64,000 nt of DNA from Methylosinus sp. C49 (lineage in GTDB: Bacteria; Pseudomonadota; Alphaproteobacteria; Rhizobiales; Beijerinckiaceae): assembly GCF_009936375.1 (NCBI RefSeq), contig NZ_AP022332.1, positions 1,054,001 through 1,118,000 of the forward strand, written 5' to 3'. Positions 1 through 64,000 of the stretch are shown here, one piece after another; position 1 is the stretch's first letter; each line of letters opens with the position of its first letter. The notes under the pieces are model-generated. The model was not told the origin of the DNA, ran no database searches, and worked only from the letters and a program-made list of their open reading frames with translations. The position numbers and the translations under genes are program-made.

Positions 1-1220
1 CCGAGCGCAATGCCGAGCTTGGTCCCGAATTTCGACAGCAGCGGCTTCACATTGCGGACCGGCTTCAAATCCTTGCCGATGTCGCTCGTGCGCCAGGCGG
101 CGTCATAGGCCGAAACCTCGTCATGCGCGCGGCCTTCCGCCAGCGCCGCCGCCACATGATCGGCGGCGAGAATGCCGGACAGCACCGCGTTGTGCGAGCC
201 CTTTATGCGCGGGACATTCATGAAGCCGGCCGAGCAGCCGATCAGCGCGCCGCCGGGGAAGGTCAATTTCGGCACGCTCTGCCAGCCGCCCGAGGTCAGC
301 GCGCGCGCGCCATAGGCGAGGCGCTGCCCGCCTTCCAGCACCGGCGCGATGGCCGGATGCGCCTTGAAGCGCTGGAACTCGTCGAAGGGCGAGAGCGTCG
401 GATTGGAATAGTTGAGATAGACGACGAAGCCGACCGAAACGAGATCCTCGTCGAAATGATAGAGGAAGGAGCCGCCGCCCGTGTCGTCGGCGAGCGGCCA
501 GCCGACCGAATGTTGCATATGGCCGGGGCGGTGCTTCTCCTTGGGGATACGCCACAGCTCCTTGAGGCCGATGCTGAATTTCTGCGGCTCGCTGTTCGCG
601 TCGAGCGCGTATTTCTTCAACAGCTCCTTGGCCAGCGAGCCGCGCGCGCCTTCCGCGATCAGCGTATATTTGCCGCGCAGCTCCATGCCGCGGGTAAAGC
701 TGTCCTTGGGCGCGCCGTCGCGGCCGACGCCCATATCGCCCGTGGCGACGCCGAGCACCTCGCCCTTTTCGCCATAGAGCAGCTCGGCGCCGGCGAAGCC
801 GGGATAAATCTCGACGCCGAGCCCCTCCGCCTCCTGCGCCAGAAAGCGCACGACGCTGGCGAGCGAGCCGATGAACTTGCCCTCATTGCTCATGAGCTTC
901 GGATTGACGACATGCGGGATAGTGACGGCGCTGGTCGAGGTCAGCCAGAACATGTCGTCGCTGGTGACTAACGTCTTCAGCGGCGCGTCGTCGCGGCCGC
1001 GCCAGTCCGGCAGCAGGCGGTCGAGGCCGATGGGGTCGATGACCGCGCCGGAGAGAATATGCGCGCCGGGCTCCGAGCCCTTCTCGATGACGACGACCGA
1101 GAGATCGGGCGAAATCTGCTTGAGGCGGATCGCGGCGGAGAGGCCGGCCGGGCCGGCTCCGACGATCACGACGTCGTAATCCATAGCTTCGCGCGGGGGC
1201 AATTCTTCTGTCTCAGCCAT
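1..1220 (-). CDS. Electron transfer flavoprotein-ubiquinone oxidoreductase (3' end outside window)
   Basis: Reverse-strand translation from the ATG at 1220 begins MAETEELPPREAMDYDVVIV and continues with the FAD-binding GAGPAGLSAA motif. It runs open to the window edge for about 406 residues, so the C-terminal 4Fe-4S region lies outside. Residues such as the LSGAVIDPIGL and GGSFLYHF stretches fit the ETF-QO family. These membrane-associated flavoproteins take electrons from electron transfer flavoprotein and reduce ubiquinone, linking acyl-CoA and amine dehydrogenation to respiration. A weak GGGAAAG sequence precedes the ATG. It stands alone on this side, and the upstream 500 bases are repeat-rich non-coding DNA. 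The family call is firm; symbols vary (etfD, fixC), so none is given. Confidence 0.93.
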   Translation of the reverse strand, partial: MAETEELPPREAMDYDVVIVGAGPAGLSAAIRLKQISPDLSVVVIEKGSEPGAHILSGAVIDPIGLDRLLPDWRGRDDAPLKTLVTSDDMFWLTSTSAVTIPHVVNPKLMSNEGKFIGSLASVVRFLAQEAEGLGVEIYPGFAGAELLYGEKGEVLGVATGDMGVGRDGAPKDSFTRGMELRGKYTLIAEGARGSLAKELLKKYALDANSEPQKFSIGLKELWRIPKEKHRPGHMQHSVGWPLADDTGGGSFLYHFDEDLVSVGFVVYLNYSNPTLSPFDEFQRFKAHPAIAPVLEGGQRLAYGARALTSGGWQSVPKLTFPGGALIGCSAGFMNVPRIKGSHNAVLSGILAADHVAAALAEGRAHDEVSAYDAAWRTSDIGKDLKPVRNVKPLLSKFGTKLGIAL

Positions 1221-1394
1221 CGTCTTTCCCATTTCCGGGCGCGGTCCCTTTCGGGCGCAGCTCGAGGCGCGAGGGGAAGGCCCTCGCGTCGGCGAATTTT
1301 AGAATGAGAGCGATTTCATGTTTTTTCGAAAGAGGAAACCCCCGCGCCGCGGATTCGGGGCAAGTTTTTCGCCCCGCGCCCCGCGACGGCGCTT

Positions 1395-1565
1395 CCTTCT
1401 CCCACGCGTGGGAGAAGGTGGCCCGACGAAGTCGGGTCGGATGAGGGTCCGTGCAGACGGGCCGTTTCGAATTCGATTCATAAGCTGCGAGTGACCTGGC
1501 AAGCGGCCGGGACCCTCATCCGACCTCGCTTTGCGAGGCCACCTTCTCCCGCAAGCGGGAGAAGG
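1395..1565. repeat. Inverted pair of REP-like palindromes
   Basis: Two copies of the same palindromic unit face each other. The first has a perfect 24-base palindrome at 1395-1418 (CCTTCTCCC...GGGAGAAGG) followed by a GTCGGGTCGGATGAGGGTC tail. The second runs in reverse order at 1510-1565, with a GACCCTCATCCGACCTCG start and an 11-bp-stem hairpin at 1542-1565. The pair would fold into a large cruciform. It lies between the ETF-QO gene and the OLD-like pseudogene, and no gene is supported in this stretch. Confidence 0.8.
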
Positions 1566-1609
1566 AATGCGCGAGCGACACGGCGGCGGGGGCTCGCTAT
1601 GTGCACAGC

Positions 1610-1720
1610 CCCCTCACGCTGAGGAGCCCGCGAAGCGGGCGTCTCGAAGCGTCGAAGCGCGCCCTGGATCATCCTTCGAGGCTTTTTGCGTTCCGCAAAA
1701 AGCGCCTCAGGATGAGGGGA
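1610..1720. repeat. Dispersed CTGAGGAG/CTTCGAG repeat with hairpins
   Basis: This is the intergenic repeat that pairs a CTGAGGAGC...GCGTCTCGAAG module with a CATCCTTCGAG...CTCAGGATGAGG module. It contains a perfect hairpin at 1681-1703 (10-bp stem GCTTTTTGCG, three-base loop). The same family recurs at 3827-3950. Units of this kind are common between genes of alphaproteobacteria. It ends about 75 bases before the proposed start of the OLD-like gene. Confidence 0.75.
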
Positions 1721-1794
1721 TTGCATGTGCCGGCGCGTCTTGACGGACAATTTTGACTCTCGACTTTTACTGGCGTTTGCTGTTCAAGGGGCAG

Positions 1795-3283
1795 ATGTCC
1801 GGCATTATTGAAATCTGTAACCTGCGCAACATTGTGAAACTTCGCTTCGAGATTCCTGATCGGGGCGTATGGCTGCTGACCGCGGCCAATGGAGCAGGAA
1901 AGACGTCGCTGCTTGCGTGCTTGCGCCGCATCGGCCAACCTAATGCGTTCCCTGTCCACTTCCCATCGTCATTGCAGTCGACGCGACTAGACGACCATTC
2001 GAGAGGTACCGTTACCTATTCGGTCAACGGCGAATTGGTTGAATATGCCTATCGAGGCGAACGGTGGACGCCTCAGCCCCGCAGCAACTCGCGTCTATTT
2101 GACAAGCTCGGGTACGCTTCGGTGACATACATCGGAGCGACCGCCGACCGAATCACACCTCGGCCCGAGGACTTCAACACCCGCAATGTCAGACCGGCTA
2201 GCGCTGCTATCATTGCCGCTGCCAATCGTTCGAGACCACCAAGTTCTCGATGCTGCGGACAATTAATCTCACTCGCGGTGTAGGTAACGAGGCTTTTGTC
2301 CTGTCGCTGGGCGGCAACCCACAAACTTTTCATTCCGAAAAGCACTTCAGCTTGGGCGAGCTATGCGTGCTAAAACTTCTGCGCCTCCTCAAGGGGGCAA
2401 ACAACAAATCGTCGATGAACTTGAGATGGCGCTCCACCCTCGCGCACAGGTGAAGCTACTACGCTATCTCGAAGACCAAGCGAAAGCAAAATCGCTTACC
2501 GTGATATTTTCCACTCACTCGGTTACGCTACTTAAGTCAATTGACCGGCGGCGAATCATATATCTTGAAAAGCAGGATGATGGAGAGATCAAGCCAATCG
2601 TTGGATGTTTCCCGACCTACGCTATCGGCAACATCGCTTCGTACGAAGAAACGCTTCCTGACATTATGCTTTACGTCGAAGATGTGTTTGCCCGTGACAT
2701 CCTTACCGCGTTTTTTGAAAAATTCGCTAACGAATTGTTTCCCGACCCCACGGCTCGACCGACCACCAAGATCGTTCCCGTGGGGCCATTCGATGCGGTT
2801 GTCGCCTTCCTGGAACGTAACGGCTCAGTGCTCCCCGACCACGTTATCCAGAAGGCTGTGCTCGATAATGACGTCGCAACCGATACGCTCGCTCGCTGGA
2901 AGCAGAGTAACAATCACGCTCGGCTCAGCAAATTCGAGCGCCTTAAGAACGATATCAAGTATTTGCCATTCACGCCGGAGGTTGGTCTGATGGACCACGT
3001 TGCTGGCAATGTTGGTATATTCGAAACGAAACTGCGCCAGCGCTGTGGAGACAATCAAATTAGGATCAACGAGATCGTGCGCCAGTACGACACCACGGCT
3101 CATGGCAGCCAGCAGCGTGCTGCCGCAAAGAGGATCACCGACGAGTTGATAGAACACGTTATGCACCGCACGCAACGGCCTGCGGAGACGGTACGGGAGC
3201 AGCTATGTGGTGTGTTCGCGCAAGCCGCCTGGGATCGTTACCGCGACCAATTCATGGAGCTTTTGGCGCCGATGGTTCGGTGA
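1795..3283 (+). pseudogene. OLD-like ATPase/TOPRIM nuclease gene broken by two frameshifts
   Basis: Three consecutive frames make one coherent protein. Frame one starts at ATG 1795 (AGGGG upstream) and carries a Walker A motif, AANGAGKTSL. A second frame continues from about 2229 with the ABC-type signature FSLGEL. The third frame, from about 2390, carries the Walker B-like IVDELEMALHP, the FSTHS switch and a TOPRIM-like C-terminal part (LYVEDVFARDIL, then VLDNDV). Adding one base near 2229 and one in the G-run at 2389-2393 restores a single frame of about 497 codons. OLD-family proteins are ATP-dependent nucleases, often used in phage defence. Its base composition is clearly more AT-rich than its neighbours, which suggests transfer. 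It is either a decayed gene or a gene with two assembly errors; the substrate is unknown. Confidence 0.7.
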
Positions 3284-3668
3284 CCCAAGCAGTCGGACCT
3301 TCCGATATCATTGTGAATCGACCAAGGCATGCTCCTGGAACTTCCGTCCGGCTCGGAAGCCCATCCGCCCAATGCCGCCCCTTGACATATCCTGAAAATA
3401 TTCCTATCTCCCCCTCGCTCCCGTCGACGCAAGGGCGCGTTTCTCGGGTCAGGGAACGCGGGCGGGGGCCGGCTCCATCCGGGACGGCGACCCCCGTCCC
3501 TGGACAGGCGGCGCGTCGCCGGAGCGGCGTTTCTCTCCCGTCCATAGGGAGAGCGAGAGCCGTTCCGTGAGCCCAGGCATTCGGAAGCGATCGGGTCTTG
3601 AATGTGAAAACCCAGGATTCGCGGGTCCGAACACGCCTCGGGACGTCGACGAGAAGGCGAAGCCGCGT

Positions 3669-3736
3669 TTCGGGACGCTCCGGAACCGATGAATATCTCT
3701 TCGCGCTGCGGCCGAAAGGGGCCGGAGCGTCCCGAA
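3669..3736. repeat. 15-bp inverted repeat with 38-base loop
   Basis: The arm TTCGGGACGCTCCGG at 3669-3683 is the exact reverse complement of 3722-3736. The loop of 38 bases shows no coding sense. There is no T-run after either arm, so an intrinsic terminator is not supported. It may be a REP-like unit. Confidence 0.6.
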
Positions 3737-3826
3737 CCGCCCTTCCTCCCCCGCCGCCGCGAGGCGCCGGGCGCTTCGGCGTTGGAGGATTATAATCCTA
3801 TCGCCAGGGCGATCGAGTGAAGGTTT

Positions 3827-3950
3827 CCTCATCCTGAGGAGCCGCGAAGCGGCGTCTCGAAGGACGAGGAAGCCTTCATGCGCGGTCATCTGGAACTCCC
3901 CTCGTGCTTCGAGACGGCTCCTACGGAGCCTCCTCAGCATGAGGGGGAGG
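3827..3950. repeat. Inverted pair of CTGAGGAG/CTTCGAG repeats
   Basis: CCTCATCCTGAGGAGC at 3827-3842 leads into GCGTCTCGAAGGACGAGG. The reverse-oriented partner, CTTCGAGACGGCTCC...CCTCAGCATGAGGGGGAGG, lies at about 3907-3950. It is the same family as the repeat at 1610-1720, so this dispersed element brackets the OLD-like pseudogene on both sides. Confidence 0.7.
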
Positions 3951-4142
3951 ATTGTTGTCCTTCACCCGATCGCCCGGGTGCTATCGCCACGCTCCGCGTT
4001 GACTTCCCGGTCCCCAGCGCCTAAAAACGCGCCAATCTCGTCAGAGATGACCTATGACCCGCCCATTCGCCCAAGAGGCGTAGGGCCAACGTCCGGCAGC
4101 GCTGAGCGCCCCCGGGCGCGCTTTGCTTTGGACGGGCGCGTG

Positions 4143-4210
4143 GCGAATAGGCAGTAGCGAAGAGATCGAGCTTCGGCTCTACTCGCTGCTTCCTATTCGC
4201 TACTCGCTCC
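4143..4210. repeat. GAATAG/TATTCGC inverted repeat before ffh
   Basis: GCGAATAGGCAGTAGCGAAG on the left pairs imperfectly with CTCGCTGCTTCCTATTCGC on the right. A close relative lies directly downstream of ffh at 5776-5849. The right arm ends only 13 bases before the ffh start codon, so the structure forms part of the ffh leader. Confidence 0.6.
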
Positions 4211-4223
4211 CTGGGAGAACCGC

Positions 4224-5774
<1,551 letters not shown>

Positions 5775-5775
5775 A

Positions 5776-5849
5776 GGGGCGAATAGCGAATAGGGAGTAG
5801 CGAATAGCTCGCCTTCCTCAATTCGCTACTCGCTACTCGCTATTCGCTC
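5776..5849. repeat. GAATAG/TATTCGC inverted repeat after ffh
   Basis: Short units GCGAATAG, GGGAGTAGC and their complements CGCTACTCGC, TATTCGC are repeated and face each other. The array fills almost the whole 93-base gap between ffh and rpsP and resembles the array upstream of ffh. It would form a hairpin in the ffh-rpsP transcript and could act as an attenuator or an RNA-stability element. Confidence 0.6.
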
Positions 5850-5867
5850 TCACAAAGGAAGAACCAA

Positions 5868-6218
5868 ATGTCCCTGAAGATCAGACTCTCCCGCGGCGGC
5901 GCCAAGAAGCGTCCCTTCTATCGCGTCGTGGTCGCCGATTCGCGCTCGCCCCGCGATGGCCGTTTCATCGAGCGTCTCGGCACTTTCGATCCGCTGAAGC
6001 CGAAGGACGCCGCCGATCGTCTGGTGCTCGACGCCGAGAAGGCGAAGGAGTGGATCGCCAAGGGCGCGCAGGCGACCGATCGCGTCGCCCGTCTGCTCGA
6101 GAGCGTCGGCGTCGGCAAGCGCGAGGCGCGCAGCAATCCGCAGAAGGCCCAGCCGAAGAAGAAGGCGCAGGAGCGCGCCGCCGCTGCGGCCGCCGCCGCC
6201 GAGGCCGCCTCGGCCTGA
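5868..6218 (+). CDS. rpsP: 30S ribosomal protein S16
   Basis: The 116-residue product starts [20 protein letters not shown], the diagnostic S16 N-terminus, and has the [13 protein letters not shown] segment. It ends in a Lys/Ala-rich tail longer than in enteric S16, as is usual in alphaproteobacteria. It is a primary-binding protein of the small ribosomal subunit. AAGGAAG lies just before the ATG. It sits between ffh and rimM, as expected for this operon. Confidence 0.98.
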
Positions 6219-6315
6219 TGACGCCGTCCTCGCGAGCGAAGCGAAGCGACATGGGGCCGCGCGGCGGCCTCTGGCGCGCTTCGCTCGTGCGGCGAGCCTT
6301 CAGGCTCGCTATTCC

Positions 6316-6849
6316 ATGAAGAACGCCGTTCTCCTCGGCCGGCTCGGCGCCGCGCATGGCGTGCGCGGTGAAATCCGGCTGCAGAGCTTCACCGCCGATC
6401 CTTCGGCGATCTCCACTTACGGTCCCTTGTTCGACGCCGGCGGCGCGCGCCGTTTCGTCATCGCCTCGCTGCGGCCGGTCGGCAAGGACATGTTCGTCGC
6501 GCGTCTCGAGGGCGTGCGCGACCGCGAGGCGGCGACGGCGCTCACCGGCGTCGAACTCTATCTTCCGCGTGCGGCGCTGCCGGAGCCGGAAGAAGACGAA
6601 TTCTATCTCGCCGATCTCGAAGGTCTGCGCGCGGAAACGCCCGCCGGCGAGACGCTCGGCGTGGTGATCGCCGTGCGCAATTTCGGCGCGAGCGATCTGT
6701 TGGAAGTGCGCCCGCCCGCCGGAGGCGAGACGCTGCTCTTCCCCTTCACCAAAGCCGTGGTTCCGATCGTCGATGTGGCCGGCGGCCGCGTGGTGGTGGA
6801 GCCGCCGCTCGAGATCGAAGGCGATGCGCCTTCAGGAGAAGAGAGATAG
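6316..6849 (+). CDS. rimM: Ribosome maturation factor RimM
   Basis: The 177-residue protein opens with VLLGRLGAAHGVRGEIRLQSFT, the conserved RimM N-terminal beta-barrel, followed by a PRC-barrel region containing EDEFYLADLEGL and LLFPFTKAVVPIVDV. RimM binds S19 and helps mature the head of the 30S subunit. It lies 97 bases after rpsP; the gap contains a GCGAAGCG-rich hairpin-like sequence. Normally trmD follows directly, but here two small reverse-strand genes intervene. Confidence 0.96.
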   Translation: MKNAVLLGRLGAAHGVRGEIRLQSFTADPSAISTYGPLFDAGGARRFVIASLRPVGKDMFVARLEGVRDREAATALTGVELYLPRAALPEPEEDEFYLADLEGLRAETPAGETLGVVIAVRNFGASDLLEVRPPAGGETLLFPFTKAVVPIVDVAGGRVVVEPPLEIEGDAPSGEER

Positions 6850-6855
6850 CCGTCC

Positions 6856-7113
6856 TCATCGCGGAGGCTGCGCCACCAGCGGAAAATTTTCGGGGTGGCG
6901 AATGGAGTCGACATGCAGATCGACATCCAGTTCCGGCCAATAGAGATGCTGCGGATTTAGCCGTTCCACCTCGAATATTTGCGCGACCGCGGCCGTGCGG
7001 AACCACGGAAACTGGTCGAAAGGCATGAAGAGCTGCTCATCGTCCAGCCGCAGCCAGACGCCGAGCTTCGTCACACCCGAGACTTCAACCGGGGAAGTGT
7101 CGACGCCAGGCAT
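6856..7113 (-). CDS. DUF2442 domain protein (copy 1)
   Basis: This is an 85-residue protein beginning MPGVDTSPVEVSGVTKLGVW. The start at 7113 is chosen because AAGGAG lies seven bases upstream; an in-frame ATG at 7131 lacks such a site. The FMPFDQFPWF and HLYWPELDVDLHVDSI segments fit DUF2442, a small family of unknown biochemical function usually found beside DUF4160 genes. It overlaps the end of the upstream DUF4160 gene by 29 bases, so the two are translationally linked. The pair is inserted between rimM and trmD on the opposite strand. A toxin-antitoxin-like role has been suggested for such pairs but is not shown here. Confidence 0.8.
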   Translation of the reverse strand: MPGVDTSPVEVSGVTKLGVWLRLDDEQLFMPFDQFPWFRTAAVAQIFEVERLNPQHLYWPELDVDLHVDSIRHPENFPLVAQPPR

Positions 7114-7324
7114 CTCTGATCTCCTTTTCATGCTCTCGAATCATGATCTCGATTTCCAGCAAGGCCTGAGCCGACAGCCCCTGATTGCGCGCCAACTCGA
7201 TTTCCGGCTCCATCCAGAACTTGGCTTCGCCGTCTGGATGGTAGACGTGAACATGAGCTCGCGGCTCTTCGCGTGAGAAGAAATAGAAGCGGTATCCTCT
7301 TTGGCGAAACAGAGTCGGCGACAT
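7085..7324 (-). CDS. DUF4160 domain protein (copy 1)
   Basis: The 79-residue protein MSPTLFRQRGYRFYFFSREE has the typical DUF4160 features: an N-terminal SPT-like start, RFYFFS, and the EPRAHVHVYHPDGEAKFW motif with HVHV histidines. It then has a helical IMIREHEKEIRDAW end. The family is small and uncharacterised and nearly always precedes DUF2442, as it does here with overlapping reading frames. The same arrangement recurs at 22614-23148. Confidence 0.82.
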   Translation of the reverse strand: MSPTLFRQRGYRFYFFSREEPRAHVHVYHPDGEAKFWMEPEIELARNQGLSAQALLEIEIMIREHEKEIRDAWRRHFPG

Positions 7325-7435
7325 ATCGGCCTTTCGCGGCGGTGAGCGCCCGCGAATGAAACTCTAGCTCGTAACTATCATATGCGAAAGCGCGCCGCCT
7401 TTCCCACCCAGCGCCCCCATGCCATAACCCGCCCC

Positions 7436-8182
7436 ATGTGGCGCGCGACGATACTCACACTCTTTCCGGAAATGTTCCCCGGCCCGCTCGGCCTGTCGCT
7501 CGCGGGCGACGGGCTTGCGCGCGGGCTCTGGTCGCTGGAGGCGCGCAATATTCGCGAGCATGGCCTCGGCCGTCATCGCGCTGTCGATGACACGCCCGCC
7601 GGCGGCGGCCCCGGCATGGTGATGCGCGCCGATGTTCTCGCCGCGGCGATCGACGCCGCCGCGCCGCAAGGCGATAGGCGGCCGCGTCTGCTGATGAGCC
7701 CGCGCGGCGCGCCGCTGACGCAGTGCCGCGTGCGCGCTCTGGTCGAAGGCGACGGCGCGATCATCCTCTGCGGACGCTTCGAGGGCGTGGACGAGCGCAT
7801 CATCGAGGCGCGCGCGCTGGAGGAAGTCTCGATCGGCGATTATGTGCTGTCGGGCGGCGAGATCGCGGCCATGGCGCTCGTCGACGCCTGTGTGCGCTTG
7901 TTGCCGGGCATAATGGGAGAAGCGTCCTCCGGCGAGGAGGAGAGCTTCGAGAGCGGTCTGCTCGAATATCCGCAATATACGCGGCCGCGCGATTTCGAGA
8001 GCCGCGCAATTCCCGACATTCTGCTCTGCGGCGATCACGCCAAGATCGCGAAATGGCGCCATGAGCGCGCGCTCGAGCTGACGCGCGCGCGGCGACCGGA
8101 TTTGTTGAACGATCGGGCGAGAGAGACGCGCGCCGGAAAAGGCGCTTCCACCTCCCGCTCGAGGGGGGAGGTCGAGAGCTGA
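7436..8182 (+). CDS. trmD: tRNA (guanine-37-N1)-methyltransferase TrmD
   Basis: TrmD methylates G37 next to the anticodon and prevents +1 frameshifting. The start at ATG 7436 gives [20 protein letters not shown], the usual N-terminus; an upstream in-frame ATG at 7382 would add 18 atypical residues. The trefoil-knot SAM site is seen as [15 protein letters not shown] and [21 protein letters not shown]. The last 12 or so codons and the stop fall inside a dispersed repeat (8148-8255), so the C-terminus has probably been rewritten by that insertion. The usual downstream gene rplS is not found here. Confidence 0.96.
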
Positions 8183-8255
8183 AAGCGCTCGGGTGGGGGT
8201 GCACCCCGCCCCGTCCGGCTATCGCCGGCCGACCCTCCCCCTGAAGGGGAGGGTG
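8148..8255. repeat. Composite REP-like repeat overlapping the trmD end
   Basis: CCACCTCCCGCTCGAGGGGGGAGG begins the element, then come GCGCTCGGGTGGGGGTG, CACCCCGCCCCGTCC, and finally GACCCTCCCCCTGAAGGGGAGGGT. It has the same modules in the same order as the element at 12936-13078, and its last module also occurs after recA (43657-43710). It lies between trmD and the end of cobS, which is read from the other strand. Confidence 0.8.
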
Positions 8256-8300
8256 AATAAGCCGTCTATAGGCTCGTCCGGTCGCATTTCACTCGAGGGC

Positions 8301-9299
8301 TCAGGACATCACCACATTCACCGCGCTCTCGGGCAATTCCTTGCCGAAGCAGCGCTGGTAGAACTCGGCGACCAGCGGGCGCTCGAGCTCGTCGCATTTG
8401 TTCAGGAAGGTGAGCCGGAAGGCGAAGCCGACATCGCCGAATATCTCGGAATTCTCCGCCCAGGTGATGACCGTGCGCGGGCTCATCACGGTGGAGAGAT
8501 CGCCGGACATGAAGGCGTTGCGCGAGAGGTCGGCGACGCGCACCATCTTGTTGATGGCGTCGCGGCCTTCCTTGGTGGCGTTGAAGCTCTTCACCTTGGC
8601 GAGCACGATATTGGTCTCGGCGTCATGCGGCAGATAATTGAGCGTCGAGACGATGGACCAGCGATCCATCTGGCCCTGATTGATCTGCTGCGTGCCGTGA
8701 TAGAGGCCCGACGTGTCGCCGAGGCCGACCGTGTTGGCGGTGGCGAAGAGGCGGAAGGCGGGATGTGGACGAATGACGCGGTTCTGATCGAGCAGCGTCA
8801 GCCGGCCGGAGACTTCCAGCACGCGCTGAATGACGAACATCACATCCGGGCGGCCGGCGTCATATTCGTCGAAGCAGAGCGCGATATTGTGCTGGAGCGC
8901 CCAAGGCAGAATGCCGTCGCGGAACTCCGTCACCTGCTTGCCGTCCTTCAGCACGATCGCGTCCTTGCCGACGAGATCGATGCGCGAGACATGGCTGTCG
9001 AGATTGACGCGCACGCAAGGCCAGTTGAGCCGCGCGGCCACCTGCTCGATATGCGTCGATTTGCCGGTGCCGTGATAGCCGGTGACCATCACGCGGCGGT
9101 TGCGGGCGAAACCGGCGAGAATGGCGAGCGTCGTCTCGCGGTCGAAGAGATAGTCTGGATCCTTGTCCGGGACATGCTCGGTCCGCTCGGAATAGGCGGG
9201 AACCTCGAGATCGGAGTCGATGCCGAACAGCTGGCGCACGGAGACTTTGAGGTCCGGCAGGGGCGCGGACCCGGCCGCTTTGTCGCTTGGGGTTGACAT
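8301..9299 (-). CDS. cobS: Cobaltochelatase subunit CobS
   Basis: The 332-residue AAA+ ATPase has Walker [10 protein letters not shown] at residues 74-82, a Walker B-like [10 protein letters not shown], and the sensor region [12 protein letters not shown]. With CobT and CobN it inserts cobalt into hydrogenobyrinic acid a,c-diamide in aerobic cobalamin synthesis. The N-terminal [25 protein letters not shown] is characteristic of alphaproteobacterial CobS. Its upstream neighbours, a J-domain gene and divergent bolA, match the usual Hyphomicrobiales context. CobT is not found nearby; the downstream 100 bases are a repeat. Confidence 0.96.
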
Positions 9300-9365
9300 T
9301 GATCCTCCGTTTCGCCGACGCGCGCTCGCGACATTCGCGCCGGCAAGGCCTGGTCAAACGCTTGT

Positions 9366-9974
9366 TCAAACGAGCTTGGCGGCCCGCAGCGTCTTATATG
9401 CGTGAATGATCTCCCGCAGTCTTTCCTCGCAGGAGCGATCTCCGCCATTGGCGTCGGGATGGTGACGTTTGACGAGCTCCTTATAGCGCGTCTTTATCGC
9501 CTCCGCACCGGCGGTCTCATCGAGACCGAGAGCATTCAGCGCCTTGATCGTCACCGCCGAATAGCGCGGGCTCGCCTCGGCCTGCGGCCGGGCGCGATGC
9601 GCCCTCTGCCGGTAGAGGCCCATGGGATCGGCGAAATTCTCGGGCCGCAGCGGGTCCTCGCGGAAGGAGGCCTGTCCCCGCTTCACGCCCATGGACCAGG
9701 TGGGGCGATGGCCTGTGGTGGCGTCGTCCTTCAGGTAGCGGGCGACGTCCTCATCGCTCATTCCGTTGAAGTAATTGTATGAATTATTATATTCCCGCAC
9801 GTGCTCCAGGCAGAAGCAGAAATATTGCCCCTCGCGCAGCCGGCCCATGGGCGCGCGATGGGCGCCCTCCGCCTCGCAGCCGGGGGCGTCGCAGCGAAAA
9901 CGAGTCTCGCGGCGCTCCTGCCTCTGCTCGGGCTTCACGCGGATACGATCGAAGAGGGGCGAATTCAAATCCAT
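9366..9974 (-). CDS. J-domain (DnaJ-like) protein
   Basis: The 202-residue protein has a C-terminal J domain (about residues 139-200) with the essential HPD tripeptide in KELVKRHHPDANGGDRSCEE. Its N-terminal part has four cysteines, in RCDAPGCEAEG and YFCFCLEH, and may bind zinc. It would stimulate an Hsp70 such as DnaK, but the client is unknown. It precedes cobS on the same strand with a 66-base gap and is divergent from bolA, an order common in Hyphomicrobiales. Confidence 0.9.
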   Translation of the reverse strand: MDLNSPLFDRIRVKPEQRQERRETRFRCDAPGCEAEGAHRAPMGRLREGQYFCFCLEHVREYNNSYNYFNGMSDEDVARYLKDDATTGHRPTWSMGVKRGQASFREDPLRPENFADPMGLYRQRAHRARPQAEASPRYSAVTIKALNALGLDETAGAEAIKTRYKELVKRHHPDANGGDRSCEERLREIIHAYKTLRAAKLV

Positions 9975-10079
9975 GGCGCTGCATTATGGTAGACTGGCCG
10001 CAGGCTGCAAGCGGAACCCGACGCCAATTTCAATCGGCGGGAATTTTGCTTGGACCGAGGCGACGAGGAGGATTCCACT

Positions 10080-10367
10080 ATGGCCGAGCAAGGCAATATC
10101 GGCGCCGTCCAGGCCCGCATCCGTTCGAAGCTGACCGAAGGGCTCGCGCCCGTCACCTTGAAGGTGATCGACGAGTCCGACAAGCACGCCGGGCACGGCG
10201 GCCACCACCAGGATGGCGAGAGCCATTTTCGAGTCGAGGTGGTGAGCGAGGCGTTCGCGGGCAAGAGGCTCGTCGAGCGGCATCGCATCGTCAACACGCT
10301 GCTTGCCGAGGAGCTGGCGACGCGCGTTCACGCTCTGACGATCACGGCCCGCGCGCCGCAGGAGTAG
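10080..10367 (+). CDS. BolA family protein
   Basis: The 95-residue protein starts at ATG 10080 behind GAGGAGG; an upstream in-frame non-ATG start would add 10 residues without support. The fold signature is clear in HFRVEVVSEAFAGKRLVERHRIVNTLLAEEL and ends with VHALTITARAPQE. BolA-type proteins partner monothiol glutaredoxins in iron-sulfur trafficking. The GHGGHH histidines form an insert between strands. The gene ends about 100 bases before the TPP riboswitch. Confidence 0.92.
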   Translation: MAEQGNIGAVQARIRSKLTEGLAPVTLKVIDESDKHAGHGGHHQDGESHFRVEVVSEAFAGKRLVERHRIVNTLLAEELATRVHALTITARAPQE

Positions 10368-10465
10368 CGGCGGCAGCAGGCGCTCGTCGCGGCCATCTGC
10401 GCGGCGACGGCCCGGCGCAGCCCCGCTTGACGCGCCGCCCCGCCTGCGCGAATCTCGGTTTCGCC

Positions 10466-10587
10466 CAGGGGAGCCTCGCCGCCTGCGCGCTCTGGCGCGC
10501 GGCAAGGGGCTGAGAGGCCGGATGGCTGGAGACAGCGGCTCGGCGACCCTTCGAACCTGATCCAGTTCGCGCTGGCGTAGGGAGGCC
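10466..10587 (+). promoter_or_regulatory. TPP (THI-box) riboswitch
   Basis: The element has the conserved GGGGCTGAGAGG block at about 10506-10517, the ACCCTTCGAACCTGATC block at 10546-10562, and GCTGGCGTAGGGAGG at 10570-10584, separated by a variable stem. The 5' strand of P1 lies at about 10467-10475 (AGGGGAGCC). It precedes thiO-thiS-thiG-thiE. Binding of thiamine pyrophosphate is expected to reduce expression, most likely by hiding the AGGGAGG ribosome-binding sequence at its 3' edge. Confidence 0.93.
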
Positions 10588-10589
10588 GC

Positions 10590-10634
10590 ATGTTCCTGAT
10601 ATTCCTCGGCCCTATCGGGCCGCATCGATGCTGA
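10590..10634 (+). CDS. Possible 14-codon leader peptide before thiO
   Basis: An ATG at 10590 follows the AGGGAGG of the riboswitch with ideal spacing and encodes MFLIFLGPIGPHRC. Its stop TGA (10632-10634) overlaps the thiO start ATG (10628-10630). A CGGCCC-TATC-GGGCCG hairpin sits just before the thiO start, where no Shine-Dalgarno is visible. Translation of the leader could open the hairpin and couple thiO to the riboswitch-controlled site. This is a reading of sequence layout, not shown experimentally. Confidence 0.4.
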   Translation: MFLIFLGPIGPHRC

Positions 10635-11689
10635 TCGGCGTGATCGGCGCCGGCGTCGCCGGCCTGACCGCGGCTTTCGAGATCGCCCGCGCCGGCGCGC
10701 CTTTCGGCGCCGAGGTCGAGCTGGTGGAGAGAGCGGCGGGGCCGGGCCGCGGCTGCTCGCATTACGCTGGCGGCATGATCGCGCCCTGGTGCGAATTGGA
10801 GAGCGCCGAGCCCATCGTCGCGACGCTGGGCGAGGAGGCGCTCGCCTTCTGGACCAAGGACATTCCTGTCGCGAACGTCGCCGGCAGCCTCGTCGTCGCG
10901 CCGCCGCGCGACCGCGCCGAGCTGACCGAATTCTCCCGCCGCACTCGCTGTTTCGAGCGGCTGGACGCCGATGGCCTCGCGGCGCTGGAGCCGGCGCTCG
11001 CCGGACGATTCTCGGCCGGGCTCTATTTTCGTGAGGAGGCGCATCTCGAGCCGCGCGCGGCGATGGCGGCGCTGTTCGAACGGTTGCAGACAATGGACAA
11101 TGTTCGCATCCGGCTCTGCGCCGATTCTGTCCCGCGGGCGGATTGGATCGTCGATTGCCGCGGCTTCGCCGCGCGCGGCGAGCTGGCGGAGCTGCGCGGC
11201 GTCAAGGGCGAGATGCTCGTGCTGCGCAGCGAGGAGATCGAATTGTCCCGCCCCGTCCGCATGCTGCATCCGCGCCATCCGGTCTATGTGGTGCCGCGCG
11301 GGCAGGGCGTGTTCATGGTCGGCGCGACCATGATCGAGAATGAGGAGCGCTCCCGCGTCACCGCGCGCTCCATCGTCGAGCTGGTCAATTCGGCCTTCGC
11401 CATTCATCCCGCTTTCGCCGAGGCGGAGATCGTCGAGACGGGATCGGATGTGCGGCCGGCGTTTCCGGACAATCTGCCGCGCATTTCGCGCCAGGGTCGG
11501 ACGCTCTATGTCAATGGGCTCTATCGGCATGGATTTCTTCTGGCGCCGGCGCTGGCGCGCCGCGTCGCGCGTTTCCTCTTCACGGGCGAGATCTTCCCGG
11601 AGGTCATGAATGCGAATCAGGGTGAATGGGCAGACGCTCGAGGTCGAGGCGCCCACGTTGGAGCGCCTCATCGAGGAATTGGGCTTTAG
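10628..11689 (+). CDS. thiO: Glycine oxidase ThiO
   Basis: The 353-residue FAD-dependent amine oxidase begins MLIGVIGAGVAGLTAAFEIA, a dinucleotide-binding motif, and has CSHYAGGMIAPWCE, VYVVPRGQGVFMVGATMIE and a C-terminal NGLYRHGFLLAPALA. ThiO oxidises glycine to the imine used to build the thiazole of thiamine. It is the first main gene after the TPP riboswitch. The final 26 residues overlap thiS by 80 bases in another frame; the normal family end lies near FPEVMNANQGE, so the tail may be an extension. Confidence 0.95.
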   Translation: MLIGVIGAGVAGLTAAFEIARAGAPFGAEVELVERAAGPGRGCSHYAGGMIAPWCELESAEPIVATLGEEALAFWTKDIPVANVAGSLVVAPPRDRAELTEFSRRTRCFERLDADGLAALEPALAGRFSAGLYFREEAHLEPRAAMAALFERLQTMDNVRIRLCADSVPRADWIVDCRGFAARGELAELRGVKGEMLVLRSEEIELSRPVRMLHPRHPVYVVPRGQGVFMVGATMIENEERSRVTARSIVELVNSAFAIHPAFAEAEIVETGSDVRPAFPDNLPRISRQGRTLYVNGLYRHGFLLAPALARRVARFLFTGEIFPEVMNANQGEWADARGRGAHVGAPHRGIGL

Positions 11690-11807
11690 CGAGCAGACCA
11701 TCGCCACGGCGGTGAATCAGGAATTCGTGCGCAGCAAGGATCGCGGCGAGACGCTGCTGGTCGAGGACGATACGATCGAGATCGTCACGCCGCGGCAGGG
11801 AGGGTGA
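11610..11807 (+). CDS. thiS: Sulfur carrier protein ThiS
   Basis: The 65-residue ubiquitin-like protein MRIRVNGQTLEVEAPTLERL ends in the obligatory Gly-Gly, which is adenylated and thiocarboxylated to carry sulfur to ThiG. The IATAVNQEFVRS segment is family-typical. It overlaps the end of thiO, implying coupled translation. The next thiamine gene, thiG, is separated from it by a small unrelated gene. Confidence 0.95.
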   Translation: MRIRVNGQTLEVEAPTLERLIEELGFSEQTIATAVNQEFVRSKDRGETLLVEDDTIEIVTPRQGG

Positions 11808-11860
11808 GGGGATTGTCGAACTTGCTACCTCCTCCACAAACTCCATGTTAGGGTCGGCCC

Positions 11861-12085
11861 ATGAGCACGATCGTCACGGAAATCTACGACGCCCTCCGAG
11901 AAGCCGGCGCGAGCGAGGAGAAAGCGCGCAAGGCTGCCGAAGTCGTCGCTAATTTCGACTCGAAGAACAGCGACGTTCAGCATGAATTCGCCTTGCTGAA
12001 AGGCGAGTTCAACACCGTGAAATGGATGCTCGCGACCAATATCACGCTCACGCTTCTGGTGCTCGGAAAGCTGTTCCTGCACTGA
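11861..12085 (+). CDS. Small coiled-coil, membrane-anchored protein (DUF1640-like)
   Basis: This 74-residue protein has an amphipathic helical N-terminal part ([20 protein letters not shown]), a short charged middle part ([16 protein letters not shown]) and one C-terminal membrane segment ([16 protein letters not shown]). The layout resembles the small DUF1640/CCDC90-like proteins of bacteria; function is unknown. It sits inside the thi operon between thiS and thiG, where it has no known role. A possible promoter (TTGCTA, then TGTTAG near 11850) precedes it, so it may be a separate unit. Confidence 0.65.
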
Positions 12086-12129
12086 TGGCCGATGCGGTTT
12101 CCTGTCGAGCCCCGAACCAGCCGAATGCG

Positions 12130-12924
12130 ATGACTGCGTCTCTCCTCCTCTATGGCGAGGTCCTATCCTCCCGTTTCCTGCTCGGCACGGCGCGCTATCC
12201 TTCGCCCGCCATTCTCGCCGAGGCGATCCGCGCCGCGAGGGCGGAGGTCGTCACCGTCTCGCTGCGGCGGGAGGCCGGGGGCTCGCGCGCGGGCGAGAGC
12301 TTTTGGCGGCTCATTCGCGAGCTGGGCGTACGCGTGCTGCCCAACACCGCCGGCTGCCGCACGGCCAAGGAGGCCGTCGCCACCGCGCAAATGGCGCGCG
12401 AGCTGTTCGGAACCAATTGGATCAAGCTCGAGGTCATCGGCGAGGAGGACACGCTGCAGCCGGATGTCTTCGGCCTGGTGGAGGCGGCGCGCATCCTCAG
12501 CGACGACGGCTTTTGCGTCTTTCCCTATACGACAGAGGATCTCGTCGTCGCGGAGAGACTGCTCGACGCCGGTTGCCGCGTGCTGATGCCCTGGGCCGCT
12601 CCCATCGGCTCCGGCCGCGGGATCAATAATCTCTTCGGCCTGCGGGCGCTGCGCGCGCATTTTCCGCAGACCCCGCTGATCGTGGACGCCGGCCTCGGCG
12701 CGCCCTCGCAGGCGGCGGCGGTCATGGAACTCGGCTTCGACGCCGCTCTGCTCAACACGGCGGTGGCGCGCGCCGGCGATCCGGTCGCCATGGCGCGGGC
12801 CTTCGCGCTCGCCATAGACGCGGGCCGGGCGGCCTATCTCTCCGGCCTGATGGAGCCGCGCGACATGGCGGCGCCCTCGACGCCCGTGCTCGGCCGCGCC
12901 TTCGGCGACGGATTCGAGGCATGA
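12130..12924 (+). CDS. thiG: Thiazole synthase ThiG
   Basis: The ATG at 12130 gives [20 protein letters not shown], matching the family start; an in-frame ATG at 12085 adds 15 residues. Motifs include [65 protein letters not shown] and [31 protein letters not shown]. The Schiff-base lysine is in IKLEVIG. ThiG condenses DXP, the ThiO imine and ThiS thiocarboxylate into the thiazole. Its TGA overlaps what was probably the original thiE ATG (12921). Confidence 0.96.
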
Positions 12925-13117
12925 GCGCGTTTTCGTTCCCACCTCCCCCTGGAGGGGGGAGGTCGAGCGCCGAAGGCGCTCGGGAGGGGGTGAGCCTCCG
13001 AGTCTCGGGCCGTGAACCCCACCCCGTCCTGCTGCGCAGGCCGACCCTCCCCCGGAAGGGGAGGGTGGGTCGCGCCGCCTCTCATTCGAGAGAGATCGAG
13101 GCATGAGCGCGTTTTCG
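12914..13117. mobile_element. Repeat element flanked by a 22-bp direct duplication
   Basis: The 22 bases at 12914-12935 are repeated exactly at 13096-13117. Both copies contain GAGGCATGAGCGCG, the junction of thiG stop and thiE start. Between them lies a composite REP-like element (12936-13078) with terminal CCACCTCCCCC and GACCCTCCCCC/GGGGAGGGT modules. The arrangement looks like insertion of the repeat with duplication of target DNA, leaving thiE a fresh start codon. No transposase is encoded. Confidence 0.65.
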
Positions 13118-13750
13118 CTCGACCCGTTTTATCTCATCGTCGATTCCGCCGATTGGCTGCCCCGGCTGCTGCCTTGCGGCGTGCGGCTCGTACAATTGCG
13201 CGTCAAGGATCGTGAGGAGGCGGCGCTGCGCGCGGAGATCGCCCGCGCCCGCGATCTTTGCGCGGCCCATGGCGCGCAGCTCGTCGTCAATGATTACTGG
13301 CGGCTCGCCATCGATCTTTCCTGCGATTTCGTGCATCTCGGCCAAGGCGATCTCGACACGGCCGATATCGCAGCGATCCGCTCCCATGGAATAAGGCTCG
13401 GCGTCAGCACGCATGACGAGGCGGAGCTGGAACGGGCGTTGGCGCTCGCTCCCGATTATGTCGCGCTGGGGCCGATCTATCCGACCTTGCTGAAGCAAAT
13501 GGCCTTCGCCCCACAGGGGCTCGAGAAGATCGGCGGCTGGAAACGCCGCATCGGCGCGATTCCGCTCGTGGCCATAGGCGGGCTGACGCCGGAGCGCGCC
13601 CGAGCGGCGCTGGCGGCGGGGGCGGACAGCGCCTGTGTCGTCACCGATATATTGCGCGCCGCGGAGCCGGAGGCGCGCGCTCGCGAGTGGGTGGAGGCGA
13701 CGGACGAAAAGCGTCTCACGACGCTCCGCCGATCGGCCACTCCCCTTTGA
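13103..13750 (+). CDS. thiE: Thiamine-phosphate synthase-like protein ThiE
   Basis: The 215-residue TIM-barrel protein has FYLIVDSADWLPRLLPCGVRLVQLRVKD, VVNDYWRLAIDLSCDFVHLGQGDLD, RLGVSTHDEAELERAL, DYVALGPIYPT and IPLVAIGGLTPERARAALAAGADSACVVTDI. ThiE joins HMP-PP and thiazole phosphate to give thiamine phosphate. The start ATG 13103 is the second copy of a duplicated junction. The last 35 bases overlap the convergent SoxYZ-like gene. Confidence 0.95.
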   Translation: MSAFSLDPFYLIVDSADWLPRLLPCGVRLVQLRVKDREEAALRAEIARARDLCAAHGAQLVVNDYWRLAIDLSCDFVHLGQGDLDTADIAAIRSHGIRLGVSTHDEAELERALALAPDYVALGPIYPTLLKQMAFAPQGLEKIGGWKRRIGAIPLVAIGGLTPERARAALAAGADSACVVTDILRAAEPEARAREWVEATDEKRLTTLRRSATPL

Positions 13751-14507
13751 ACACATTGCCCTGATTGTCGCGCGCCTCGACCCGCATCACCTTGGCGCCG
13801 TTGGGCTTGTAGGCGAAGCGAAAGCTCGGATCCTCCGACAGGGAAATTCCCCCTTCCATGGAGAAGATCAGCGCCTCCCCCTGCCGCACTTCGACCTTGT
13901 CGACATAATGAGCCGGAATATAGGCTCGGGTGATCGGGTCCATCTGCAATCCCGAACTATTGGGATGGCGAATCATGATCTGCGCCTCGCGCAGCGCGGG
14001 ATTCTCGCTGGCGAACTCGCGATATTTCATCTTGCCGAGATTGGCGGAGGCCTCGTCCTGATCCTTGATCGCCGGGGCCGAGCAGCCGCCCGAGGCCTTC
14101 ACGAATTTCACCACCGAATGCAGCGCGCCATCGCTCGTTTGGCCGACGACATGCACATTGGTGTAGGAGTTCACGCGCACGCGCGTCTCGATCTTCGTGA
14201 CGCCGGCGCCCTCGCCGAAGGAGAAGGCCGCGGCCATGGGCATGGGATTCTCGTCGATGACCAGCGTCGCCGCGCGCAGGCCGGGCTCGAGCAGCGAGAT
14301 GGTCATCGGCACGATGGCGGCGTCCTCGGCCCGCTTCGGCGCGTCGAGCGCCACCACGCCCTCATGCGCGGCGATCGCGCGGTCGTGGAAAATATCGGTG
14401 ACGAGGCCCGGCCAGGGATCGATCTTCGGCTCCTGGGCCAGCGCCGCGCCGGCCGAAAGGCATAGCGCCGCGACGATTGCGATGGGGCTCGTGGTCCAAT
14501 GGCTCAT
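13716..14507 (-). CDS. Quinoprotein dehydrogenase-associated SoxYZ-like carrier
   Basis: The 263-residue protein begins MSHWTTSPIAIVAALCLSAG with a signal peptide ending near ALAQ; the start at 14507 follows GGAGGAACGCAG. The SoxY-like half includes VKASGGCSAPAIKDQDE, where the cysteine would be the carrier residue, and the SoxZ-like half has IMIRHPNSSGLQMDPITR and IFSMEGGISLSEDPSFRF. This fused family is found next to PQQ alcohol dehydrogenases; its chemistry is not established. It lies downstream of the metallohydrolase gene in a unit divergent from xoxF. Confidence 0.85.
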   Translation of the reverse strand: MSHWTTSPIAIVAALCLSAGAALAQEPKIDPWPGLVTDIFHDRAIAAHEGVVALDAPKRAEDAAIVPMTISLLEPGLRAATLVIDENPMPMAAAFSFGEGAGVTKIETRVRVNSYTNVHVVGQTSDGALHSVVKFVKASGGCSAPAIKDQDEASANLGKMKYREFASENPALREAQIMIRHPNSSGLQMDPITRAYIPAHYVDKVEVRQGEALIFSMEGGISLSEDPSFRFAYKPNGAKVMRVEARDNQGNVFKGEWPIGGAS

Positions 14508-14558
14508 CTGCGTTCCTCCGCTATTTTGTCGAAGCATAGCGCTCCGCGCTCGGGCGGC

Positions 14559-15482
14559 TCAAGGGGCCTCCCATTCGAGCTCCGCGAAGCCGGCCGTGGC
14601 GTTGCGCGTGTGATAATCCTCGAACAGCAGCCAATTGGGCTTTTCGCCGCGGCCGGCTGTCGTCACAGCGCGCGCGAGCGTCTCCCCTTTGGCGATATCG
14701 GCCCGCAAATCGCGGGTGAGATGGTCGAGATAGGCTTTTTGCGCCTCCAGCGCCTGCGGCCAGGGAGCGACCGCCGGCCCATGGCCGGGCACGACGCGGA
14801 CCGCCTCGATCTTCCGCAACTCCTCGATGACGGCGAGAAAGCCCAAAAGGCTGCCGTCGACGATCGGCACATGCTGCAGAAACAAGAGATCGCCGGTAAA
14901 GAGCGTGCCGCTCTGCGGATCGAGCACGGTGAGATCGGAATCGCTATGGGCGGTGCGCCAGGCTTTCAGCGTGATCGCGCGGCCGCCGAGATCGAGAATC
15001 GTCTCGCGCTCGACGGCGAGGGTCGGCGGAACCAGAATCACATCGTCGAGCAAGGCGCCCATCGTCTCACGGAAAGAAGAGAGATAATGCGGGCCGCGCG
15101 TCGCCATGGCGCGCGCGAGATTCTTGTGTCCGACGAAGACGGCTCCCGTGTCTCGAAAGGCAATATTCCCGAAAATATGATCCGGGTGGACATGCGTGTC
15201 GATGACATAACGGATCGGCTTGGTCGTGCGCTGCTGCAATGCAGCGAGGAAGGCCGCGCCCTCCGCGCGGCTGCCGCCCGTGTCGATGACCGCGACCGCC
15301 TCCGCGCCGACGATGGCGCCGAGATTGGCGATGCCGCCCAGGTTGTCACGAGACATCAAAGCGGTCACGCCCTGATGGACGAAGACTCCGGGCGCGATCT
15401 CCGACAGCTCGAAGCTTTTCGCGCCGCTCGCGACGAGGCAGAGACACGTGATCGCGAGCCTTCGAATAGTGCGTTGCAGCAT
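14559..15482 (-). CDS. Quinoprotein-associated zinc metallohydrolase (MBL fold)
   Basis: The 307-residue protein starts MLQRTIRRLAITCLCLVASG, a signal peptide, then shows the metallo-beta-lactamase motifs: VIDTGGSRAEG, THVHPDHIFGN (HxHxDH), TAHSDSDLTV, FTGDLLF and VVPGHGP. It fits the quinoprotein relay system zinc metallohydrolase group, periplasmic proteins linked to PQQ dehydrogenases and SoxYZ-like carriers. The substrate is unknown. The gene is divergent from xoxF with a shared 313-base intergenic region. Confidence 0.87.
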   Translation of the reverse strand: MLQRTIRRLAITCLCLVASGAKSFELSEIAPGVFVHQGVTALMSRDNLGGIANLGAIVGAEAVAVIDTGGSRAEGAAFLAALQQRTTKPIRYVIDTHVHPDHIFGNIAFRDTGAVFVGHKNLARAMATRGPHYLSSFRETMGALLDDVILVPPTLAVERETILDLGGRAITLKAWRTAHSDSDLTVLDPQSGTLFTGDLLFLQHVPIVDGSLLGFLAVIEELRKIEAVRVVPGHGPAVAPWPQALEAQKAYLDHLTRDLRADIAKGETLARAVTTAGRGEKPNWLLFEDYHTRNATAGFAELEWEAP

Positions 15483-15795
15483 CGGTTTTTCAGCCTTGTT
15501 TTTCGCCGGTTTCACGCGCGAAATCAGGAAAGTCGGGAATGGTATTTGGGGATTGCGCTTCAATTCTGTGCGACATATTATCCCGCCGTTTCCGACCTAA
15601 AAGAGGCTTTCCGGCCGGGAACCGGAGAGCATCTCGACGGAGATAGGGGCGGAGCTGCGGGCGCGGCGTTTCCGCTCGATCGACGTGGCAAAAAAACGGG
15701 GAAACGGCTTCCCAAAGCCTAGGGCGTCGGAAAGGCGCGATGTCGGCGGCGTGGCCGGGCCTTTTGCACGGTGATGTCGTCAGGAGGAAAAGCTC
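15483..15795. promoter_or_regulatory. Divergent control region of the xox locus
   Basis: This 313-base non-coding region separates the metallohydrolase gene from xoxF and must hold both promoters. The strong AGGAGGAAAAGCTC ribosome-binding site of xoxF is at its right end (15782-15795). A short GGGAA/TTCCC dyad lies at 15699-15713. I could not recognise a defined operator for a known regulator here. Confidence 0.55.
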
Positions 15796-17628
15796 ATGCA
15801 TAAGCTGTTGTTGTCGACTTCGGTGGGGATCCTCGCGCTGCTCGGGGCCGGCGCGGCGAGCGCCGACGAGCTGCTCGATCTCCAGAAGAACCCGAAGCAG
15901 TGGGCGTTGCCGACGGGCGACTACGCCAATCTGCGTCATTCGAAGCTGAAGCAGATCACCACCGAGAACGTCGGCAAGCTGGCTCCCGCTTGGAGCTTCT
16001 CGACCGGCGTGCTGCGCGGCCACGAAGGCGCGCCGCTCGTTATCGGCGACGTGATGTATCTTCATACGCCGTTCCCCAACATCGTCTACGCCCTCGATCT
16101 CAACAACGAAGGCAAGATCCTCTGGAAGTATGAGCCCAAGCAGGATCCGAGCGTCGTTCCGGTCATGTGCTGCGACACGGTCAATCGCGGTCTCGCCTAT
16201 GGCGACGGCAAGATCTTCCTGGCCCAGGCCGACACCACCCTCGTCGCTCTCGACGCCAAGAGCGGCAAGCTCGTCTGGTCGGTGAAGAACGGCGATCCGT
16301 CCAAGGGCGCCACCTCGACCGCCGCTCCGCACGTCTTCAAGGACAAGGTCCTCGTCGGCATCGCCGGCGGCGAGTTCGGCGTGCGCGGCAGCATCACCGC
16401 CTATAATGTCAAGGACGGCAGCCTGGCGTGGCGCGGCTATTCGGAAGGCCCGGACTCCGAGGTTCTGCTCGACCCCGAGAAGACCACCTTCCTCGGCAAG
16501 CCGGTCGGCAAGGATTCGTCTCTGAAGACTTGGGAAGGCGATCAGTGGCAGATCGGCGGCGGCACCACCTGGGGCTGGTATTCCTATGACCCCGAGCTGA
16601 ACCTCATCTACTACGGTTCCGGCAACCCCTCCACCTGGAACCCGTCGCAGCGTCCGGGCGACAATCGCTGGTCCATGACCCTGTGGGCGCGCGATCTCAA
16701 CACCGGCGTCGCCAAATGGGTCTATCAGATGACCCCCCATGACGAATGGGACTATGACGGCATCAACGAGGTGATCCTCGCCGATCAGACCATCAATGGT
16801 CAGCCGCGCAAGACCGCCGTCCACTTCGATCGTAACGGCTTCGGCTACACGCTCGATCGCGTCACCGGCGAGCTGCTCGTCGCCGAGAAGTATGACCCGG
16901 CCGTCAATTGGGCGTCCAAGGTCGATATGGACAAGAGCTCGCCGACCTATGGCCGTCCGCTCGTCGTCTCGAAATATTCGACGCAGCAGAATGGCGAGGA
17001 CGTCAACACCAAGGGCGTCTGCCCGGCGGCTCTCGGCTCCAAGGACATGCAGCCCGCGTCCTTCAACCCGGACACCGGCCTGTTCTACGTCCCGACCAAC
17101 CACGTCTGCATGGACTATGAGCCCTTCCGCGTCAGCTACACCGCGGGTCAGCCCTATGTCGGCGCGACGCTGGAGATGTTCCCGCCGCCCGGCGAGTCCA
17201 ACATGGGCAATTTCATTGCCTGGGACGCTCGCGTCGGCAAGATCGTCTGGTCCAACAAGGAGCAGTTCTCGGTCTGGTCCGGCACGGTCACGACCTCCGG
17301 CGGTCTCGCCTTCTACGGCACGCTCGAGGGCTATCTGAAGGCCGTCGACGTCAAGACCGGCAAGGAGCTCTACAAGTACAAGACTCCGTCGGGCATCATC
17401 GGCAATGTGATGACCTATGAGCACAAGGGCAAGCAGTATGTCGCGGTTCTGTCCGGCGTCGGCGGCTGGGCCGGCATCGGCCTCGCGGCCGGCCTGTCCA
17501 AGAGCAATGAAGGCCTCGGCGCGGTCGGCGGCTATAAGGCGCTGTCCGACTACACCGCTCTCGGCGGCGTGCTGACCGTCTTCTCGCTGCCCGACTACGC
17601 TCTGCCGATCGTCGCTCCGGCGAACTGA
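15796..17628 (+). CDS. xoxF: Lanthanide-dependent PQQ methanol dehydrogenase XoxF
   Basis: The 610-residue periplasmic quinoprotein has a signal peptide cut near ASA/DELL (residue 23), then an eight-bladed propeller with the adjacent disulfide cysteines C125-C126 in [10 protein letters not shown]. The segment [11 protein letters not shown] carries the catalytic Asp319 and, two residues on, Asp321. That second Asp is the mark of lanthanide-binding XoxF; calcium MxaF has Ala there. It oxidises methanol to formaldehyde or formate and reduces XoxG. Codon use is strongly biased to C-ending codons, as in a highly expressed gene. AGGAGG precedes the start. Confidence 0.97.
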
Positions 17629-17648
17629 TACGGCCAATAAAAAGATCA

Positions 17649-17683
17649 GCGCTCGGCGAACGCTCCTGGCGCGCGCCGAGCGC
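17649..17683 (+). promoter_or_regulatory. Hairpin between xoxF and xoxG
   Basis: GCGCTCGGCG at 17649-17658 pairs with CGCCGAGCGC at 17674-17683 across a 15-base loop, followed by CTTGTTTGTG. The weak T-run suggests partial termination or protection of the xoxF message from 3' decay, which would lower xoxG relative to xoxF. The hairpin lies 38 bases before the xoxG start. Confidence 0.6.
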
Positions 17684-17721
17684 CTTGTTTGTGTGGATGG
17701 AAACTGCTGGAGGATGGCGTA

Positions 17722-18243
17722 ATGAGACTGCCGCTCGTCGGGGCACTCGCCCTGAGCGTCTTCATGGGTGTTGGAACGACCGTGCGCGCCGAAGCGCCGG
17801 GAGACCCGACCGCGGTCAAGGAAGTGGACGGCAAGTGGTTCGACGCGCAGGGCAAGCCGACCTATAAGGTTCAGGCGGACGGCACTGTCGATTGGTACAC
17901 TTTCTCCGGCTATCGCCGCTATCATGCCGAATGCCACGTCTGCCACGGCCCCAACGCCGAAGGCTCGACCTATGCCCCGGCGCTGAAGAATTCGGTCAAG
18001 AACTTCAATTACGAGGAGTTCTACGGCATTGTCGTCGGCGGCCGCGAGAATAAGCAGGCGGGCAATGACAGCGTCATGCCGGCTTTCGCCGACAATAAGA
18101 ACGCCATGTGCTATATCGACGACCTCTACATCTATCTCCGCGCCCGCTCGACCGAGGCGGTCGGCCGTGGCCGTCCCGAGAAGAAGGCGGAGAAGCCCGC
18201 GGCCTTCACCGAGGCCGAAGCGAAGTGCATGAGCGCTAAGTGA
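17722..18243 (+). CDS. xoxG: Cytochrome c XoxG (electron acceptor of XoxF)
   Basis: This 173-residue periplasmic cytochrome has a signal peptide (cleavage near VRAEA) and one haem motif CHVCH at residues 71-75. A possible Met axial ligand is in DSVMPAFADN. The start ATG 17722 follows GGAGGATGGCGTA. It accepts electrons one at a time from the PQQ of XoxF and passes them to a terminal cytochrome c. The C-terminal part is Lys/Glu-rich. It overlaps no other gene and lies 93 bases after xoxF, 59 bases before xoxJ. Confidence 0.93.
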   Translation: MRLPLVGALALSVFMGVGTTVRAEAPGDPTAVKEVDGKWFDAQGKPTYKVQADGTVDWYTFSGYRRYHAECHVCHGPNAEGSTYAPALKNSVKNFNYEEFYGIVVGGRENKQAGNDSVMPAFADNKNAMCYIDDLYIYLRARSTEAVGRGRPEKKAEKPAAFTEAEAKCMSAK

Positions 18244-18302
18244 TCGAGCGTCAGTCGAGGCCTCGCGCGCCGGCTGGCGGCGGAACCGGCCGAGGGCTCG
18301 TC

Positions 18303-19199
18303 ATGTCGCGTCGTCTCACATTTTCTCTGGTCGCTGTCGCGGGCTTGCTCGCGACAGCCCCGGCGCAGTCTCAATCGCCCGGTCTCGTGGCGCGTCCTCG
18401 GGGCGCAGTCGATGACGCGCGCGGCTCGATCGAGCTGATCGACCCCAAGGTCCTGCGCGTCTGCGCCGATCCGAGCAATCTTCCCTTTTCCAACAGCGCC
18501 GGAGAGGGATTCGAGAATAAGCTCGCGGAGTTCCTGGCCAAGAAGCTCGGCAAGGATGTCGCCTATTCCTATTATCCCGGCGCGACCGGCTTCATCCGCA
18601 ACACGCTCAATGCGCATTTGTGCGATGTGGTGATGGGAATGCCGCAGGGCGACGATCTCGTTCAGCCCACCAATCCCTATTATCGGACTTCCTATGCGGT
18701 GGTCTATCGCGCCGGCTCCGATCTCGAGGGGCTGACGTCGCTCGCCGATCCGCGCCTCGCCCAGAACAAGCGTATCGGCCTCGTCGCCAACACGCCGCCC
18801 GGCAATCTTCTGGCCCGCTATCGGCTGCTCGCGGAGGTGAAGCCCTATCCGCTCGTCGTCGACACTCGCGTCGACGCGCCCGGCGCCGATATGATCCGCG
18901 ATCTCGAGAGCGGCGCGATCGATGTCGCTATTCTCTGGGGGCCATTCGCCGGCTATCATGTGAAAAAGTCCGGCGGCCGGCTGAAGCTGGCCCTGCTCAG
19001 CGGGGACAAGGGGGCGCGCATGAGCTTTCGCATCGCTATGGGCGTTCGCCATTCCGATCAGGAATGGAAGCGCGAGCTCAATCGCATCATCGCGCAAAAT
19101 CAGGGCGAGATCGACAAATTGCTCGCGGATTTCGGCGTGCCGCTGATCGACGAATCCGACGCGCCGATCACGCCCGCTCCCACTGCGTCCACGCCATGA
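18303..19199 (+). CDS. xoxJ: XoxJ-type periplasmic binding protein
   Basis: The 298-residue protein starts at ATG 18303 with a signal peptide (cleavage near PAQSQ), then a solute-binding-protein fold: LRVCADPSNLPFSNSAGEGFENKLAEFLAKKLG, YYPGATGFIRNTLN, CDVVMGMPQGDD and GAIDVAILWGPFAGYHVKK. The family is encoded beside xoxF and mxaF and is thought to help activate or mature the dehydrogenase rather than import a solute. Its stop overlaps the next start by four bases (ATGA). Confidence 0.92.
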   Translation: MSRRLTFSLVAVAGLLATAPAQSQSPGLVARPRGAVDDARGSIELIDPKVLRVCADPSNLPFSNSAGEGFENKLAEFLAKKLGKDVAYSYYPGATGFIRNTLNAHLCDVVMGMPQGDDLVQPTNPYYRTSYAVVYRAGSDLEGLTSLADPRLAQNKRIGLVANTPPGNLLARYRLLAEVKPYPLVVDTRVDAPGADMIRDLESGAIDVAILWGPFAGYHVKKSGGRLKLALLSGDKGARMSFRIAMGVRHSDQEWKRELNRIIAQNQGEIDKLLADFGVPLIDESDAPITPAPTASTP

Positions 19200-19750
19200 G
19201 GCGTCGGCTCGGCGCCGCGCTCGGCCTCGCCTTTCTCGTCGCCTCGTCCGCCGCTGCAGAGACGGTTCCCGAACCGGAGGGCTATCGCCTCTCCGATTTT
19301 CGCGCCGCCGTGCCCGCCACACTGCGCGGCGCCCGCGTGATCGACACGCAGCAGGCCTTCGCCCTGTGGCGTGACAAAGCCGCTGTCTTCATCGATGTGC
19401 TGCCGCGCCCGCCCAGGCCCGCCGGCCTGCCGCCCGGCGCGGTGTGGCGCGACAAGCCGCGTTTCGACATTCCGGGCAGCGTCTGGCTTCCCGAGACCGG
19501 CTATGGCGAATTGCCGGAGGCCTCGCTCCGCTACTTCGAAAGCGGCCTTGCGCGCGTGACCGTGAAAGACAAGAGTCGCCCGCTGGTCTTCTACTGTCTC
19601 GCCGATTGCTGGATGTCGTGGAACGCCGCCAAGCGCGCGCTCGCGCTCGGCTATTCCGACGTGTCCTGGTTCTCGCAGGGCACGGATGGCTGGGCCGCCG
19701 CCGGCCATCCGCTGGAGCCCCGCGACGCGGAGCCGCGTGACGACCGCTGA
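19196..19750 (+). CDS. PQQ-dependent catabolism-associated CXXCW protein (rhodanese-like)
   Basis: The 184-residue protein begins MRRRLGAALGLAFLVASSAA, a signal peptide, and has a rhodanese-like core: VIDTQQAFALWRD, VFIDVLPRPPRPAGLPP, RFDIPGSVWLPETGYGEL and the name-giving CLADCW in LVFYCLADCWMSWNAAKRAL. Members accompany PQQ-dependent alcohol dehydrogenases; a redox or sulfur role is inferred from the two cysteines. It overlaps xoxJ by four bases and is the last gene of the xox unit, nearly touching the convergent DUF983 gene. Confidence 0.9.
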   Translation: MRRRLGAALGLAFLVASSAAAETVPEPEGYRLSDFRAAVPATLRGARVIDTQQAFALWRDKAAVFIDVLPRPPRPAGLPPGAVWRDKPRFDIPGSVWLPETGYGELPEASLRYFESGLARVTVKDKSRPLVFYCLADCWMSWNAAKRALALGYSDVSWFSQGTDGWAAAGHPLEPRDAEPRDDR

Positions 19751-19758
19751 GCTGCGCG

Positions 19759-20130
19759 TCAGTCCGTTTTGTTCGACAGCCGCCACACCGCCGCGATGAA
19801 GAATCCCTTGCAGAGAGGCAGCAGCAGCAGGGTGGAGACGATGGTCGCGGACAGCACCAGCGCCGCCTCTGCGCCATAGGACAGCGTTCCGCGTGTTTCC
19901 AGAAAGATCAGCAGTGGAACGATGATATGAGCGACGACGCCGATGGTGAGCCAGGCCGGCCCGTCGTCGGCGTCGACGCCGATGAAGCTCTCCGCGCAAT
20001 GCGGGCAGGCGTCCGCGCGTTTCAGATAGCCGTCGAAGAGCGCGCCATTCCCACAGCGCGGGCATTTGCGCAGGAAGCCGCGCAGCAGCGCGGTCGTCGT
20101 CGATGGCCGTGCGATCGTCGTCGGCGTCAT
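19759..20130 (-). CDS. DUF983 family membrane protein
   Basis: The 123-residue protein has an N-terminal zinc-ribbon-like KCPRCGNGALFDGYLKRADACPHC with two CxxC pairs, then two membrane segments (LTIGVVAHIIVPLLIFLE and ALVLSATIVSTLLLLPLCKGFFIA). This is the DUF983 layout; the function is not known, though related genes often lie near respiratory oxidases. It is four bases downstream of the Uma2 gene, so the two are probably cotranscribed. Confidence 0.88.
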   Translation of the reverse strand: MTPTTIARPSTTTALLRGFLRKCPRCGNGALFDGYLKRADACPHCAESFIGVDADDGPAWLTIGVVAHIIVPLLIFLETRGTLSYGAEAALVLSATIVSTLLLLPLCKGFFIAAVWRLSNKTD

Positions 20131-20134
20131 GGGA

Positions 20135-20752
20135 TCACTGCTTTTCCGCCCCGGGCGTCACGCCGAGCTCGGCGAGGCTGAAGGAGAGCTCGGGCGCGAG
20201 CATGGGCTCGAGGCGCGCCGCGCCGGCGAGCTCGACGATTTCGGCATAGCCCGCAGCGCCCAGCCGGCGATGAACGAAGGTCACGGCCCGTACGGCGTCG
20301 ACGACCCAGACCTCGCGCACGCCGAAAGCCGCATAGACGCCGATCTTGCGACCCTTGTCATAGGCGAGGCTCGAATCGGCGATCTCGATCGCCAGCAGCA
20401 CCGCCGGCCCATCGAGGGCGGCGAGCGGCAGATCGCGCGGAAAAACGCAGAAATCCGGCTCGACGAAAGTGCGCGCGTCGAGGCGCAGCGTGGTCTCCGG
20501 GATAATGGTCAAATGGGCAGGCGCCGCCTTTTGGAGGAAACGATTGACTTCGCCCTTCACCCATTCGTGTCGGGCCCCCTTGGGCGACATCGGCACGACC
20601 TCCCCGCCGATCAGCTCGAACCGCTCGTCGTCATCGATGATGCCGGCGCGCAGCATCTCCTCGATTTCCGCCACGCTCCAGCAGCGCCGGGGGAGTCCCT
20701 CGGCGGCCTGAGTCTCGAGCGGAAGGCCGATCGGGCGCAGATGCGGGTTCAT
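20135..20752 (-). CDS. Uma2 family putative endonuclease
   Basis: The 205-residue protein has the Uma2 (DUF820) restriction-endonuclease-like fold: DDERFELIGGEVVPMSPKGARHEWV, VEPDFCVFPRD, AVLLAIEIADSSLAYDKGRKIGVYAAFGVREVWVVD. The D and ExK-like residues (PDFCV, IEIADSS, YDKGRK) form the PD-(D/E)XK core. Function is not established. Start ATG 20752 is preferred over an in-frame TTG at 20761. It is upstream of the DUF983 gene. Confidence 0.88.
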   Translation of the reverse strand: MNPHLRPIGLPLETQAAEGLPRRCWSVAEIEEMLRAGIIDDDERFELIGGEVVPMSPKGARHEWVKGEVNRFLQKAAPAHLTIIPETTLRLDARTFVEPDFCVFPRDLPLAALDGPAVLLAIEIADSSLAYDKGRKIGVYAAFGVREVWVVDAVRAVTFVHRRLGAAGYAEIVELAGAARLEPMLAPELSFSLAELGVTPGAEKQ

Positions 20753-20791
20753 GCGGCGCAATATAGCGCAATCCGTGCGGGATTTCGCCTT

Positions 20792-22570
20792 TCAATATTG
20801 CCCGGCGAGCGAGGCCTCCAGCAATTCCGCCTCCGCCGCCGACAGGCCGAAGAGATCATAGATCAACGCATCGATCTCCCTTTCCCGGCTCTCGATCTCG
20901 GCGGCGCGGCGCCCGGCCGCGTCGCGCTCGGCCGCTGCGACGCAATTCGCGCGCGCCAGCGCCGCGAGCCGTTCTGCGACAGGGGAGGCGAGATCGGGCA
21001 GCGGCAGCGGCTCCAAATATTGCGCTTTCAGTCGCAGTCGCCATTTGCCGCCCCGCAGCGGATTGGACACGGAATGTAGCACGAACCAGCAGAGCCGCGA
21101 ATTGAGATAGGCGAGCAGCGCGAGATCGGCGCAGGGCAGGCAGAAACAGGTCGCGTCGATGAGGCCGCCGCTATCGTCGAGCGCGAATTTCGGCCCTTGC
21201 GAAATGTCTGGAAAGACGATCTTCGGCGCCGCGAATCCAGGGCGATAGGCGAGCTGCGCCTGCTGCAGCTCGAACCATTTTTGTCGCGTGGCGCGGCGCT
21301 CCAGCCGTTCGCGCAGCGGCGCGAGCCACGCCTCCACGGCCGGATATTCGGCGATGTCGAAAGCGCCTTTCGGCGCATCGACGAGCCAGTCCTCGCTCGC
21401 CCTGCGCCAGCGGCCGATCTGCGCGCCGCGACAATAGCGCTTCACAATCTCGGCGCTGCGCGGATCGGCGGCGACGAGCGCGTCGCGCGTCGCGCCGTCG
21501 ATGACGAAAGCGTCGTTGAGCCCCGTCTTGATCCCCCAGAGCGGCGATCCATAGACCTCGCGCAGCGTCTTGCGCCCTTGCGCGATCGTGTCGCGCAGAC
21601 GCGCGAGCGCCTCCTCCTCGAAGCGCCAGAAGGCTGTCCCGAGCCGCGCCTGCGGCATGGGCCGCGCATTCTCTGCAAACTCCGCCTCGAGGTCCTTCGG
21701 CGCGCGATCCTTCAACAGCAGAAAGGAGAGATCGTCGCGCTCGGCGCTCTTCCTCAGCGTCACGATCGCCGGATAGGTGACGACATCGTCGAAGACGCGC
21801 AAATCGCCGAAATCGACGACGCTCTCGATCATCGCATTGGCCGTGAGGAAGCGGCGCAAGCTCTCGCCGGCGCCGGTGCGAAAGAAGCTCGACGAGGAGA
21901 TGAAGCCCAGTCGTCCGCCCTCTCTCAGCAATCGCACGCCCTTCTCGAAGAAATAGGCGTAGAGATCGGCGCGCTCCGCGGCGACGGCGTAATGTTTCGC
22001 GAGATAGGGCTTCGCCGCTTTGAGATATTCCATCCGCACATAGGGCGGATTGCCGATGACGACATCGAAGCCGCCGGGCGCCGCAATATCGTCGATGAGG
22101 CTGTCGCCGGCGCGCAAATTGTCGTGAGGACGGTTTGGCTCGCCCGGCGCGGCGATCTGCTCGCATCGGCTCCAAAGCGCGCAGCGGGCGGCTTCCACCG
22201 CGCGCGCATCTATGTCCACGCCGAAGAGATTATTGGCGATCGTCTCGCGCGCCGCATCGAGCGCGATCATCGCGCCGAGCGCAATCTCCTCATAGCGTCG
22301 CGCCATCTCGTCGAAGGCCGCGTCGAGAAGCGCGCCATCGCCACAGGCGGGGTCTATGATTTTGAAGGACCGCAGAGAGTCGAGCCATGCGCGCCAGAAG
22401 GCGGGCGTCTCGCATCCGCCATGCCGCGCGAGGAGAGCGGCGCGGCGCTCGTCGAGCGACAGCGCAATGGTGCGGTAGACGAGAAAACGGGCGATGGGAG
22501 CCGGCGTGTAGACGACGCCGCGGCGCTTGCGTCCTTCGGAAAGCCGTCCTCGGGAGACTGGTTCATCCAT
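20792..22570 (-). CDS. Eco57I-type adenine-specific DNA methylase
   Basis: The 592-residue protein has N6-adenine methylase motifs: KIIDPACGDGALLDAAF (SAM site), LFGVDIDARAVEAARCALW, and the catalytic VVIGNPPYVRMEYLKA. The C-terminal half resembles a TaqI-like target-recognition domain with LNSRLCWFVLHSVSNPLRGGKWRLRLKAQYLEPLPLP. It would methylate adenine at a specific site. No partner nuclease gene and no N-terminal nuclease domain are seen, so it may be solitary. The MDEP start at 22570 is the furthest upstream in-frame ATG. GC content matches the host. Confidence 0.88.
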   Translation of the reverse strand: MDEPVSRGRLSEGRKRRGVVYTPAPIARFLVYRTIALSLDERRAALLARHGGCETPAFWRAWLDSLRSFKIIDPACGDGALLDAAFDEMARRYEEIALGAMIALDAARETIANNLFGVDIDARAVEAARCALWSRCEQIAAPGEPNRPHDNLRAGDSLIDDIAAPGGFDVVIGNPPYVRMEYLKAAKPYLAKHYAVAAERADLYAYFFEKGVRLLREGGRLGFISSSSFFRTGAGESLRRFLTANAMIESVVDFGDLRVFDDVVTYPAIVTLRKSAERDDLSFLLLKDRAPKDLEAEFAENARPMPQARLGTAFWRFEEEALARLRDTIAQGRKTLREVYGSPLWGIKTGLNDAFVIDGATRDALVAADPRSAEIVKRYCRGAQIGRWRRASEDWLVDAPKGAFDIAEYPAVEAWLAPLRERLERRATRQKWFELQQAQLAYRPGFAAPKIVFPDISQGPKFALDDSGGLIDATCFCLPCADLALLAYLNSRLCWFVLHSVSNPLRGGKWRLRLKAQYLEPLPLPDLASPVAERLAALARANCVAAAERDAAGRRAAEIESREREIDALIYDLFGLSAAEAELLEASLAGQY

Positions 22571-22613
22571 GAATGCGAATGCGCCGACTGTTGTCGCTTA
22601 CAGCGGCGACGGA

Positions 22614-22895
22614 TTACTCCGCCGCGAGCGGTCCCGACAATTCGCCGACGGCTTCCATTTCCATCCGCAGCCAATCCGGGCACATATCGTAGCCGTTCGG
22701 CCATGTCGGCGCGCCGTTTTCGAGCCGGACCTTCGCAAAAAATTCGGGATCACGAAACGGAATCGCCATCGGTCCTTCCTCCCGAAGGAGCGAGGAGCAG
22801 TCGTGAAGGCCCGAGGCGCCGTCCTGGAAACGGACGGCGATGCAGTAATGGCCGACTGCCGCGATCTGAACGACCTTATTCAGCATCGAGCCCAT
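22614..22895 (-). CDS. DUF2442 domain protein (copy 2)
   Basis: The 93-residue protein [20 protein letters not shown] has the DUF2442 pattern: RFQDGASGLHDCSSLL, MAIPFRDPEFFAKVRLENGAPTWPNGYDMCPDWLRME. The start at 22895 is chosen for GGAG seven bases upstream; ATG 22886 is an alternative. It overlaps the upstream DUF4160 gene by 20 bases. This is the second DUF4160/DUF2442 pair in the window, and it differs greatly from the first in sequence. Confidence 0.82.
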   Translation of the reverse strand: MGSMLNKVVQIAAVGHYCIAVRFQDGASGLHDCSSLLREEGPMAIPFRDPEFFAKVRLENGAPTWPNGYDMCPDWLRMEMEAVGELSGPLAAE

Positions 22896-23148
22896 CGATC
22901 TGCTCCAAAGGCAGGCCCGTCTCGCGGCGACGCCAGTTCGCCTCGAGCGCCTCTCCATTGAGTTTCGCCCACTCCCGGACGAGCCGCAAGGCCGTCGAGG
23001 GTAATTCGCCTTTCAATATATCCCCGGTTCCTATGGCGACTTGCGCTTCGTGGTCGCGATAGATCGCATGGAAATGCGGCGGAGCATGATCTTTGAGGTA
23101 CATCCGAATGGCGATGCCGTAGAACGAAGCGATCGTCGGCATCGCCAA
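22876..23148 (-). CDS. DUF4160 domain protein (copy 2)
   Basis: The 90-residue protein [20 protein letters not shown] contains the family core [31 protein letters not shown] with an HFHA motif, then [18 protein letters not shown]. It is upstream of and overlaps DUF2442. It directly follows rpoD on the same strand, with only four bases between the rpoD stop and this gene's region on the map, but rpoD lies upstream in transcription order only if a readthrough occurs. Confidence 0.83.
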
Positions 23149-23152
23149 TAGC

Positions 23153-25159
<2,007 letters not shown>

Positions 25160-25399
25160 TCTTCGCTCCAAGCCCCACCCCACGCCGCCTTCCCGAGCCG
25201 AAGGCTGCGCCATGCCGGGATCGTTCACTTTTCCGCTCGCCGCATTTTAACGAAAAACCACAGCGTCGACCGCATGACAAGACGGCGGACCCCGCAGAGG
25301 ACCCTACCGATTCGCCCGAGCCCACAGTCGCGGCCAGGGCTTAACTTTCGCCTAACCAAATCGGTAGAGCTTTTGCTCGTCGTCCGATCGGCTTGTCGG
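25160..25399. promoter_or_regulatory. Intergenic leader between dnaG and rpoD
   Basis: These 240 bases between the dnaG stop and the rpoD start hold no gene. The position suggests at least one rpoD promoter here. No clear intrinsic terminator for dnaG was seen, so readthrough is likely. Confidence 0.4.
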
Positions 25400-27313
25400 T
25401 CAAAGGCTTCTCGCCGAACGGCCCGATTGTGAACCGAACCCGTCGAGAGCGGCTTCGGTTCCATCGAGCGCGTTCAATTGCGCCTGAATATCGCTTAATC
25501 GCGCGGAGTCTTGCTCGTTGGGCGCGATCGCCAACCTCGCCTCGATTTTCCGCAGCTCTTTATCTAATGCGCGCACGCGATGTTGCAAGACGAGAGCTTG
25601 GCGCAGGCTTTCGGCGGCGTCGGCCGGGGCCGCCTCGGCGCGCACGCTCCACAGCGTCGCATGGGCGCCCATTCCAGTCAATTTCTCGCAAAATGCTTCT
25701 AGCCCGGCGGCGGCGGCGGCGCGAGCGAATTCTTCGCGGCCGGCGGCCCCGTCGGCGAGGCTCCGCACCAGCACGGCGCGCAGCCTCTCGCCGTCCGCCG
25801 AGGCGAAATCGAGCGCCGTCACCGCCTCGAGATGGGCGGCCAGCAGCTCCGGGTGATTCAAGAGAATCAGCAAAATGAGCGCCTCGCGCGGCGCGATGGC
25901 CGGCGTCGTGCCACGATAGAGCGGGGAATTGGCGAGGGCCGCGCCTATGGTCAGCGGACCGCGCGTGGGCTCGAGATCACGGCGAAAGCGCTGCGGTCCG
26001 CCCGGACGGCGGGCCTCCGGCCGGCGCTGAAATTGGCCGCGCGTGCGGCCGAACAGCGAATCGCAGCGGTCGGAAAATTCTTTCTGATAATGCCGGCGCA
26101 AAGTCTCGTCGGCGATGGCGCGGCCGAGCTCGGCGAGGCGGCGCTCGAGCGCGGCGCGCCGCTCGGGCGTGTCGAGCGGGACGCCCTCCGTCTCCCGCGC
26201 CCATATCAGATCGACCAGCGGGCGCGCCGCCGCCACGGCCGCGGCCAAGGCGGAAGGGCCGGCGGCGCGCAAGAGCTCGTCCGGATCCTGCCCGTCCGGC
26301 AGCAGCACGAAGCGCAGGCTGCGGCCGGGGCCGATCAGCGGCAGAGCCGTGTCGATCGCGCGAAAGGCGGCGGCGCGGCCGGCCTTGTCGCCGTCGAAGC
26401 AGAGAATGGGCTCCTCGGCGTGGTTCCACAGCAGGCCGCATTGCTCGGCCGTCAGCGCCGTGCCCAGCGGCGCCACCGTCTGCGGAAAGCCGGCCGCGGT
26501 CATGGCGATGACGTCGACATAGCCCTCGACGGCGATGATGTTTCCCGCCTCATGCGCCGCCTTGCGGGCGTTATGCAGATTGTAGAGCGTCGCGCCCTTG
26601 TGGAAGAGCGGCGTCTCCGGCGAGTTGAGATATTTGGCCTTGGCGTCCTTCTCCATCGCCCGCCCGCCAAAGGCGATGACGCGGCCGGAGCGGTCCGCGA
26701 TCGGAAACATGATCCGATTGCGGAAACGGTCGTAGGGGACGGCGATGTCCTCGCCATGGATGAGCAGGCCGGCCTCGATCATCGTTTCGACGCTCGCGCC
26801 CTTGCCGGCGAGATGGTCGCGCAATGTGAAGCGATCTTGCGGCCCGAAGCCCAGACGAAACTGCGCCTGCTCCTTTTCCCCGAGCTCGCGGCGGGCGAGA
26901 TAGGCGCGCGCCTCGGCGCCGGCCGGGCCGCGCAGCTGCTTCTCGAAGAATTGCGCCGCCCATTCCAGCACCTCGGTCAGAGAGCCGCGGCGCTGCTCCG
27001 CCTCCTGCGCCTCTTTGGTCTCCACCGGCATGGGCAGGCCGGCCATGCCGGCGAGCCGCTCGACCGCCTCGGGGAAGGTGAGGCCCTCGGTCTCCATCAG
27101 AAAGGTGAAGCCGTCGCCATGCTTGCCGGAGGAGAAGTCCTTGTAGAAGCCCTTCTGGTCATTGACATAGAAGGAGGGCGTCTTCTCCGCCTGAAAGGGG
27201 GAAAGCCCGCGCCACTCGCGCCCCTCCTTCTTGAGCTTGACCTTCTTCGACACCACTGCCGAGACCGGCACGCGGGCGCGAATTTCATCGAGGAAGGAGG
27301 GAGGGTATCGCAT
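25400..27313 (-). CDS. dnaG: DNA primase DnaG
   Basis: The 637-residue protein starts MRYPPSFLDEIRARVPVSAV. The N-terminal region corresponds to the CHC2 zinc-ribbon, but the ligands are replaced (LSPFQAEKTPSF and KDFSSGKHGDGF where Cys/His normally stand). The TOPRIM core is intact: GNIIAVEGYVDVIAM, PLGTALTAEQ and PILCFDGDKAGRAA. The C-terminal part is the DnaB-interacting region. Primase makes RNA primers for replication. Loss of zinc ligands is known in alphaproteobacterial DnaG. rpoD lies downstream. Confidence 0.97.
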   Translation of the reverse strand: MRYPPSFLDEIRARVPVSAVVSKKVKLKKEGREWRGLSPFQAEKTPSFYVNDQKGFYKDFSSGKHGDGFTFLMETEGLTFPEAVERLAGMAGLPMPVETKEAQEAEQRRGSLTEVLEWAAQFFEKQLRGPAGAEARAYLARRELGEKEQAQFRLGFGPQDRFTLRDHLAGKGASVETMIEAGLLIHGEDIAVPYDRFRNRIMFPIADRSGRVIAFGGRAMEKDAKAKYLNSPETPLFHKGATLYNLHNARKAAHEAGNIIAVEGYVDVIAMTAAGFPQTVAPLGTALTAEQCGLLWNHAEEPILCFDGDKAGRAAAFRAIDTALPLIGPGRSLRFVLLPDGQDPDELLRAAGPSALAAAVAAARPLVDLIWARETEGVPLDTPERRAALERRLAELGRAIADETLRRHYQKEFSDRCDSLFGRTRGQFQRRPEARRPGGPQRFRRDLEPTRGPLTIGAALANSPLYRGTTPAIAPREALILLILLNHPELLAAHLEAVTALDFASADGERLRAVLVRSLADGAAGREEFARAAAAAGLEAFCEKLTGMGAHATLWSVRAEAAPADAAESLRQALVLQHRVRALDKELRKIEARLAIAPNEQDSARLSDIQAQLNALDGTEAALDGFGSQSGRSARSL

Positions 27314-27418
27314 TGGCTCTCGTGACTTTGCCTTCAGCTATCACGGTCGCCGCCGGAAACGAGGAGAAACCGCGAAATATCCACCCAAAACACATTTCGT
27401 GACGACCGGAGCTTGATG

Positions 27419-27481
27419 TTGGCATTTGTATATACGATTATATATATCTTGCTATGAAACGCGGCACGGATATGTGCGAGG
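27419..27481 (+). promoter_or_regulatory. Promoter and likely autoregulatory site of brnTA
   Basis: A TTGGCA box at 27419-27424 and TATATA at 27441-27446, 16 bases apart, form a good promoter in a locally AT-rich stretch. The spacer holds a TATATAC/TATATAT dyad. In characterised brnTA systems the BrnT-BrnA complex represses its own promoter through an inverted repeat in this position, so that role is inferred. Confidence 0.55.
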
Positions 27482-27772
27482 ATGGACGCCTTTTTCGGAG
27501 ATTTCGAGTGGGATTCGCGCAAGAGTGAGGCAAATCTAGAAAAGCACGGGATATCCTTCATGGACGTGCTCGAGCTATTCGAGGCGCCCTATGTGACGAT
27601 TTCATCCGATCGCCCGACCGAGGTGCGGTGGTTGGCTGTCGGTGAGGTTGCAGGACGAGTGGTCGCGGTCGTGTACACCGAGAGGAGCGGCCGAAAGCGG
27701 TTGATTTCGGCGAGAATGGCAAGGAGCTATGAGCGAGAAGCGTACTACGCGCATATCGGCGAAGCGCGATGA
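27482..27772 (+). CDS. brnT: BrnT family toxin
   Basis: The 96-residue RelE-fold ribonuclease toxin contains the family motif FEWDSRKSEANLEKHGISFMDVLELFE, then RWLAVGEVAGRVVAVVYTERSGRKRLISARMARSYERE. The K, H and R residues in these segments correspond to the RNase site. It is expected to cleave mRNA when unbound. It precedes and overlaps brnA by 44 bases, the standard toxin-first order. The gene lies between dnaG and a DUF2235 gene, in lower-GC DNA. Confidence 0.93.
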   Translation: MDAFFGDFEWDSRKSEANLEKHGISFMDVLELFEAPYVTISSDRPTEVRWLAVGEVAGRVVAVVYTERSGRKRLISARMARSYEREAYYAHIGEAR

Positions 27773-28034
27773 CAGAGATGTCGGAGCGCGGTCGTTTCCT
27801 TTGCCGGAAAAATCGGACGCCGAAATCGATGTGGCGATCGCGAGCGATCCCGATTGGGCGGAATTCGAGCCGATCGACTGGAGCAAGGCCGAGGTCGTCG
27901 TTCCGCCGAAAAAGCAGGCGATCTCCATCCGGCTGGACCAGGACCTCATCGACTTCTTCAAGAAGGAAGGTCCTGGCTATCAGCGGCGCATCAACGCCGT
28001 CCTGCGCGGCTATGTGAGAGAGCGGCGGCGCTGA
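27729..28034 (+). CDS. brnA: BrnA family antitoxin
   Basis: The 101-residue protein has the BrnA pattern: acidic middle (DAEIDVAIASDPDWAEFEPIDWSKAEVVVPPKKQ) that wraps the toxin, and a C-terminal ribbon-helix-helix KQAISIRLDQDLIDFFKKEGPGYQRRINAVLRGYV for DNA binding. It would neutralise BrnT and repress the operon. The start overlaps brnT. Confidence 0.93.
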   Translation: MSEKRTTRISAKRDDRDVGARSFPLPEKSDAEIDVAIASDPDWAEFEPIDWSKAEVVVPPKKQAISIRLDQDLIDFFKKEGPGYQRRINAVLRGYVRERRR

Positions 28035-28040
28035 GCCTCC

Positions 28041-29234
28041 TCACGCCGGCTCGCGCACTTTCTCCTCCTCCGGCTCCTTCACGCTGGGGAGAGCGGCCAG
28101 CTGCTTCGGCCGATAGGCGGGGTCGATCTCCGCTTTCTCTCGCACGGGGGCGAAATCCTCGCTGGAATCGATGGGGCGAATGTAATCGCCGCTCCAGGTC
28201 ACAAATTTGGCGAGGCGCTGATCGTCGAGCGGATAGACGGAGGGCAGGCCGAGCGTCGCCGGCAGCTTCACGAGCAGCACGGTCGCCAGACGATAGAGGA
28301 ATGTCTGGCTGTTCTGAATCTTCTCGGCCGGATTGGGGCCGAAGGGCCGGGTGAAGGAGAGCTTCACATTGGCGAAGTTCAAAAGCTTCAGGCCATTCTC
28401 CGCGGCGCGCTCGGCCATCCACACCAGCGCATAGTCGGAGAGGCCGTGCTCCTCATAGCCGCCGCCGACATTGGAGTGCACGCCCGGAAACCAGCGCTCG
28501 GTGTAGAAGGGAAAGCCGCGCTCGGCGATGTTTTTCGCATTGCGCTCCCGATGATAGTCGGTGAGCGCGATCGGCGTCGGCCGGAAGGGCCAGCGACGCT
28601 CGTCCGCCGCCAGCGCGTGATAGGCGGAATCGACGCTCGTGCTCAGCGTCACATCGTGAAAGCTCGTGTGGAAGAATTTGTCGATGAGCCGGCCGAGAAT
28701 TTCGCCATAGGGCGCGCCGAGCGCGCCGACCGTGTCCCACACGCCGAGGAATTTGATCTTGGTCGGATAGGGATGGCAATTCTCGGCGCGGAATGTCTGC
28801 GCGGAGGCGCCGCCCGGGCGCCACTCCGCGGCCCTGTCCTTGTAATGGTCATAGGCGATGGAGACGAGCGGCAGATTCCAGCGCTTCAGCACGCCGAGAT
28901 TGTGAATGAGCCCGGCGATGCTGCGCGCCGTATAGGCGCCGCGGCTGAAGCCGAAGAGATAGATGTCGTCGCCCGGCTCGTAATTGCTGACGATGAAGGC
29001 GTAGGCGTCCTTGATATTGTCGGAGATGCCGAAGCCGAATGCGCCGCCGATGACCTTCTCGTCTTTGCGCGTGCCGACTCCGGCGATGTAATGGGTGAGC
29101 TGCGGATTGTCGTCGGCGTCGAGAAAATCAGTGGCCTGCAGCATTCGCACGACATTGGTGCCGCGCTTGGTCGGCTCGTTCCACGTGCCGTCGCAAAAGA
29201 TCACGAGCTTCTTGTTGGGCTTGGTCGCGGTCAT
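28041..29234 (-). CDS. DUF2235 alpha/beta-hydrolase (Tle-like phospholipase family)
   Basis: The 397-residue protein has KLVIFCDGTWNEPTKRGTNVVRML and the nucleophile elbow DIYLFGFSRGAYTARSIAGLIH (GFSRGA), which place it in DUF2235. Some members are type VI secretion phospholipase effectors; many are not. No secretion gene lies nearby, so a general esterase role is just as likely. It has no signal peptide. It is convergent with brnA, with a six-base gap. Confidence 0.88.
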   Translation of the reverse strand: MTATKPNKKLVIFCDGTWNEPTKRGTNVVRMLQATDFLDADDNPQLTHYIAGVGTRKDEKVIGGAFGFGISDNIKDAYAFIVSNYEPGDDIYLFGFSRGAYTARSIAGLIHNLGVLKRWNLPLVSIAYDHYKDRAAEWRPGGASAQTFRAENCHPYPTKIKFLGVWDTVGALGAPYGEILGRLIDKFFHTSFHDVTLSTSVDSAYHALAADERRWPFRPTPIALTDYHRERNAKNIAERGFPFYTERWFPGVHSNVGGGYEEHGLSDYALVWMAERAAENGLKLLNFANVKLSFTRPFGPNPAEKIQNSQTFLYRLATVLLVKLPATLGLPSVYPLDDQRLAKFVTWSGDYIRPIDSSEDFAPVREKAEIDPAYRPKQLAALPSVKEPEEEKVREPA

Positions 29235-29392
29235 AATCGTCTCTTTCGCAAAGAGTTCGGCGCCGTCGAAAAAATCACGCGCCGCAGAAAGGAATCGCCG
29301 TGGCGCGCAAAAAGCCGCCCAGCGAAACGCTCAGCCTAGCCGAGCTTTCCGCGGGGCGCCAGATCGGTGCGCGAAACTGATGCGACCAGAGC

Positions 29393-31666
29393 TCAGAAGG
29401 GCAGCGGGCCGGTGATCGACACGCGCACGGCCGGCGGCTCCATCGGCTTGAAATGTCGGCCCATCACGCCGACCGAGCAGACATTGCTCGGCGCGACGCC
29501 CGCCTTGCACAGGCCATAGAGCGGATCGGAGGGGATCAACGATCCATAGCCATAGGTTATCATGTCGGAGCGCGAATTGGTGACGTTGAAAGCGTCGGCC
29601 TGAATGCTCCAGCCATTGTCGAAGCGATAGCCGGCGCGCAGATTGAGCGTTCCGGTCGCCGGCGATTTGAAGGCGCCGTCCTCGGTCAGCGGGCGCTCGC
29701 CGAGATAGCGATAGCGCAGCGCCGCGAAGGGGCCGGTCGTCTCGCCCACCTCGATCTGGCCCATGGCGACGATGTTGGGCGAGTCGGGAATGTAATTGCC
29801 CGGGGCGTTGCCGACATAGGTTCCGTAGCCGATCGCATCGGGCGAGAGGAGATCGATCCAGGCCAGCGCCTGCTGCTGGTCGACGCCGCGGAAGCGCGCA
29901 TGAGACAGCGACACGCTGCCCTCCATGCGCAGCCAGGAGGCGGGCGTGTAATGGTTGATGATCTCGACGCCATAGCGCCGGCTCGGCCGGCCGAAGGCCG
30001 TGCTGCCGGAATCGCCCTCGAACTGATTCTCCGAATCATTGTTCAGCCACCAGAAGGCGACCGAGGATTCGAGCCCTTCCAGCAGGCGCGTGGTCCGCAC
30101 GCCGATCTCGGCGCCGCGCTGCTTCACCAGCAGGGGAATGGTCGCCACGTTGGAGCCGTCGGCCGGGCTCAGCCGGGTCACGGTTCCGCGCACGTCGGTC
30201 GAATGCAGCCCTTCGCCGAAATTGAGGAAGAGCTCGGTCTGCTCGAAGGGGCCGATAACGACGCCGACCTTCGGGCTGCCCATCGTCGCCGATTTGGAGC
30301 CGCTGTTCCAAGGGCCGGTCCAGATCGGAGCGCCATTCTCGTCCTTGGGCGCGGAGAGCGGATCTTGCAGGCTGCCGACGCTGGCGGCGAAATAGTCGAA
30401 GCGCACGCCGCCTGTGGCGCGCAGCCAAGGCGTGAAGCGAACCGTGGTGTCGGTCCAAAGGCTCACGCTGCCTTCCGCCACATGGCTGTTGGTGATCGTG
30501 TCATAGGGCTGGCGCCGCCAGCTGTCCTGGAGGCCGAGACGAATATTGTCGTAGCGGCTCTCGAGGCCGATGCGCGACTCGATCGGCAGGCCGGCGAGCT
30601 CGTATTTATAGGCGTGCTGCGCGTTGACGCCGAGCACGGTGCGCCGGTCGAATTGGCGGAACTGGTCGCCGATGTCGGGATGCGACAGGAAATAGGTGAA
30701 ATTATTGTAGAGATCGAGCGTCGAGCGGATGGCGTAGGCTTCCACGCGCGAGGAATGCGCGCCTTCCGTCTGGCTCCAGCGCGCCGAGAGGCTGAAGCGC
30801 GAGGCGTCGCCGCCGTCCGTGCTGTCGACATTGCCCCAGAGCGGCATGATCCCGCCATAGACGGCGCGCGAGGGGATCTGGTCGGTGGAGAACCAGCGGT
30901 TGGCGTAGGCCATTGCGGTGATGGAGACGCCGTCCTCCTGGGTGCCGCGCGACCAGCGCAGCACCGAATTGATCTTGCGCATCTCGTCCGGCCGCGTCCA
31001 CGGGCCGTTATAGATGCTCGATTCGATGGCGGTGAGCAGATTGCCGCCATTCACCTCGAAGCTCTTGGCGCCGAGCAGGCGGCCATAGGCGAAGCTGCCG
31101 CCCGTCGCCCGGAAGAAGCCGCGGTCGAGCTTGTCGATATATTGCATATCGACCGAGCCGGCCGAGGAGAAATCGCCCTTGTCGGCGTAATAGGGGCCTT
31201 TGCGGCCGACGACGGAGGAGAGCAGCTCCGGGATCAGGAAATTGGCGTCCGCATAGCCCTGGCCGTGGCCATGGGTGCGCATATTGATCGGCATTCCGTC
31301 GAGCGTCAGCGAGAAATCGGTGCCGTGGTCGAGCTGGAAGCCGCGCAGAAAATATTGGTTCGCCTTGCCCTCGCCGCTGTGCTGCGTGACCGAGAGGCCG
31401 GGGACGATCTCGAGCGCCTCGCCCGGCCGCGCGAAGGGAACGGCGTTGACCTGCTGGCCGCTGAAGACGGTCTCGCTGGCCGCCTCGACCCGCACCTTCG
31501 CCTTTTGCGCGTCTTCCGCGCGCGCCGCCGCCGCCGCCGGCGTCCCGGCTGCGATCGGCGCGCCGACGTCTATGTCCGGGAGAGCCTCCTGGGCGATGGC
31601 GCCGCCGCCGAAAAGGGCGACCGCCAGGGCCAATGCCGAAACTTCGCCAATTCGCCGGCCAATCAT
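29393..31666 (-). CDS. TonB-dependent outer-membrane receptor, probably nickel-regulated
   Basis: The 757-residue protein starts MIGRRIGEVSALALAVALFG at 31666, behind GAGGGGGCGGAG, with a signal peptide ending near GAIAQ. A plug domain (residues about 45-180) has FARPGEALEIVPGLSVTQHSGEGKANQYFLRGFQLDHGTDF-type features and GMPINMRTHGHGQGYADANF, followed by a 22-strand barrel ending in aromatic PLPF. Such receptors import scarce ligands with TonB energy. A perfect NikR operator lies 12 bases upstream of the start, and nikR is the next gene upstream, so nickel or a nickel chelate is the best-supported ligand class. Other metals cannot be excluded. Confidence 0.9.
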   Translation of the reverse strand: MIGRRIGEVSALALAVALFGGGAIAQEALPDIDVGAPIAAGTPAAAAARAEDAQKAKVRVEAASETVFSGQQVNAVPFARPGEALEIVPGLSVTQHSGEGKANQYFLRGFQLDHGTDFSLTLDGMPINMRTHGHGQGYADANFLIPELLSSVVGRKGPYYADKGDFSSAGSVDMQYIDKLDRGFFRATGGSFAYGRLLGAKSFEVNGGNLLTAIESSIYNGPWTRPDEMRKINSVLRWSRGTQEDGVSITAMAYANRWFSTDQIPSRAVYGGIMPLWGNVDSTDGGDASRFSLSARWSQTEGAHSSRVEAYAIRSTLDLYNNFTYFLSHPDIGDQFRQFDRRTVLGVNAQHAYKYELAGLPIESRIGLESRYDNIRLGLQDSWRRQPYDTITNSHVAEGSVSLWTDTTVRFTPWLRATGGVRFDYFAASVGSLQDPLSAPKDENGAPIWTGPWNSGSKSATMGSPKVGVVIGPFEQTELFLNFGEGLHSTDVRGTVTRLSPADGSNVATIPLLVKQRGAEIGVRTTRLLEGLESSVAFWWLNNDSENQFEGDSGSTAFGRPSRRYGVEIINHYTPASWLRMEGSVSLSHARFRGVDQQQALAWIDLLSPDAIGYGTYVGNAPGNYIPDSPNIVAMGQIEVGETTGPFAALRYRYLGERPLTEDGAFKSPATGTLNLRAGYRFDNGWSIQADAFNVTNSRSDMITYGYGSLIPSDPLYGLCKAGVAPSNVCSVGVMGRHFKPMEPPAVRVSITGPLPF

Positions 31667-31678
31667 CTCCGCCCCCTC

Positions 31679-31706
31679 GTATGATTTTTTTATTATCAGA
31701 TCATAC
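31679..31706 (-). promoter_or_regulatory. NikR operator (GTATGA-N16-TCATAC)
   Basis: GTATGA at 31679-31684 and TCATAC at 31701-31706 are separated by exactly 16 bases, the E. coli NikR operator consensus. It lies directly upstream of the TonB receptor ribosome-binding site and 64 bases beyond the 3' end of nikR. Ni-bound NikR here would block transcription of the receptor when nickel is plentiful. The spacer is T-rich and unlike the surrounding GC-rich DNA. Confidence 0.88.
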
Positions 31707-31770
31707 GAGCGCGGCCGTGGCAACGACCCGCTTACGGATTTACCCGCAGCGTTGCATTTGTGTCACAGCC

Positions 31771-32229
31771 TCAAGCGTGGCTGTGGCCGTGGTGGGGCTT
31801 TTGCGTGGAGGCGCCCTCCGGCGAATGCGCCTCGGCCGGGGCGACGACGAGCTGGCCATATCGCACGCCGCGCTCGCCGATCACATGCTGCGCGAAATGC
31901 TCCACCTCGGATTTGGGGCCGCGCAGCAGCGAGACCTCGAGGCAGGTCTCGGCGTCGACATGCACATGCAGTGCGGCGATGGAGAGGTCGGCGTGGCTGT
32001 GATGGTCGTGCATCAGCCGCTTCGACAATTGCCGGGTCTCGTGATCGTAGAGATAGACGAGCGCGCCGATGCAAGGGCGGTCGCGGTCGTCGACCTTGGG
32101 CTTTTTCAGCAGGCCGGCGCGCACCAGATCGCGCACCGCCTCGGACCGATTTTGATGCCCGCCGGCCTCCATATACTGGTCGAGAGCGGCCATGAGATCA
32201 TCGTCGATGGTCATGGTGACACGCTGCAT
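31771..32229 (-). CDS. nikR: Nickel-responsive regulator NikR
   Basis: The 152-residue protein starts MQRVTMTIDDDLMAALDQYM at 32229. The N-terminal ribbon-helix-helix (residues 1-50) is followed by an ACT-type nickel domain with HDHHSHADLSIAALHVHVDAETCLEVSLLRG; the H, HxH and Cys match the high-affinity square-planar nickel site. A His-rich tail (EAHSPEGASTQKPHHGHSHA) ends the protein. It is a nickel-dependent repressor. Its predicted operator sits at the neighbouring TonB receptor gene, and hupE is divergent. Confidence 0.95.
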   Translation of the reverse strand: MQRVTMTIDDDLMAALDQYMEAGGHQNRSEAVRDLVRAGLLKKPKVDDRDRPCIGALVYLYDHETRQLSKRLMHDHHSHADLSIAALHVHVDAETCLEVSLLRGPKSEVEHFAQHVIGERGVRYGQLVVAPAEAHSPEGASTQKPHHGHSHA

Positions 32230-32403
32230 ATCGGACGCTCCCCCCGCGCGGCTGTCCAGTCCGGGCCGCATCTCCTTGTTTTTTACCCGTCCGGGCGCGG
32301 TCCCGCAATCGCGCGCCGCCGGCGCGGCGCGGTCTTGTCCATTTTCGTGGCGTCGGGCATTGTCGCGGCCCCGCCCTTCAGGCTTGCCCGGAGTCCTTCG
32401 AAA

Positions 32404-33522
32404 ATGAGCTGGTCGTCGAAATGCCTGCCGATCGTCGTCGCCGCATTGCTCGCATCGATTGCGCCGACCTTCGCCCATACGGCGGATATTTCCACCGCCA
32501 AGATCACGCCCGAGAAGGATCGTTCCTATCAGGTCGACGTCGGCTTTCTGGCGACCGATCTCGAGCGCATTTTCTCGCAGACCATGGCGGAGCGCGCCGG
32601 CGTCGAGCTGTCGCAGCCGGGCGTGCTGGAGACGCAGATCGGCAAGCTCGTTCAGCGCCGCGTCTCCATGCATGACGCCGAGGGACACGCCTGCGCCGGC
32701 CGCGTGGATTACGCCGGAGAGGATCCCACCAATGCGGACAGCGCGCTGGTGAAGCTGAAGCTCGATTGCTCCAGCGTTCCCGGCCAGATTTTCTACGACG
32801 CAAAGGAGCTGCTCGGCGCCGCCGGCTCCAGGGCCAAGCATCTCGTCACCCTGACCGGCGACAACGCCGGCGAGACCATGCTCTATCCCGCCGATCCGCC
32901 GCTCGATCTGTCGAAGCCGCTGGAAACGGTCTGGCAGCTGATGTGGAAATTCGTGCAGGCCGGCGTCGAGCATATTCTCACCGGCTACGATCATGTCTGC
33001 TTTCTGATTGCCATTCTTCTATGGGCGACGCGCGTCTGGCCGGTGGTGAAGATCGTCACCGCCTTCACCGTTTCCCATTCGATCACGCTGTCGCTGGCGG
33101 CGCTCGATATTGTGACGCTGCCGTCGCAATGGGTGGAGGCGGCGATCGCCGCTTCTATCATCTATGTCGCGGTCGAGAATTTCGTCTCGCGCCGCGTCGA
33201 CGGGCGCTGGCGCGACACGTTTCTCTTCGGCTTCATCCATGGCTTCGGCTTCGCCAGTAGCTTGAAGGAGCTCGGTGTGCCGGCGAACGCCGTGCTGCCG
33301 GCGCTCGCCTCCTTCAACATAGGCGTCGAGCTCGGACAAGTGGCGATCGTGCTGGTCTTCGTGCCGGCGCTGCTCTTCATCGACAAGCAGACCGGCGGCA
33401 AGCGCAGCCCGCGGCTCGTCTACGCGCTGTCGGGCGTGATTGCTCTCGTCGGCGCCTATTGGCTGCTGGAGCGCGTCGGCGCGCTGGATTTCATCCTCGC
33501 GCATCTCGGCCATTCGGCCTGA
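32404..33522 (+). CDS. HupE/UreJ family membrane protein, possible nickel permease
   Basis: The 372-residue protein starts MSWSSKCLPIVVAALLASIA at 32404, with a signal peptide ending near FAHTA. A periplasmic domain of about 160 residues is followed by a C-terminal membrane domain with several helices and the motif GVEHILTGYDHVCFLIAILLWA, FTVSHSITLSLA, and FGFIHGFGFASSLKELG. This is the HupE/UreJ-2 form. HupE proteins can carry nickel. Divergent to nikR by 174 bases, so a nickel role is the best inference; no NikR box was seen in that gap. Confidence 0.85.
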   Translation: MSWSSKCLPIVVAALLASIAPTFAHTADISTAKITPEKDRSYQVDVGFLATDLERIFSQTMAERAGVELSQPGVLETQIGKLVQRRVSMHDAEGHACAGRVDYAGEDPTNADSALVKLKLDCSSVPGQIFYDAKELLGAAGSRAKHLVTLTGDNAGETMLYPADPPLDLSKPLETVWQLMWKFVQAGVEHILTGYDHVCFLIAILLWATRVWPVVKIVTAFTVSHSITLSLAALDIVTLPSQWVEAAIAASIIYVAVENFVSRRVDGRWRDTFLFGFIHGFGFASSLKELGVPANAVLPALASFNIGVELGQVAIVLVFVPALLFIDKQTGGKRSPRLVYALSGVIALVGAYWLLERVGALDFILAHLGHSA

Positions 33523-33586
33523 GCGCGGCGGGAGCGCGGCGGCTTCGCGCAGCCGCGCTCCGTCCAAGTGGCGTCGCTCGCCCGGG

Positions 33587-33769
33587 TCATTTGGTGACGA
33601 TGAAGGACCCGAGAATGCCGCCGAGCAGCGCGCCGATGATCACCGTCCCGATCGCGGCGGGAAAGCCGACGACGCCGGCGCCCATCACGGCGCCGAGCAC
33701 GGCTCCGACCCCCGCGAAAATATAAGCGTTCCGCGTCATCAGGCGGTCGACTTGGTCTTCTTCGGCCAT
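33587..33769 (-). CDS. Small glycine-zipper membrane protein
   Basis: A 60-residue protein, MAEEDQVDRLMTRNAYIFAG, with two closely spaced Gly/Ala-rich membrane segments (VGAVLGAVMGAGVVGFPAAIG and VIIGALLGGILGSFI). The acidic N-terminus is soluble. GGAGAGAACC precedes the start. No family is recognised with confidence; it is described as a hypothetical integral membrane protein. It is convergent with the HupE-like gene. Confidence 0.7.
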   Translation of the reverse strand: MAEEDQVDRLMTRNAYIFAGVGAVLGAVMGAGVVGFPAAIGTVIIGALLGGILGSFIVTK

Positions 33770-33901
33770 GGTTCTCTCCGTTGTTCTCTCTCGCTGGCCC
33801 TCGGACGCAGGGCTGGCTCCGCATGTCTCTAGCTAGCGCGCGCCACACGGCGGCAAGGGCGGGCCGCGGAAGCCTCACGCGAAATCGCCGATTCGATTAG
33901 G

Positions 33902-34615
33902 ATGACGCCCATGACACCGGATGATCTCGTCTCGCGCCTCCTCTATCGGGATGGGCTGATGCTCGTCGTCGACAAGCCCGCCGGCCTGCCCGTGCATCGC
34001 GGCCCCAAGGGCGGCGAGAATCTGGAGGACCATTTCGACGCGCTGCGCTTCGGCCTGCCGCGCGCGCCGGCGCTCGCGCATCGGCTCGATCGCGACACCT
34101 CCGGCTGCCTCGTGCTGGGCCGCCACCGCAAGGCGCTGGAGCGGCTCGGCAGACTGTTTCACGACGGGCGCATCAAAAAGACCTATTGGGCGATCGTCGA
34201 AGGCGCGCCTTCCGCGGAGGAGGGCCATATCGACATGGCGCTCGGCCGGCTCGATTCGACGCGCGGCTGGTGGATGCGTCCCGATCCGCTGGGCCAGCCG
34301 GCGCAGACGGATTGGCGCGTGCTGGGCCGCGCTCGCGACGCGCAGGGCAATGATCTCGCCTTCCTCGAGCTGAAGCCGCAGACCGGCCGCACGCATCAGC
34401 TGCGCGTTCATTGCCAGGCCATGGGCTGGCCCATGCTCGGCGATCCCGTCTATGGCCATGGCAAGCGCGATGGCGCGCCGCCGCTGCATCTTCACGCGCG
34501 CGAGATCGACATTCCGATGCGCGAGAACAAGGAGCGCATCGTCGTGCGCGCCCCGGCGCCCGCGCATATGCGCGAAGCGCTGGCGCTCTGCGGATGGCGC
34601 GCGGAGGCGGAATGA
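33902..34615 (+). CDS. RluA-family RNA pseudouridine synthase
   Basis: The 237-residue protein carries the catalytic motif LAHRLDRDTSGCLVLGRHRKALE with the essential Asp, then KTYWAIVEGAP, TDWRVLGRARD, LKPQTGRTHQLRVHCQAMGWPMLGDPVYG. It lacks an N-terminal S4 domain, like RluA. It isomerises uridine in rRNA or tRNA, but the exact target cannot be read from sequence. Its stop overlaps the start of the next gene by four bases (ATGA). Confidence 0.93.
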   Translation: MTPMTPDDLVSRLLYRDGLMLVVDKPAGLPVHRGPKGGENLEDHFDALRFGLPRAPALAHRLDRDTSGCLVLGRHRKALERLGRLFHDGRIKKTYWAIVEGAPSAEEGHIDMALGRLDSTRGWWMRPDPLGQPAQTDWRVLGRARDAQGNDLAFLELKPQTGRTHQLRVHCQAMGWPMLGDPVYGHGKRDGAPPLHLHAREIDIPMRENKERIVVRAPAPAHMREALALCGWRAEAE

Positions 34616-35241
34616 CCACGCCGGTTCGCATCTGTTTTTTCGGCGACAGCTTCGTCAATGGAACCGGCGACGACGATGGTCTCGGCTGGGTGGGCCGGCT
34701 CGTCTCGCGTGCGCGCCGGGGCGGGCGGGACGTCACCGCCTATAATCTCGGCGTCCGCCGCGACACCAGCGCCGATATCGCCGCGCGCTGGCGCGAGGAG
34801 GCGCGCCGCCGTCTGCCGGCGGGCGCCGACGCGCGTTTGCTGTTTTCCTTCGGCGCCAATGATTGCGTGGAGGAGGAAGCGGGCCGTGCGCGCGTGCCGC
34901 TCGAGGAGACGCTAGTTCACGCGGAGCAAATGCTGCGCGAGGCCGCGACGCTCGCGCCCGTATTGATGGTCGGGCCGTTTCTGCCCGGCGCCGCGCGCAT
35001 CGATCACCTGTGCCCGCAATTGCAAAAGCTCTGCGCCGAGCTGCAAATTCCCTATATCGAGATGCGCGGCTTCTCCGCGCGTTGCGGCGTGCTTTTGCAG
35101 GAGGCGGCCGCCGGCGACGGCGCCCACCCCAATAGCGGCGGCTATGCGGCGCTGGCCGATTTCATCGGCGCCGCGCCGCAATGGCGCGATTGGCTCGATG
35201 GCGCGCTCACGTCCGCCAAGGATGCGCCGGCAGATCGCTGA
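34612..35241 (+). CDS. SGNH/GDSL hydrolase
   Basis: The 209-residue protein begins [20 protein letters not shown] with the block I GDS motif, has [14 protein letters not shown] (block III) and [17 protein letters not shown] (block V, D..H). It is a small serine esterase or lipase without a signal peptide; substrate unknown. It is translationally coupled to the pseudouridine synthase and its end overlaps the convergent GlcG-like gene by 35 bases. Confidence 0.9.
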
Positions 35242-35641
35242 CGCCGACGACGGCGACGCCGGCCTGCGCGACGGCGTGGTCATTCTCCACCGAGCTGCCG
35301 CTGACGCCTATGGCGCCGACCAGCACGCCATCTTCGTCGACGATGGGCAGTCCGCCGGGGAATGTGATGAGCCCGTCATTGGAATGCTCTATGCCGAAGA
35401 GCGGACCGCCCGGCTGCGACAGCTTGCCGATCTCGCCCGTCGGCATGCCGAAGAAGACGGCCGTCTTCGCCTTCTTGATCGCAATGTCGATGCTGCCGAC
35501 CCAGGCGTCGTCCATGCGATAAAAGGCTTTCAGATCGGCGCCGGAATCGACGACGGCGATGCACATTTTCGTGCCCAGCTCGGCGGCGCGCTTGCGTGCG
35601 GCGGTGATGGCGGCTTCCGCCGCGGCGATATTGACATGCAT
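35207..35641 (-). CDS. GlcG/HbpS family protein
   Basis: The 144-residue protein [20 protein letters not shown] has the family pattern [48 protein letters not shown] and [37 protein letters not shown]. GlcG and HbpS relatives bind haem or small ligands in some species; here the role is unknown. Start 35641 follows GGAGAGCCCCCG. It is convergent with the GDSL gene. Confidence 0.87.
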
Positions 35642-35712
35642 CGGGGGCTCTCCTCGTCGCGCGACGCTGCGACACGACACAAATGGCTACGCCGAAGTCC
35701 CTTTCAAGTCCG

Positions 35713-37386
35713 TCACCTTTGGGTGATCGGCGCCGGCTGTGTCACAATGTCGCGCTCCGCCGGCCATTTCACGCGATAGGCGAGGCGCAGCTCTTTCGTC
35801 TCGCGCGGCTTGGCGTCGAAGCTCCAGCCCATCACGCCGCGCTTGTCGGCGATCTGCTTTATCGTGGGAGCCGTCGTCTGCGGCAGCGTCTCGACCGTGA
35901 TCGCTGTCGTCTCCGAAAACGGAATCTGATCGACGACCGTCACCGGAACGATGAAATCATGCAGATTCTCGACCGTCGTCTTGAAGTCGCGCGTCTCATA
36001 TTTCGTCTGGCCGAACCAGCTCGGCTCATTCTCGAGGCGCTTGACCGGCGCGCGCGCGACCTTGATCTTGTCATCCGCGCCGAAGCCGAGTTGCACCGCC
36101 TCGCCCGGCGCGACGAAGGCGATGCGGCTCTGCCCCACATGCATTCCGTCGCGCTGCACGGCGACAGGGCCGGCCAGCAGCGGGGCGTCCTCCTCATTGA
36201 GGATTCGCGCCTCGAGAAAGGCCGTGGGATCGAGCGCCGGCGCGATGCGCGCGGCGAGCGTCGGCGTCATGCGGCGCGAGGAGAGAATGAAGCTTTTCGT
36301 CGTTCCGTCGCCGGGCGCGCCGACGCGGCCGGAGATTTTGAAGCTCGCCTGAAAGGCGGTGGATTCCAGCGCGGCCGTCTGCTGCTCCACCGGCGCAGGC
36401 TCCGGCGCCGCAGCGGCCGCCATCGGCGCTTCCGCCGATTTGCGCATCTGCCGCTCCATCGCGACGGGCGCCGCAGGCTTCGCATAAACGATCGGCGGCT
36501 CGTAAAAGCTCACCCGTTGCGGCTGCACATCGGGCGCCGCTGCGCCGCGATGCGCGCGCGTCGTCGAGACGGAGAGCGTGACATCGTTCCAATCCTCGCC
36601 CGTGCTCTGCGTCACCGCGGCGCGGCGGATGAATTCGAGCTGCGGCTTGCCCTCCGCGCCGCTGGTCTCGAGCCGCGCGTCATAGGCGGGCCGCCAATAG
36701 GCGCCGGAAACGAGATAGGAGAGGGACAATTGCAGCCGGCCGCCGCTCGCCGATTCGACCGCTATGGCGACCTCGCGCGAAGGGCGCCGCGGCGCGCGCG
36801 CGCCGGTTCCCGCCTCCAGCGCGTGAATCTCGTCGTCGAGCTCCTTCGCCTTGACGCGGGCGCCGCGCAAGTCCTCGCCGGTTTTGGTCAATGCGGAGGC
36901 GATGGCGTCGAAGGCTCCGCTCCATTCGCCGATCGCGAGCGGCCGCGTCTCCGGGCCGAGCTTCTCTGGGCTCGCCTGCGAATAGCGCGCGATCATGGCC
37001 TGCTTGGCGGCGAGCGCGTCCAGCGTCACTTGCAGGCTCTCGCGCGCGCCGCGCAATTGCTTCAGCTTCGCTTCGATCGCCGTGTCCGGCGCCTGCGTCT
37101 CCGCCGGCGTGAGCCGCGCCTCGACGGCGCCGATCGTCACGCGCCCATTCGCCTCGCCGGAGACGCGCAGCGAATCGGCGTCGAGCGCGAAGGGAAGATT
37201 TTTGAGGAGGACCGTCGCGGAGCCGGCGGGAAGATCGATCGTCGCTCTACGCGTGACCGTCGCTGCGTCGGGATGGACGATGACGCCGTCGATCGTCGAT
37301 GTCGCCTCCACGATCGTCTCCTTCGCCCACGCGGAGGATATAGCGATCGAAGACACGCAAACGAGCAAAAGCACGCGAAGCCGCAT
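35713..37386 (-). CDS. DUF4139 (mucoidy inhibitor-like) protein
   Basis: The 557-residue protein begins MRLRVLLLVCVSSIAISSAW, a signal peptide, then a DUF4140 domain (VTRRATIDLPAGSATVLLKNLPFALDADSLRV), a coiled-coil stretch (TAIEAKLKQLRGARESLQVTLDALAAK family), and a C-terminal DUF4139 domain with LSLSYLVSGAYWRPAYDARL and YETRDFKTTVENLHDFIVPVTVVDQIP. It is expected in the periplasm or outer envelope; function is not known. A Pro/Ala linker lies around residue 310. It is downstream of no obvious partner. Confidence 0.88.
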   Translation of the reverse strand: MRLRVLLLVCVSSIAISSAWAKETIVEATSTIDGVIVHPDAATVTRRATIDLPAGSATVLLKNLPFALDADSLRVSGEANGRVTIGAVEARLTPAETQAPDTAIEAKLKQLRGARESLQVTLDALAAKQAMIARYSQASPEKLGPETRPLAIGEWSGAFDAIASALTKTGEDLRGARVKAKELDDEIHALEAGTGARAPRRPSREVAIAVESASGGRLQLSLSYLVSGAYWRPAYDARLETSGAEGKPQLEFIRRAAVTQSTGEDWNDVTLSVSTTRAHRGAAAPDVQPQRVSFYEPPIVYAKPAAPVAMERQMRKSAEAPMAAAAAPEPAPVEQQTAALESTAFQASFKISGRVGAPGDGTTKSFILSSRRMTPTLAARIAPALDPTAFLEARILNEEDAPLLAGPVAVQRDGMHVGQSRIAFVAPGEAVQLGFGADDKIKVARAPVKRLENEPSWFGQTKYETRDFKTTVENLHDFIVPVTVVDQIPFSETTAITVETLPQTTAPTIKQIADKRGVMGWSFDAKPRETKELRLAYRVKWPAERDIVTQPAPITQR

Positions 37387-37463
37387 GGGCCGCCTCCTCG
37401 AGGGAAAGAAGGCGGCATCCGGCCCTATGCTTATGTCCTTTTCGCGGCGGCTCCCGTCCTGCT

Positions 37464-38735
37464 CTATCGCTCGGCTTTCGCCGCGGGCGCGGGCCGGTCG
37501 GTCAGCGTGTGAAGAAAGGCGACGATGGCGTCGATCTCGCCTTCGTCGAGCCGCGGCGTTTCGCCCGGCTTGCGATCATAAGGAACTTCCTTGACGTTCA
37601 CATTGTCGTGGAACTTCTCCGGCAGATCGTCGTATTTCGCGGTCGCGCCCTCTTTCTTGGGATACCAGCGCGCAGGATCGGTGTCGCGCGTCGCATAGAA
37701 GGCCACGACATCGCGCAGACTGGCGAAGGCGCCATTGTGCAGATAAGGGCCGGTGACGGCGATGTTTCGCAAGGTCGGCGCCTTGAACTGCCCGCAGAGG
37801 CCGTCGATGGCGTAGCCCTTGGGCGCGACCTTGGCGAGGCCGTCGCGCTTGCAGAGGCCGAGATCGACGAATGCCGGGTCCTTGTTGTCCGGTATGGCGG
37901 CGTTGCGCGGCGCGCCCAGCGCATCATAGCTGAAATCGGTGAACAGCCAGTCCTGCGGATGGCGCGACTTCTCCTCGCCGACATGGCAGGCGATGCAATT
38001 GCCTTTCTTTTTATCCTTGAACAATGCGAAGCCCTTCGCCTCCTCGGCGGTCAATTTCTCGCGCCCGCGCAGAAAATCGTCGAATTTGGACGAGAAGGGA
38101 TGAAAGCGCTCGCTGCTCTCATAGGCGGCGACCGCGCGCGCCAATTTGTCGAAGGCCGCATCGCTTTCGAAGAGCTTTTCGCCATAGACGCGCCGCGCGA
38201 GATCGGCGTAGGCGCCGGATTTTATCTTCTCGACCACGGCGGCTTTCGACGGATTGTTCATCTCGCGCGGATTGAGCAGCGGCCCTTCCACTTGCGCGGC
38301 GAGATCATCCGCGCGGCCGTCCCAAAATTGTCCGCCGACGGGAACCAGCTCGGTCTCGCCGGTCTCCTCGTCCTTCTTCTTCATGAAATGAAAGCGCGGG
38401 CTGAAGGAGACGTAAGCGAGCGAGGGCGTCTTGCGCGTTCCGAGCGCATCCGGCCTGCTACCGCGCGCCAGCGCCGCGATCGGCGAGCCATTATTGCCCT
38501 GAAACGCCTTGGCGGGATCATGGCAGGAGGCGCAGGAGAGGCCCGCCGGTTCCGAGAGAGTCTTATCCTCGAAAATTCGTTTCCCCAGCAGCTCCCGCTG
38601 CGAGAGGCGAGCCTCATCGGCCGCTCGCGCATCGCTCGTCGTCGATTCGAGGCTCGCCGCCGGCGAGGCCGCAGCGAGCAGAAAGAAAAATGCGCGCGAC
38701 AATGTCGAGAGGCGCGATCGAGCGGCGAGCGCCAT
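37464..38735 (-). CDS. Di-haem cytochrome c peroxidase (MauG family)
   Basis: The 423-residue periplasmic protein has a signal peptide, then two c-type haem motifs: CASCH in AGLSCASCHDPAKAFQG and CIACH in GNCIACHVGEEKSRH. KTPSLAYVSFSPRFHF and APTLRNIAVTGPYLHNGAFASLRDVVAFY are typical of bacterial CcpA/MauG-type enzymes. It reduces hydrogen peroxide or oxidises protein substrates with electrons from small cytochromes. It lies apart from the xox cluster, but a methylotroph link is possible. The C-terminus has an Ala/Pro-rich tail. Confidence 0.92.
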   Translation of the reverse strand: MALAARSRLSTLSRAFFFLLAAASPAASLESTTSDARAADEARLSQRELLGKRIFEDKTLSEPAGLSCASCHDPAKAFQGNNGSPIAALARGSRPDALGTRKTPSLAYVSFSPRFHFMKKKDEETGETELVPVGGQFWDGRADDLAAQVEGPLLNPREMNNPSKAAVVEKIKSGAYADLARRVYGEKLFESDAAFDKLARAVAAYESSERFHPFSSKFDDFLRGREKLTAEEAKGFALFKDKKKGNCIACHVGEEKSRHPQDWLFTDFSYDALGAPRNAAIPDNKDPAFVDLGLCKRDGLAKVAPKGYAIDGLCGQFKAPTLRNIAVTGPYLHNGAFASLRDVVAFYATRDTDPARWYPKKEGATAKYDDLPEKFHDNVNVKEVPYDRKPGETPRLDEGEIDAIVAFLHTLTDRPAPAAKAER

Positions 38736-38858
38736 AGTCAGTTTCTCCGATCGCGAGAGGGAACTCTCCGAATGAGCGGCGCGCGAAATCTAGTGAAGGA
38801 GCGCTAATCCCGTCAAACTCCATAGATTGGATCGGTTCCAAACAATGCTCTCGACCCT

Positions 38859-39353
38859 TCAGCCGCGCGGGGCCTCCGGCTGAGCGACGAAGAGCAGGAT
38901 GAGGCCCAGCGAGCCGATGAATCGAAAGGCCGGCTGCTGGAAGTTCCAATCAATGGAACGCCACATCTGGAACCATTCGCCGCCGATGATCATGAAGCCG
39001 AAAAAATAGAGCGCGAAGCCGAGCGCGAGGCCGCCGATGGCGCATTGCTTGGCGCTTTCGAAGCGCGCCGGCTCGTCCTTTCGTGCGCCAAATAGCCGCA
39101 GCGCGCCATAGAGGCAGAGCGCGCCGAAGGCGAGCTCCGTCGCGATGATCCCGGCATAGAGCAGCCGCTGAAGCGAGTCGGAGACAATGGCGCGGCTCAT
39201 CAGCGCGGCGTCGGCATGGGTCGTGTCCATGGAGACGACATGGCGAAGGACCTCGAAATTCGTGTCATAATCGAAAATATTGCCGAGCCCGGCGATGAGG
39301 CCGAGCAGGCCGGCGCAGGCGGTGAGCAGGATTTTGGCGATGCGGGCGATCAT
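38859..39353 (-). CDS. DUF2165 family small integral membrane protein
   Basis: The 164-residue protein has four membrane segments: ILLTACAGLLGLIAGLGNIFDY, LLYAGIIATELAFGALCLYGALRLF, IGGLALGFALYFFGFMIIGGEWF and FRFIGSLGLILLFVAQPE. The YDTNFEVLRHVVSMDTT loop and GEWFQMWRS are characteristic of DUF2165. The function is unknown. It is divergent from the SGNH hydrolase gene at 39414. Confidence 0.88.
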   Translation of the reverse strand: MIARIAKILLTACAGLLGLIAGLGNIFDYDTNFEVLRHVVSMDTTHADAALMSRAIVSDSLQRLLYAGIIATELAFGALCLYGALRLFGARKDEPARFESAKQCAIGGLALGFALYFFGFMIIGGEWFQMWRSIDWNFQQPAFRFIGSLGLILLFVAQPEAPRG

Positions 39354-39413
39354 GCGGGCGTCCTCCCCAGAGTCGAATAGGATCTATGTCCCGCCGATGA
39401 CGCGGGCGAGGCG

Positions 39414-40079
39414 GTGATGACGACGATCGCGACATTGGCGCAAATTCTTTTCATTCTCGTCTTCTTCCTCTTGCTCTTCGGCGCGCTGATCGCGGCCTCC
39501 GACGCCGGCGTGCGGCGCGCCTTTCGCATCGCGCTGCATCGGCGCGTCGCACGTCTGCGTGCGCCGCGCTACGCCATCGTCGGCGACAGCCTCGCGGCGC
39601 AATGCGTTTGGCGCCCGCTCCGTCGGCGGCCCTTCGACGTGCTGCGCCTCTGCCTCGGCGGCGCGACGCTGAAGGATATAGGCGCGCAAATCGTCGAGGC
39701 GCGCATGATGGGCGCGCGCTGCTTCATCATCGACGGCGGCTTGAACGATCTTCTCTTCGACGCGGCGCCGCTCGCGCAGATCGAAAATGATTTTCGCGCG
39801 CTGTTGCGCCGCCTGCCGGAGGATGCGCGCGGCGTTCTGATGCTCGCGCCTCATGTCGCCGATGCTGCGACGGCGCCGCGCATAGACGAGATCAATGCGC
39901 TGATGCGTGCGCTCGCCGAGGCGCGCGGGCTCGCTGTCGTCGATCTCGCGCCGCAGCTCTCGCACAATGGCGCACGGCGGCCGGAGATGACCGATGACGG
40001 CCTGCATTTCTCGCCGCTCGCCGCGAAGCTATGGGTGCATGCGGCGAAAGAGCGCCTTCTTCGCGATGGGCTCGCCTGA
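39414..40079 (+). CDS. Membrane-anchored SGNH hydrolase-like protein
   Basis: The 221-residue protein has one N-terminal membrane anchor (ATLAQILFILVFFLLLFGALIAA), then an SGNH fold: YAIVGDSLAAQCVW with GDS, CLGGATLKDIGAQIVEAR, DGGLNDLLF and TDDGLHFSPLAAKLW with the Asp-His pair. Substrate unknown; likely acts in the periplasm. The start may be ATG 39414 or 39417. GAGGCGG precedes them. Confidence 0.83.
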   Translation: MMTTIATLAQILFILVFFLLLFGALIAASDAGVRRAFRIALHRRVARLRAPRYAIVGDSLAAQCVWRPLRRRPFDVLRLCLGGATLKDIGAQIVEARMMGARCFIIDGGLNDLLFDAAPLAQIENDFRALLRRLPEDARGVLMLAPHVADAATAPRIDEINALMRALAEARGLAVVDLAPQLSHNGARRPEMTDDGLHFSPLAAKLWVHAAKERLLRDGLA

Positions 40080-40163
40080 GCGCGGCGCGCCCTATGTAAC
40101 GCGGCGCGGGCGCAATTCCACCGGCGCTCGCGCTCACGCCAAAGCGCGAAGGAGGTCGAGAAA

Positions 40164-40655
40164 ATGGGTCTCTTCAATTTTTGGAACAACTCGAAGAGCG
40201 GCGACAAGATCGACAAGAATGCGCCTTCGCCCCAGGGCGCGACCGAGAACGCCGCCGCGCCGGCCGAAGAGCTGAAGAAGGAGATAGAGAAGAAAGGCCT
40301 CGACGCCTCCAAGATCGAAATCTCGGTCGAGGGCGACAAGGTCAAGCTCGGCGGAAAGGCCGAGTCCACCAGCGACGCCGAGAAGATCGTGCTCGCTGTC
40401 GGCAACACCAAGGGCGTCTCGCAGGTCGAGAGCAATATCGTCGTCGGCAAGCAGGAGACCGAGTCGCTCTTCTACAAGGTGCGCCAGGGCGACACGCTGT
40501 GGAAGATCGCCGAGACGCAATATGGCCAGGGCAAGGGCGGAAAATACGAAGAGATCTTCGCCGCCAATCGGCCGTTGCTCTCCGATCCCGACAAGATCTA
40601 TCCCGGCCAGGTGCTGCGTATTCCCAAGGCCCAAGGCGCCGCCGGCCAGGCCTGA
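40164..40655 (+). CDS. BON-LysM protein (Kbp/YgaU-like)
   Basis: The 163-residue protein MGLFNFWNNSKSGDKIDKNA has a BON domain (residues about 35-95, ISVEGDKVKLGGKAESTSDAEKIVLAVGNTKGVSQVESNIVV) and a LysM domain (about 103-156, YKVRQGDTLWKIAETQYGQGKGGKYEEIFAANRPLLSDPDKIYPGQVLRIP). The order and length match E. coli Kbp (YgaU), a cytoplasmic potassium-binding protein. AAGGAGGTC lies before the start. A UUCG hairpin follows the gene. Confidence 0.9.
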   Translation: MGLFNFWNNSKSGDKIDKNAPSPQGATENAAAPAEELKKEIEKKGLDASKIEISVEGDKVKLGGKAESTSDAEKIVLAVGNTKGVSQVESNIVVGKQETESLFYKVRQGDTLWKIAETQYGQGKGGKYEEIFAANRPLLSDPDKIYPGQVLRIPKAQGAAGQA

Positions 40656-40664
40656 TTCTCTGTC

Positions 40665-40690
40665 GCGCGGCCTCCTTCGGGAGGCCGCGT
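40665..40690 (+). terminator. UUCG hairpin after the BON-LysM gene
   Basis: CGCGGCCTCC and GGAGGCCGCG flank a TTCG tetraloop (arms 40666-40675 and 40680-40689), 10 bases after the stop codon. The stem is very stable, but the following TCACGG lacks a T-run, so termination would be inefficient or Rho-assisted. Confidence 0.55.
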
Positions 40691-40829
40691 CACGGCGCCA
40701 GGAAAAAACGGATGCGCGCGCGGGAGCTATTCTCGAAATGCGCGCGCGATATCGAAAACGAATTGCCTCGCAAAGGCGCGCGTCACATATTCCGCGCCGT
40801 AAAAGATCATCCGTCATCGAGGCGAAGAG

Positions 40830-41258
40830 TTGAATCTCCATACCGCGTGTCGCGCGACGCTCATCGCCGCCATATTGCCGCTCGCTGCGAGCGCGTCGGC
40901 GGATAGTCTCCCGCAGCGCCGGCCCGGTTTCTGGCGCATAAAGACCATATCGCCGGAAGTGGGATTGCAGTCGCATGACGTCTGCATCGAGGCGGGCGAT
41001 GGCCTGCTCGGCGCTCCGCAAGACAATTGCACGAAGCCGACGGTCGAATCCGCGCAGGGCGGCGAGGTCATCGTCACCTTTTCATGCGATCTCCATGGCG
41101 CGCGCGAGGTGACGAGCCTTTTGTTCACCGGTGATTTCTCGAGCTGGTATCGCGCGCAATCGAAGACGACGCTCACGCAAAAGAGCGGCGCCACGCGCGA
41201 GCGCTCCGGCTTCACCATAGACGCGAAATTTCTGCAGCCCGAATGCCCGAAGCCGTGA
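40830..41258 (+). CDS. DUF3617 family secreted protein
   Basis: The 142-residue protein is predicted to begin at TTG 40830 and has a signal peptide (RATLIAAILPLAASASADS). The mature part has the DUF3617 pattern RRPGFWRIKTISPEVGLQSHDVCIEAGDG and paired cysteines (DNCTKPTVES, VTFSCDLHG). These secreted proteins are uncharacterised. The start choice is uncertain because no ATG lies in frame before the signal peptide. Confidence 0.72.
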   Translation: MNLHTACRATLIAAILPLAASASADSLPQRRPGFWRIKTISPEVGLQSHDVCIEAGDGLLGAPQDNCTKPTVESAQGGEVIVTFSCDLHGAREVTSLLFTGDFSSWYRAQSKTTLTQKSGATRERSGFTIDAKFLQPECPKP

Positions 41259-41280
41259 CGCCTCAGCGCTTCGTGACGCC

Positions 41281-41613
41281 TCAACGTTTGGGCGCGAGGC
41301 CGACGATATAGGCCGAGAGCGAGTCGATCTCGTCCGGCGTGAGGATGAGATTGGGCATGTTCCGATGCGAGCTGCGCAGAAAAACCTTGATCGCCAACTC
41401 CGTCGTCGAGGGCATGCGCGCCACATCGACGAAGCTCGGCGCCTTGGCGGCCTCGTCCTTGGCCGGCGTCTTCTCGTCTATGCGATGACACTCGACGCAG
41501 AGCGAGGCGGCGAGACGCCGCCCGGCCGCAGGATCGCTCGATTGCGCGCGCGCCGGCGCCGCGACGCTTCCGCAAGCGAGGAAGGCTAGGAACATCGGCG
41601 TCGCGCGATTCAT
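41281..41613 (-). CDS. Small monohaem cytochrome c
   Basis: The 110-residue protein starts MNRATPMFLAFLACGSVAAP, a signal peptide, and has one haem-binding CVECH in AASLCVECHRIDEK. SSHRNMPNLILTPDEIDSLSAYIVGL supplies a Met ligand and the final helix. It is a periplasmic electron carrier; its partner is unknown. It is on the same strand as pyrE, 30 bases downstream, and convergent with the DUF3617 gene. Confidence 0.9.
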   Translation of the reverse strand: MNRATPMFLAFLACGSVAAPARAQSSDPAAGRRLAASLCVECHRIDEKTPAKDEAAKAPSFVDVARMPSTTELAIKVFLRSSHRNMPNLILTPDEIDSLSAYIVGLAPKR

Positions 41614-41643
41614 GGGCTCTCCCTCCGAAATGGCATGCAAGGC

Positions 41644-42240
41644 CTATATGGTGAAATCGGCGCGCTTGAAAATCGACACGAGCGTGATTCCTTTCTCGGC
41701 GAGCTTTTCCGCCGCGCCTTCCTCACGGTCGATCACGACCAGTGCGCGCGTCGCCCGCGCCTGCGGGTGTTCCTCCACCATGCCGGCGATGGCCTCCAAT
41801 ATAGAGCCGCCCGTCGTCGCCACATCGTCCACGATCAGCGCCTCGCCGCCCTCGGGCACATAGCCGTCGATGCGCTCCTTGGCGCCATGGCCCTTGGCCT
41901 CCTTGCGCACGAAGAAAGCCTCGACCGGCGCGCCTTTGGGAAAGCTCACCGCGGCGATGGCCGCCACCATGGGCACGGCGCCCACGGCCAGCCCGCCGAC
42001 GCCCTTTATCCCCTGCGCCTTCATATAATCGACGACGATATCGGCGATGAGATGCGCGCCCTCCGGCAGCATGGTCGTCTGGCGCAGCTGGAAGAGATAA
42101 TTGCTCTTGCGGCCCGAGGAAAGCGTGAAATCGCCGCGCAGCAGCGAATGCGTGTCGATCAGCCGATGCAGCCGCGCCCAGCGCGGATCGGCGGAATCGA
42201 GAACGGCGTCGGGACGGGAAGGCGCGCGCGTGTCGCTCAT
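41644..42240 (-). CDS. pyrE: Orotate phosphoribosyltransferase PyrE
   Basis: The 198-residue type I phosphoribosyltransferase has FTLSSGRKSNYLFQLRQTTM, GGLAVGAVPMVAAIAAV, FFVRKEAKGHGAKERIDGY and the PRPP motif EALIVDDVATTGGSILEAI. It makes OMP in pyrimidine synthesis. The start is ATG 42240. It is divergent from recA, with the SOS box in the shared intergenic region. Confidence 0.96.
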   Translation of the reverse strand: MSDTRAPSRPDAVLDSADPRWARLHRLIDTHSLLRGDFTLSSGRKSNYLFQLRQTTMLPEGAHLIADIVVDYMKAQGIKGVGGLAVGAVPMVAAIAAVSFPKGAPVEAFFVRKEAKGHGAKERIDGYVPEGGEALIVDDVATTGGSILEAIAGMVEEHPQARATRALVVIDREEGAAEKLAEKGITLVSIFKRADFTI

Positions 42241-42559
42241 GGGCTGTCGAAACTCCGCTGTCGATCATGAGAAATAGGCCGGGAGCCGGCTCGCGTCCCT
42301 TACGCCGAGGAACTCGCGGACTTCAAGCCGGTTCCATTCCTCGGCTCGCGCCGGGGCAGGCTCCCGGTCCCCCCGGCCGGGACGGCGCGGGAAAAATTAC
42401 AGAGAACAAAAAAAGAACTTGGCGACGAGAACAAATGCGATACAATCTGCCCATCCGATCTTCTGTTCGTCACCGATCCAATCATCACAAGTCTTTCGCC
42501 CCGGGGCCGCATCTCGCGTTGCGCCCGCCGCCCGACCCGTGCCAGAAGGAATCATCGCC
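42241..42559. promoter_or_regulatory. pyrE-recA divergent intergenic region
   Basis: These 319 bases carry the SOS box (42404-42418) and the recA ribosome-binding site AGAAGGA (42545-42551). No additional gene or strong terminator was recognised. The left part has imperfect GC-rich repeats (GGGAGCC near 42281 and GGCTCCC near 42357). Confidence 0.5.
42404..42418 (+). promoter_or_regulatory. LexA (SOS) box upstream of recA
   Basis: GAAC at 42404-42407 and GAAC at 42415-42418 are exactly seven bases apart, with an all-A spacer. Reverse complement is GTTC-N7-GTTC, the alphaproteobacterial LexA consensus. It lies 141 bases before the recA start. LexA is expected to repress recA here and release it upon DNA damage. 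Confidence 0.85.
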
Positions 42560-43639
<1,080 letters not shown>

Positions 43640-43656
43640 TCGCAGACAGCGAACGC

Positions 43657-43710
43657 CCACCCTCCCCTTCAGGGGGAGGGTCGGACGGCGCAGCCGTCCG
43701 GGGTGGGGTC
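43657..43710. repeat. REP-like unit after recA
   Basis: CCCACCCTCCCCTTCAGGGGGAGGGTCGGACGG is followed by CGCAGCCGTCCGGGGTGGGG. It contains the same GGGGAGGGTC module as the composite repeats after trmD (8148-8255) and inside thiG-thiE (12936-13078), here as a single copy. It lies 18 bases after the recA stop codon and could shape the recA 3' end. Confidence 0.7.
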
Positions 43711-43894
43711 GCGGCGCGAAGACTCTCCGAGGCGCCATCCCCTTCCGCGAGCCGCGCCGCCTGTTCCACTTCGCGGACAAATGCTCTAGAAGGGCTCGGT
43801 TCGCGCCGGGCCTTTTCCTTTTCCCTGCAACGGTTACGGCCGAGCGCGCGTTCGATGGCTTTTCGAGCCGAACAAGCGGGCGACAAGAACCGAT

Positions 43895-46561
43895 ATGAGT
43901 GGCGTCAACCAGATCCGTTCGACCTTCCTCGACTATTTCTCGCGCAATGGACACGAGAAGGTCGCATCCTCGCCGCTCGTCCCGCAGAACGATCCCACGC
44001 TGATGTTCACCAACGCCGGCATGGTGCAGTTCAAGAACGTCTTCACCGGCTTCGAGAAGCGACATTACGCGCGCGCCACCACCGCGCAGAAATGCATGCG
44101 CGCCGGCGGCAAGCACAATGATCTCGACAATGTCGGCTACACCGCGCGGCATCTGACCTTCTTCGAGATGCTCGGCAATTTCTCTTTCGGCGATTATTTC
44201 AAGGAAGGCGCCATAGAACTCGCCTGGAATTTCGTCGCCCGTGAGCTCGCCCTGCCGCGCGAAAAGCTGCTGGTCACCGTCTATCACGACGATGACGAGG
44301 CGTTTTCGCTGTGGAAAAAGATCGCCGGCTTCTCTGACGATCGCATCATCCGCATCCCCACCGCGGATAATTTCTGGAGCATGGGCGACGTCGGACCTTG
44401 CGGACCTTGCTCCGAGATCTTCTTCGATCAGGGCGAAAGCGTCGCCGGCGGCCCGCCCGGCAGCCCGGACGAGGATGGCGACCGGTTCCTGGAGTTCTGG
44501 AACCTCGTCTTCATGCAATATGATCAGACCGCGCCCGGCGAGCGCGCGCCGCTGCCGCGACCCTCGATCGACACCGGCATGGGCCTCGAGCGCATCGCCG
44601 CCCTTCTGCAGGGCGTGCATTCGGTTTTCGAGATCGACCTCTTCCGCCGCCTCATCGGCGCCGTGGCCGACGCGACCAATGTCGATTCCGCCGGCCCGCA
44701 GGCCGCGAGCCACCGCGTCATCGCCGATCATTTGCGCGCCTCGGCCTTTCTCGTCGCCGATGGCGTGACGCCTTCGAATGAGGGCCGCGGCTATGTGCTG
44801 CGCCGAATCATGCGTCGCGCCATGCGCCATGCGCAGCTTCTGGGCGCCGCCGAGCCTTTGATGCATCGGCTCGTCGGCGCTCTCGTCTCCGAGATGGGGC
44901 TCGCCTATCCCGAGCTGACCCGCGCGGAAAGCCTCATTCGCGACACGCTGCTCACGGAGGAGACGCGCTTCCGCCAGACATTGGCGCGCGGCCTCTCCAT
45001 CCTCGACGAGGAGAGCGCCTCGCTCACGGCCGGCGCGAGCTTTTCCGGCGAGACCGCCTTCAAGCTCTACGACACTTATGGCTTTCCGCTCGATCTCACC
45101 GAGGATGCGCTGCGCCCGCGCGGCATCGTCGTCGACAAGGCGGCATTTGAGACCGCCATGGAGCGCCAGCGCGCCGAGGCCCGCAAGGCCTGGGCCGGCT
45201 CCGGCGAGACGGCGACCGAGGCCGTCTGGTTCGCGCTCGAGGAGCGTCTCGGCGCGACAGAATTTCTCGGCTATGACCGGGAGAAGTCCGAGGGCCAGAT
45301 CGTCGCCCTTCTCCACGAGGGAGCGGAGACCTTCCGGCTCGAGACCGGCGCGCGCGGCGCCGTGCTGCTCAATCAGACCCCCTTCTACGCCGAATCCGGC
45401 GGCCAGATCGGCGATATCGGCGTGATGCGCGCCAAGGGCGTGCGCTTTCGCGTCACCAATACGCAAAAGAAGGTTCACGGCCTCTTCGTCCATGAGGGCG
45501 TGGTCGAGGAGGGCGCGCTCACGCCCGGTCTCGCCCTCGAGCTCGAGGTCGAGCACGCACGTCGCAACGCCGTGCGCGCCAATCATTCGGCGACGCATAT
45601 TCTGCACGAGGCTTTGCGCCGCGTGCTCGGCGATCATGTCGCGCAAAAGGGCTCGCTCGTCGCGCCGGACCGGCTGCGCTTCGACTTTACGCATCCCAAG
45701 CCGCTGAGCGAGGAAGAGATCGCCGCCGTCGAGCAGATCGCCAATGAGGTGGTGCAGGACAACGCCCCGGTCGAGACGCGGCTGATGGGACAGGACGAGG
45801 CCATTCGCTCCGGCGCCCGCGCGCTGTTCGGCGAGAAATATGGCGATGAGGTGCGCGTCGTCGCCATGGGCCATGCGCCCGTTGACGCCGATCGCGCATT
45901 TTCGGTCGAGCTCTGCGGCGGCACCCATGTGCGCCGCACCGGCGACATCGGCCTCATCAGCATCGTCTCGCAGGGCGCCGTCGCCTCGGGCGTGCGACGC
46001 ATAGAGGCCAAGACGGCGGAAGGCGCCCGCGCCCAGCTCGTCTCTGAGGCCAAGGCTTTGCGCGAGATCGCCGCTCTCGTCCGCGCCACCGTCGACGAGG
46101 CGCCCGCCCGGCTGGCGAGCCTCATCGAGGAGCGCAAGAGCCTGGAGCGCGAGCTCGCCGACGCCAAGCGCAAGCTGGCCATGGGCGGCGGCGGCAATGC
46201 CGGGGCGGAACCGGTCCGCGAGGTCGCCGGCATCAAGCTCTTCGCCAAAGCGGTCAACGGAATAGACGCCAAGGATTTGAAGTCGCTCGTCGATGAGGCC
46301 AAGAAGACGATCGGCTCGGGCGTCGTCGCCATCGCAAACGCCTCGGCCGACGGCAAGGCGGGCGTCGTCGTCGGCGTGACCGCCGATCTCACCGCGCGCT
46401 TCAACGCCGTCGATCTGGTGCGCGTCGCTTCCGAGAAGCTCGGCGGCAAGGGCGGCGGCGGGCGGCCAGATCTCGCCCAGGCCGGCGGCCCCGACGCCAC
46501 TGCGCTCGAAGCCGCGCTGGCAGCGATCGAGGAGACGCTGCGGATCAAGGCGGCGCCGTGA
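43895..46561 (+). CDS. alaS: Alanyl-tRNA synthetase AlaS
   Basis: The 888-residue class II synthetase starts [20 protein letters not shown]. The catalytic core has [44 protein letters not shown]. The editing domain has the zinc motifs [12 protein letters not shown] (HxxxH) and [13 protein letters not shown] (CxxxH). The C-terminal DHHA1/oligomerisation domain ends at about residue 885. It charges tRNA-Ala and deacylates mischarged Ser and Gly. The K+ channel gene overlaps its stop codon (GTGA). Confidence 0.98.
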
Positions 46562-47817
46562 GCGAGGGGGGCGCAGCGATCGAGGAGGCGCCGTCCGGCC
46601 TCCGCCGCCGCGTCCATATTCTGCTCGACAGCGGCGGCGTCGGCGATCGCGCCGCGCAAATCACCCATGGAGCGCTGATGGCGCTCGTCATCCTCTCCGT
46701 CGGCGCGGTGATCCTCGAATCCGATCCCGACCACGCCGCGCGCTATGGCGCGCTCTTCCGCGTGGTCGAATATGTCGCCGTCGCCGCTTTCAGCGTCGAA
46801 TATGCGCTGCGCATTTGGAGCGCGCCGGATCATGCGCTCTATGCCGCCATGCGCCCCGGGCGCGCGCGCCTCGCCTTCTTCTGCTCGGCTTCGGCGCTGG
46901 TCGATCTCATCGCCATTGCGCCATTCTATCTTTCCGTCATCCTCGCCGCGGATCTCCGCGTGCTGTTATTCCTGCGCCTCGCGCGCTTCTTCAAGCTGGC
47001 GCGCTATTCGCCGGGCATACGCTCCATCTTCGCCGTGCTGGAGGCGGAGCGCAAAGCGCTCGCCGCTTCCGGCATCGTGCTGTTCGGCGTGGTGCTGTTC
47101 ATGGCGACGGCCATGCATATCGCCGAGCATGACGCGCAGCCGGAGGCTTTCCGCTCCATTCCCGCCGCCATGTGGTGGGCGATCCAGACCATAGCGACGG
47201 TCGGCTATGGCGATGTGGTGCCCCATACGCCTTTGGGTCGCGTCATCGCGGCAATCTCCATGGTGATGGGCTTCGTCATGCTGGGCTTGCCGGTCGGCAT
47301 CGTCGCCACCGCTTTCGCGGAGGAGATTCACCGGCGCGAATTCGTCGTCACCTGGAGCATGGTCGCCAAGGCGCCGCTGTTCGCCACGCTCGACGCGTCG
47401 GCGATCGCCGAGATCATGCGCTATTTGCGTGCGCAATCTCTGCCGGCGGGCGCGCTGATCGTGAGGCGCGGGGAGCCGGCGCATTCCATGTATTTCATCG
47501 CGGCCGGCGAGGTGGAGGTGGAGCTGCCGAGCGGGCCGGCCCGTCTCGGCGAGGGGCAGTTCTTCGGCGAGATCGCGCTTTTGCGCAAGACGCGCCGCAC
47601 CGCCAATGTGCGCGCCGCGACGCCGATAAAGCTGCTGATACTCGACGCTTTCGACCTACATGTTTTCACGCAGCGCAATCCCGAGATCGGACGCCATATA
47701 GAGGCGGTCGCGGCCAGCCGCTCAGAGTTTCGGCCCGTGGTCCGCGAAGGCGATCTCGCAGAAGCGGAAATCGACGCGCGACCTTCCGCCGCGCGAGAAT
47801 TCGCCGTGAAGCCATGA
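46558..47817 (+). CDS. Cyclic-nucleotide-binding potassium channel
   Basis: The 419-residue protein begins at GTG 46558, overlapping the alaS stop. It has six membrane segments; S4 is [17 protein letters not shown], with regularly spaced Arg/Lys, and the pore has [16 protein letters not shown], the TVGYGD potassium filter. The C-terminal cyclic-nucleotide-binding domain (about residues 260-380) has [30 protein letters not shown] and [22 protein letters not shown]. This layout matches MlotiK1-type channels of rhizobia. It is likely in the inner membrane and gated by cAMP. Confidence 0.9.
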
Positions 47818-47875
47818 GGGCGCCCCTGACAAAACCGGCGCCCGCGTCTTAGATCGATGAGAGGAGGGAGCGCTC

Positions 47876-48304
47876 ATGCATGAGAAAATCCTCATTCCGC
47901 TCGATTTGACCGAGCCGGACCTCACGCGGCTCGCGCTGGACGAGGCGCTCGCCCTCGCCCAGACCGCGCCACAGCCCAAGCTTCGGCTCGTCAATGTGCA
48001 ATCTCTGGTGCCAGTCGCCTTCATCGACTACATCCCGCCGAATTTCGACGAGGAGCTGCGCACGGCGGCGGAGCAGGAGCTCGCAGATGTCGCGGCCAAG
48101 ATCGACTATCCGAAGAATCTGCTGACGACTGTGGTCCGCTTCGGCGCGATCTATCCCGAGGTGCTGGCGGAGGCGGAAGACTGGGGCGCAGATCTCATCG
48201 TGCTCGGCTCGCATCGGCCGGCCATGTCCACCTATCTGCTCGGCTCCAACGCCAAGACCATCGTCCGCCACGCCAAATGCTCCGTGCTGGTGGTGCGGCG
48301 CTAA
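47876..48304 (+). CDS. Universal stress protein family
   Basis: The 142-residue protein MHEKILIPLDLTEPDLTRLA has an alternating fold with VRFGAIYPEVLAEAEDWGADLIVLGSHRPAMSTYLLGSNAKTIVRHAKCSVLVVRR. The end corresponds to the UspA nucleotide-binding loop, though the first G-x-x-G step reads GSHRP, without the usual second Gly, as in some non-canonical Usp proteins. A GAGAGGAGGGAG site precedes the start. Role: stress adaptation, unspecified. Confidence 0.9.
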   Translation: MHEKILIPLDLTEPDLTRLALDEALALAQTAPQPKLRLVNVQSLVPVAFIDYIPPNFDEELRTAAEQELADVAAKIDYPKNLLTTVVRFGAIYPEVLAEAEDWGADLIVLGSHRPAMSTYLLGSNAKTIVRHAKCSVLVVRR

Positions 48305-48340
48305 AGTCGTCGGACCTTCGATCGAAAGGCCCGATGGCGA

Positions 48341-48799
48341 TCAGTCCTTGCGGTCCTTTTTGGCGCGGACGCGCTCGCGGACGCATTCGCGTATGAAGAC
48401 GCGCAGGCTCGCGCGTTCCACCCCGCGCGCCGCGGCCTCCTGCCGGCATTGCTGCCGCTCGACGCGCGTCGACACGCGGCCGAAATAGCAGCGCCCCAAA
48501 AAGACCTCGCGCTCCGATCCGACGAGGTTGCGCTCATTGGCGCGTCCTTGGCAGGCATGGCGAATGCGCCGCGCCTCGAATTTGGTGAGCCGCTTGCGCG
48601 CCGGCGCCGGTTGCGCGGACTTGCCGGCGAGCGCTGGCGGCGGGGCGGGCGGCGCGGCGGGCGTAGCCTCCAGCGCCGGCGGCTTGTCCGCGCCATTTGC
48701 GGCGAAGGCCGGGGTCCCGACGGAAAACGCGCAAATCAGCAGTCCCCAAAATCCGACGGCGATGCGGCGGGCGCTCGGGGCGGGCGAAACGGATGTCAT
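48341..48799 (-). CDS. Secreted protein with PsiF-like repeats (1)
   Basis: The 152-residue protein starts MTSVSPAPSARRIAVGFWGL, a signal peptide, then a Pro/Ala spacer, then two PsiF-like repeats: RHACQGRANERNLVGSEREVFLGRCYFGR and QCRQEAAARGVERASLRVFIRECVRERVR (C...A...L/G...ER..F...C pattern). Function unknown; a periplasmic location is inferred. The start at 48799 is preferred to an upstream in-frame ATG at 48964 because the latter would precede the signal peptide. A second protein of this type is at 52449-53006. Confidence 0.72.
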   Translation of the reverse strand: MTSVSPAPSARRIAVGFWGLLICAFSVGTPAFAANGADKPPALEATPAAPPAPPPALAGKSAQPAPARKRLTKFEARRIRHACQGRANERNLVGSEREVFLGRCYFGRVSTRVERQQCRQEAAARGVERASLRVFIRECVRERVRAKKDRKD

Positions 48800-48917
48800 T
48801 TTCTTGTCTCGCGGGCGAAGGGCGGGATGACGAGCTTTGTCTTCGTGGGCGAATAGACGATTTTCATCGTTCCGGGGGAGGCGCTCCCACAATTTCAACG
48901 GCTGCTCGCGCAGGCCA

Positions 48918-49415
48918 TCAGCCATTCCGGTCCGGGCGCATGCCGCGGCGGCGGAAGAGATCATGCGCCCCGAGCACGTCGCGGGGCAGCACGTGATCGG
49001 CGATACGGCGCTGCTCGTCGGAGAGCGAGGCGAAAAAGCTGCTCTCGGCGTCGGCGAGAGCGCGCAAATTCTCCACGTGACGGCTCAGCCGATCGGCGCG
49101 CGCGCGCAGCGGCGCGCCGGGGTCGCGCGGGGCGATGTCGCGATTGCGGTCGATCGCCGCGGCGACGATGGCGGCGTCCCGATCTCGAACCAGGGCGTGC
49201 AGCTGCTGCGCGAAGGCGGAGAACAGCCGTTCCTGCTCGCCAGAGAGCCGAAGGGCGCCTCGCCATTCGTCCATATGGCTCTCGAGCGGATTGCGCCTCG
49301 GGACGAAGGGGTTTTCCGCGGGACGATTGAGCGGCTCGGCGATCGGCGCGTCTGCGACGACGAAGGCCATGAGGCTCACCGCCAGAGCAATAGCGAAGCG
49401 CAGCAACATCGTCAT
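48918..49415 (-). CDS. Spy/CpxP-like (LTXXQ) periplasmic protein
   Basis: The 165-residue protein MTMLLRFAIALAVSLMAFVV has a signal peptide, then a helical domain with LRLSGEQERLFSAFAQQLHALVRDRDAAIVAAA and FFASLSDEQRRIADHVLP, the LTxxQ-like signature. Such proteins are periplasmic chaperones. The gene is 118 bases upstream of the PsiF-like gene on the same strand, so the two may form an envelope-stress unit. Confidence 0.78.
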   Translation of the reverse strand: MTMLLRFAIALAVSLMAFVVADAPIAEPLNRPAENPFVPRRNPLESHMDEWRGALRLSGEQERLFSAFAQQLHALVRDRDAAIVAAAIDRNRDIAPRDPGAPLRARADRLSRHVENLRALADAESSFFASLSDEQRRIADHVLPRDVLGAHDLFRRRGMRPDRNG

Positions 49416-49817
49416 AGAACCCCGATGGAATTTCGGAACCCGATGGAAACTCGACTCCGGTCCCTACGCCGCCTTTGAGACGGAACCATGGCCGCCGCCA
49501 TAATTTCGTCGCTCGCCGTCGCCACGGCTAGCCCGTTAACGACGACTCCGGGCCTCACATTAACGAATCGGCCCGTAATGCGCAAAATCCCTCGTCTCGG
49601 CGCGAGGCCGCGTCCTCGCGTCTGGGTCGGAACATCCCATAATTTCAGCGATATTTTAGAAATACCCCGAAATTTCGCCTATTTCGGTCATCTCTTGGTA
49701 TACTTACGAAAAATGTCGTAAAATCTAAATGGATTGGCCGAAAAACTGAGCTATCGGCTTACGGAGCAAGCAAAACAATAAAACTAATCTCGTCTCCACA
49801 TCGGGGAGACGACGAAG
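49416..49817. promoter_or_regulatory. AT-rich intergenic region before the transglutaminase-like gene
   Basis: These 402 bases between divergent genes contain no supported gene. From about 49630 the DNA is unusually AT-rich, with ATTTTAGAAATACC and TATACTTACG stretches that could be promoters. A CGTCTCC/GGAGACG hairpin (49791-49811) covers the likely Shine-Dalgarno of the next gene. Confidence 0.5.
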
Positions 49818-50438
49818 ATGTTGGGTAGAGTAGCGAGACTGGCGATGAGCGCGGCCCTGGCCGGCGCGGTCTCCATTTTGGGAACGGCGCCCGGCTGGGC
49901 GGGCTCGGAGCATCTGCTCCATGCGGCCCTCGGGCCGGAGACGAGCGTACCCTATGGCTGGCTGGACTTTTGTCATCGCTATCGTGGCGAATGCGCCGCC
50001 GACGCCGCCGGACCGCGCGATATCGAGCTCACCGCCAAAGCCTATAAGGACATTCAGCGCGTCAACGCCCATGTCAATCACGCGATCGAGCCCGTCTCCG
50101 ACATGGATCATTGGGGCGTCGTCGATCGCTGGGATTATCCCACCGACGGCAAGGGCGATTGCGAGGATTATGCGCTGATGAAGCGCCGCCTGCTGGTCGA
50201 GCTCGGCTATCCGCGCGCGGCTCTGCTGATGACGGTGGTGAAGGAGAAGAATGGCGACGGCCATGCGATATTGACGGTGAGGACCAATCGCGGCGAGTTC
50301 GTGCTCGACAATATGAACGATGCTGTGCGGCCCTGGACCAACACGCCCTATCGCTTCGTCAAGCGCCAGTCGCAGCTCGACCAGAACACCTGGGTCGCGA
50401 TCGACGATCCCAACGCCCCGCTCTTCGCCGCGCGCTGA
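49818..50438 (+). CDS. Transglutaminase-like cysteine proteinase (BTLCP)
   Basis: The 206-residue protein has a signal peptide (cleavage near GWAGS) and the bacterial transglutaminase-like catalytic residues: Cys in YPTDGKGDCEDYALMKRRLL, His in GDGHAILTVRTNRGEF and Asp in VLDNMNDAV. BTLCP proteins of this length often work with LapD-like regulators in periplasmic proteolysis of adhesins, but no lapD is nearby. It is preceded by an AT-rich region and followed by a hairpin. Confidence 0.88.
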   Translation: MLGRVARLAMSAALAGAVSILGTAPGWAGSEHLLHAALGPETSVPYGWLDFCHRYRGECAADAAGPRDIELTAKAYKDIQRVNAHVNHAIEPVSDMDHWGVVDRWDYPTDGKGDCEDYALMKRRLLVELGYPRAALLMTVVKEKNGDGHAILTVRTNRGEFVLDNMNDAVRPWTNTPYRFVKRQSQLDQNTWVAIDDPNAPLFAAR

Positions 50439-50448
50439 GCCGGCGCTC

Positions 50449-50473
50449 GGCGCGCCCTTCGGCAGGGCGCGCC
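50449..50473. terminator. Hairpin between convergent genes
   Basis: GGCGCGCCC at 50449-50457 pairs with GGGCGCGCC at 50465-50473 across a seven-base loop. It lies between the convergent stops of the BTLCP and gamma-carbonic anhydrase genes. It could end both transcripts, but neither side has a T-run. Confidence 0.5.
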
Positions 50474-50480
50474 GCGACGG

Positions 50481-51008
50481 TCAGATCGCCTCCAGCCCTT
50501 TGGCGTAGCGCTCGGCGTTCTCGACATAATGTTTCGCCGATTCGAGATTGCGGGCGAGCGCGCCTTCGTCCAGCGTGCGCACGACGCGCGCCGGCGAGCC
50601 GACGATCAGGCTGTTGTCGGGGAACTCCTTATTCTCCGTGACCAGCGAATTGGCGCCGACGAGGCAGTTGCGGCCGATTTTCGCGCCATTGAGGATGGTC
50701 GCGCCCATGCCGATCAGGCTCGCCTCGCCGATGAGGCAGCTGTGCAGAATGACGCCATGGCCGATGGTGCAATCGGCGCCGATGACGAGCGGAAAGCCCA
50801 TATCGGTGTGGAGGACGCTATTGTCCTGAATATTGCTGCGCGCGCCGACCGTGATCCATTCATTGTCGCCGCGCAGCACGCAGCCGAACCAGATGTTGGC
50901 GTCCTCCTCGATCTGCACGCGGCCGATGACATGAGCGTCGGGCGCGATCCAGAAGCGGCCGGAGGCCGGGACGCGCGGCGCGACGCCGTCGAGCTTGTAG
51001 AGAGGCAT
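50481..51008 (-). CDS. Gamma-carbonic anhydrase family protein
   Basis: The 175-residue left-handed beta-helix protein has FWIAPDAHVIGRVQIEEDANIWFGCVLRGDNEWITVGARSNIQDNSVLHTDMGFPLVIGADCTIGHGVILHSCLIGE. The three zinc-binding histidines can be placed in SVLHTD, TIGHGV and ILHSC. It is a homotrimer; some members are carbonic anhydrases, others carry out acyl-transfer-like roles. The C-terminal part ends with a helix. It is convergent with the BTLCP gene. Confidence 0.92.
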   Translation of the reverse strand: MPLYKLDGVAPRVPASGRFWIAPDAHVIGRVQIEEDANIWFGCVLRGDNEWITVGARSNIQDNSVLHTDMGFPLVIGADCTIGHGVILHSCLIGEASLIGMGATILNGAKIGRNCLVGANSLVTENKEFPDNSLIVGSPARVVRTLDEGALARNLESAKHYVENAERYAKGLEAI

Positions 51009-51169
51009 GGGTCAGGTCTCCGGCGCCCCTCTTCGCGGCGGCCTCGGAGCGAGGCGCGAGGGGCGTTCGCCGACCTTCTAGTGTCTTTGGCGCAAAGAGG
51101 AAACCGCGCGCCGTGGGTCTGAATCGGCTAAGCTCGGCGAATCGGCTCTGCTGCTCTTTCTTCAGGATC

Positions 51170-51826
51170 ATGCGCCTCTTCCTCGTCGCCCTGCTTTTGG
51201 CGCTGCTGGCCGCGGCGGGCTATCGCTTCACGCGCAAAACCGATGCGGCCGAGCCGGCCATCGTCGCCGCCAGCCTCGGCGACGCCCGCTTCGCCTATGC
51301 GCCCGCCTATGCGCGCGACGATTCGACGCGTTACGGCGGCGCGCCGGACCGTCTCTCCTTCGTCGCTGTCGCGCCGGATTTCGCGGCGCCGCAAAAGCCG
51401 AGCGCCGATCCGCGCCGGCGCGCGGCAGAGGAGCTGGATCCGATGCGCGTCTTCGTCACGCTCGCGCCGCGTGAGGAGGCGCTCGATCCCGCCGAGCGGC
51501 CCTCGCGCCTCTATGCGCGTTTTCTGGAGAGCGATGTTTGGGGCGGGCCGGGCGGCCTCGTCATGCGGCGCTTCGAGCGGGGCTCGCCCTATGAGCTGGA
51601 GCTGCTCTATCTCGCGCCGCCGGAGGGGCGCGACTTTTTCGCCCGCTGCCCGCGTCGTGACGCGGGCTTTCTCGGCTCTGCGCCCTGCCTATGGGCGCTG
51701 CGCTGGAAGAATCTGGATGTCGAGGCGCGCTTTTCCGCCGCTCTGCTGCGCGATTGGGAAGAGCTCGCGCGCGGGCTGCGCGCCTTTCTGGCCTCGATCG
51801 ACGCCGATCGGCCGCGTCCGCGCTGA
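51170..51826 (+). CDS. Hypothetical membrane-anchored protein
   Basis: The 218-residue protein begins at ATG 51170 with one membrane helix (RLFLVALLLALLAAAGYRF), followed by an extracytoplasmic domain. VFVTLAPREEALDPAERPSRLYARFLESDVWGGPGGLVMRRFERGSPYELELLYLAPPEGRDFFARCPRR resembles the domain found in proteobacterial proteins of unknown function adjacent to heat-shock genes. I do not recognise the family with confidence. Confidence 0.7.
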   Translation: MRLFLVALLLALLAAAGYRFTRKTDAAEPAIVAASLGDARFAYAPAYARDDSTRYGGAPDRLSFVAVAPDFAAPQKPSADPRRRAAEELDPMRVFVTLAPREEALDPAERPSRLYARFLESDVWGGPGGLVMRRFERGSPYELELLYLAPPEGRDFFARCPRRDAGFLGSAPCLWALRWKNLDVEARFSAALLRDWEELARGLRAFLASIDADRPRPR

Positions 51827-51835
51827 GGCGGGCGC

Positions 51836-52231
51836 TCAAAAATCGTCGAGGTCGAAGTCCAGAATGGCGATCTGCAGCGTGTAGCTCGTCTGCTTGGCGT
51901 CATCGGCGGAGATCACGCCGAGAAAATCCTCGCCGCTGTTCAGCTCGACGGAATCGGTCTTGCGGCCGCGCGGCGCGATGGTGAGCTTGTCGTTCTCGAA
52001 CAGCTTGCGCAAATAGGATTGCAGAGTCTCGCGGCCGACCGGCAGCTTCATCCCGAAGGCAAAGGAGCGGTCGCCGTCCTCGTCGTCCACCATGATGGAG
52101 GCGATCTTGCGCTCGCCAAGATGCACTGCGGCGTCGTCGGGGTTCTTGGGATCGGCGGTCACGCGAATCCCCTCATTGCCGAGCGCCTGGCGCAAGAAGG
52201 CCTGCAGCTTGCGCAGCTCGATCTTCTCCAT
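51836..52231 (-). CDS. DUF3126 family protein with two repeats
   Basis: The 131-residue protein starts MEKIELRKLQAFLRQALGNE. Residues about 4-60 (LRKLQAFLRQALGNEGIRVTADPKNPDDAAVHLGERKIASIMVDDEDGDRSFAFGMKL pattern) and about 68-128 (ETLQSYLRKLFENDKLTIAPRGRKTDSVELNSGEDFLGVISADDAKQTSYTLQIAILD pattern) align with each other, so the ~65-residue domain is duplicated. DUF3126 is an alphaproteobacterial family of unknown function. It is convergent with the hypothetical gene at 51170. Confidence 0.78.
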   Translation of the reverse strand: MEKIELRKLQAFLRQALGNEGIRVTADPKNPDDAAVHLGERKIASIMVDDEDGDRSFAFGMKLPVGRETLQSYLRKLFENDKLTIAPRGRKTDSVELNSGEDFLGVISADDAKQTSYTLQIAILDFDLDDF

Positions 52232-52388
52232 ACGGCTTCCCCCGCTTCGCGCGCCTCTTGCCGAGCGCCTCGCCGTCGTCTCGCGGCCCGCAGCCTGTGC
52301 CACGAAAAGCGGCCGCGCCGCAAGAGGGGCGCCCGCCGGGGGGCTGGCAATGAAAAGCCCGGCGCGACGCGCCGATGATGTTGTCGAT

Positions 52389-52415
52389 AAAAAAGCCCGG
52401 CGCGACGCGCCGGGC
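52389..52415 (-). terminator. Intrinsic terminator of the second PsiF-like gene
   Basis: Read on the minus strand, a GCCCGGCGCG-T-CGCGCCGGGC hairpin (52395-52415) is followed by TTTTTT (52394-52389), a clear Rho-independent terminator 34 bases after the stop codon at 52449. A partial second copy of the hairpin lies at about 52354-52372. Confidence 0.85.
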
Positions 52416-52448
52416 CTGACTGTCGAGCGGCGGCAAAAGGCTCGGGAC

Positions 52449-53006
52449 TCACTCGCCCGCGGCTTTGAGGCGCTTGTTGCACTCGCTCCAATATTTCGGC
52501 CAGGTGGCCTTGGGGTCGGCCTTCAGCAGCTCGGCCTTTTTGGACTTCCATTCGGCGCCGCATTTCTTCTGGCGGGCGGCCTGGGCCGCCTTGCCTTCGG
52601 AGACGGGCTTGGCCGGCTTGGCGGCGGTCGTCGGAGCGGGAGCAGGAGCCGGAGCGGGCGTCGCTGTCGTCGGGGCGGGGGCGGGGGCCGGGGCCGGCTC
52701 GGGCGCGGCGGCGGCCGGAGCAGGGGCGGGGGTTGGAGCAGGGGCGGGGGTCGGAGCAGGGGTCGGCGCGGGAGCGGCGGCGGCCGGCGAGGTCTCGGCG
52801 GGCTGCTCGGACAGGCGCATGCGGCAGGCTTTCAGAAAGTCCTGCCAGCTCTGACCCTTCAGCTCATTGGCGGCCTTGGCGGCTTGATATTGCGTGCCGC
52901 ATTCCTTCAAAACATTCGCCTGCGCTTTCGCTTCACCCGCGGCGGCGACCGCCAAGCCGACCGCGAGGGCGCCGACGGCAGCGTAAGAGACGAGACGGAT
53001 CGACAT
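52449..53006 (-). CDS. Secreted protein with PsiF-like repeats (2), Pro/Ala-rich linker
   Basis: The 185-residue protein starts MSIRLVSYAAVGALAVGLAV, a signal peptide (cleavage near AKAQA). One PsiF-like repeat (ECGTQYQAAKAANELKGQSWQDFLKACR) and a second (KCGAEWKSKKAELLKADPKATWPKYWSECNKRL) are joined by a long Ala-Pro-Thr repetitive linker (about residues 72-118). The linker is low-complexity, not a CRISPR. The gene ends in a strong terminator. Function unknown. Confidence 0.75.
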   Translation of the reverse strand: MSIRLVSYAAVGALAVGLAVAAAGEAKAQANVLKECGTQYQAAKAANELKGQSWQDFLKACRMRLSEQPAETSPAAAAPAPTPAPTPAPAPTPAPAPAAAAPEPAPAPAPAPTTATPAPAPAPAPTTAAKPAKPVSEGKAAQAARQKKCGAEWKSKKAELLKADPKATWPKYWSECNKRLKAAGE

Positions 53007-53205
53007 CAAATTTCTCCTTGGTGAGCGCCGTCGCCAATGATGATTCGTCGGCGCAAACGGCTCCCGACGGCCGCACTGCGAGCACGGCCTGTGCCAATTG
53101 TCATGCATAGAGGCAGGGGCCGCAAGCTCGCCGGGACCGCAATCAGGATGTTATGAAACGCTCTTTGGGCTCAGATGGCGCGCGTAAAGCGTGAGGGAAG
53201 GGGCG

Positions 53206-53826
53206 ATGGCCGCCGAAAGAGAAAATCCGCGCGCTTGGCGCGATGCCGCCGCGCTGCGTCATCCAGATGGCGTTTTGCGTTGTCCGTGGGCCGGTTACGA
53301 TGCGCTCTATGTCGCCTATCACGACGAGGAATGGGGCCGCCCGGAGCGCGATTCGTGCGCGCTCTACGAGAAGCTGATTCTCGATGGCTTCCAGGCCGGC
53401 CTTTCCTGGATTTCCATCTTGCGCCGCCGCGAGGGCTTTCGCGCCGCTTTCGAGGGTTTCGATCCCGAGCGAATCGCGCGCTTCGACGCCGCTCGCGTCG
53501 AAGCTCTGATGCAAAATCAGGCAATCATCCGCAACCGCGCCAAGATCGAAGGCGCCATCGCCTCCGCGCGCGCCTATCTGGAGCTCGAGGAGCGCGTGGG
53601 ATTTTCCAACTATCTCTGGGATTTCGTCGATGGAGCCCCGATCGTCCGGCGTCCGCGGACGACGGCCGATATTCCGACGCAGACCGACATCTCCCGCCGC
53701 CTCGCCAAGGATCTGAAGGCGCGCGGCTTCGCCTTCTGCGGCCCGACGATCGTCTACGCCTTCATGCAGGCGGTGGGCATGGTGGACGACCATCTGGCGG
53801 AGTGCCATTGCGCGAGCCCGTCTTGA
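53206..53826 (+). CDS. tag: DNA-3-methyladenine glycosylase I
   Basis: The 206-residue protein has the Tag signature: VLRCPWAGYDALYVAYHDEEWGRPERDSCALYEKLILDGFQAGLSWISILRRREGFRAAFEGFD family segments, FCGPTIVYAFMQAVGMVDDHLAECHC. The zinc ligands are C in RCPW, H in YHDEE, and H and C in DHLAECH. It excises alkylated adenine from DNA. ATG 53206 is used; an in-frame ATG at 53191 is possible. Confidence 0.94.
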   Translation: MAAERENPRAWRDAAALRHPDGVLRCPWAGYDALYVAYHDEEWGRPERDSCALYEKLILDGFQAGLSWISILRRREGFRAAFEGFDPERIARFDAARVEALMQNQAIIRNRAKIEGAIASARAYLELEERVGFSNYLWDFVDGAPIVRRPRTTADIPTQTDISRRLAKDLKARGFAFCGPTIVYAFMQAVGMVDDHLAECHCASPS

Positions 53827-53951
53827 ACGCCCTGGGGAAAAGCGATCTTCTTCTTTGCTCGTTCTGTTTGTGTTCTTGGCGACAAAAATTCTGGGCGTTA
53901 TGATCGCCATGCTACGGCTTTTGTTCCGTTCCGTTGAACCCACAATGTCGG

Positions 53952-54611
53952 ATGTCGACCCTCCACCTCGTGCCAGAAGATATTTCAAGCCTCTATGAGA
54001 CCCATGAATGGAGAAATGCGGCCGGCGTCCTGCTGACGGCGCATCCTAAGGAGTGGGCCGAGATTTTGGAGGCGCTGAGAGGGTTCCGGTTCCGCGCATC
54101 GGATGTGCTCGCGCCGGGCAAGAACAAGTCCGATCTCGCGAAAGGTCTCGATAGCGCTCTGCTGAGACATGGCTGGCGGGAGACGCAGTTCCAAACGGCA
54201 GTAAAGGTTGACGATGTCGTGCGAGAAAGCCCGACTCACAAGGTGGACTGCTATAAGAACCGTGTCGCTCTCGAAGTGGAATGGAACAACAAAGATCCAT
54301 TTTTCGACCGCGATCTCAATAATTTCCGACTACTTTTTGACCTCAACGTCATCGATGTCGGCATCATCTTGACACGCTGTTCCGAACTTCAGGCGATTTT
54401 CAACCGTCTGGGCAAAGGAAAGAGCTACGGCAACTCCACCACTCATATGAAAAAGCTGATCCCACGCATCATGGGCGGCGGCGGGGGAGGTTGTCCCATA
54501 CTGGTTTTCGGCATTGGCGCGAAACTGTTCGTCGAAGACGTTCCGCGGGCTGAAATTCCACCTCCGAATGATTCGACGGATGAGAGCGACGATGACGAAA
54601 GCGAGCGCTGA
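53952..54611 (+). CDS. BglII/BstYI-family type II restriction endonuclease
   Basis: The 219-residue protein begins at ATG 53952 (MSTLHLVPEDISSLYETHEW). The active-site pattern D-x8-E-x-E is seen at D99, E108, E110 in KVDCYKNRVALEVEWNNKDPFF, matching the BglII/BstYI metal-dependent core. The rest, DRDLNNFRLLFDLNVIDVGIILTRCSELQ, is family-typical. Members cut within GATC-related sites (AGATCT or RGATCY). The coding sequence is lower in GC than its neighbours. It overlaps the MT-A70 methylase start by 20 bases, forming a compact R-M unit. Confidence 0.85.
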   Translation: MSTLHLVPEDISSLYETHEWRNAAGVLLTAHPKEWAEILEALRGFRFRASDVLAPGKNKSDLAKGLDSALLRHGWRETQFQTAVKVDDVVRESPTHKVDCYKNRVALEVEWNNKDPFFDRDLNNFRLLFDLNVIDVGIILTRCSELQAIFNRLGKGKSYGNSTTHMKKLIPRIMGGGGGGCPILVFGIGAKLFVEDVPRAEIPPPNDSTDESDDDESER

Positions 54612-55239
54612 CCTGCTGCAGGACCTCGGACGATCGCGTTTCGGCGTGGTCCTGGCGGATCCACCCTGGCGTTTTGCGAACCGCACCGGGAAAATGGCGC
54701 CGGAACACCGCCGCCTCTCGCGCTATGGCACAATGGAGGTCGAGGAGATTTGCGCCCTGCCGGTGGCCGAGGTGGCCAAGGACACTGCCCATCTCTATCT
54801 CTGGGTACCCAATGCGCTGCTGCCTATGGGGCTCGAGGTGATGTCGGCTTGGGGCTTCACCTATAAGTCTAATTTGATTTGGCACAAGGTCAGGAAAGAT
54901 GGCGGGTCGGACGGACGCGGCGTCGGATTTTATTTCCGAAACGTCACAGAGATGATCTTGTTCGGCGTGCGCGGAAAAAACGCTCGGACTCTCGCCGCTG
55001 GACGTCGGCAGGTCAATTTTTTGGCGACGAGAAAGCGGGAGCATTCTCGAAAGCCCGACGAGCAATACGATCTTATCGAAGCGTGCTCGGCTGGCCCTTA
55101 TCTCGAGCTTTTCGCGCGTGGGAAGAGAAAGGGCTGGTCGTCCTGGGGCAATCAAGCCAGTGACGATTATTATCCGAGTTGGGATACCTATGCCTATCAT
55201 TCGGGTGTGACCAGTTTGGCCAACATGAGCGAAGAGTGA
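54592..55239 (+). CDS. MT-A70 family DNA adenine methyltransferase
   Basis: The 215-residue protein, starting at ATG 54592, has the catalytic DPPW in FGVVLADPPWRFANRTG and SAM-binding parts HLYLWVPNALLPMGLEVMSAWGFTYKSNLIWHK, followed by EHSRKPDEQYDLIEACSAGPYLELFARGKRKGWSSWGNQ. Bacterial MT-A70 members are N6-adenine methylases, several of them with type II systems. Here it is the likely protecting partner of the overlapping BglII-like nuclease, so the protected base would be an adenine. Base composition is lower-GC, suggesting acquisition with the nuclease. Confidence 0.88.
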   Translation: MTKASADLLQDLGRSRFGVVLADPPWRFANRTGKMAPEHRRLSRYGTMEVEEICALPVAEVAKDTAHLYLWVPNALLPMGLEVMSAWGFTYKSNLIWHKVRKDGGSDGRGVGFYFRNVTEMILFGVRGKNARTLAAGRRQVNFLATRKREHSRKPDEQYDLIEACSAGPYLELFARGKRKGWSSWGNQASDDYYPSWDTYAYHSGVTSLANMSEE

Positions 55240-55255
55240 TGGACGCAGCGACCGC

Positions 55256-55876
55256 ATGAGGCCGCCCAAGACCCGAACTGCGCCAGGCGCCCCCCGCGCC
55301 TGGCAGCGCATGTTGTCCGGTCGGCGGCTCGATCTGCTGGATCCCTCGCCGCTGGATGTGGAAATCGAGGATATCGCCCATGGGCTGGCCCGCGTCGCTC
55401 GCTGGAACGGTCAGACGCATGGCCCACATATATTCTCGGTCGCCCAGCACAGCCTGCTCGTCGAGGAGATCGCCTGCGCGCTCTCGCCCGGGCTCGGACG
55501 CGAGGGGCGGCTGTTCATGCTGCTCCATGACGCGCCGGAATATGTGATCGGCGACATGATCTCCCCCTTCAAAGCGGTCATCGGCGACACATACAAGAGC
55601 GTGGAGAAACGCATTTTGACGGCGATCCTGCTGCGCTTCTCATTGCCGCCGGAGCCGGACGCGGCGCTCTTGCGTCTCTCCAAGCGGGCGGATCGCGCCT
55701 CGGCTTTTTTCGAGGCGGTGGGTCTCGCCGGCTTTACACGCGGAGAGGCCGAGCGCATCTTCGGCCGTCCGGCGCTGGCGCCCGACGCTTGCGCGCAGGC
55801 GTTGGAGCCGCTCTCGGTCGAGGAGGCGCAGCAGCGCTTTCTGGCGCGCTTCGCCACGATCGAGCGAAGCGCGTAG
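55256..55876 (+). CDS. HD-family hydrolase (YfbR-like)
   Basis: The 206-residue protein MRPPKTRTAPGAPRAWQRML has the HD motif in RLFMLLHDAPEYVIGDMISPFK, with an upstream His (GPHIFSVAQHSLLVEEI) and later Asp (LSKRADRASAF). This is the YfbR-like 5'-deoxynucleotidase or related group. It leads a three-gene unit with a tyrosine phosphatase-like protein and the NrtR-like regulator, a linkage I recall from Hyphomicrobiales. Confidence 0.87.
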   Translation: MRPPKTRTAPGAPRAWQRMLSGRRLDLLDPSPLDVEIEDIAHGLARVARWNGQTHGPHIFSVAQHSLLVEEIACALSPGLGREGRLFMLLHDAPEYVIGDMISPFKAVIGDTYKSVEKRILTAILLRFSLPPEPDAALLRLSKRADRASAFFEAVGLAGFTRGEAERIFGRPALAPDACAQALEPLSVEEAQQRFLARFATIERSA

Positions 55877-55924
55877 CGACGCATCAGAGTGTGAGGCATC
55901 GAAGTGACACAGAACGGGTGAGAC

Positions 55925-56437
55925 ATGGCGCACCTCTATGTCTGTTCGCTTACGAAGGTCGTCGACACGGTGCGCGCCAGCGGCGCGCGCTCGCTCATCA
56001 CAATTCTCACCGCCGGCTCCTCGCTGGCGCGCCCGAGCGAAATCGTACCCGAGCGCCATTTGCGGCTCGCCGTCTCCGACATAGAGGCGGATCAGGACGG
56101 CCATGTGCTCGCCAATCGCGCGCATATTGAGAGCCTTCTCGCCTTCGCCGGCGCATGGGACCGGCGTGAGCCGCTGGTCATCCATTGCTACGCCGGCGTG
56201 AGCCGCTCGCCGGCGGCGGCCTTCATTCTCGCTTGCGCGCTCGCCCCGCAGCGGGCGGAGAGCGAATTGGCGTCCGAGCTGCGCCGCGCCTCGCCGACGG
56301 CGACGCCCAACCGCCGTCTCGTCGCTCTGGCCGATCGCATTCTCGCGCGCGACGGCCGCATGTCGGCGGCCATAGCCGAGATCGGCCGCGGCGCGGATTG
56401 CTACGAGGGAGCGCCTTTCGCGCTCGAGCTCGCCTGA
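55925..56437 (+). CDS. Tyrosine/dual-specificity phosphatase-like protein
   Basis: The 170-residue protein contains the P-loop HCYAGVSRSPAAAFILACAL (HCxxGxSRS) in PLVIHCYAGVSRSP and an upstream general-acid Asp in AVSDIEADQDG. The fold resembles small cysteine phosphatases. Substrate not predictable. It lies between the HD hydrolase and the NrtR-like gene, with short gaps. Confidence 0.9.
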   Translation: MAHLYVCSLTKVVDTVRASGARSLITILTAGSSLARPSEIVPERHLRLAVSDIEADQDGHVLANRAHIESLLAFAGAWDRREPLVIHCYAGVSRSPAAAFILACALAPQRAESELASELRRASPTATPNRRLVALADRILARDGRMSAAIAEIGRGADCYEGAPFALELA

Positions 56438-56447
56438 CCCATAGACG

Positions 56448-57467
56448 ATGACGAGCTTCGATCATCGGCGCGAGCCGCCTGCATCTTCACGCCACTCGGA
56501 AGGACCGCTGCCGGTCGCCATCGGCCTGACGGCGGCGATCGTCGCGGCGCAGGAGGACGAGCCGCTCATCCTCACCGTCGCCGCCACCGGCGCGGATGCG
56601 CGCGCCGCTCTGCCCTCCGGCCCGTTCGATCCGGTGCGTCACCGCACTTTCGAGATCGGCCTGCGCGCCTGGGTCGCCGAGCAGACCGGCATGACGCTGG
56701 GCTATGTCGAGCAGCTCTACACTTTCGGCGATCGCGGTCGTCACGCCCGCGCCGGCGACCGCGATCCGCATGTGGTCTCCGTCGGCTATCTCGCGCTGAC
56801 CCGGATCGCCGAGGAGCAGGCGGAGGAGATCCGCGGCTTTCGCAGCTGGTACGAATTCTTCCCCTGGGAGGATTGGCGCGGCGGCCGGCCCGAGGCGATG
56901 GAGACGACTATTCTGCCCGGCCTCTCGGCCTGGGTCGAGGAGGCGCCGGATGCGCTCTCTTCCTCCGGCCTCAGGCGGCGCGACCGCGTCAACCTCCTGT
57001 TCCGTCCGCAGGGAAGGGGTCTCGACGAGGAGAATGCGCTCGAGCGCTATGAGCTGCTCTATGAGGCCGGCCTAGTGGAGGAGGCTTGGCGCGACGGGCG
57101 CGAGGCGGCGTTGAAGCGGGGCGCCAAGCCGCCGCCGCTCGGCGCGCCCATGCAGCACGATCATCGGCGCATTCTGGCGACGGCGATGGGCCGGCTGCGC
57201 GCCAAGATGAAGTACCGCCCGGTGATCTTCGAGCTGATGCCGCCGGCCTTCACGCTCACCGAGCTGCAGCGGACGGTGGAGGCCATCGCCGGCCGCCACT
57301 TGCACAAGCAGAACTTCCGCCGCCTCGTCGAGACCTCCGCCGCCGTGGAGCCGACGGGGGAGGTGTCGCTGAAGACCGGCGGCCGTCCCGCAGCGCTTTT
57401 TCATTTTCGCCGCAATGTCTTGCAAGAACGTCCCGCGCCCGGCCTCAGGGTCGGAATCAGAGGATGA
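56448..57467 (+). CDS. NrtR-like NAD metabolism regulator (Nudix-HTH)
   Basis: The 339-residue protein has an N-terminal Nudix-like domain (LPVAIGLTAAIVAAQEDEPLILTVAATG, then QLYTFGDRGRHARAGDRDPHVVSVGYLAL) and a C-terminal winged helix (MKYRPVIFELMPPAFTLTELQRTVEAIAGRHLHKQNFRRLV). The catalytic Nudix box GX5EX7REUXEEXGU is not seen, as in NrtR regulators that sense ADP-ribose. It probably represses NAD genes elsewhere. It ends before a terminator. Confidence 0.87.
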   Translation: MTSFDHRREPPASSRHSEGPLPVAIGLTAAIVAAQEDEPLILTVAATGADARAALPSGPFDPVRHRTFEIGLRAWVAEQTGMTLGYVEQLYTFGDRGRHARAGDRDPHVVSVGYLALTRIAEEQAEEIRGFRSWYEFFPWEDWRGGRPEAMETTILPGLSAWVEEAPDALSSSGLRRRDRVNLLFRPQGRGLDEENALERYELLYEAGLVEEAWRDGREAALKRGAKPPPLGAPMQHDHRRILATAMGRLRAKMKYRPVIFELMPPAFTLTELQRTVEAIAGRHLHKQNFRRLVETSAAVEPTGEVSLKTGGRPAALFHFRRNVLQERPAPGLRVGIRG

Positions 57468-57535
57468 TCCGACGGGCGATCGGATGGGTCGCCGTCCACC
57501 CGACCGCTCGAGGATGATCCGGCCGTTAAGAGACT

Positions 57536-57566
57536 ATTCACCCTGTCATGGTGAATTTTCTCTTTA
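57536..57566 (+). terminator. Intrinsic terminator after the NrtR-like gene
   Basis: ATTCACC at 57536-57542 and GGTGAAT at 57550-57556 form a seven-bp stem with a seven-base loop, followed by TTTCTCTTT. It closes the HD-phosphatase-NrtR transcript before the next gene (57597). Confidence 0.65.
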
Positions 57567-57596
57567 TCGGACGTCAGTAGAGCGTAGGGGTGTTGC

Positions 57597-58406
57597 TTGA
57601 GCTATCTGTCGCCGCCGCCTGCTCCGGCGCCGGTCATCGTCTATAAGGACGTGGGCGGTTTCGTCTCGGAGTATCAGGCGCAAACGGAAATCTATCGCCG
57701 CGAGGGCCGCGAGGTTCGGCTGCACGAATGCCGATCCGCCTGCACAATGGCGCTCAGCCTTCCCAATGTCTGCGTCTATCCCGACTCGCAGGTCAAATTT
57801 CATTTGGCCTATAATCCGATAGACCATCAGACCGACGCCGGCGTCTCCGCGGAGCTCTTCAATTACTATCCGGCGGCGGTACGCGAGCGGCTCGGCTATC
57901 TCACTCGGCAATATCGGGTGCTGAGCGGCAATGAGCTGATCTCGCTCGGCATTCGCAATTGCAATGGCGGCGACCGCACGGTGGTCGCCAGCCGCGCCCG
58001 CCGCGGCGCGCAGACGGTCGCCGCCGCCGCGCCGGCCGCCGACCCGCTCGGCGATCTCGCGCAAAAGGTGCAAGGCGCGGTGTCGCGAGCCTTCGCCGAT
58101 CCTGCCGCGCCGCCGCAGGGGCCGATCCGCCTCGCCCTCGCCGAGCGCGATCGGCTGTCGGCGAGCCGGGCCATAGATTCGACTCCGACCGCCTCTATCC
58201 GCGCCAATGAGCCTGCGCCGGTCGAGGCGCCCGAGCCGCCCCGCCGCCCGCCCTCCACCGCCTTCACCAGCGCGGATGCGCAGAAAGAGGCGCATTCGGA
58301 GCCTTTGCCGGAGATGGCCGCCTCGGCGCCGCTGATCCCCGGCGGGCAGCCGATTTTGGCCTCAGGCGCCTTCGTCCTGCCCCTCGCGGGAGGCGTGGCG
58401 CATTGA
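57597..58406 (+). CDS. ClpP-fold-like protein, unusual start
   Basis: The 269-residue frame starts at TTG 57597, the only in-frame start after a stop at 57585. GGFVSEYQAQTEIYRREGREVRLHECRSACTMALSLPNVCVYPDSQVKFHLAYNP resembles periplasmic ClpP-like (SDH-fold) proteins, with SAC as the possible nucleophile region. These normally carry an export signal; none is visible here, so the N-terminus may be lost or the start misread. The C-terminal half is Pro/Ala-rich and disordered. Confidence 0.6.
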   Translation: MSYLSPPPAPAPVIVYKDVGGFVSEYQAQTEIYRREGREVRLHECRSACTMALSLPNVCVYPDSQVKFHLAYNPIDHQTDAGVSAELFNYYPAAVRERLGYLTRQYRVLSGNELISLGIRNCNGGDRTVVASRARRGAQTVAAAAPAADPLGDLAQKVQGAVSRAFADPAAPPQGPIRLALAERDRLSASRAIDSTPTASIRANEPAPVEAPEPPRRPPSTAFTSADAQKEAHSEPLPEMAASAPLIPGGQPILASGAFVLPLAGGVAH

Positions 58407-58665
58407 CTTTCAACGGGAACTGGACATTGTGTCACTATGACGGCTGGGCAATTTTTCGCCATTATGTCGAAATAGCGTCCTTGCCTTACGGGCGAATCCG
58501 ATTCGCCCATCACAAGAAGAGGCCGGGTCCCGCGACGCCGAGGCGCCGATAGGGACGAAGCCACGATCGATCTGCCGATCGATCGTCCGTGCGTTCGGCG
58601 CTCGCGTCTCGCAATTCATTTCGTCGGGCCTTCTCGCCCGTCGACCAGCGGAAAGAACAGACGTT
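58407..58665. other. Intergenic region before the M15 peptidase gene
   Basis: These 259 bases hold no supported gene. A CGATC-rich dyad at about 58564-58586 (GATCGATCTGCCGATCGATCG) may form a small hairpin. The promoter of the peptidase gene should be here but was not recognised. Confidence 0.4.
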
Positions 58666-60354
58666 TTGCACGATCGGCGGGAAGGCGCGCCTCTCCTCTC
58701 ACGACGGTCTATCGCGCGGCTCGCGAGCGCCGCTGCTGCGCTCGTCACGGCGCTGGCTCCGTCCTTCACCGAGAATGCGGTCGCCAATGGCGAGACGCGC
58801 ACGCTCTATCTCTTCCACAGCCACACCAAGGAGCAGATCGCCGCGACCTATCTGGTCAATGGCCGCTATGATTCCTCGGTGCTGGAGCAGCTGAACTGGT
58901 TCCTGCGCGACTGGCGCCGCGACGAGCCGACCAAGATGGACCCGCATCTGTTCGATGTGGTGTGGGAGGCCTATCGGCAGGCCGGCGCGACCGAGCCGGT
59001 CCATGTCGTCTCCGCCTATCGCTCGCCGGAGACCAACGCCATGCTGCGCCGCCGCTCGCGCGCCGTGGCGAAGTTTTCGCAGCACATGCTCGGCAAGGCG
59101 ATGGACACGACGATGCCGGGCATGTCCATGGAGCAGATCCGCGAGATCGGCATGCGCATGCAGCGCGGCGGCGTCGGCTATTATCCCACCGCCGGCACGC
59201 CTTTCGTGCATCTCGACGTCGGCGGCGTCCGCTCCTGGCCGCGCATGAGCTACGACCAGCTCGCGCGCCTGTTCCCGGACGGCAAGACGGTGCATCTGCC
59301 GACCAACAACCAGCCGCTCGCGCGCTATGAGGAGGCCAAGGCCGAGATCGAGGCGCGCGGCAACGGCGCCTATGTTCCGGCCGTCGAGCGCCAGAGCAAG
59401 GGCCTCTTCGCCATGCTGTTCGGCGGCGGCGAGGAGGACGAGGACAGCGCGATCGCCGCGGCCCCGCCGCCTACTGCTGCACGCAAGCAATGGGCCTCTC
59501 TCGCGCCGCGGCGCTCGGGCCGCGTCTCGGCCGACGCCGAGGAGGAGAGCGCCGAAGCCGCGCCGGCCCCGAGCCGCCGCGAGCAGGAGCGCATCGCCGC
59601 GGCCGAGCGCAATCTGCCGCGTGGCGAGACGCAGATGCGCGCCGAGCCGGTCGCCGTCGAGCGTCCTGCCGAGCGGCAAAAACCGGTCGCCGTGGCCGCG
59701 CTCGGACCCTCCGCCGAGGAGGCGAAGATCGACGCCAAGCTCGATGCGGCTTTGGCCGCTCCTCTGCCGCCCCGGCGGCCCATGTTTCTCACTGTCGCCG
59801 GCGCGCCGCTGCCGCCCACGCGGCCGAGCGAGTTCGGCGCTCTGGCCAGCGTTCCCGCCGCTCCGCCCGCCCGCCGGGCCGGAGGCGCCATCGCCAGCCT
59901 CGTCGATCTCAGCGCCGCCAGCCTGCGCGGCGGCGTCAGCGAGGAGGCGCATAATGTCTCGCCGCCGCCAGTTCGTCCGGCGCAGCAGGCCGTCGCCAAG
60001 CCGGAGCCGCTGCTCGCCTACGCGCCCTCCGCCGCGCAATCGCTTCCCTATGGAAGCGATCTCGCGCCGGAGCTGCGTCTGCCCGCCGCCAAGCCGGCGC
60101 CGAGGCCCGCGCCCGCCAAGGTGGAGCTGGTGCCGGCGCGTCTCGACCGCTCCAATTTCCATGCGATGACGACGGGCGTGTCCGCGAGCCGGCTGCCCAG
60201 CGGCACGGCTCTCGGAACCACTTTCGCGGCGCCGCGCTCCGCCGCCCGCGCCGATACGGGGCTCTTCGCGCCCACGACCTCGAGCGGACAGGCGCAGGCT
60301 TTCGCCGGACAGGCGGCGATTTTGCCGACCGATCGGTTCGTCTCGGCGCGCTGA
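58666..60354 (+). CDS. DUF882/M15 family peptidase with long disordered tail
   Basis: The 562-residue protein is predicted to start at TTG 58666; it has an Arg-rich region and hydrophobic stretch (RRSIARLASAAAALVTALA) that fits a twin-arginine-like export signal. The M15-type core (residues about 45-200) has VVSAYRSPETNAML, FSQHMLGKAMDTTMPGMSMEQI and GTPFVHLDVGGVRSWPR, with the zinc-binding His and Asp. The rest is a long Pro/Ala-rich disordered tail. It probably trims peptidoglycan peptides. Confidence 0.82.
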   Translation: MHDRREGAPLLSRRSIARLASAAAALVTALAPSFTENAVANGETRTLYLFHSHTKEQIAATYLVNGRYDSSVLEQLNWFLRDWRRDEPTKMDPHLFDVVWEAYRQAGATEPVHVVSAYRSPETNAMLRRRSRAVAKFSQHMLGKAMDTTMPGMSMEQIREIGMRMQRGGVGYYPTAGTPFVHLDVGGVRSWPRMSYDQLARLFPDGKTVHLPTNNQPLARYEEAKAEIEARGNGAYVPAVERQSKGLFAMLFGGGEEDEDSAIAAAPPPTAARKQWASLAPRRSGRVSADAEEESAEAAPAPSRREQERIAAAERNLPRGETQMRAEPVAVERPAERQKPVAVAALGPSAEEAKIDAKLDAALAAPLPPRRPMFLTVAGAPLPPTRPSEFGALASVPAAPPARRAGGAIASLVDLSAASLRGGVSEEAHNVSPPPVRPAQQAVAKPEPLLAYAPSAAQSLPYGSDLAPELRLPAAKPAPRPAPAKVELVPARLDRSNFHAMTTGVSASRLPSGTALGTTFAAPRSAARADTGLFAPTTSSGQAQAFAGQAAILPTDRFVSAR

Positions 60355-60355
60355 G

Positions 60356-60395
60356 GCCCCCTCCCTCGCTTTGCGGGAGAGGGAGCAGATTCCGC
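60356..60395. repeat. Short palindromic repeat after the M15 peptidase gene
   Basis: CCCTCCCTCGC and GCGGGAGAGGG flank TTT at about 60359-60383. The CCCTCTCCCGC type of unit recalls the palindromes at 1395-1565. No T-run is present, so termination is not claimed. Confidence 0.4.
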
Positions 60396-60401
60396 GCTAG
60401 A

Positions 60402-61004
60402 TCAGTCCTTTATCTCGGTCTGAATGGTGTAGATGTCATAGGGCGGCGTCGCCTCGCCATTGGCGTAGGGCTCTGCCTCGCCGATCGCGCCATCGGGCGC
60501 GACCGAGCGGCGGACGATGCCGGCGAGCGGCCCGCCATAGACCTGGATCGCGATCGAAACCTCCTCGGCCAGCGCATTGGCGAGGGCGGCGGAGGGGCCG
60601 GTCTTGGAAAGCCGCGCTTCGACCGCGCCTTTCTCCAGCGTGCGCGCGTCTTCCGTCCCGCCGGGCAGGCGCCGCGCCACCGCGCCGCGCAGAACGCCGG
60701 CGATCTCCCAGACCCCCGGTTGCTCCAGCGCGAGGCCCGCGCCGCCGGCGAGCACGGAGGCGACGACGGCGAAGCGCTCCTCGCCATCGCTGTAGAGCTG
60801 GAATTGCCGCCCGCGGCCCGGCAGGGCGTCGGCGAAAACCGCTGGCAGGCAATCGTCGCTGGCGACGAGGCGGGTCATGAGATCGCGGCCGATGAGAAGA
60901 ATCTCCCGCTCGCTGTCGGCGAGCTCGACCATCGACTGAATATCCCAGATGAATCGTTTGAGCGCCGGCGGAACCGGCCCTCTCTCGGTCGCGTGAGTGG
61001 TCAT
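60402..61004 (-). CDS. Cupin-like protein without the metal-binding histidines
   Basis: The 200-residue protein has the layout of the cysteine-dioxygenase-like double-stranded beta-helix family (LVASDDCLPAVFADALPGRGRQFQLYSDGEERFAVVASVLAGGAGLALEQPGVWEIAGVLRGAVARR). In active relatives the segment before W-x-x-x-G-V-L-x-G is a His-rich HDH-type motif; here it reads LALEQPG. So the fold appears kept but the metal site lost. Function is not known. Divergent from the next gene. Confidence 0.6.
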   Translation of the reverse strand: MTTHATERGPVPPALKRFIWDIQSMVELADSEREILLIGRDLMTRLVASDDCLPAVFADALPGRGRQFQLYSDGEERFAVVASVLAGGAGLALEQPGVWEIAGVLRGAVARRLPGGTEDARTLEKGAVEARLSKTGPSAALANALAEEVSIAIQVYGGPLAGIVRRSVAPDGAIGEAEPYANGEATPPYDIYTIQTEIKD

Positions 61005-61104
61005 GCGCCTAAAAATGCAAGCGTCGCGCCATTGCCGCCCGGCGAGACTGGCGCCGCAATTGATGGGGCGTCTCTCGAGGGAAACGCGGGGACGGAGCAG
61101 GGCG

Positions 61105-61443
61105 GTGATAAAGGACTATATCCCGGAGCTGAGCGAGGTGCGCATGGTGCGTCGCGCGCCGGAGCGGCCTTTCGCGCTCAATGGCGCCGACGCGCGCTAT
61201 GTCGAAGCCTGCCTGCGCGATTTCGAGGCGGCTTTCGGCCTCGACGCCTATCCGGGCGTTCCCTTCGAGCAGATCCCGGGGCGCGCGCTGATCGGCGACC
61301 TGATCGACTGGTGGCGCGGCATGGACCCGGAGGGCGAGGCGCAGCATAACGCCCATTCCCGCCTGCCCGGCGCGATCCGCCTGCTCGACACTGTGTCGGC
61401 GCTGATGGAGGAACTGTCCCAGCGTCGCGCCGGGGAGAGCTGA
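61105..61443 (+). CDS. Hypothetical protein, 112 residues
   Basis: A frame starting at GTG 61105 (MIKDYIPELSEVRMVRRAPE) runs to 61443. ALNGADARYVEACLRDFEAAFGLDAYPGVPFEQIPGRALIGDLIDWWRGMDPEGEA looks well structured, and codon use fits the host. I do not recognise the family. An upstream ATG would overlap the divergent gene, so GTG is preferred; ATG 61144 is an alternative. Confidence 0.55.
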   Translation: MIKDYIPELSEVRMVRRAPERPFALNGADARYVEACLRDFEAAFGLDAYPGVPFEQIPGRALIGDLIDWWRGMDPEGEAQHNAHSRLPGAIRLLDTVSALMEELSQRRAGES

Positions 61444-61518
61444 GCGCGCGGCGTTCAATTCTGTCGGTTAGCGGACAATTCTGGACGATTGCGCGCGAGG
61501 CGCGCCGGCGGACTCGCT

Positions 61519-62889
61519 CTATTCCGCGGCCTGCGGAGCCGGCTCCAGCGCGTCGCGCAGCAGCAGCGCGATATGGCGGGCCTGGCGGCCGCTGCCATGC
61601 TCGATCTGGTGGCGGCACGAAAAACCATTGGCGATCAGCGGCGCATCGGGCGCGGCGTCGCGCATCGCCGGCAGCAGCGACAGTTCCGCCATTTTCATCG
61701 ACGTTTCGTAATGTTCGGCCTCGAGGCCGAAGCTGCCGGCCATGCCGCAGCAGCTCGTCTCGACAATGTCGAAGGTGAAGCCCGGAATCCAGCCGAGCAC
61801 CTTCTTCGTCGCCTTCATCACGCCGAAGGCCTTCTGATGGCAATGGCCATGCACGACCGCCTTGGGCAGATCGAGCGGCTTCAGCGAGAGGCGCAGGCCC
61901 TTGTTCTGATATTCGCGGGCCAGAAACTCCTCGAGCAGATAGAGCTGCTTGCCGAGATCGCCGACCTCCGGCCCGAGGCCGAGGCTGTAGAGTTCGTCGC
62001 GCAGCGACAGCAGGCAGGAGGGCTCGAGGCCGATGATCGGCGTCTTGGCGGCGATCTCGTCGCGGAAGGCGGCGAGCACGCGCTCCGCTTCTCCGCGGGC
62101 CTTTTTCACCATTCCGGTGGTGAGATAGGTGCGGCCGCAGCAGAGCGGACGGTCCGGCTCGGAATCGGTCGGCGCCGGCTTGGCGATGCGCACGCTATAG
62201 CCGGCATGTTCCAGCACCTCGACGGCGGCCTCGGCGACATGCGGATCGAAGTGATGGCAGAACGTGTCGACGAAGAGGATCACTTCGCCGCGCGCGCCGG
62301 CGCTCGCCGCCGCCGGGGCGGAGCGGGCGAAAGCCGTGGGGGCCGGCTCGGGAAGGGGACGGCGGGCGGTGACGCCGATCCATTTTTCCGCGAGCTTGGA
62401 GAGAAGGCGCGAGCGATTGCGCAGGCGAATGGCGAAGCGCAGCAGCGCGCGATGGCGGCCCGTCCATTCCGGCACGCCGCCGAAGAGGCGCAGTCGCTTC
62501 GGCACGCCGACGATCTCATGACGCTGGGCGAGATATTCGGTCTTGATCAGCGTCATATCGACGGCGCTGGGACATTCCTTCTTGCAGGCCTTGCAGGAGA
62601 CGCAGAGGTCCATCGCCTCGTCGAGGCGCGGATCGGCGAAGGCGCGCTCATCCGTGCCGTCATTGAGCGCGGCCTTGAAGGCGGCGACGCGCGCCTCGGT
62701 GGAATGCTTGACCTCGCCGGTGACGCGATAGCTCGGGCACATGACGCCCTTGGCGGTCTTCTGGCAGTCGCGGCTGTGCATGCACACGGCCACCGCCTTG
62801 GCGTAATTGCCGCCCGTCGCCGGAATGCCGGAATAGGCGTCGCCTATTCCGTAAGTGTCGTAAGCCGACCAGTCGAGAAATGTCTTCAT
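61519..62889 (-). CDS. Fe-S oxidoreductase subunit (C-terminal half of FAD-linked oxidase type)
   Basis: The 456-residue protein, starting MKTFLDWSAYDTYGIGDAYS at 62889, has a ferredoxin-like region with CMHSRDCQKTAKGVMCPSYR and CVSCKACKKECPS, then two CCG-type domains (LCCGRTYLTTGMVKKA and SCCGMAGSFGLEAEHYE). It matches the Fe-S half of fused FAD-linked D-2-hydroxyacid oxidases (GlcF/YdiJ-like). The FAD half is not adjacent, so its partner must lie elsewhere. Its ribosome-binding site is in the loop of a hairpin (62885-62916). Confidence 0.87.
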   Translation of the reverse strand: MKTFLDWSAYDTYGIGDAYSGIPATGGNYAKAVAVCMHSRDCQKTAKGVMCPSYRVTGEVKHSTEARVAAFKAALNDGTDERAFADPRLDEAMDLCVSCKACKKECPSAVDMTLIKTEYLAQRHEIVGVPKRLRLFGGVPEWTGRHRALLRFAIRLRNRSRLLSKLAEKWIGVTARRPLPEPAPTAFARSAPAAASAGARGEVILFVDTFCHHFDPHVAEAAVEVLEHAGYSVRIAKPAPTDSEPDRPLCCGRTYLTTGMVKKARGEAERVLAAFRDEIAAKTPIIGLEPSCLLSLRDELYSLGLGPEVGDLGKQLYLLEEFLAREYQNKGLRLSLKPLDLPKAVVHGHCHQKAFGVMKATKKVLGWIPGFTFDIVETSCCGMAGSFGLEAEHYETSMKMAELSLLPAMRDAAPDAPLIANGFSCRHQIEHGSGRQARHIALLLRDALEPAPQAAE

Positions 62890-62916
62890 GCCGCCCGTTT
62901 CCTCGGGCGGCATGAA
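62885..62916 (-). promoter_or_regulatory. Start-codon hairpin with the Shine-Dalgarno in its loop
   Basis: Read on the minus strand, TTCATGCCGCCCG (62916-62904) pairs perfectly with CGGGCGGCATGAA (62897-62885), leaving the six-base loop AGGAAA. The loop is the best Shine-Dalgarno and the 3' arm includes the ATG start of the Fe-S gene (62889). The hairpin sits in the 43-base gap after the methyltransferase gene. Confidence 0.75.
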
Positions 62917-62932
62917 AGCAATATTTGCGCCG

Positions 62933-63784
62933 TCAGACGGCGGCTTGCGCCTCTTCCGCCGGAGCGGCGGCCTGCTGCTCGGCGGGCTGCTCTTGCGGCT
63001 GCTCCTGCGCCGCGGGCTTGCGGCCATAGGTGATGATCCAGAGCCCGGCGCGGACCTGCTCTATCGCCTCATAGCCGGCGCGCTTGAAATAGGTCTCGAG
63101 CTCCTGGGGCGTCGAGGTCTTGCTGATCTGCGCCGGCCGCTCGAAGGGCGGCACCGCGCAATGCTCCTCGAAGAATTTCCAGCCGAGATCGGAGGTGATG
63201 TCCACATTGTCGACGAGCATGCGTCCGCCCGGCCGCAGAATGCGGAAGCCTTCCTTGATGTAATTGTAGCGATCCCATTCCTCGAGATGCATGAAGACGA
63301 CCGTGCTGTAGACGACGTCGACGGAAGCGTCCGGCACGGCGGAGAGATCGAAGCCGCTGGTCGCTACCGTGCGCACATTGTCGAAAGCGGCGAGGCGCTG
63401 GCGAATATGGCCGAGCATGTTCTCGGCGACATCGGCGCCGATCCATTCCTTGCAGATCGGCGCGAGCGCGGCGCCGACGCGGCCGACGCCGGCGCCGATC
63501 TCCAGCACCACATCGTCCGGGCCGATGCCGACATAGGACTGCAGCATGTCGCGCGTGCCTTCGCCCATCTGGCGATAGAGGTCCTCGTCGATATAGCCGG
63601 AGACGGCCATTTTCGCGTCATTCTCGGAGACCGAGACGGAGTTCCAAATGTTCTTGTATTGGCTGCGGTTGAGCTTGACGTGCTCCACGGGGATCGGGGC
63701 GTTCTTCAGCCCGACCAGCGAACGAAGCGCGCGCACGATGCGGCGGCCGATGGGGAGCTTCTTGGCGTTGTCCTGAATGCTCAT
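62933..63784 (-). CDS. Class I SAM-dependent methyltransferase
   Basis: The 283-residue protein has a Rossmann-type SAM site: VVLEIGAGVGRVGAALAPICKEWIGADVAENMLGHIRQRLAAFDNVRTV and FDLSAVPDASVDVVYSTVVFMHLEEWDRYNYIKEGFRILRPGGRMLVDNVDI. The N-terminus is helical and the C-terminal tail is Gln/Ala/Pro-rich. Substrate unknown. It is followed by the Fe-S gene on the same strand and preceded by a related-looking protein (63868 on). Confidence 0.88.
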   Translation of the reverse strand: MSIQDNAKKLPIGRRIVRALRSLVGLKNAPIPVEHVKLNRSQYKNIWNSVSVSENDAKMAVSGYIDEDLYRQMGEGTRDMLQSYVGIGPDDVVLEIGAGVGRVGAALAPICKEWIGADVAENMLGHIRQRLAAFDNVRTVATSGFDLSAVPDASVDVVYSTVVFMHLEEWDRYNYIKEGFRILRPGGRMLVDNVDITSDLGWKFFEEHCAVPPFERPAQISKTSTPQELETYFKRAGYEAIEQVRAGLWIITYGRKPAAQEQPQEQPAEQQAAAPAEEAQAAV

Positions 63785-63867
63785 GCCGTTCCTCTGTGAA
63801 GAGGCGCCCGCTCGCGACGCGCGCCTTCGAATCTATCCGGCCTCAATGGAGGCGCGCCGCGGCGTCG

Positions 63868-64000
63868 TCAGCCGACCGAAGCGCTCCGTCTGGCGAAAAC
63901 AGAAAATGTGGGCAGGACATTGCCCGCCGTCCCGATGATGTCGTTCAGCACGGTGACGTCGTCATAGCCGAGCGCCGCCAGCACGGCGAGAATGTCGTCC
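63868..64000 (-). CDS. Partial gene, C-terminal end only
   Basis: The reverse strand reads DDILAVLAALGYDDVTVLND, then IIGTAGNVLPTFSVFARRSASVG and a stop at 63868. The start lies outside the window. The tail resembles the end of a SAM-dependent methyltransferase or sugar-related enzyme, but too little is visible to assign it. It is upstream of, and on the same strand as, the methyltransferase gene. Confidence 0.5.
   Translation of the reverse strand, partial: DDILAVLAALGYDDVTVLNDIIGTAGNVLPTFSVFARRSASVG

Follow-up and report, generated by a model that had tools for sequence, protein, structure and literature searches.

A perfect match to the NikR operator consensus in front of a putative nickel receptor gene in Methylosinus sp. 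C49, and predicted NikR or cobalamin riboswitch control among homologous receptors

We report here a perfect copy of the NikR operator pattern, GTATGA-N16-TCATAC, in the methanotroph Methylosinus sp. C49, located between a nikR gene and the gene of a TonB-dependent receptor within a stretch of 64,000 nucleotides (hereafter the window, to which all positions refer unless another locus is named). The reading that we favour, with a probability of about 85%, is that this locus is a nickel-scavenging unit under NikR, in which the receptor would be on when nickel is scarce and off when it is sufficient. The operator and its uniqueness, its conservation together with the receptor, the similarity of the NikR protein to that of E. 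coli and the gene neighbourhood have all been computed. In the mechanism that we infer, which takes in NikR binding and repression, the place of the promoter, dependence on TonB, the metal transported and the role of a HupE-like permease, scarcity of nickel would leave NikR off the operator and the receptor gene would be transcribed from a promoter that probably overlaps it; the TonB-dependent receptor would then carry nickel, probably chelated, through the outer membrane, and the HupE-like permease would move it over the inner membrane towards [NiFe] hydrogenases and urease. Once nickel is sufficient, nickel-loaded NikR would occupy the operator and the receptor would be shut off. The genome has a use for nickel, since it has matches to the large subunit of [NiFe] hydrogenase at C1:141-150 kb, weaker ones at C1:2.87 Mb, and urease alpha at C1:2.87 Mb. 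A preliminary description of this DNA had already suggested a nickel-responsive outer-membrane uptake unit, a proposal that gains support from the conservation of the operator and from the nickel genes found beside it in relatives. Among named records the closest is Methylosinus sporium DSM 17706, with a receptor identity of 97%.

The predicted operator (31679-31706) is a palindrome without a single mismatch to the published E. coli NikR consensus (PMC7055735), and it sits within the 104-bp gap separating nikR and the receptor gene, with 12 bases (31667-31678) between it and the receptor ATG (31666-31664, minus strand); the consensus match, its position and this spacing had all been described correctly. 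At 65% G+C the chance of a perfect site is 9.4e-9 per position, i.e., 0.044 sites would be expected in the 4.70-Mb genome and 7e-7 in the gap. A pattern scan of the genome found one perfect copy, that in front of the receptor. Allowing up to three mismatches, the window gave five matches against 5.74 expected from shuffles, the other four having three mismatches each, and with two or fewer mismatches allowed, 21 sites in the genome compare with 18 for the reversed pattern, which is the control level and leaves the perfect operator alone standing out. The two one-mismatch sites of the genome are located inside ORFs matching a ring-hydroxylating oxygenase (L036) and a glycosyltransferase (L037) and are therefore probably chance matches. 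A wider NikR regulon in this Methylosinus genome was considered and rejected on these same two grounds, the intragenic one-mismatch sites and the control-level number of sites at up to two mismatches. The genome holds 45 matches to the PF00593 receptor barrel (two adjacent ones possibly being one gene), and by their listed positions only the receptor described here has a perfect or one-mismatch site shortly upstream. A tentative -35-like TTGCCA, read by eye, is present 11 bases upstream of the operator (31718-31723, minus strand), and in four relatives (L022, L063, L065 and L025) TTGAC can be read by eye at 11 or 12 bases from the site, likewise upstream. In the Methylosinus-type loci TTGAC or TTGCC precedes the operator, yet convincing -10 spacing was not seen. 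An Rfam search of window positions 20000-45000 gave no element at gathering scores.

The receptor gene (29393-31666, minus strand) encodes a putative nickel receptor of 757 amino acids with a plug (PF07715, 2.3e-12) and a barrel domain (PF00593, 4e-16). Its AlphaFold2 model (pLDDT 82.2, pTM 0.83) is a barrel with PqqU and YncD as best fold matches, i.e., the predicted fold is of the general TonB-dependent receptor type, and among the 50 fold matches listed none was titled as a nickel receptor. The next gene upstream is nikR (31771-32229, minus strand, 152 amino acids; ribbon-helix-helix RHH_1, PF01402, and NikR_C, PF08753), and the divergent gene beyond it encodes a HupE/UreJ_2 permease of 372 amino acids (32404-33522, plus strand; PF13795, HupE_UreJ_2, 4.2e-48), an arrangement given in the preliminary description with which both coordinates and Pfam domains agree. 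The nikR gene is single-copy in the genome, and its product passes NF002815 and scores 169.7 with TIGR02793, slightly below the cut-off of 175.45. NikR residues 1-133 align with E. coli NikR (E 3.6e-34), and alignment to 1q5v showed that R3, T5 and T7 (in the N-terminal MQRVT.T), which we take to be DNA-contact residues, are kept together with H77, H88, H90 and C96, which presumably match nickel ligands. Past the aligned stretch the protein ends in a histidine-rich tail, HHGHSHA (31771-31794), and similar tails can be read in the NikR of L021 and L063. The HupE-like permease is likely to provide the inner-membrane nickel step; the gap between nikR and hupE contained no NikR site at up to three mismatches, and control through a weaker site would be possible. 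The annotated neighbours, which cover part of the window, included no nickel enzyme and no tonB or exbBD gene. Directly downstream of the receptor gene there is a gene for a T6SS Tle1-like phospholipase catalytic domain protein (28041-29234, minus strand; PF09994, 1.2e-77).

The conservation and distribution of the operator were analyzed across homologous receptor loci collected by searches of the family (E ≤ 1e-60) and the order (E ≤ 1e-100), of genome contigs (80 of 468 confirmed relatives kept) and of plasmids. At the respective thresholds only 10 of the 119 family genomes and 28 of the 397 order genomes contained the receptor. In total 127 loci were obtained, eight of them on plasmids, and dropping 8 repeat receptors left 119 distinct loci; it should be noted that these were chosen by similarity to the window receptor, and fractions among them are not family-wide frequencies. 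The test of operator conservation predates the plasmid loci and is based on the first 119 loci, which comprise 112 distinct receptors, five of which were dropped for short upstream DNA to leave 107 with at least 1550 bp upstream. The scan upstream of homologues that had been suggested as a check found the operator within 1500 bp, measured from the start of sequence similarity rather than from mapped start codons, in perfect form in 61 and with at most one mismatch in 77 of the 107. Dinucleotide shuffles gave no such site at the latter threshold (0 of 2140), and at two mismatches there were 83 of 107 homologues against 28 of 2140 shuffles; control spacers of 13-15 or 17-19 in place of 16, as well as reversed halves, gave 0 of 107. 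The closest, Methylosinus-type relatives (L021, L063, L022 and L065), with receptor identities of 97, 82, 75 and 75%, carry the site with 0, 1, 1 and 1 mismatches, respectively, between nikR and the receptor as in the window.

Classification of the 119 distinct loci gave 79 with an operator of at most one mismatch and six in which it has two; a cobalamin riboswitch was present in 14 and neither element in 20. Homologues lacking the operator, which had been named beforehand as evidence against a nickel unit, were thus found, as 34 of the 119 have no site of two or fewer mismatches and 20 have neither element, but upstream of the other 14 of these 34 Rfam identified a cobalamin riboswitch, which for those 14 reads as a change of control. 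Methylocystis rosea SV97 (L074) has nikR adjacent and a best site of three mismatches. On two M. rosea plasmids nikR, the receptor and efflux genes occur together with no site better than three mismatches; in these (L145 8193-17301 and L147) a distant nikR (35% identity) and the receptor are followed by TolC and an adaptor, with CzcA-type efflux genes in addition in L145; uptake and efflux make an unusual combination here. The Methylomagnum and Cupriavidus relatives (L149 and L143) showed no operator, the nearest matches having five and four mismatches.

Nickel-related genes accompany the operator in most of the loci that carry it. In 41 of the 79 operator loci the operator is located more than 1 kb upstream of the receptor, and every one of these has a gene for a NiCoT permease in the interval (one such gene was confirmed by the profiles PF03824 and TIGR00802); nikR is found in 28 of the remaining 38. 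Altogether 69 of the 79 have nikR, NiCoT or HupE in the fetched stretch and ten have none of the three; fetched flanks vary in length, and a missing neighbour is weak evidence. HupE is found beside nikR and the receptor in six of the 119 distinct loci, all of Methylosinus/Methylocystis type, and with NiCoT in others this means that permeases of two Pfam families accompany one receptor family. The inclusion of HupE in the unit, as first proposed, holds as far as the shared locus goes, but the permease gene has no NikR site of its own and common control is a prediction. By annotation, hyp genes, nikR and the receptor are close together on pHCG3 of Afipia carboxidovorans, and a Bradyrhizobium plasmid carries NiCoT, receptor and hydrogenase genes. 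At the level of genomes, nikR is present in 26 of the 119 members of the family, including all ten with the receptor, for which the chance probability is 5e-8, uncorrected for genome kinship. In two of these ten (G008 and G017) the receptors are solely riboswitch-type or unassigned, so that the joint presence of nikR and receptor need not mean that one controls the other.

In a blind reverse test the perfect site was searched for in 199 genomes of the order, ignoring the receptor. This gave 27 sites in 22 genomes, against three for the reversed control. The loci were fetched one per genome, which placed five further sites outside, and 16 of the 22 hold nikR, the receptor or NiCoT, the receptor being present in six of those 16. 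The other six loci include two with SBP_bac_5 (best NCBIfam match NikA, far below the cut-off), one with CbiM and DUF4198 and one with HupE_UreJ; the last two adjoin thymidylate synthase and a KduI-family gene, for which we know of no nickel link.

The exclusive use of either nickel or B12 control within one receptor family is the more interesting part of this work and is worth following. Direct Rfam searches covered 35 of the 40 loci that do not belong to the operator group and 10 of the 79 that do, the window included, and a profile made from 17 Rfam hits, which came from 15 loci lacking the operator, was applied with nhmmer to all 119; at no locus (0 of 119) did operator and riboswitch occur together. 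The ten operator loci run with Rfam had no riboswitch upstream of the receptor; in one of them (L034) such an element occurs at another place, on the opposite strand. The riboswitch-type homologues are 42-66% identical to the window receptor, and none of the 14 loci has nikR, NiCoT, HupE or any of the hydrogenase/hyp genes searched for in the fetched stretch. A tree of 58 receptors chosen to represent 117 (after removal of two short ones), made with a quick method and with 13 of 55 inner branches open, needs at least five changes between the types when two-mismatch loci are counted as operator type. The types are mixed in two clades, one with Methylosinus/Methylocystis and the other holding a Methylorubrum receptor, and both Methylosinus sp. 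Ce-a6 (L022 and L023) and Methylosinus sp. Sm6 (L063 and L066) carry one receptor of each type. Three Methylocystis-type receptors closely related to riboswitch-bearing ones (L069, L075 and L076) have, by eye, seemingly kept flanks with the cobalamin riboswitch absent, and look as if the aptamer had been deleted.

The receptors of both types share a set of histidines. Of the 12 in the window receptor, four (H96, H114, H134 and H488) occur throughout the 92 receptors aligned, 78 of them operator-type and 14 riboswitch-type, and H132 is shared with a single exception. A consistent difference between the types is seen at 15 positions, with no histidine among them. Profile alignments show gaps in BtuB and YncD/PqqU opposite the H132/H134 stretch, THGH in the plug. 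The shared histidines, together with this gap in BtuB, would point to a small metal complex rather than a corrinoid as the substrate of both types.

These data bear on what the receptor carries. It may be that it transports cobalt, or cobalt together with nickel, with NikR setting only the timing and with the regulator and the inner-membrane partner deciding the metal; we consider this possible, though short of an even chance. The occurrence of the riboswitch instead of the operator at 14 of the 119 loci, with none having both, is in its favour, as are the histidines invariant or nearly so in both types and the riboswitch-receptor-NiCoT-CobW arrangement of Novosphingobium, which has been read as cobalt uptake (PMC7689651). 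Against it, nickel genes (nikR, NiCoT or HupE) are found at 69 of 79 operator loci and at none of the 14 riboswitch loci, and the 15 positions that distinguish the types suggest that selectivity may have changed. In the same vein, the notion of one receptor chassis serving two metals, in which regulation and inner-membrane partner set the metal gained more than the receptor does, is put forward here tentatively and as the less probable case.

Siderophores and corrinoids are the best-known substrates of TonB-dependent receptors, and import of such a compound, with the NikR site adjusting the receptor indirectly, has to be weighed as well. The riboswitch-type relative L023 does adjoin siderophore-synthesis genes: positions 11486-17751 of that locus, beside the receptor, encode a second TonB-dependent receptor, an ATP-grasp protein, an IucA/IucC siderophore synthetase and an MFS protein, which is possibly a metallophore cluster. 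We nevertheless hold corrinoid or siderophore import to be quite unlikely, given that the window receptor scores 18.1 bits with the BtuB model (TIGR01779) against a cut-off of 599.7 and is not a BtuB member, that the plug THGH is gapped in BtuB and YncD/PqqU, and that nickel genes adjoin the receptors of operator type. A chance origin of the palindrome, for which one could cite the chance-level frequency of three-mismatch sites in the window, is very improbable and was rejected on the basis of the shuffles, the 27 sites against three in the blind test, the small number of perfect sites expected per genome and the conserved position in relatives. Uptake of nickel under NikR is the reading that we retain for this locus.

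The literature places this receptor as a further member of a predicted class, and the idea of a NikR-regulated nickel receptor is itself not new (PMC3400609; PMC4284471; PMC7142613). Table 2 of PMC3400609 lists Bll6948, Daro_3944, RPA_4757, pHCG3_081 and Daro_1684 as one nickel/cobalt cluster (987). Two of these, Bll6948 and Daro_3944, are marked as predicted in PMC7142613, citing Rodionov 2006, and counted among known nickel transporters in PMC11247825; PMC4284471, also from Rodionov 2006, reports the identification in Proteobacteria of nickel-regulated genes for outer-membrane transporters. The window receptor shares 50.5% identity, over 91% of the query, with the sole annotated TonB-dependent receptor on pHCG3, which has nikR adjacent and a one-mismatch operator. 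We infer that this receptor, OCA5_RS17450, is pHCG3_081 from its being the only one in the pHCG3 annotation table, itself incomplete. The likeness to cluster 987 consists of this sequence kinship via pHCG3, the predicted substrate and NikR control; the partner permease differs within the family, being HupE-like in the window and a NiCoT between operator and receptor in 41 relatives. The comparison with FrpB4 of Helicobacter made in the preliminary description is fair for the logic of control, since outer-membrane nickel uptake in Helicobacter (FrpB4/NikH) is cited with experiment and FrpB4 is NikR-repressed (PMC3856676), but PMC3400609 places FrpB4 in a separate cluster (1856) with haem receptors, and the nearest known relatives are those of the Bll6948 group. 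The E. coli NikR-nikABCDE system has the identical operator consensus and a closely similar NikR, but its target is an inner-membrane ABC importer whereas that in the window is a receptor. The cobalamin-riboswitch receptors found here belong to the same family and have the same conserved histidines, but a B12 riboswitch replaces the NikR site and nikR, NiCoT and HupE are absent from the fetched stretch in all 14. PMC7689651 states that confirmation is lacking for any cobalt-specific receptor. No statement of the exclusive operator/riboswitch split in this family was found in the literature searched, in which Rodionov 2006 and Schauer 2008 were represented by papers citing them, and NikR and Methylosinus are scarcely mentioned together there. 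Methylosinus is a culturable genus in which a nickel-switched receptor could be tested at a single promoter, and the two Methylosinus genomes with both a nickel-switch and a B12-switch receptor offer a ready comparison for the determinants of nickel/cobalt selectivity.

Two further features of the homologous loci were observed. Rfam matches to 5_ureB_sRNA near receptor loci with nikR (L030 3645-3932 and L032 5755-6045) suggest that urease genes are nearby. A sigma-54-type element, TGGC-N8-TGC, stands just ahead of the operator, its end 1-9 bases away, in 19 of the 79 operator loci (L046, L083, L084, L086, L089, L090, L094, L096, L097, L101, L102, L108, L109, L114, L116, L122, L125, L128 and L130), all of them among the 41 with NiCoT in between, against a background of 101 in 15800 random 45-bp windows; in such loci sigma-54 control may extend to nickel uptake, with NikR acting as a block.
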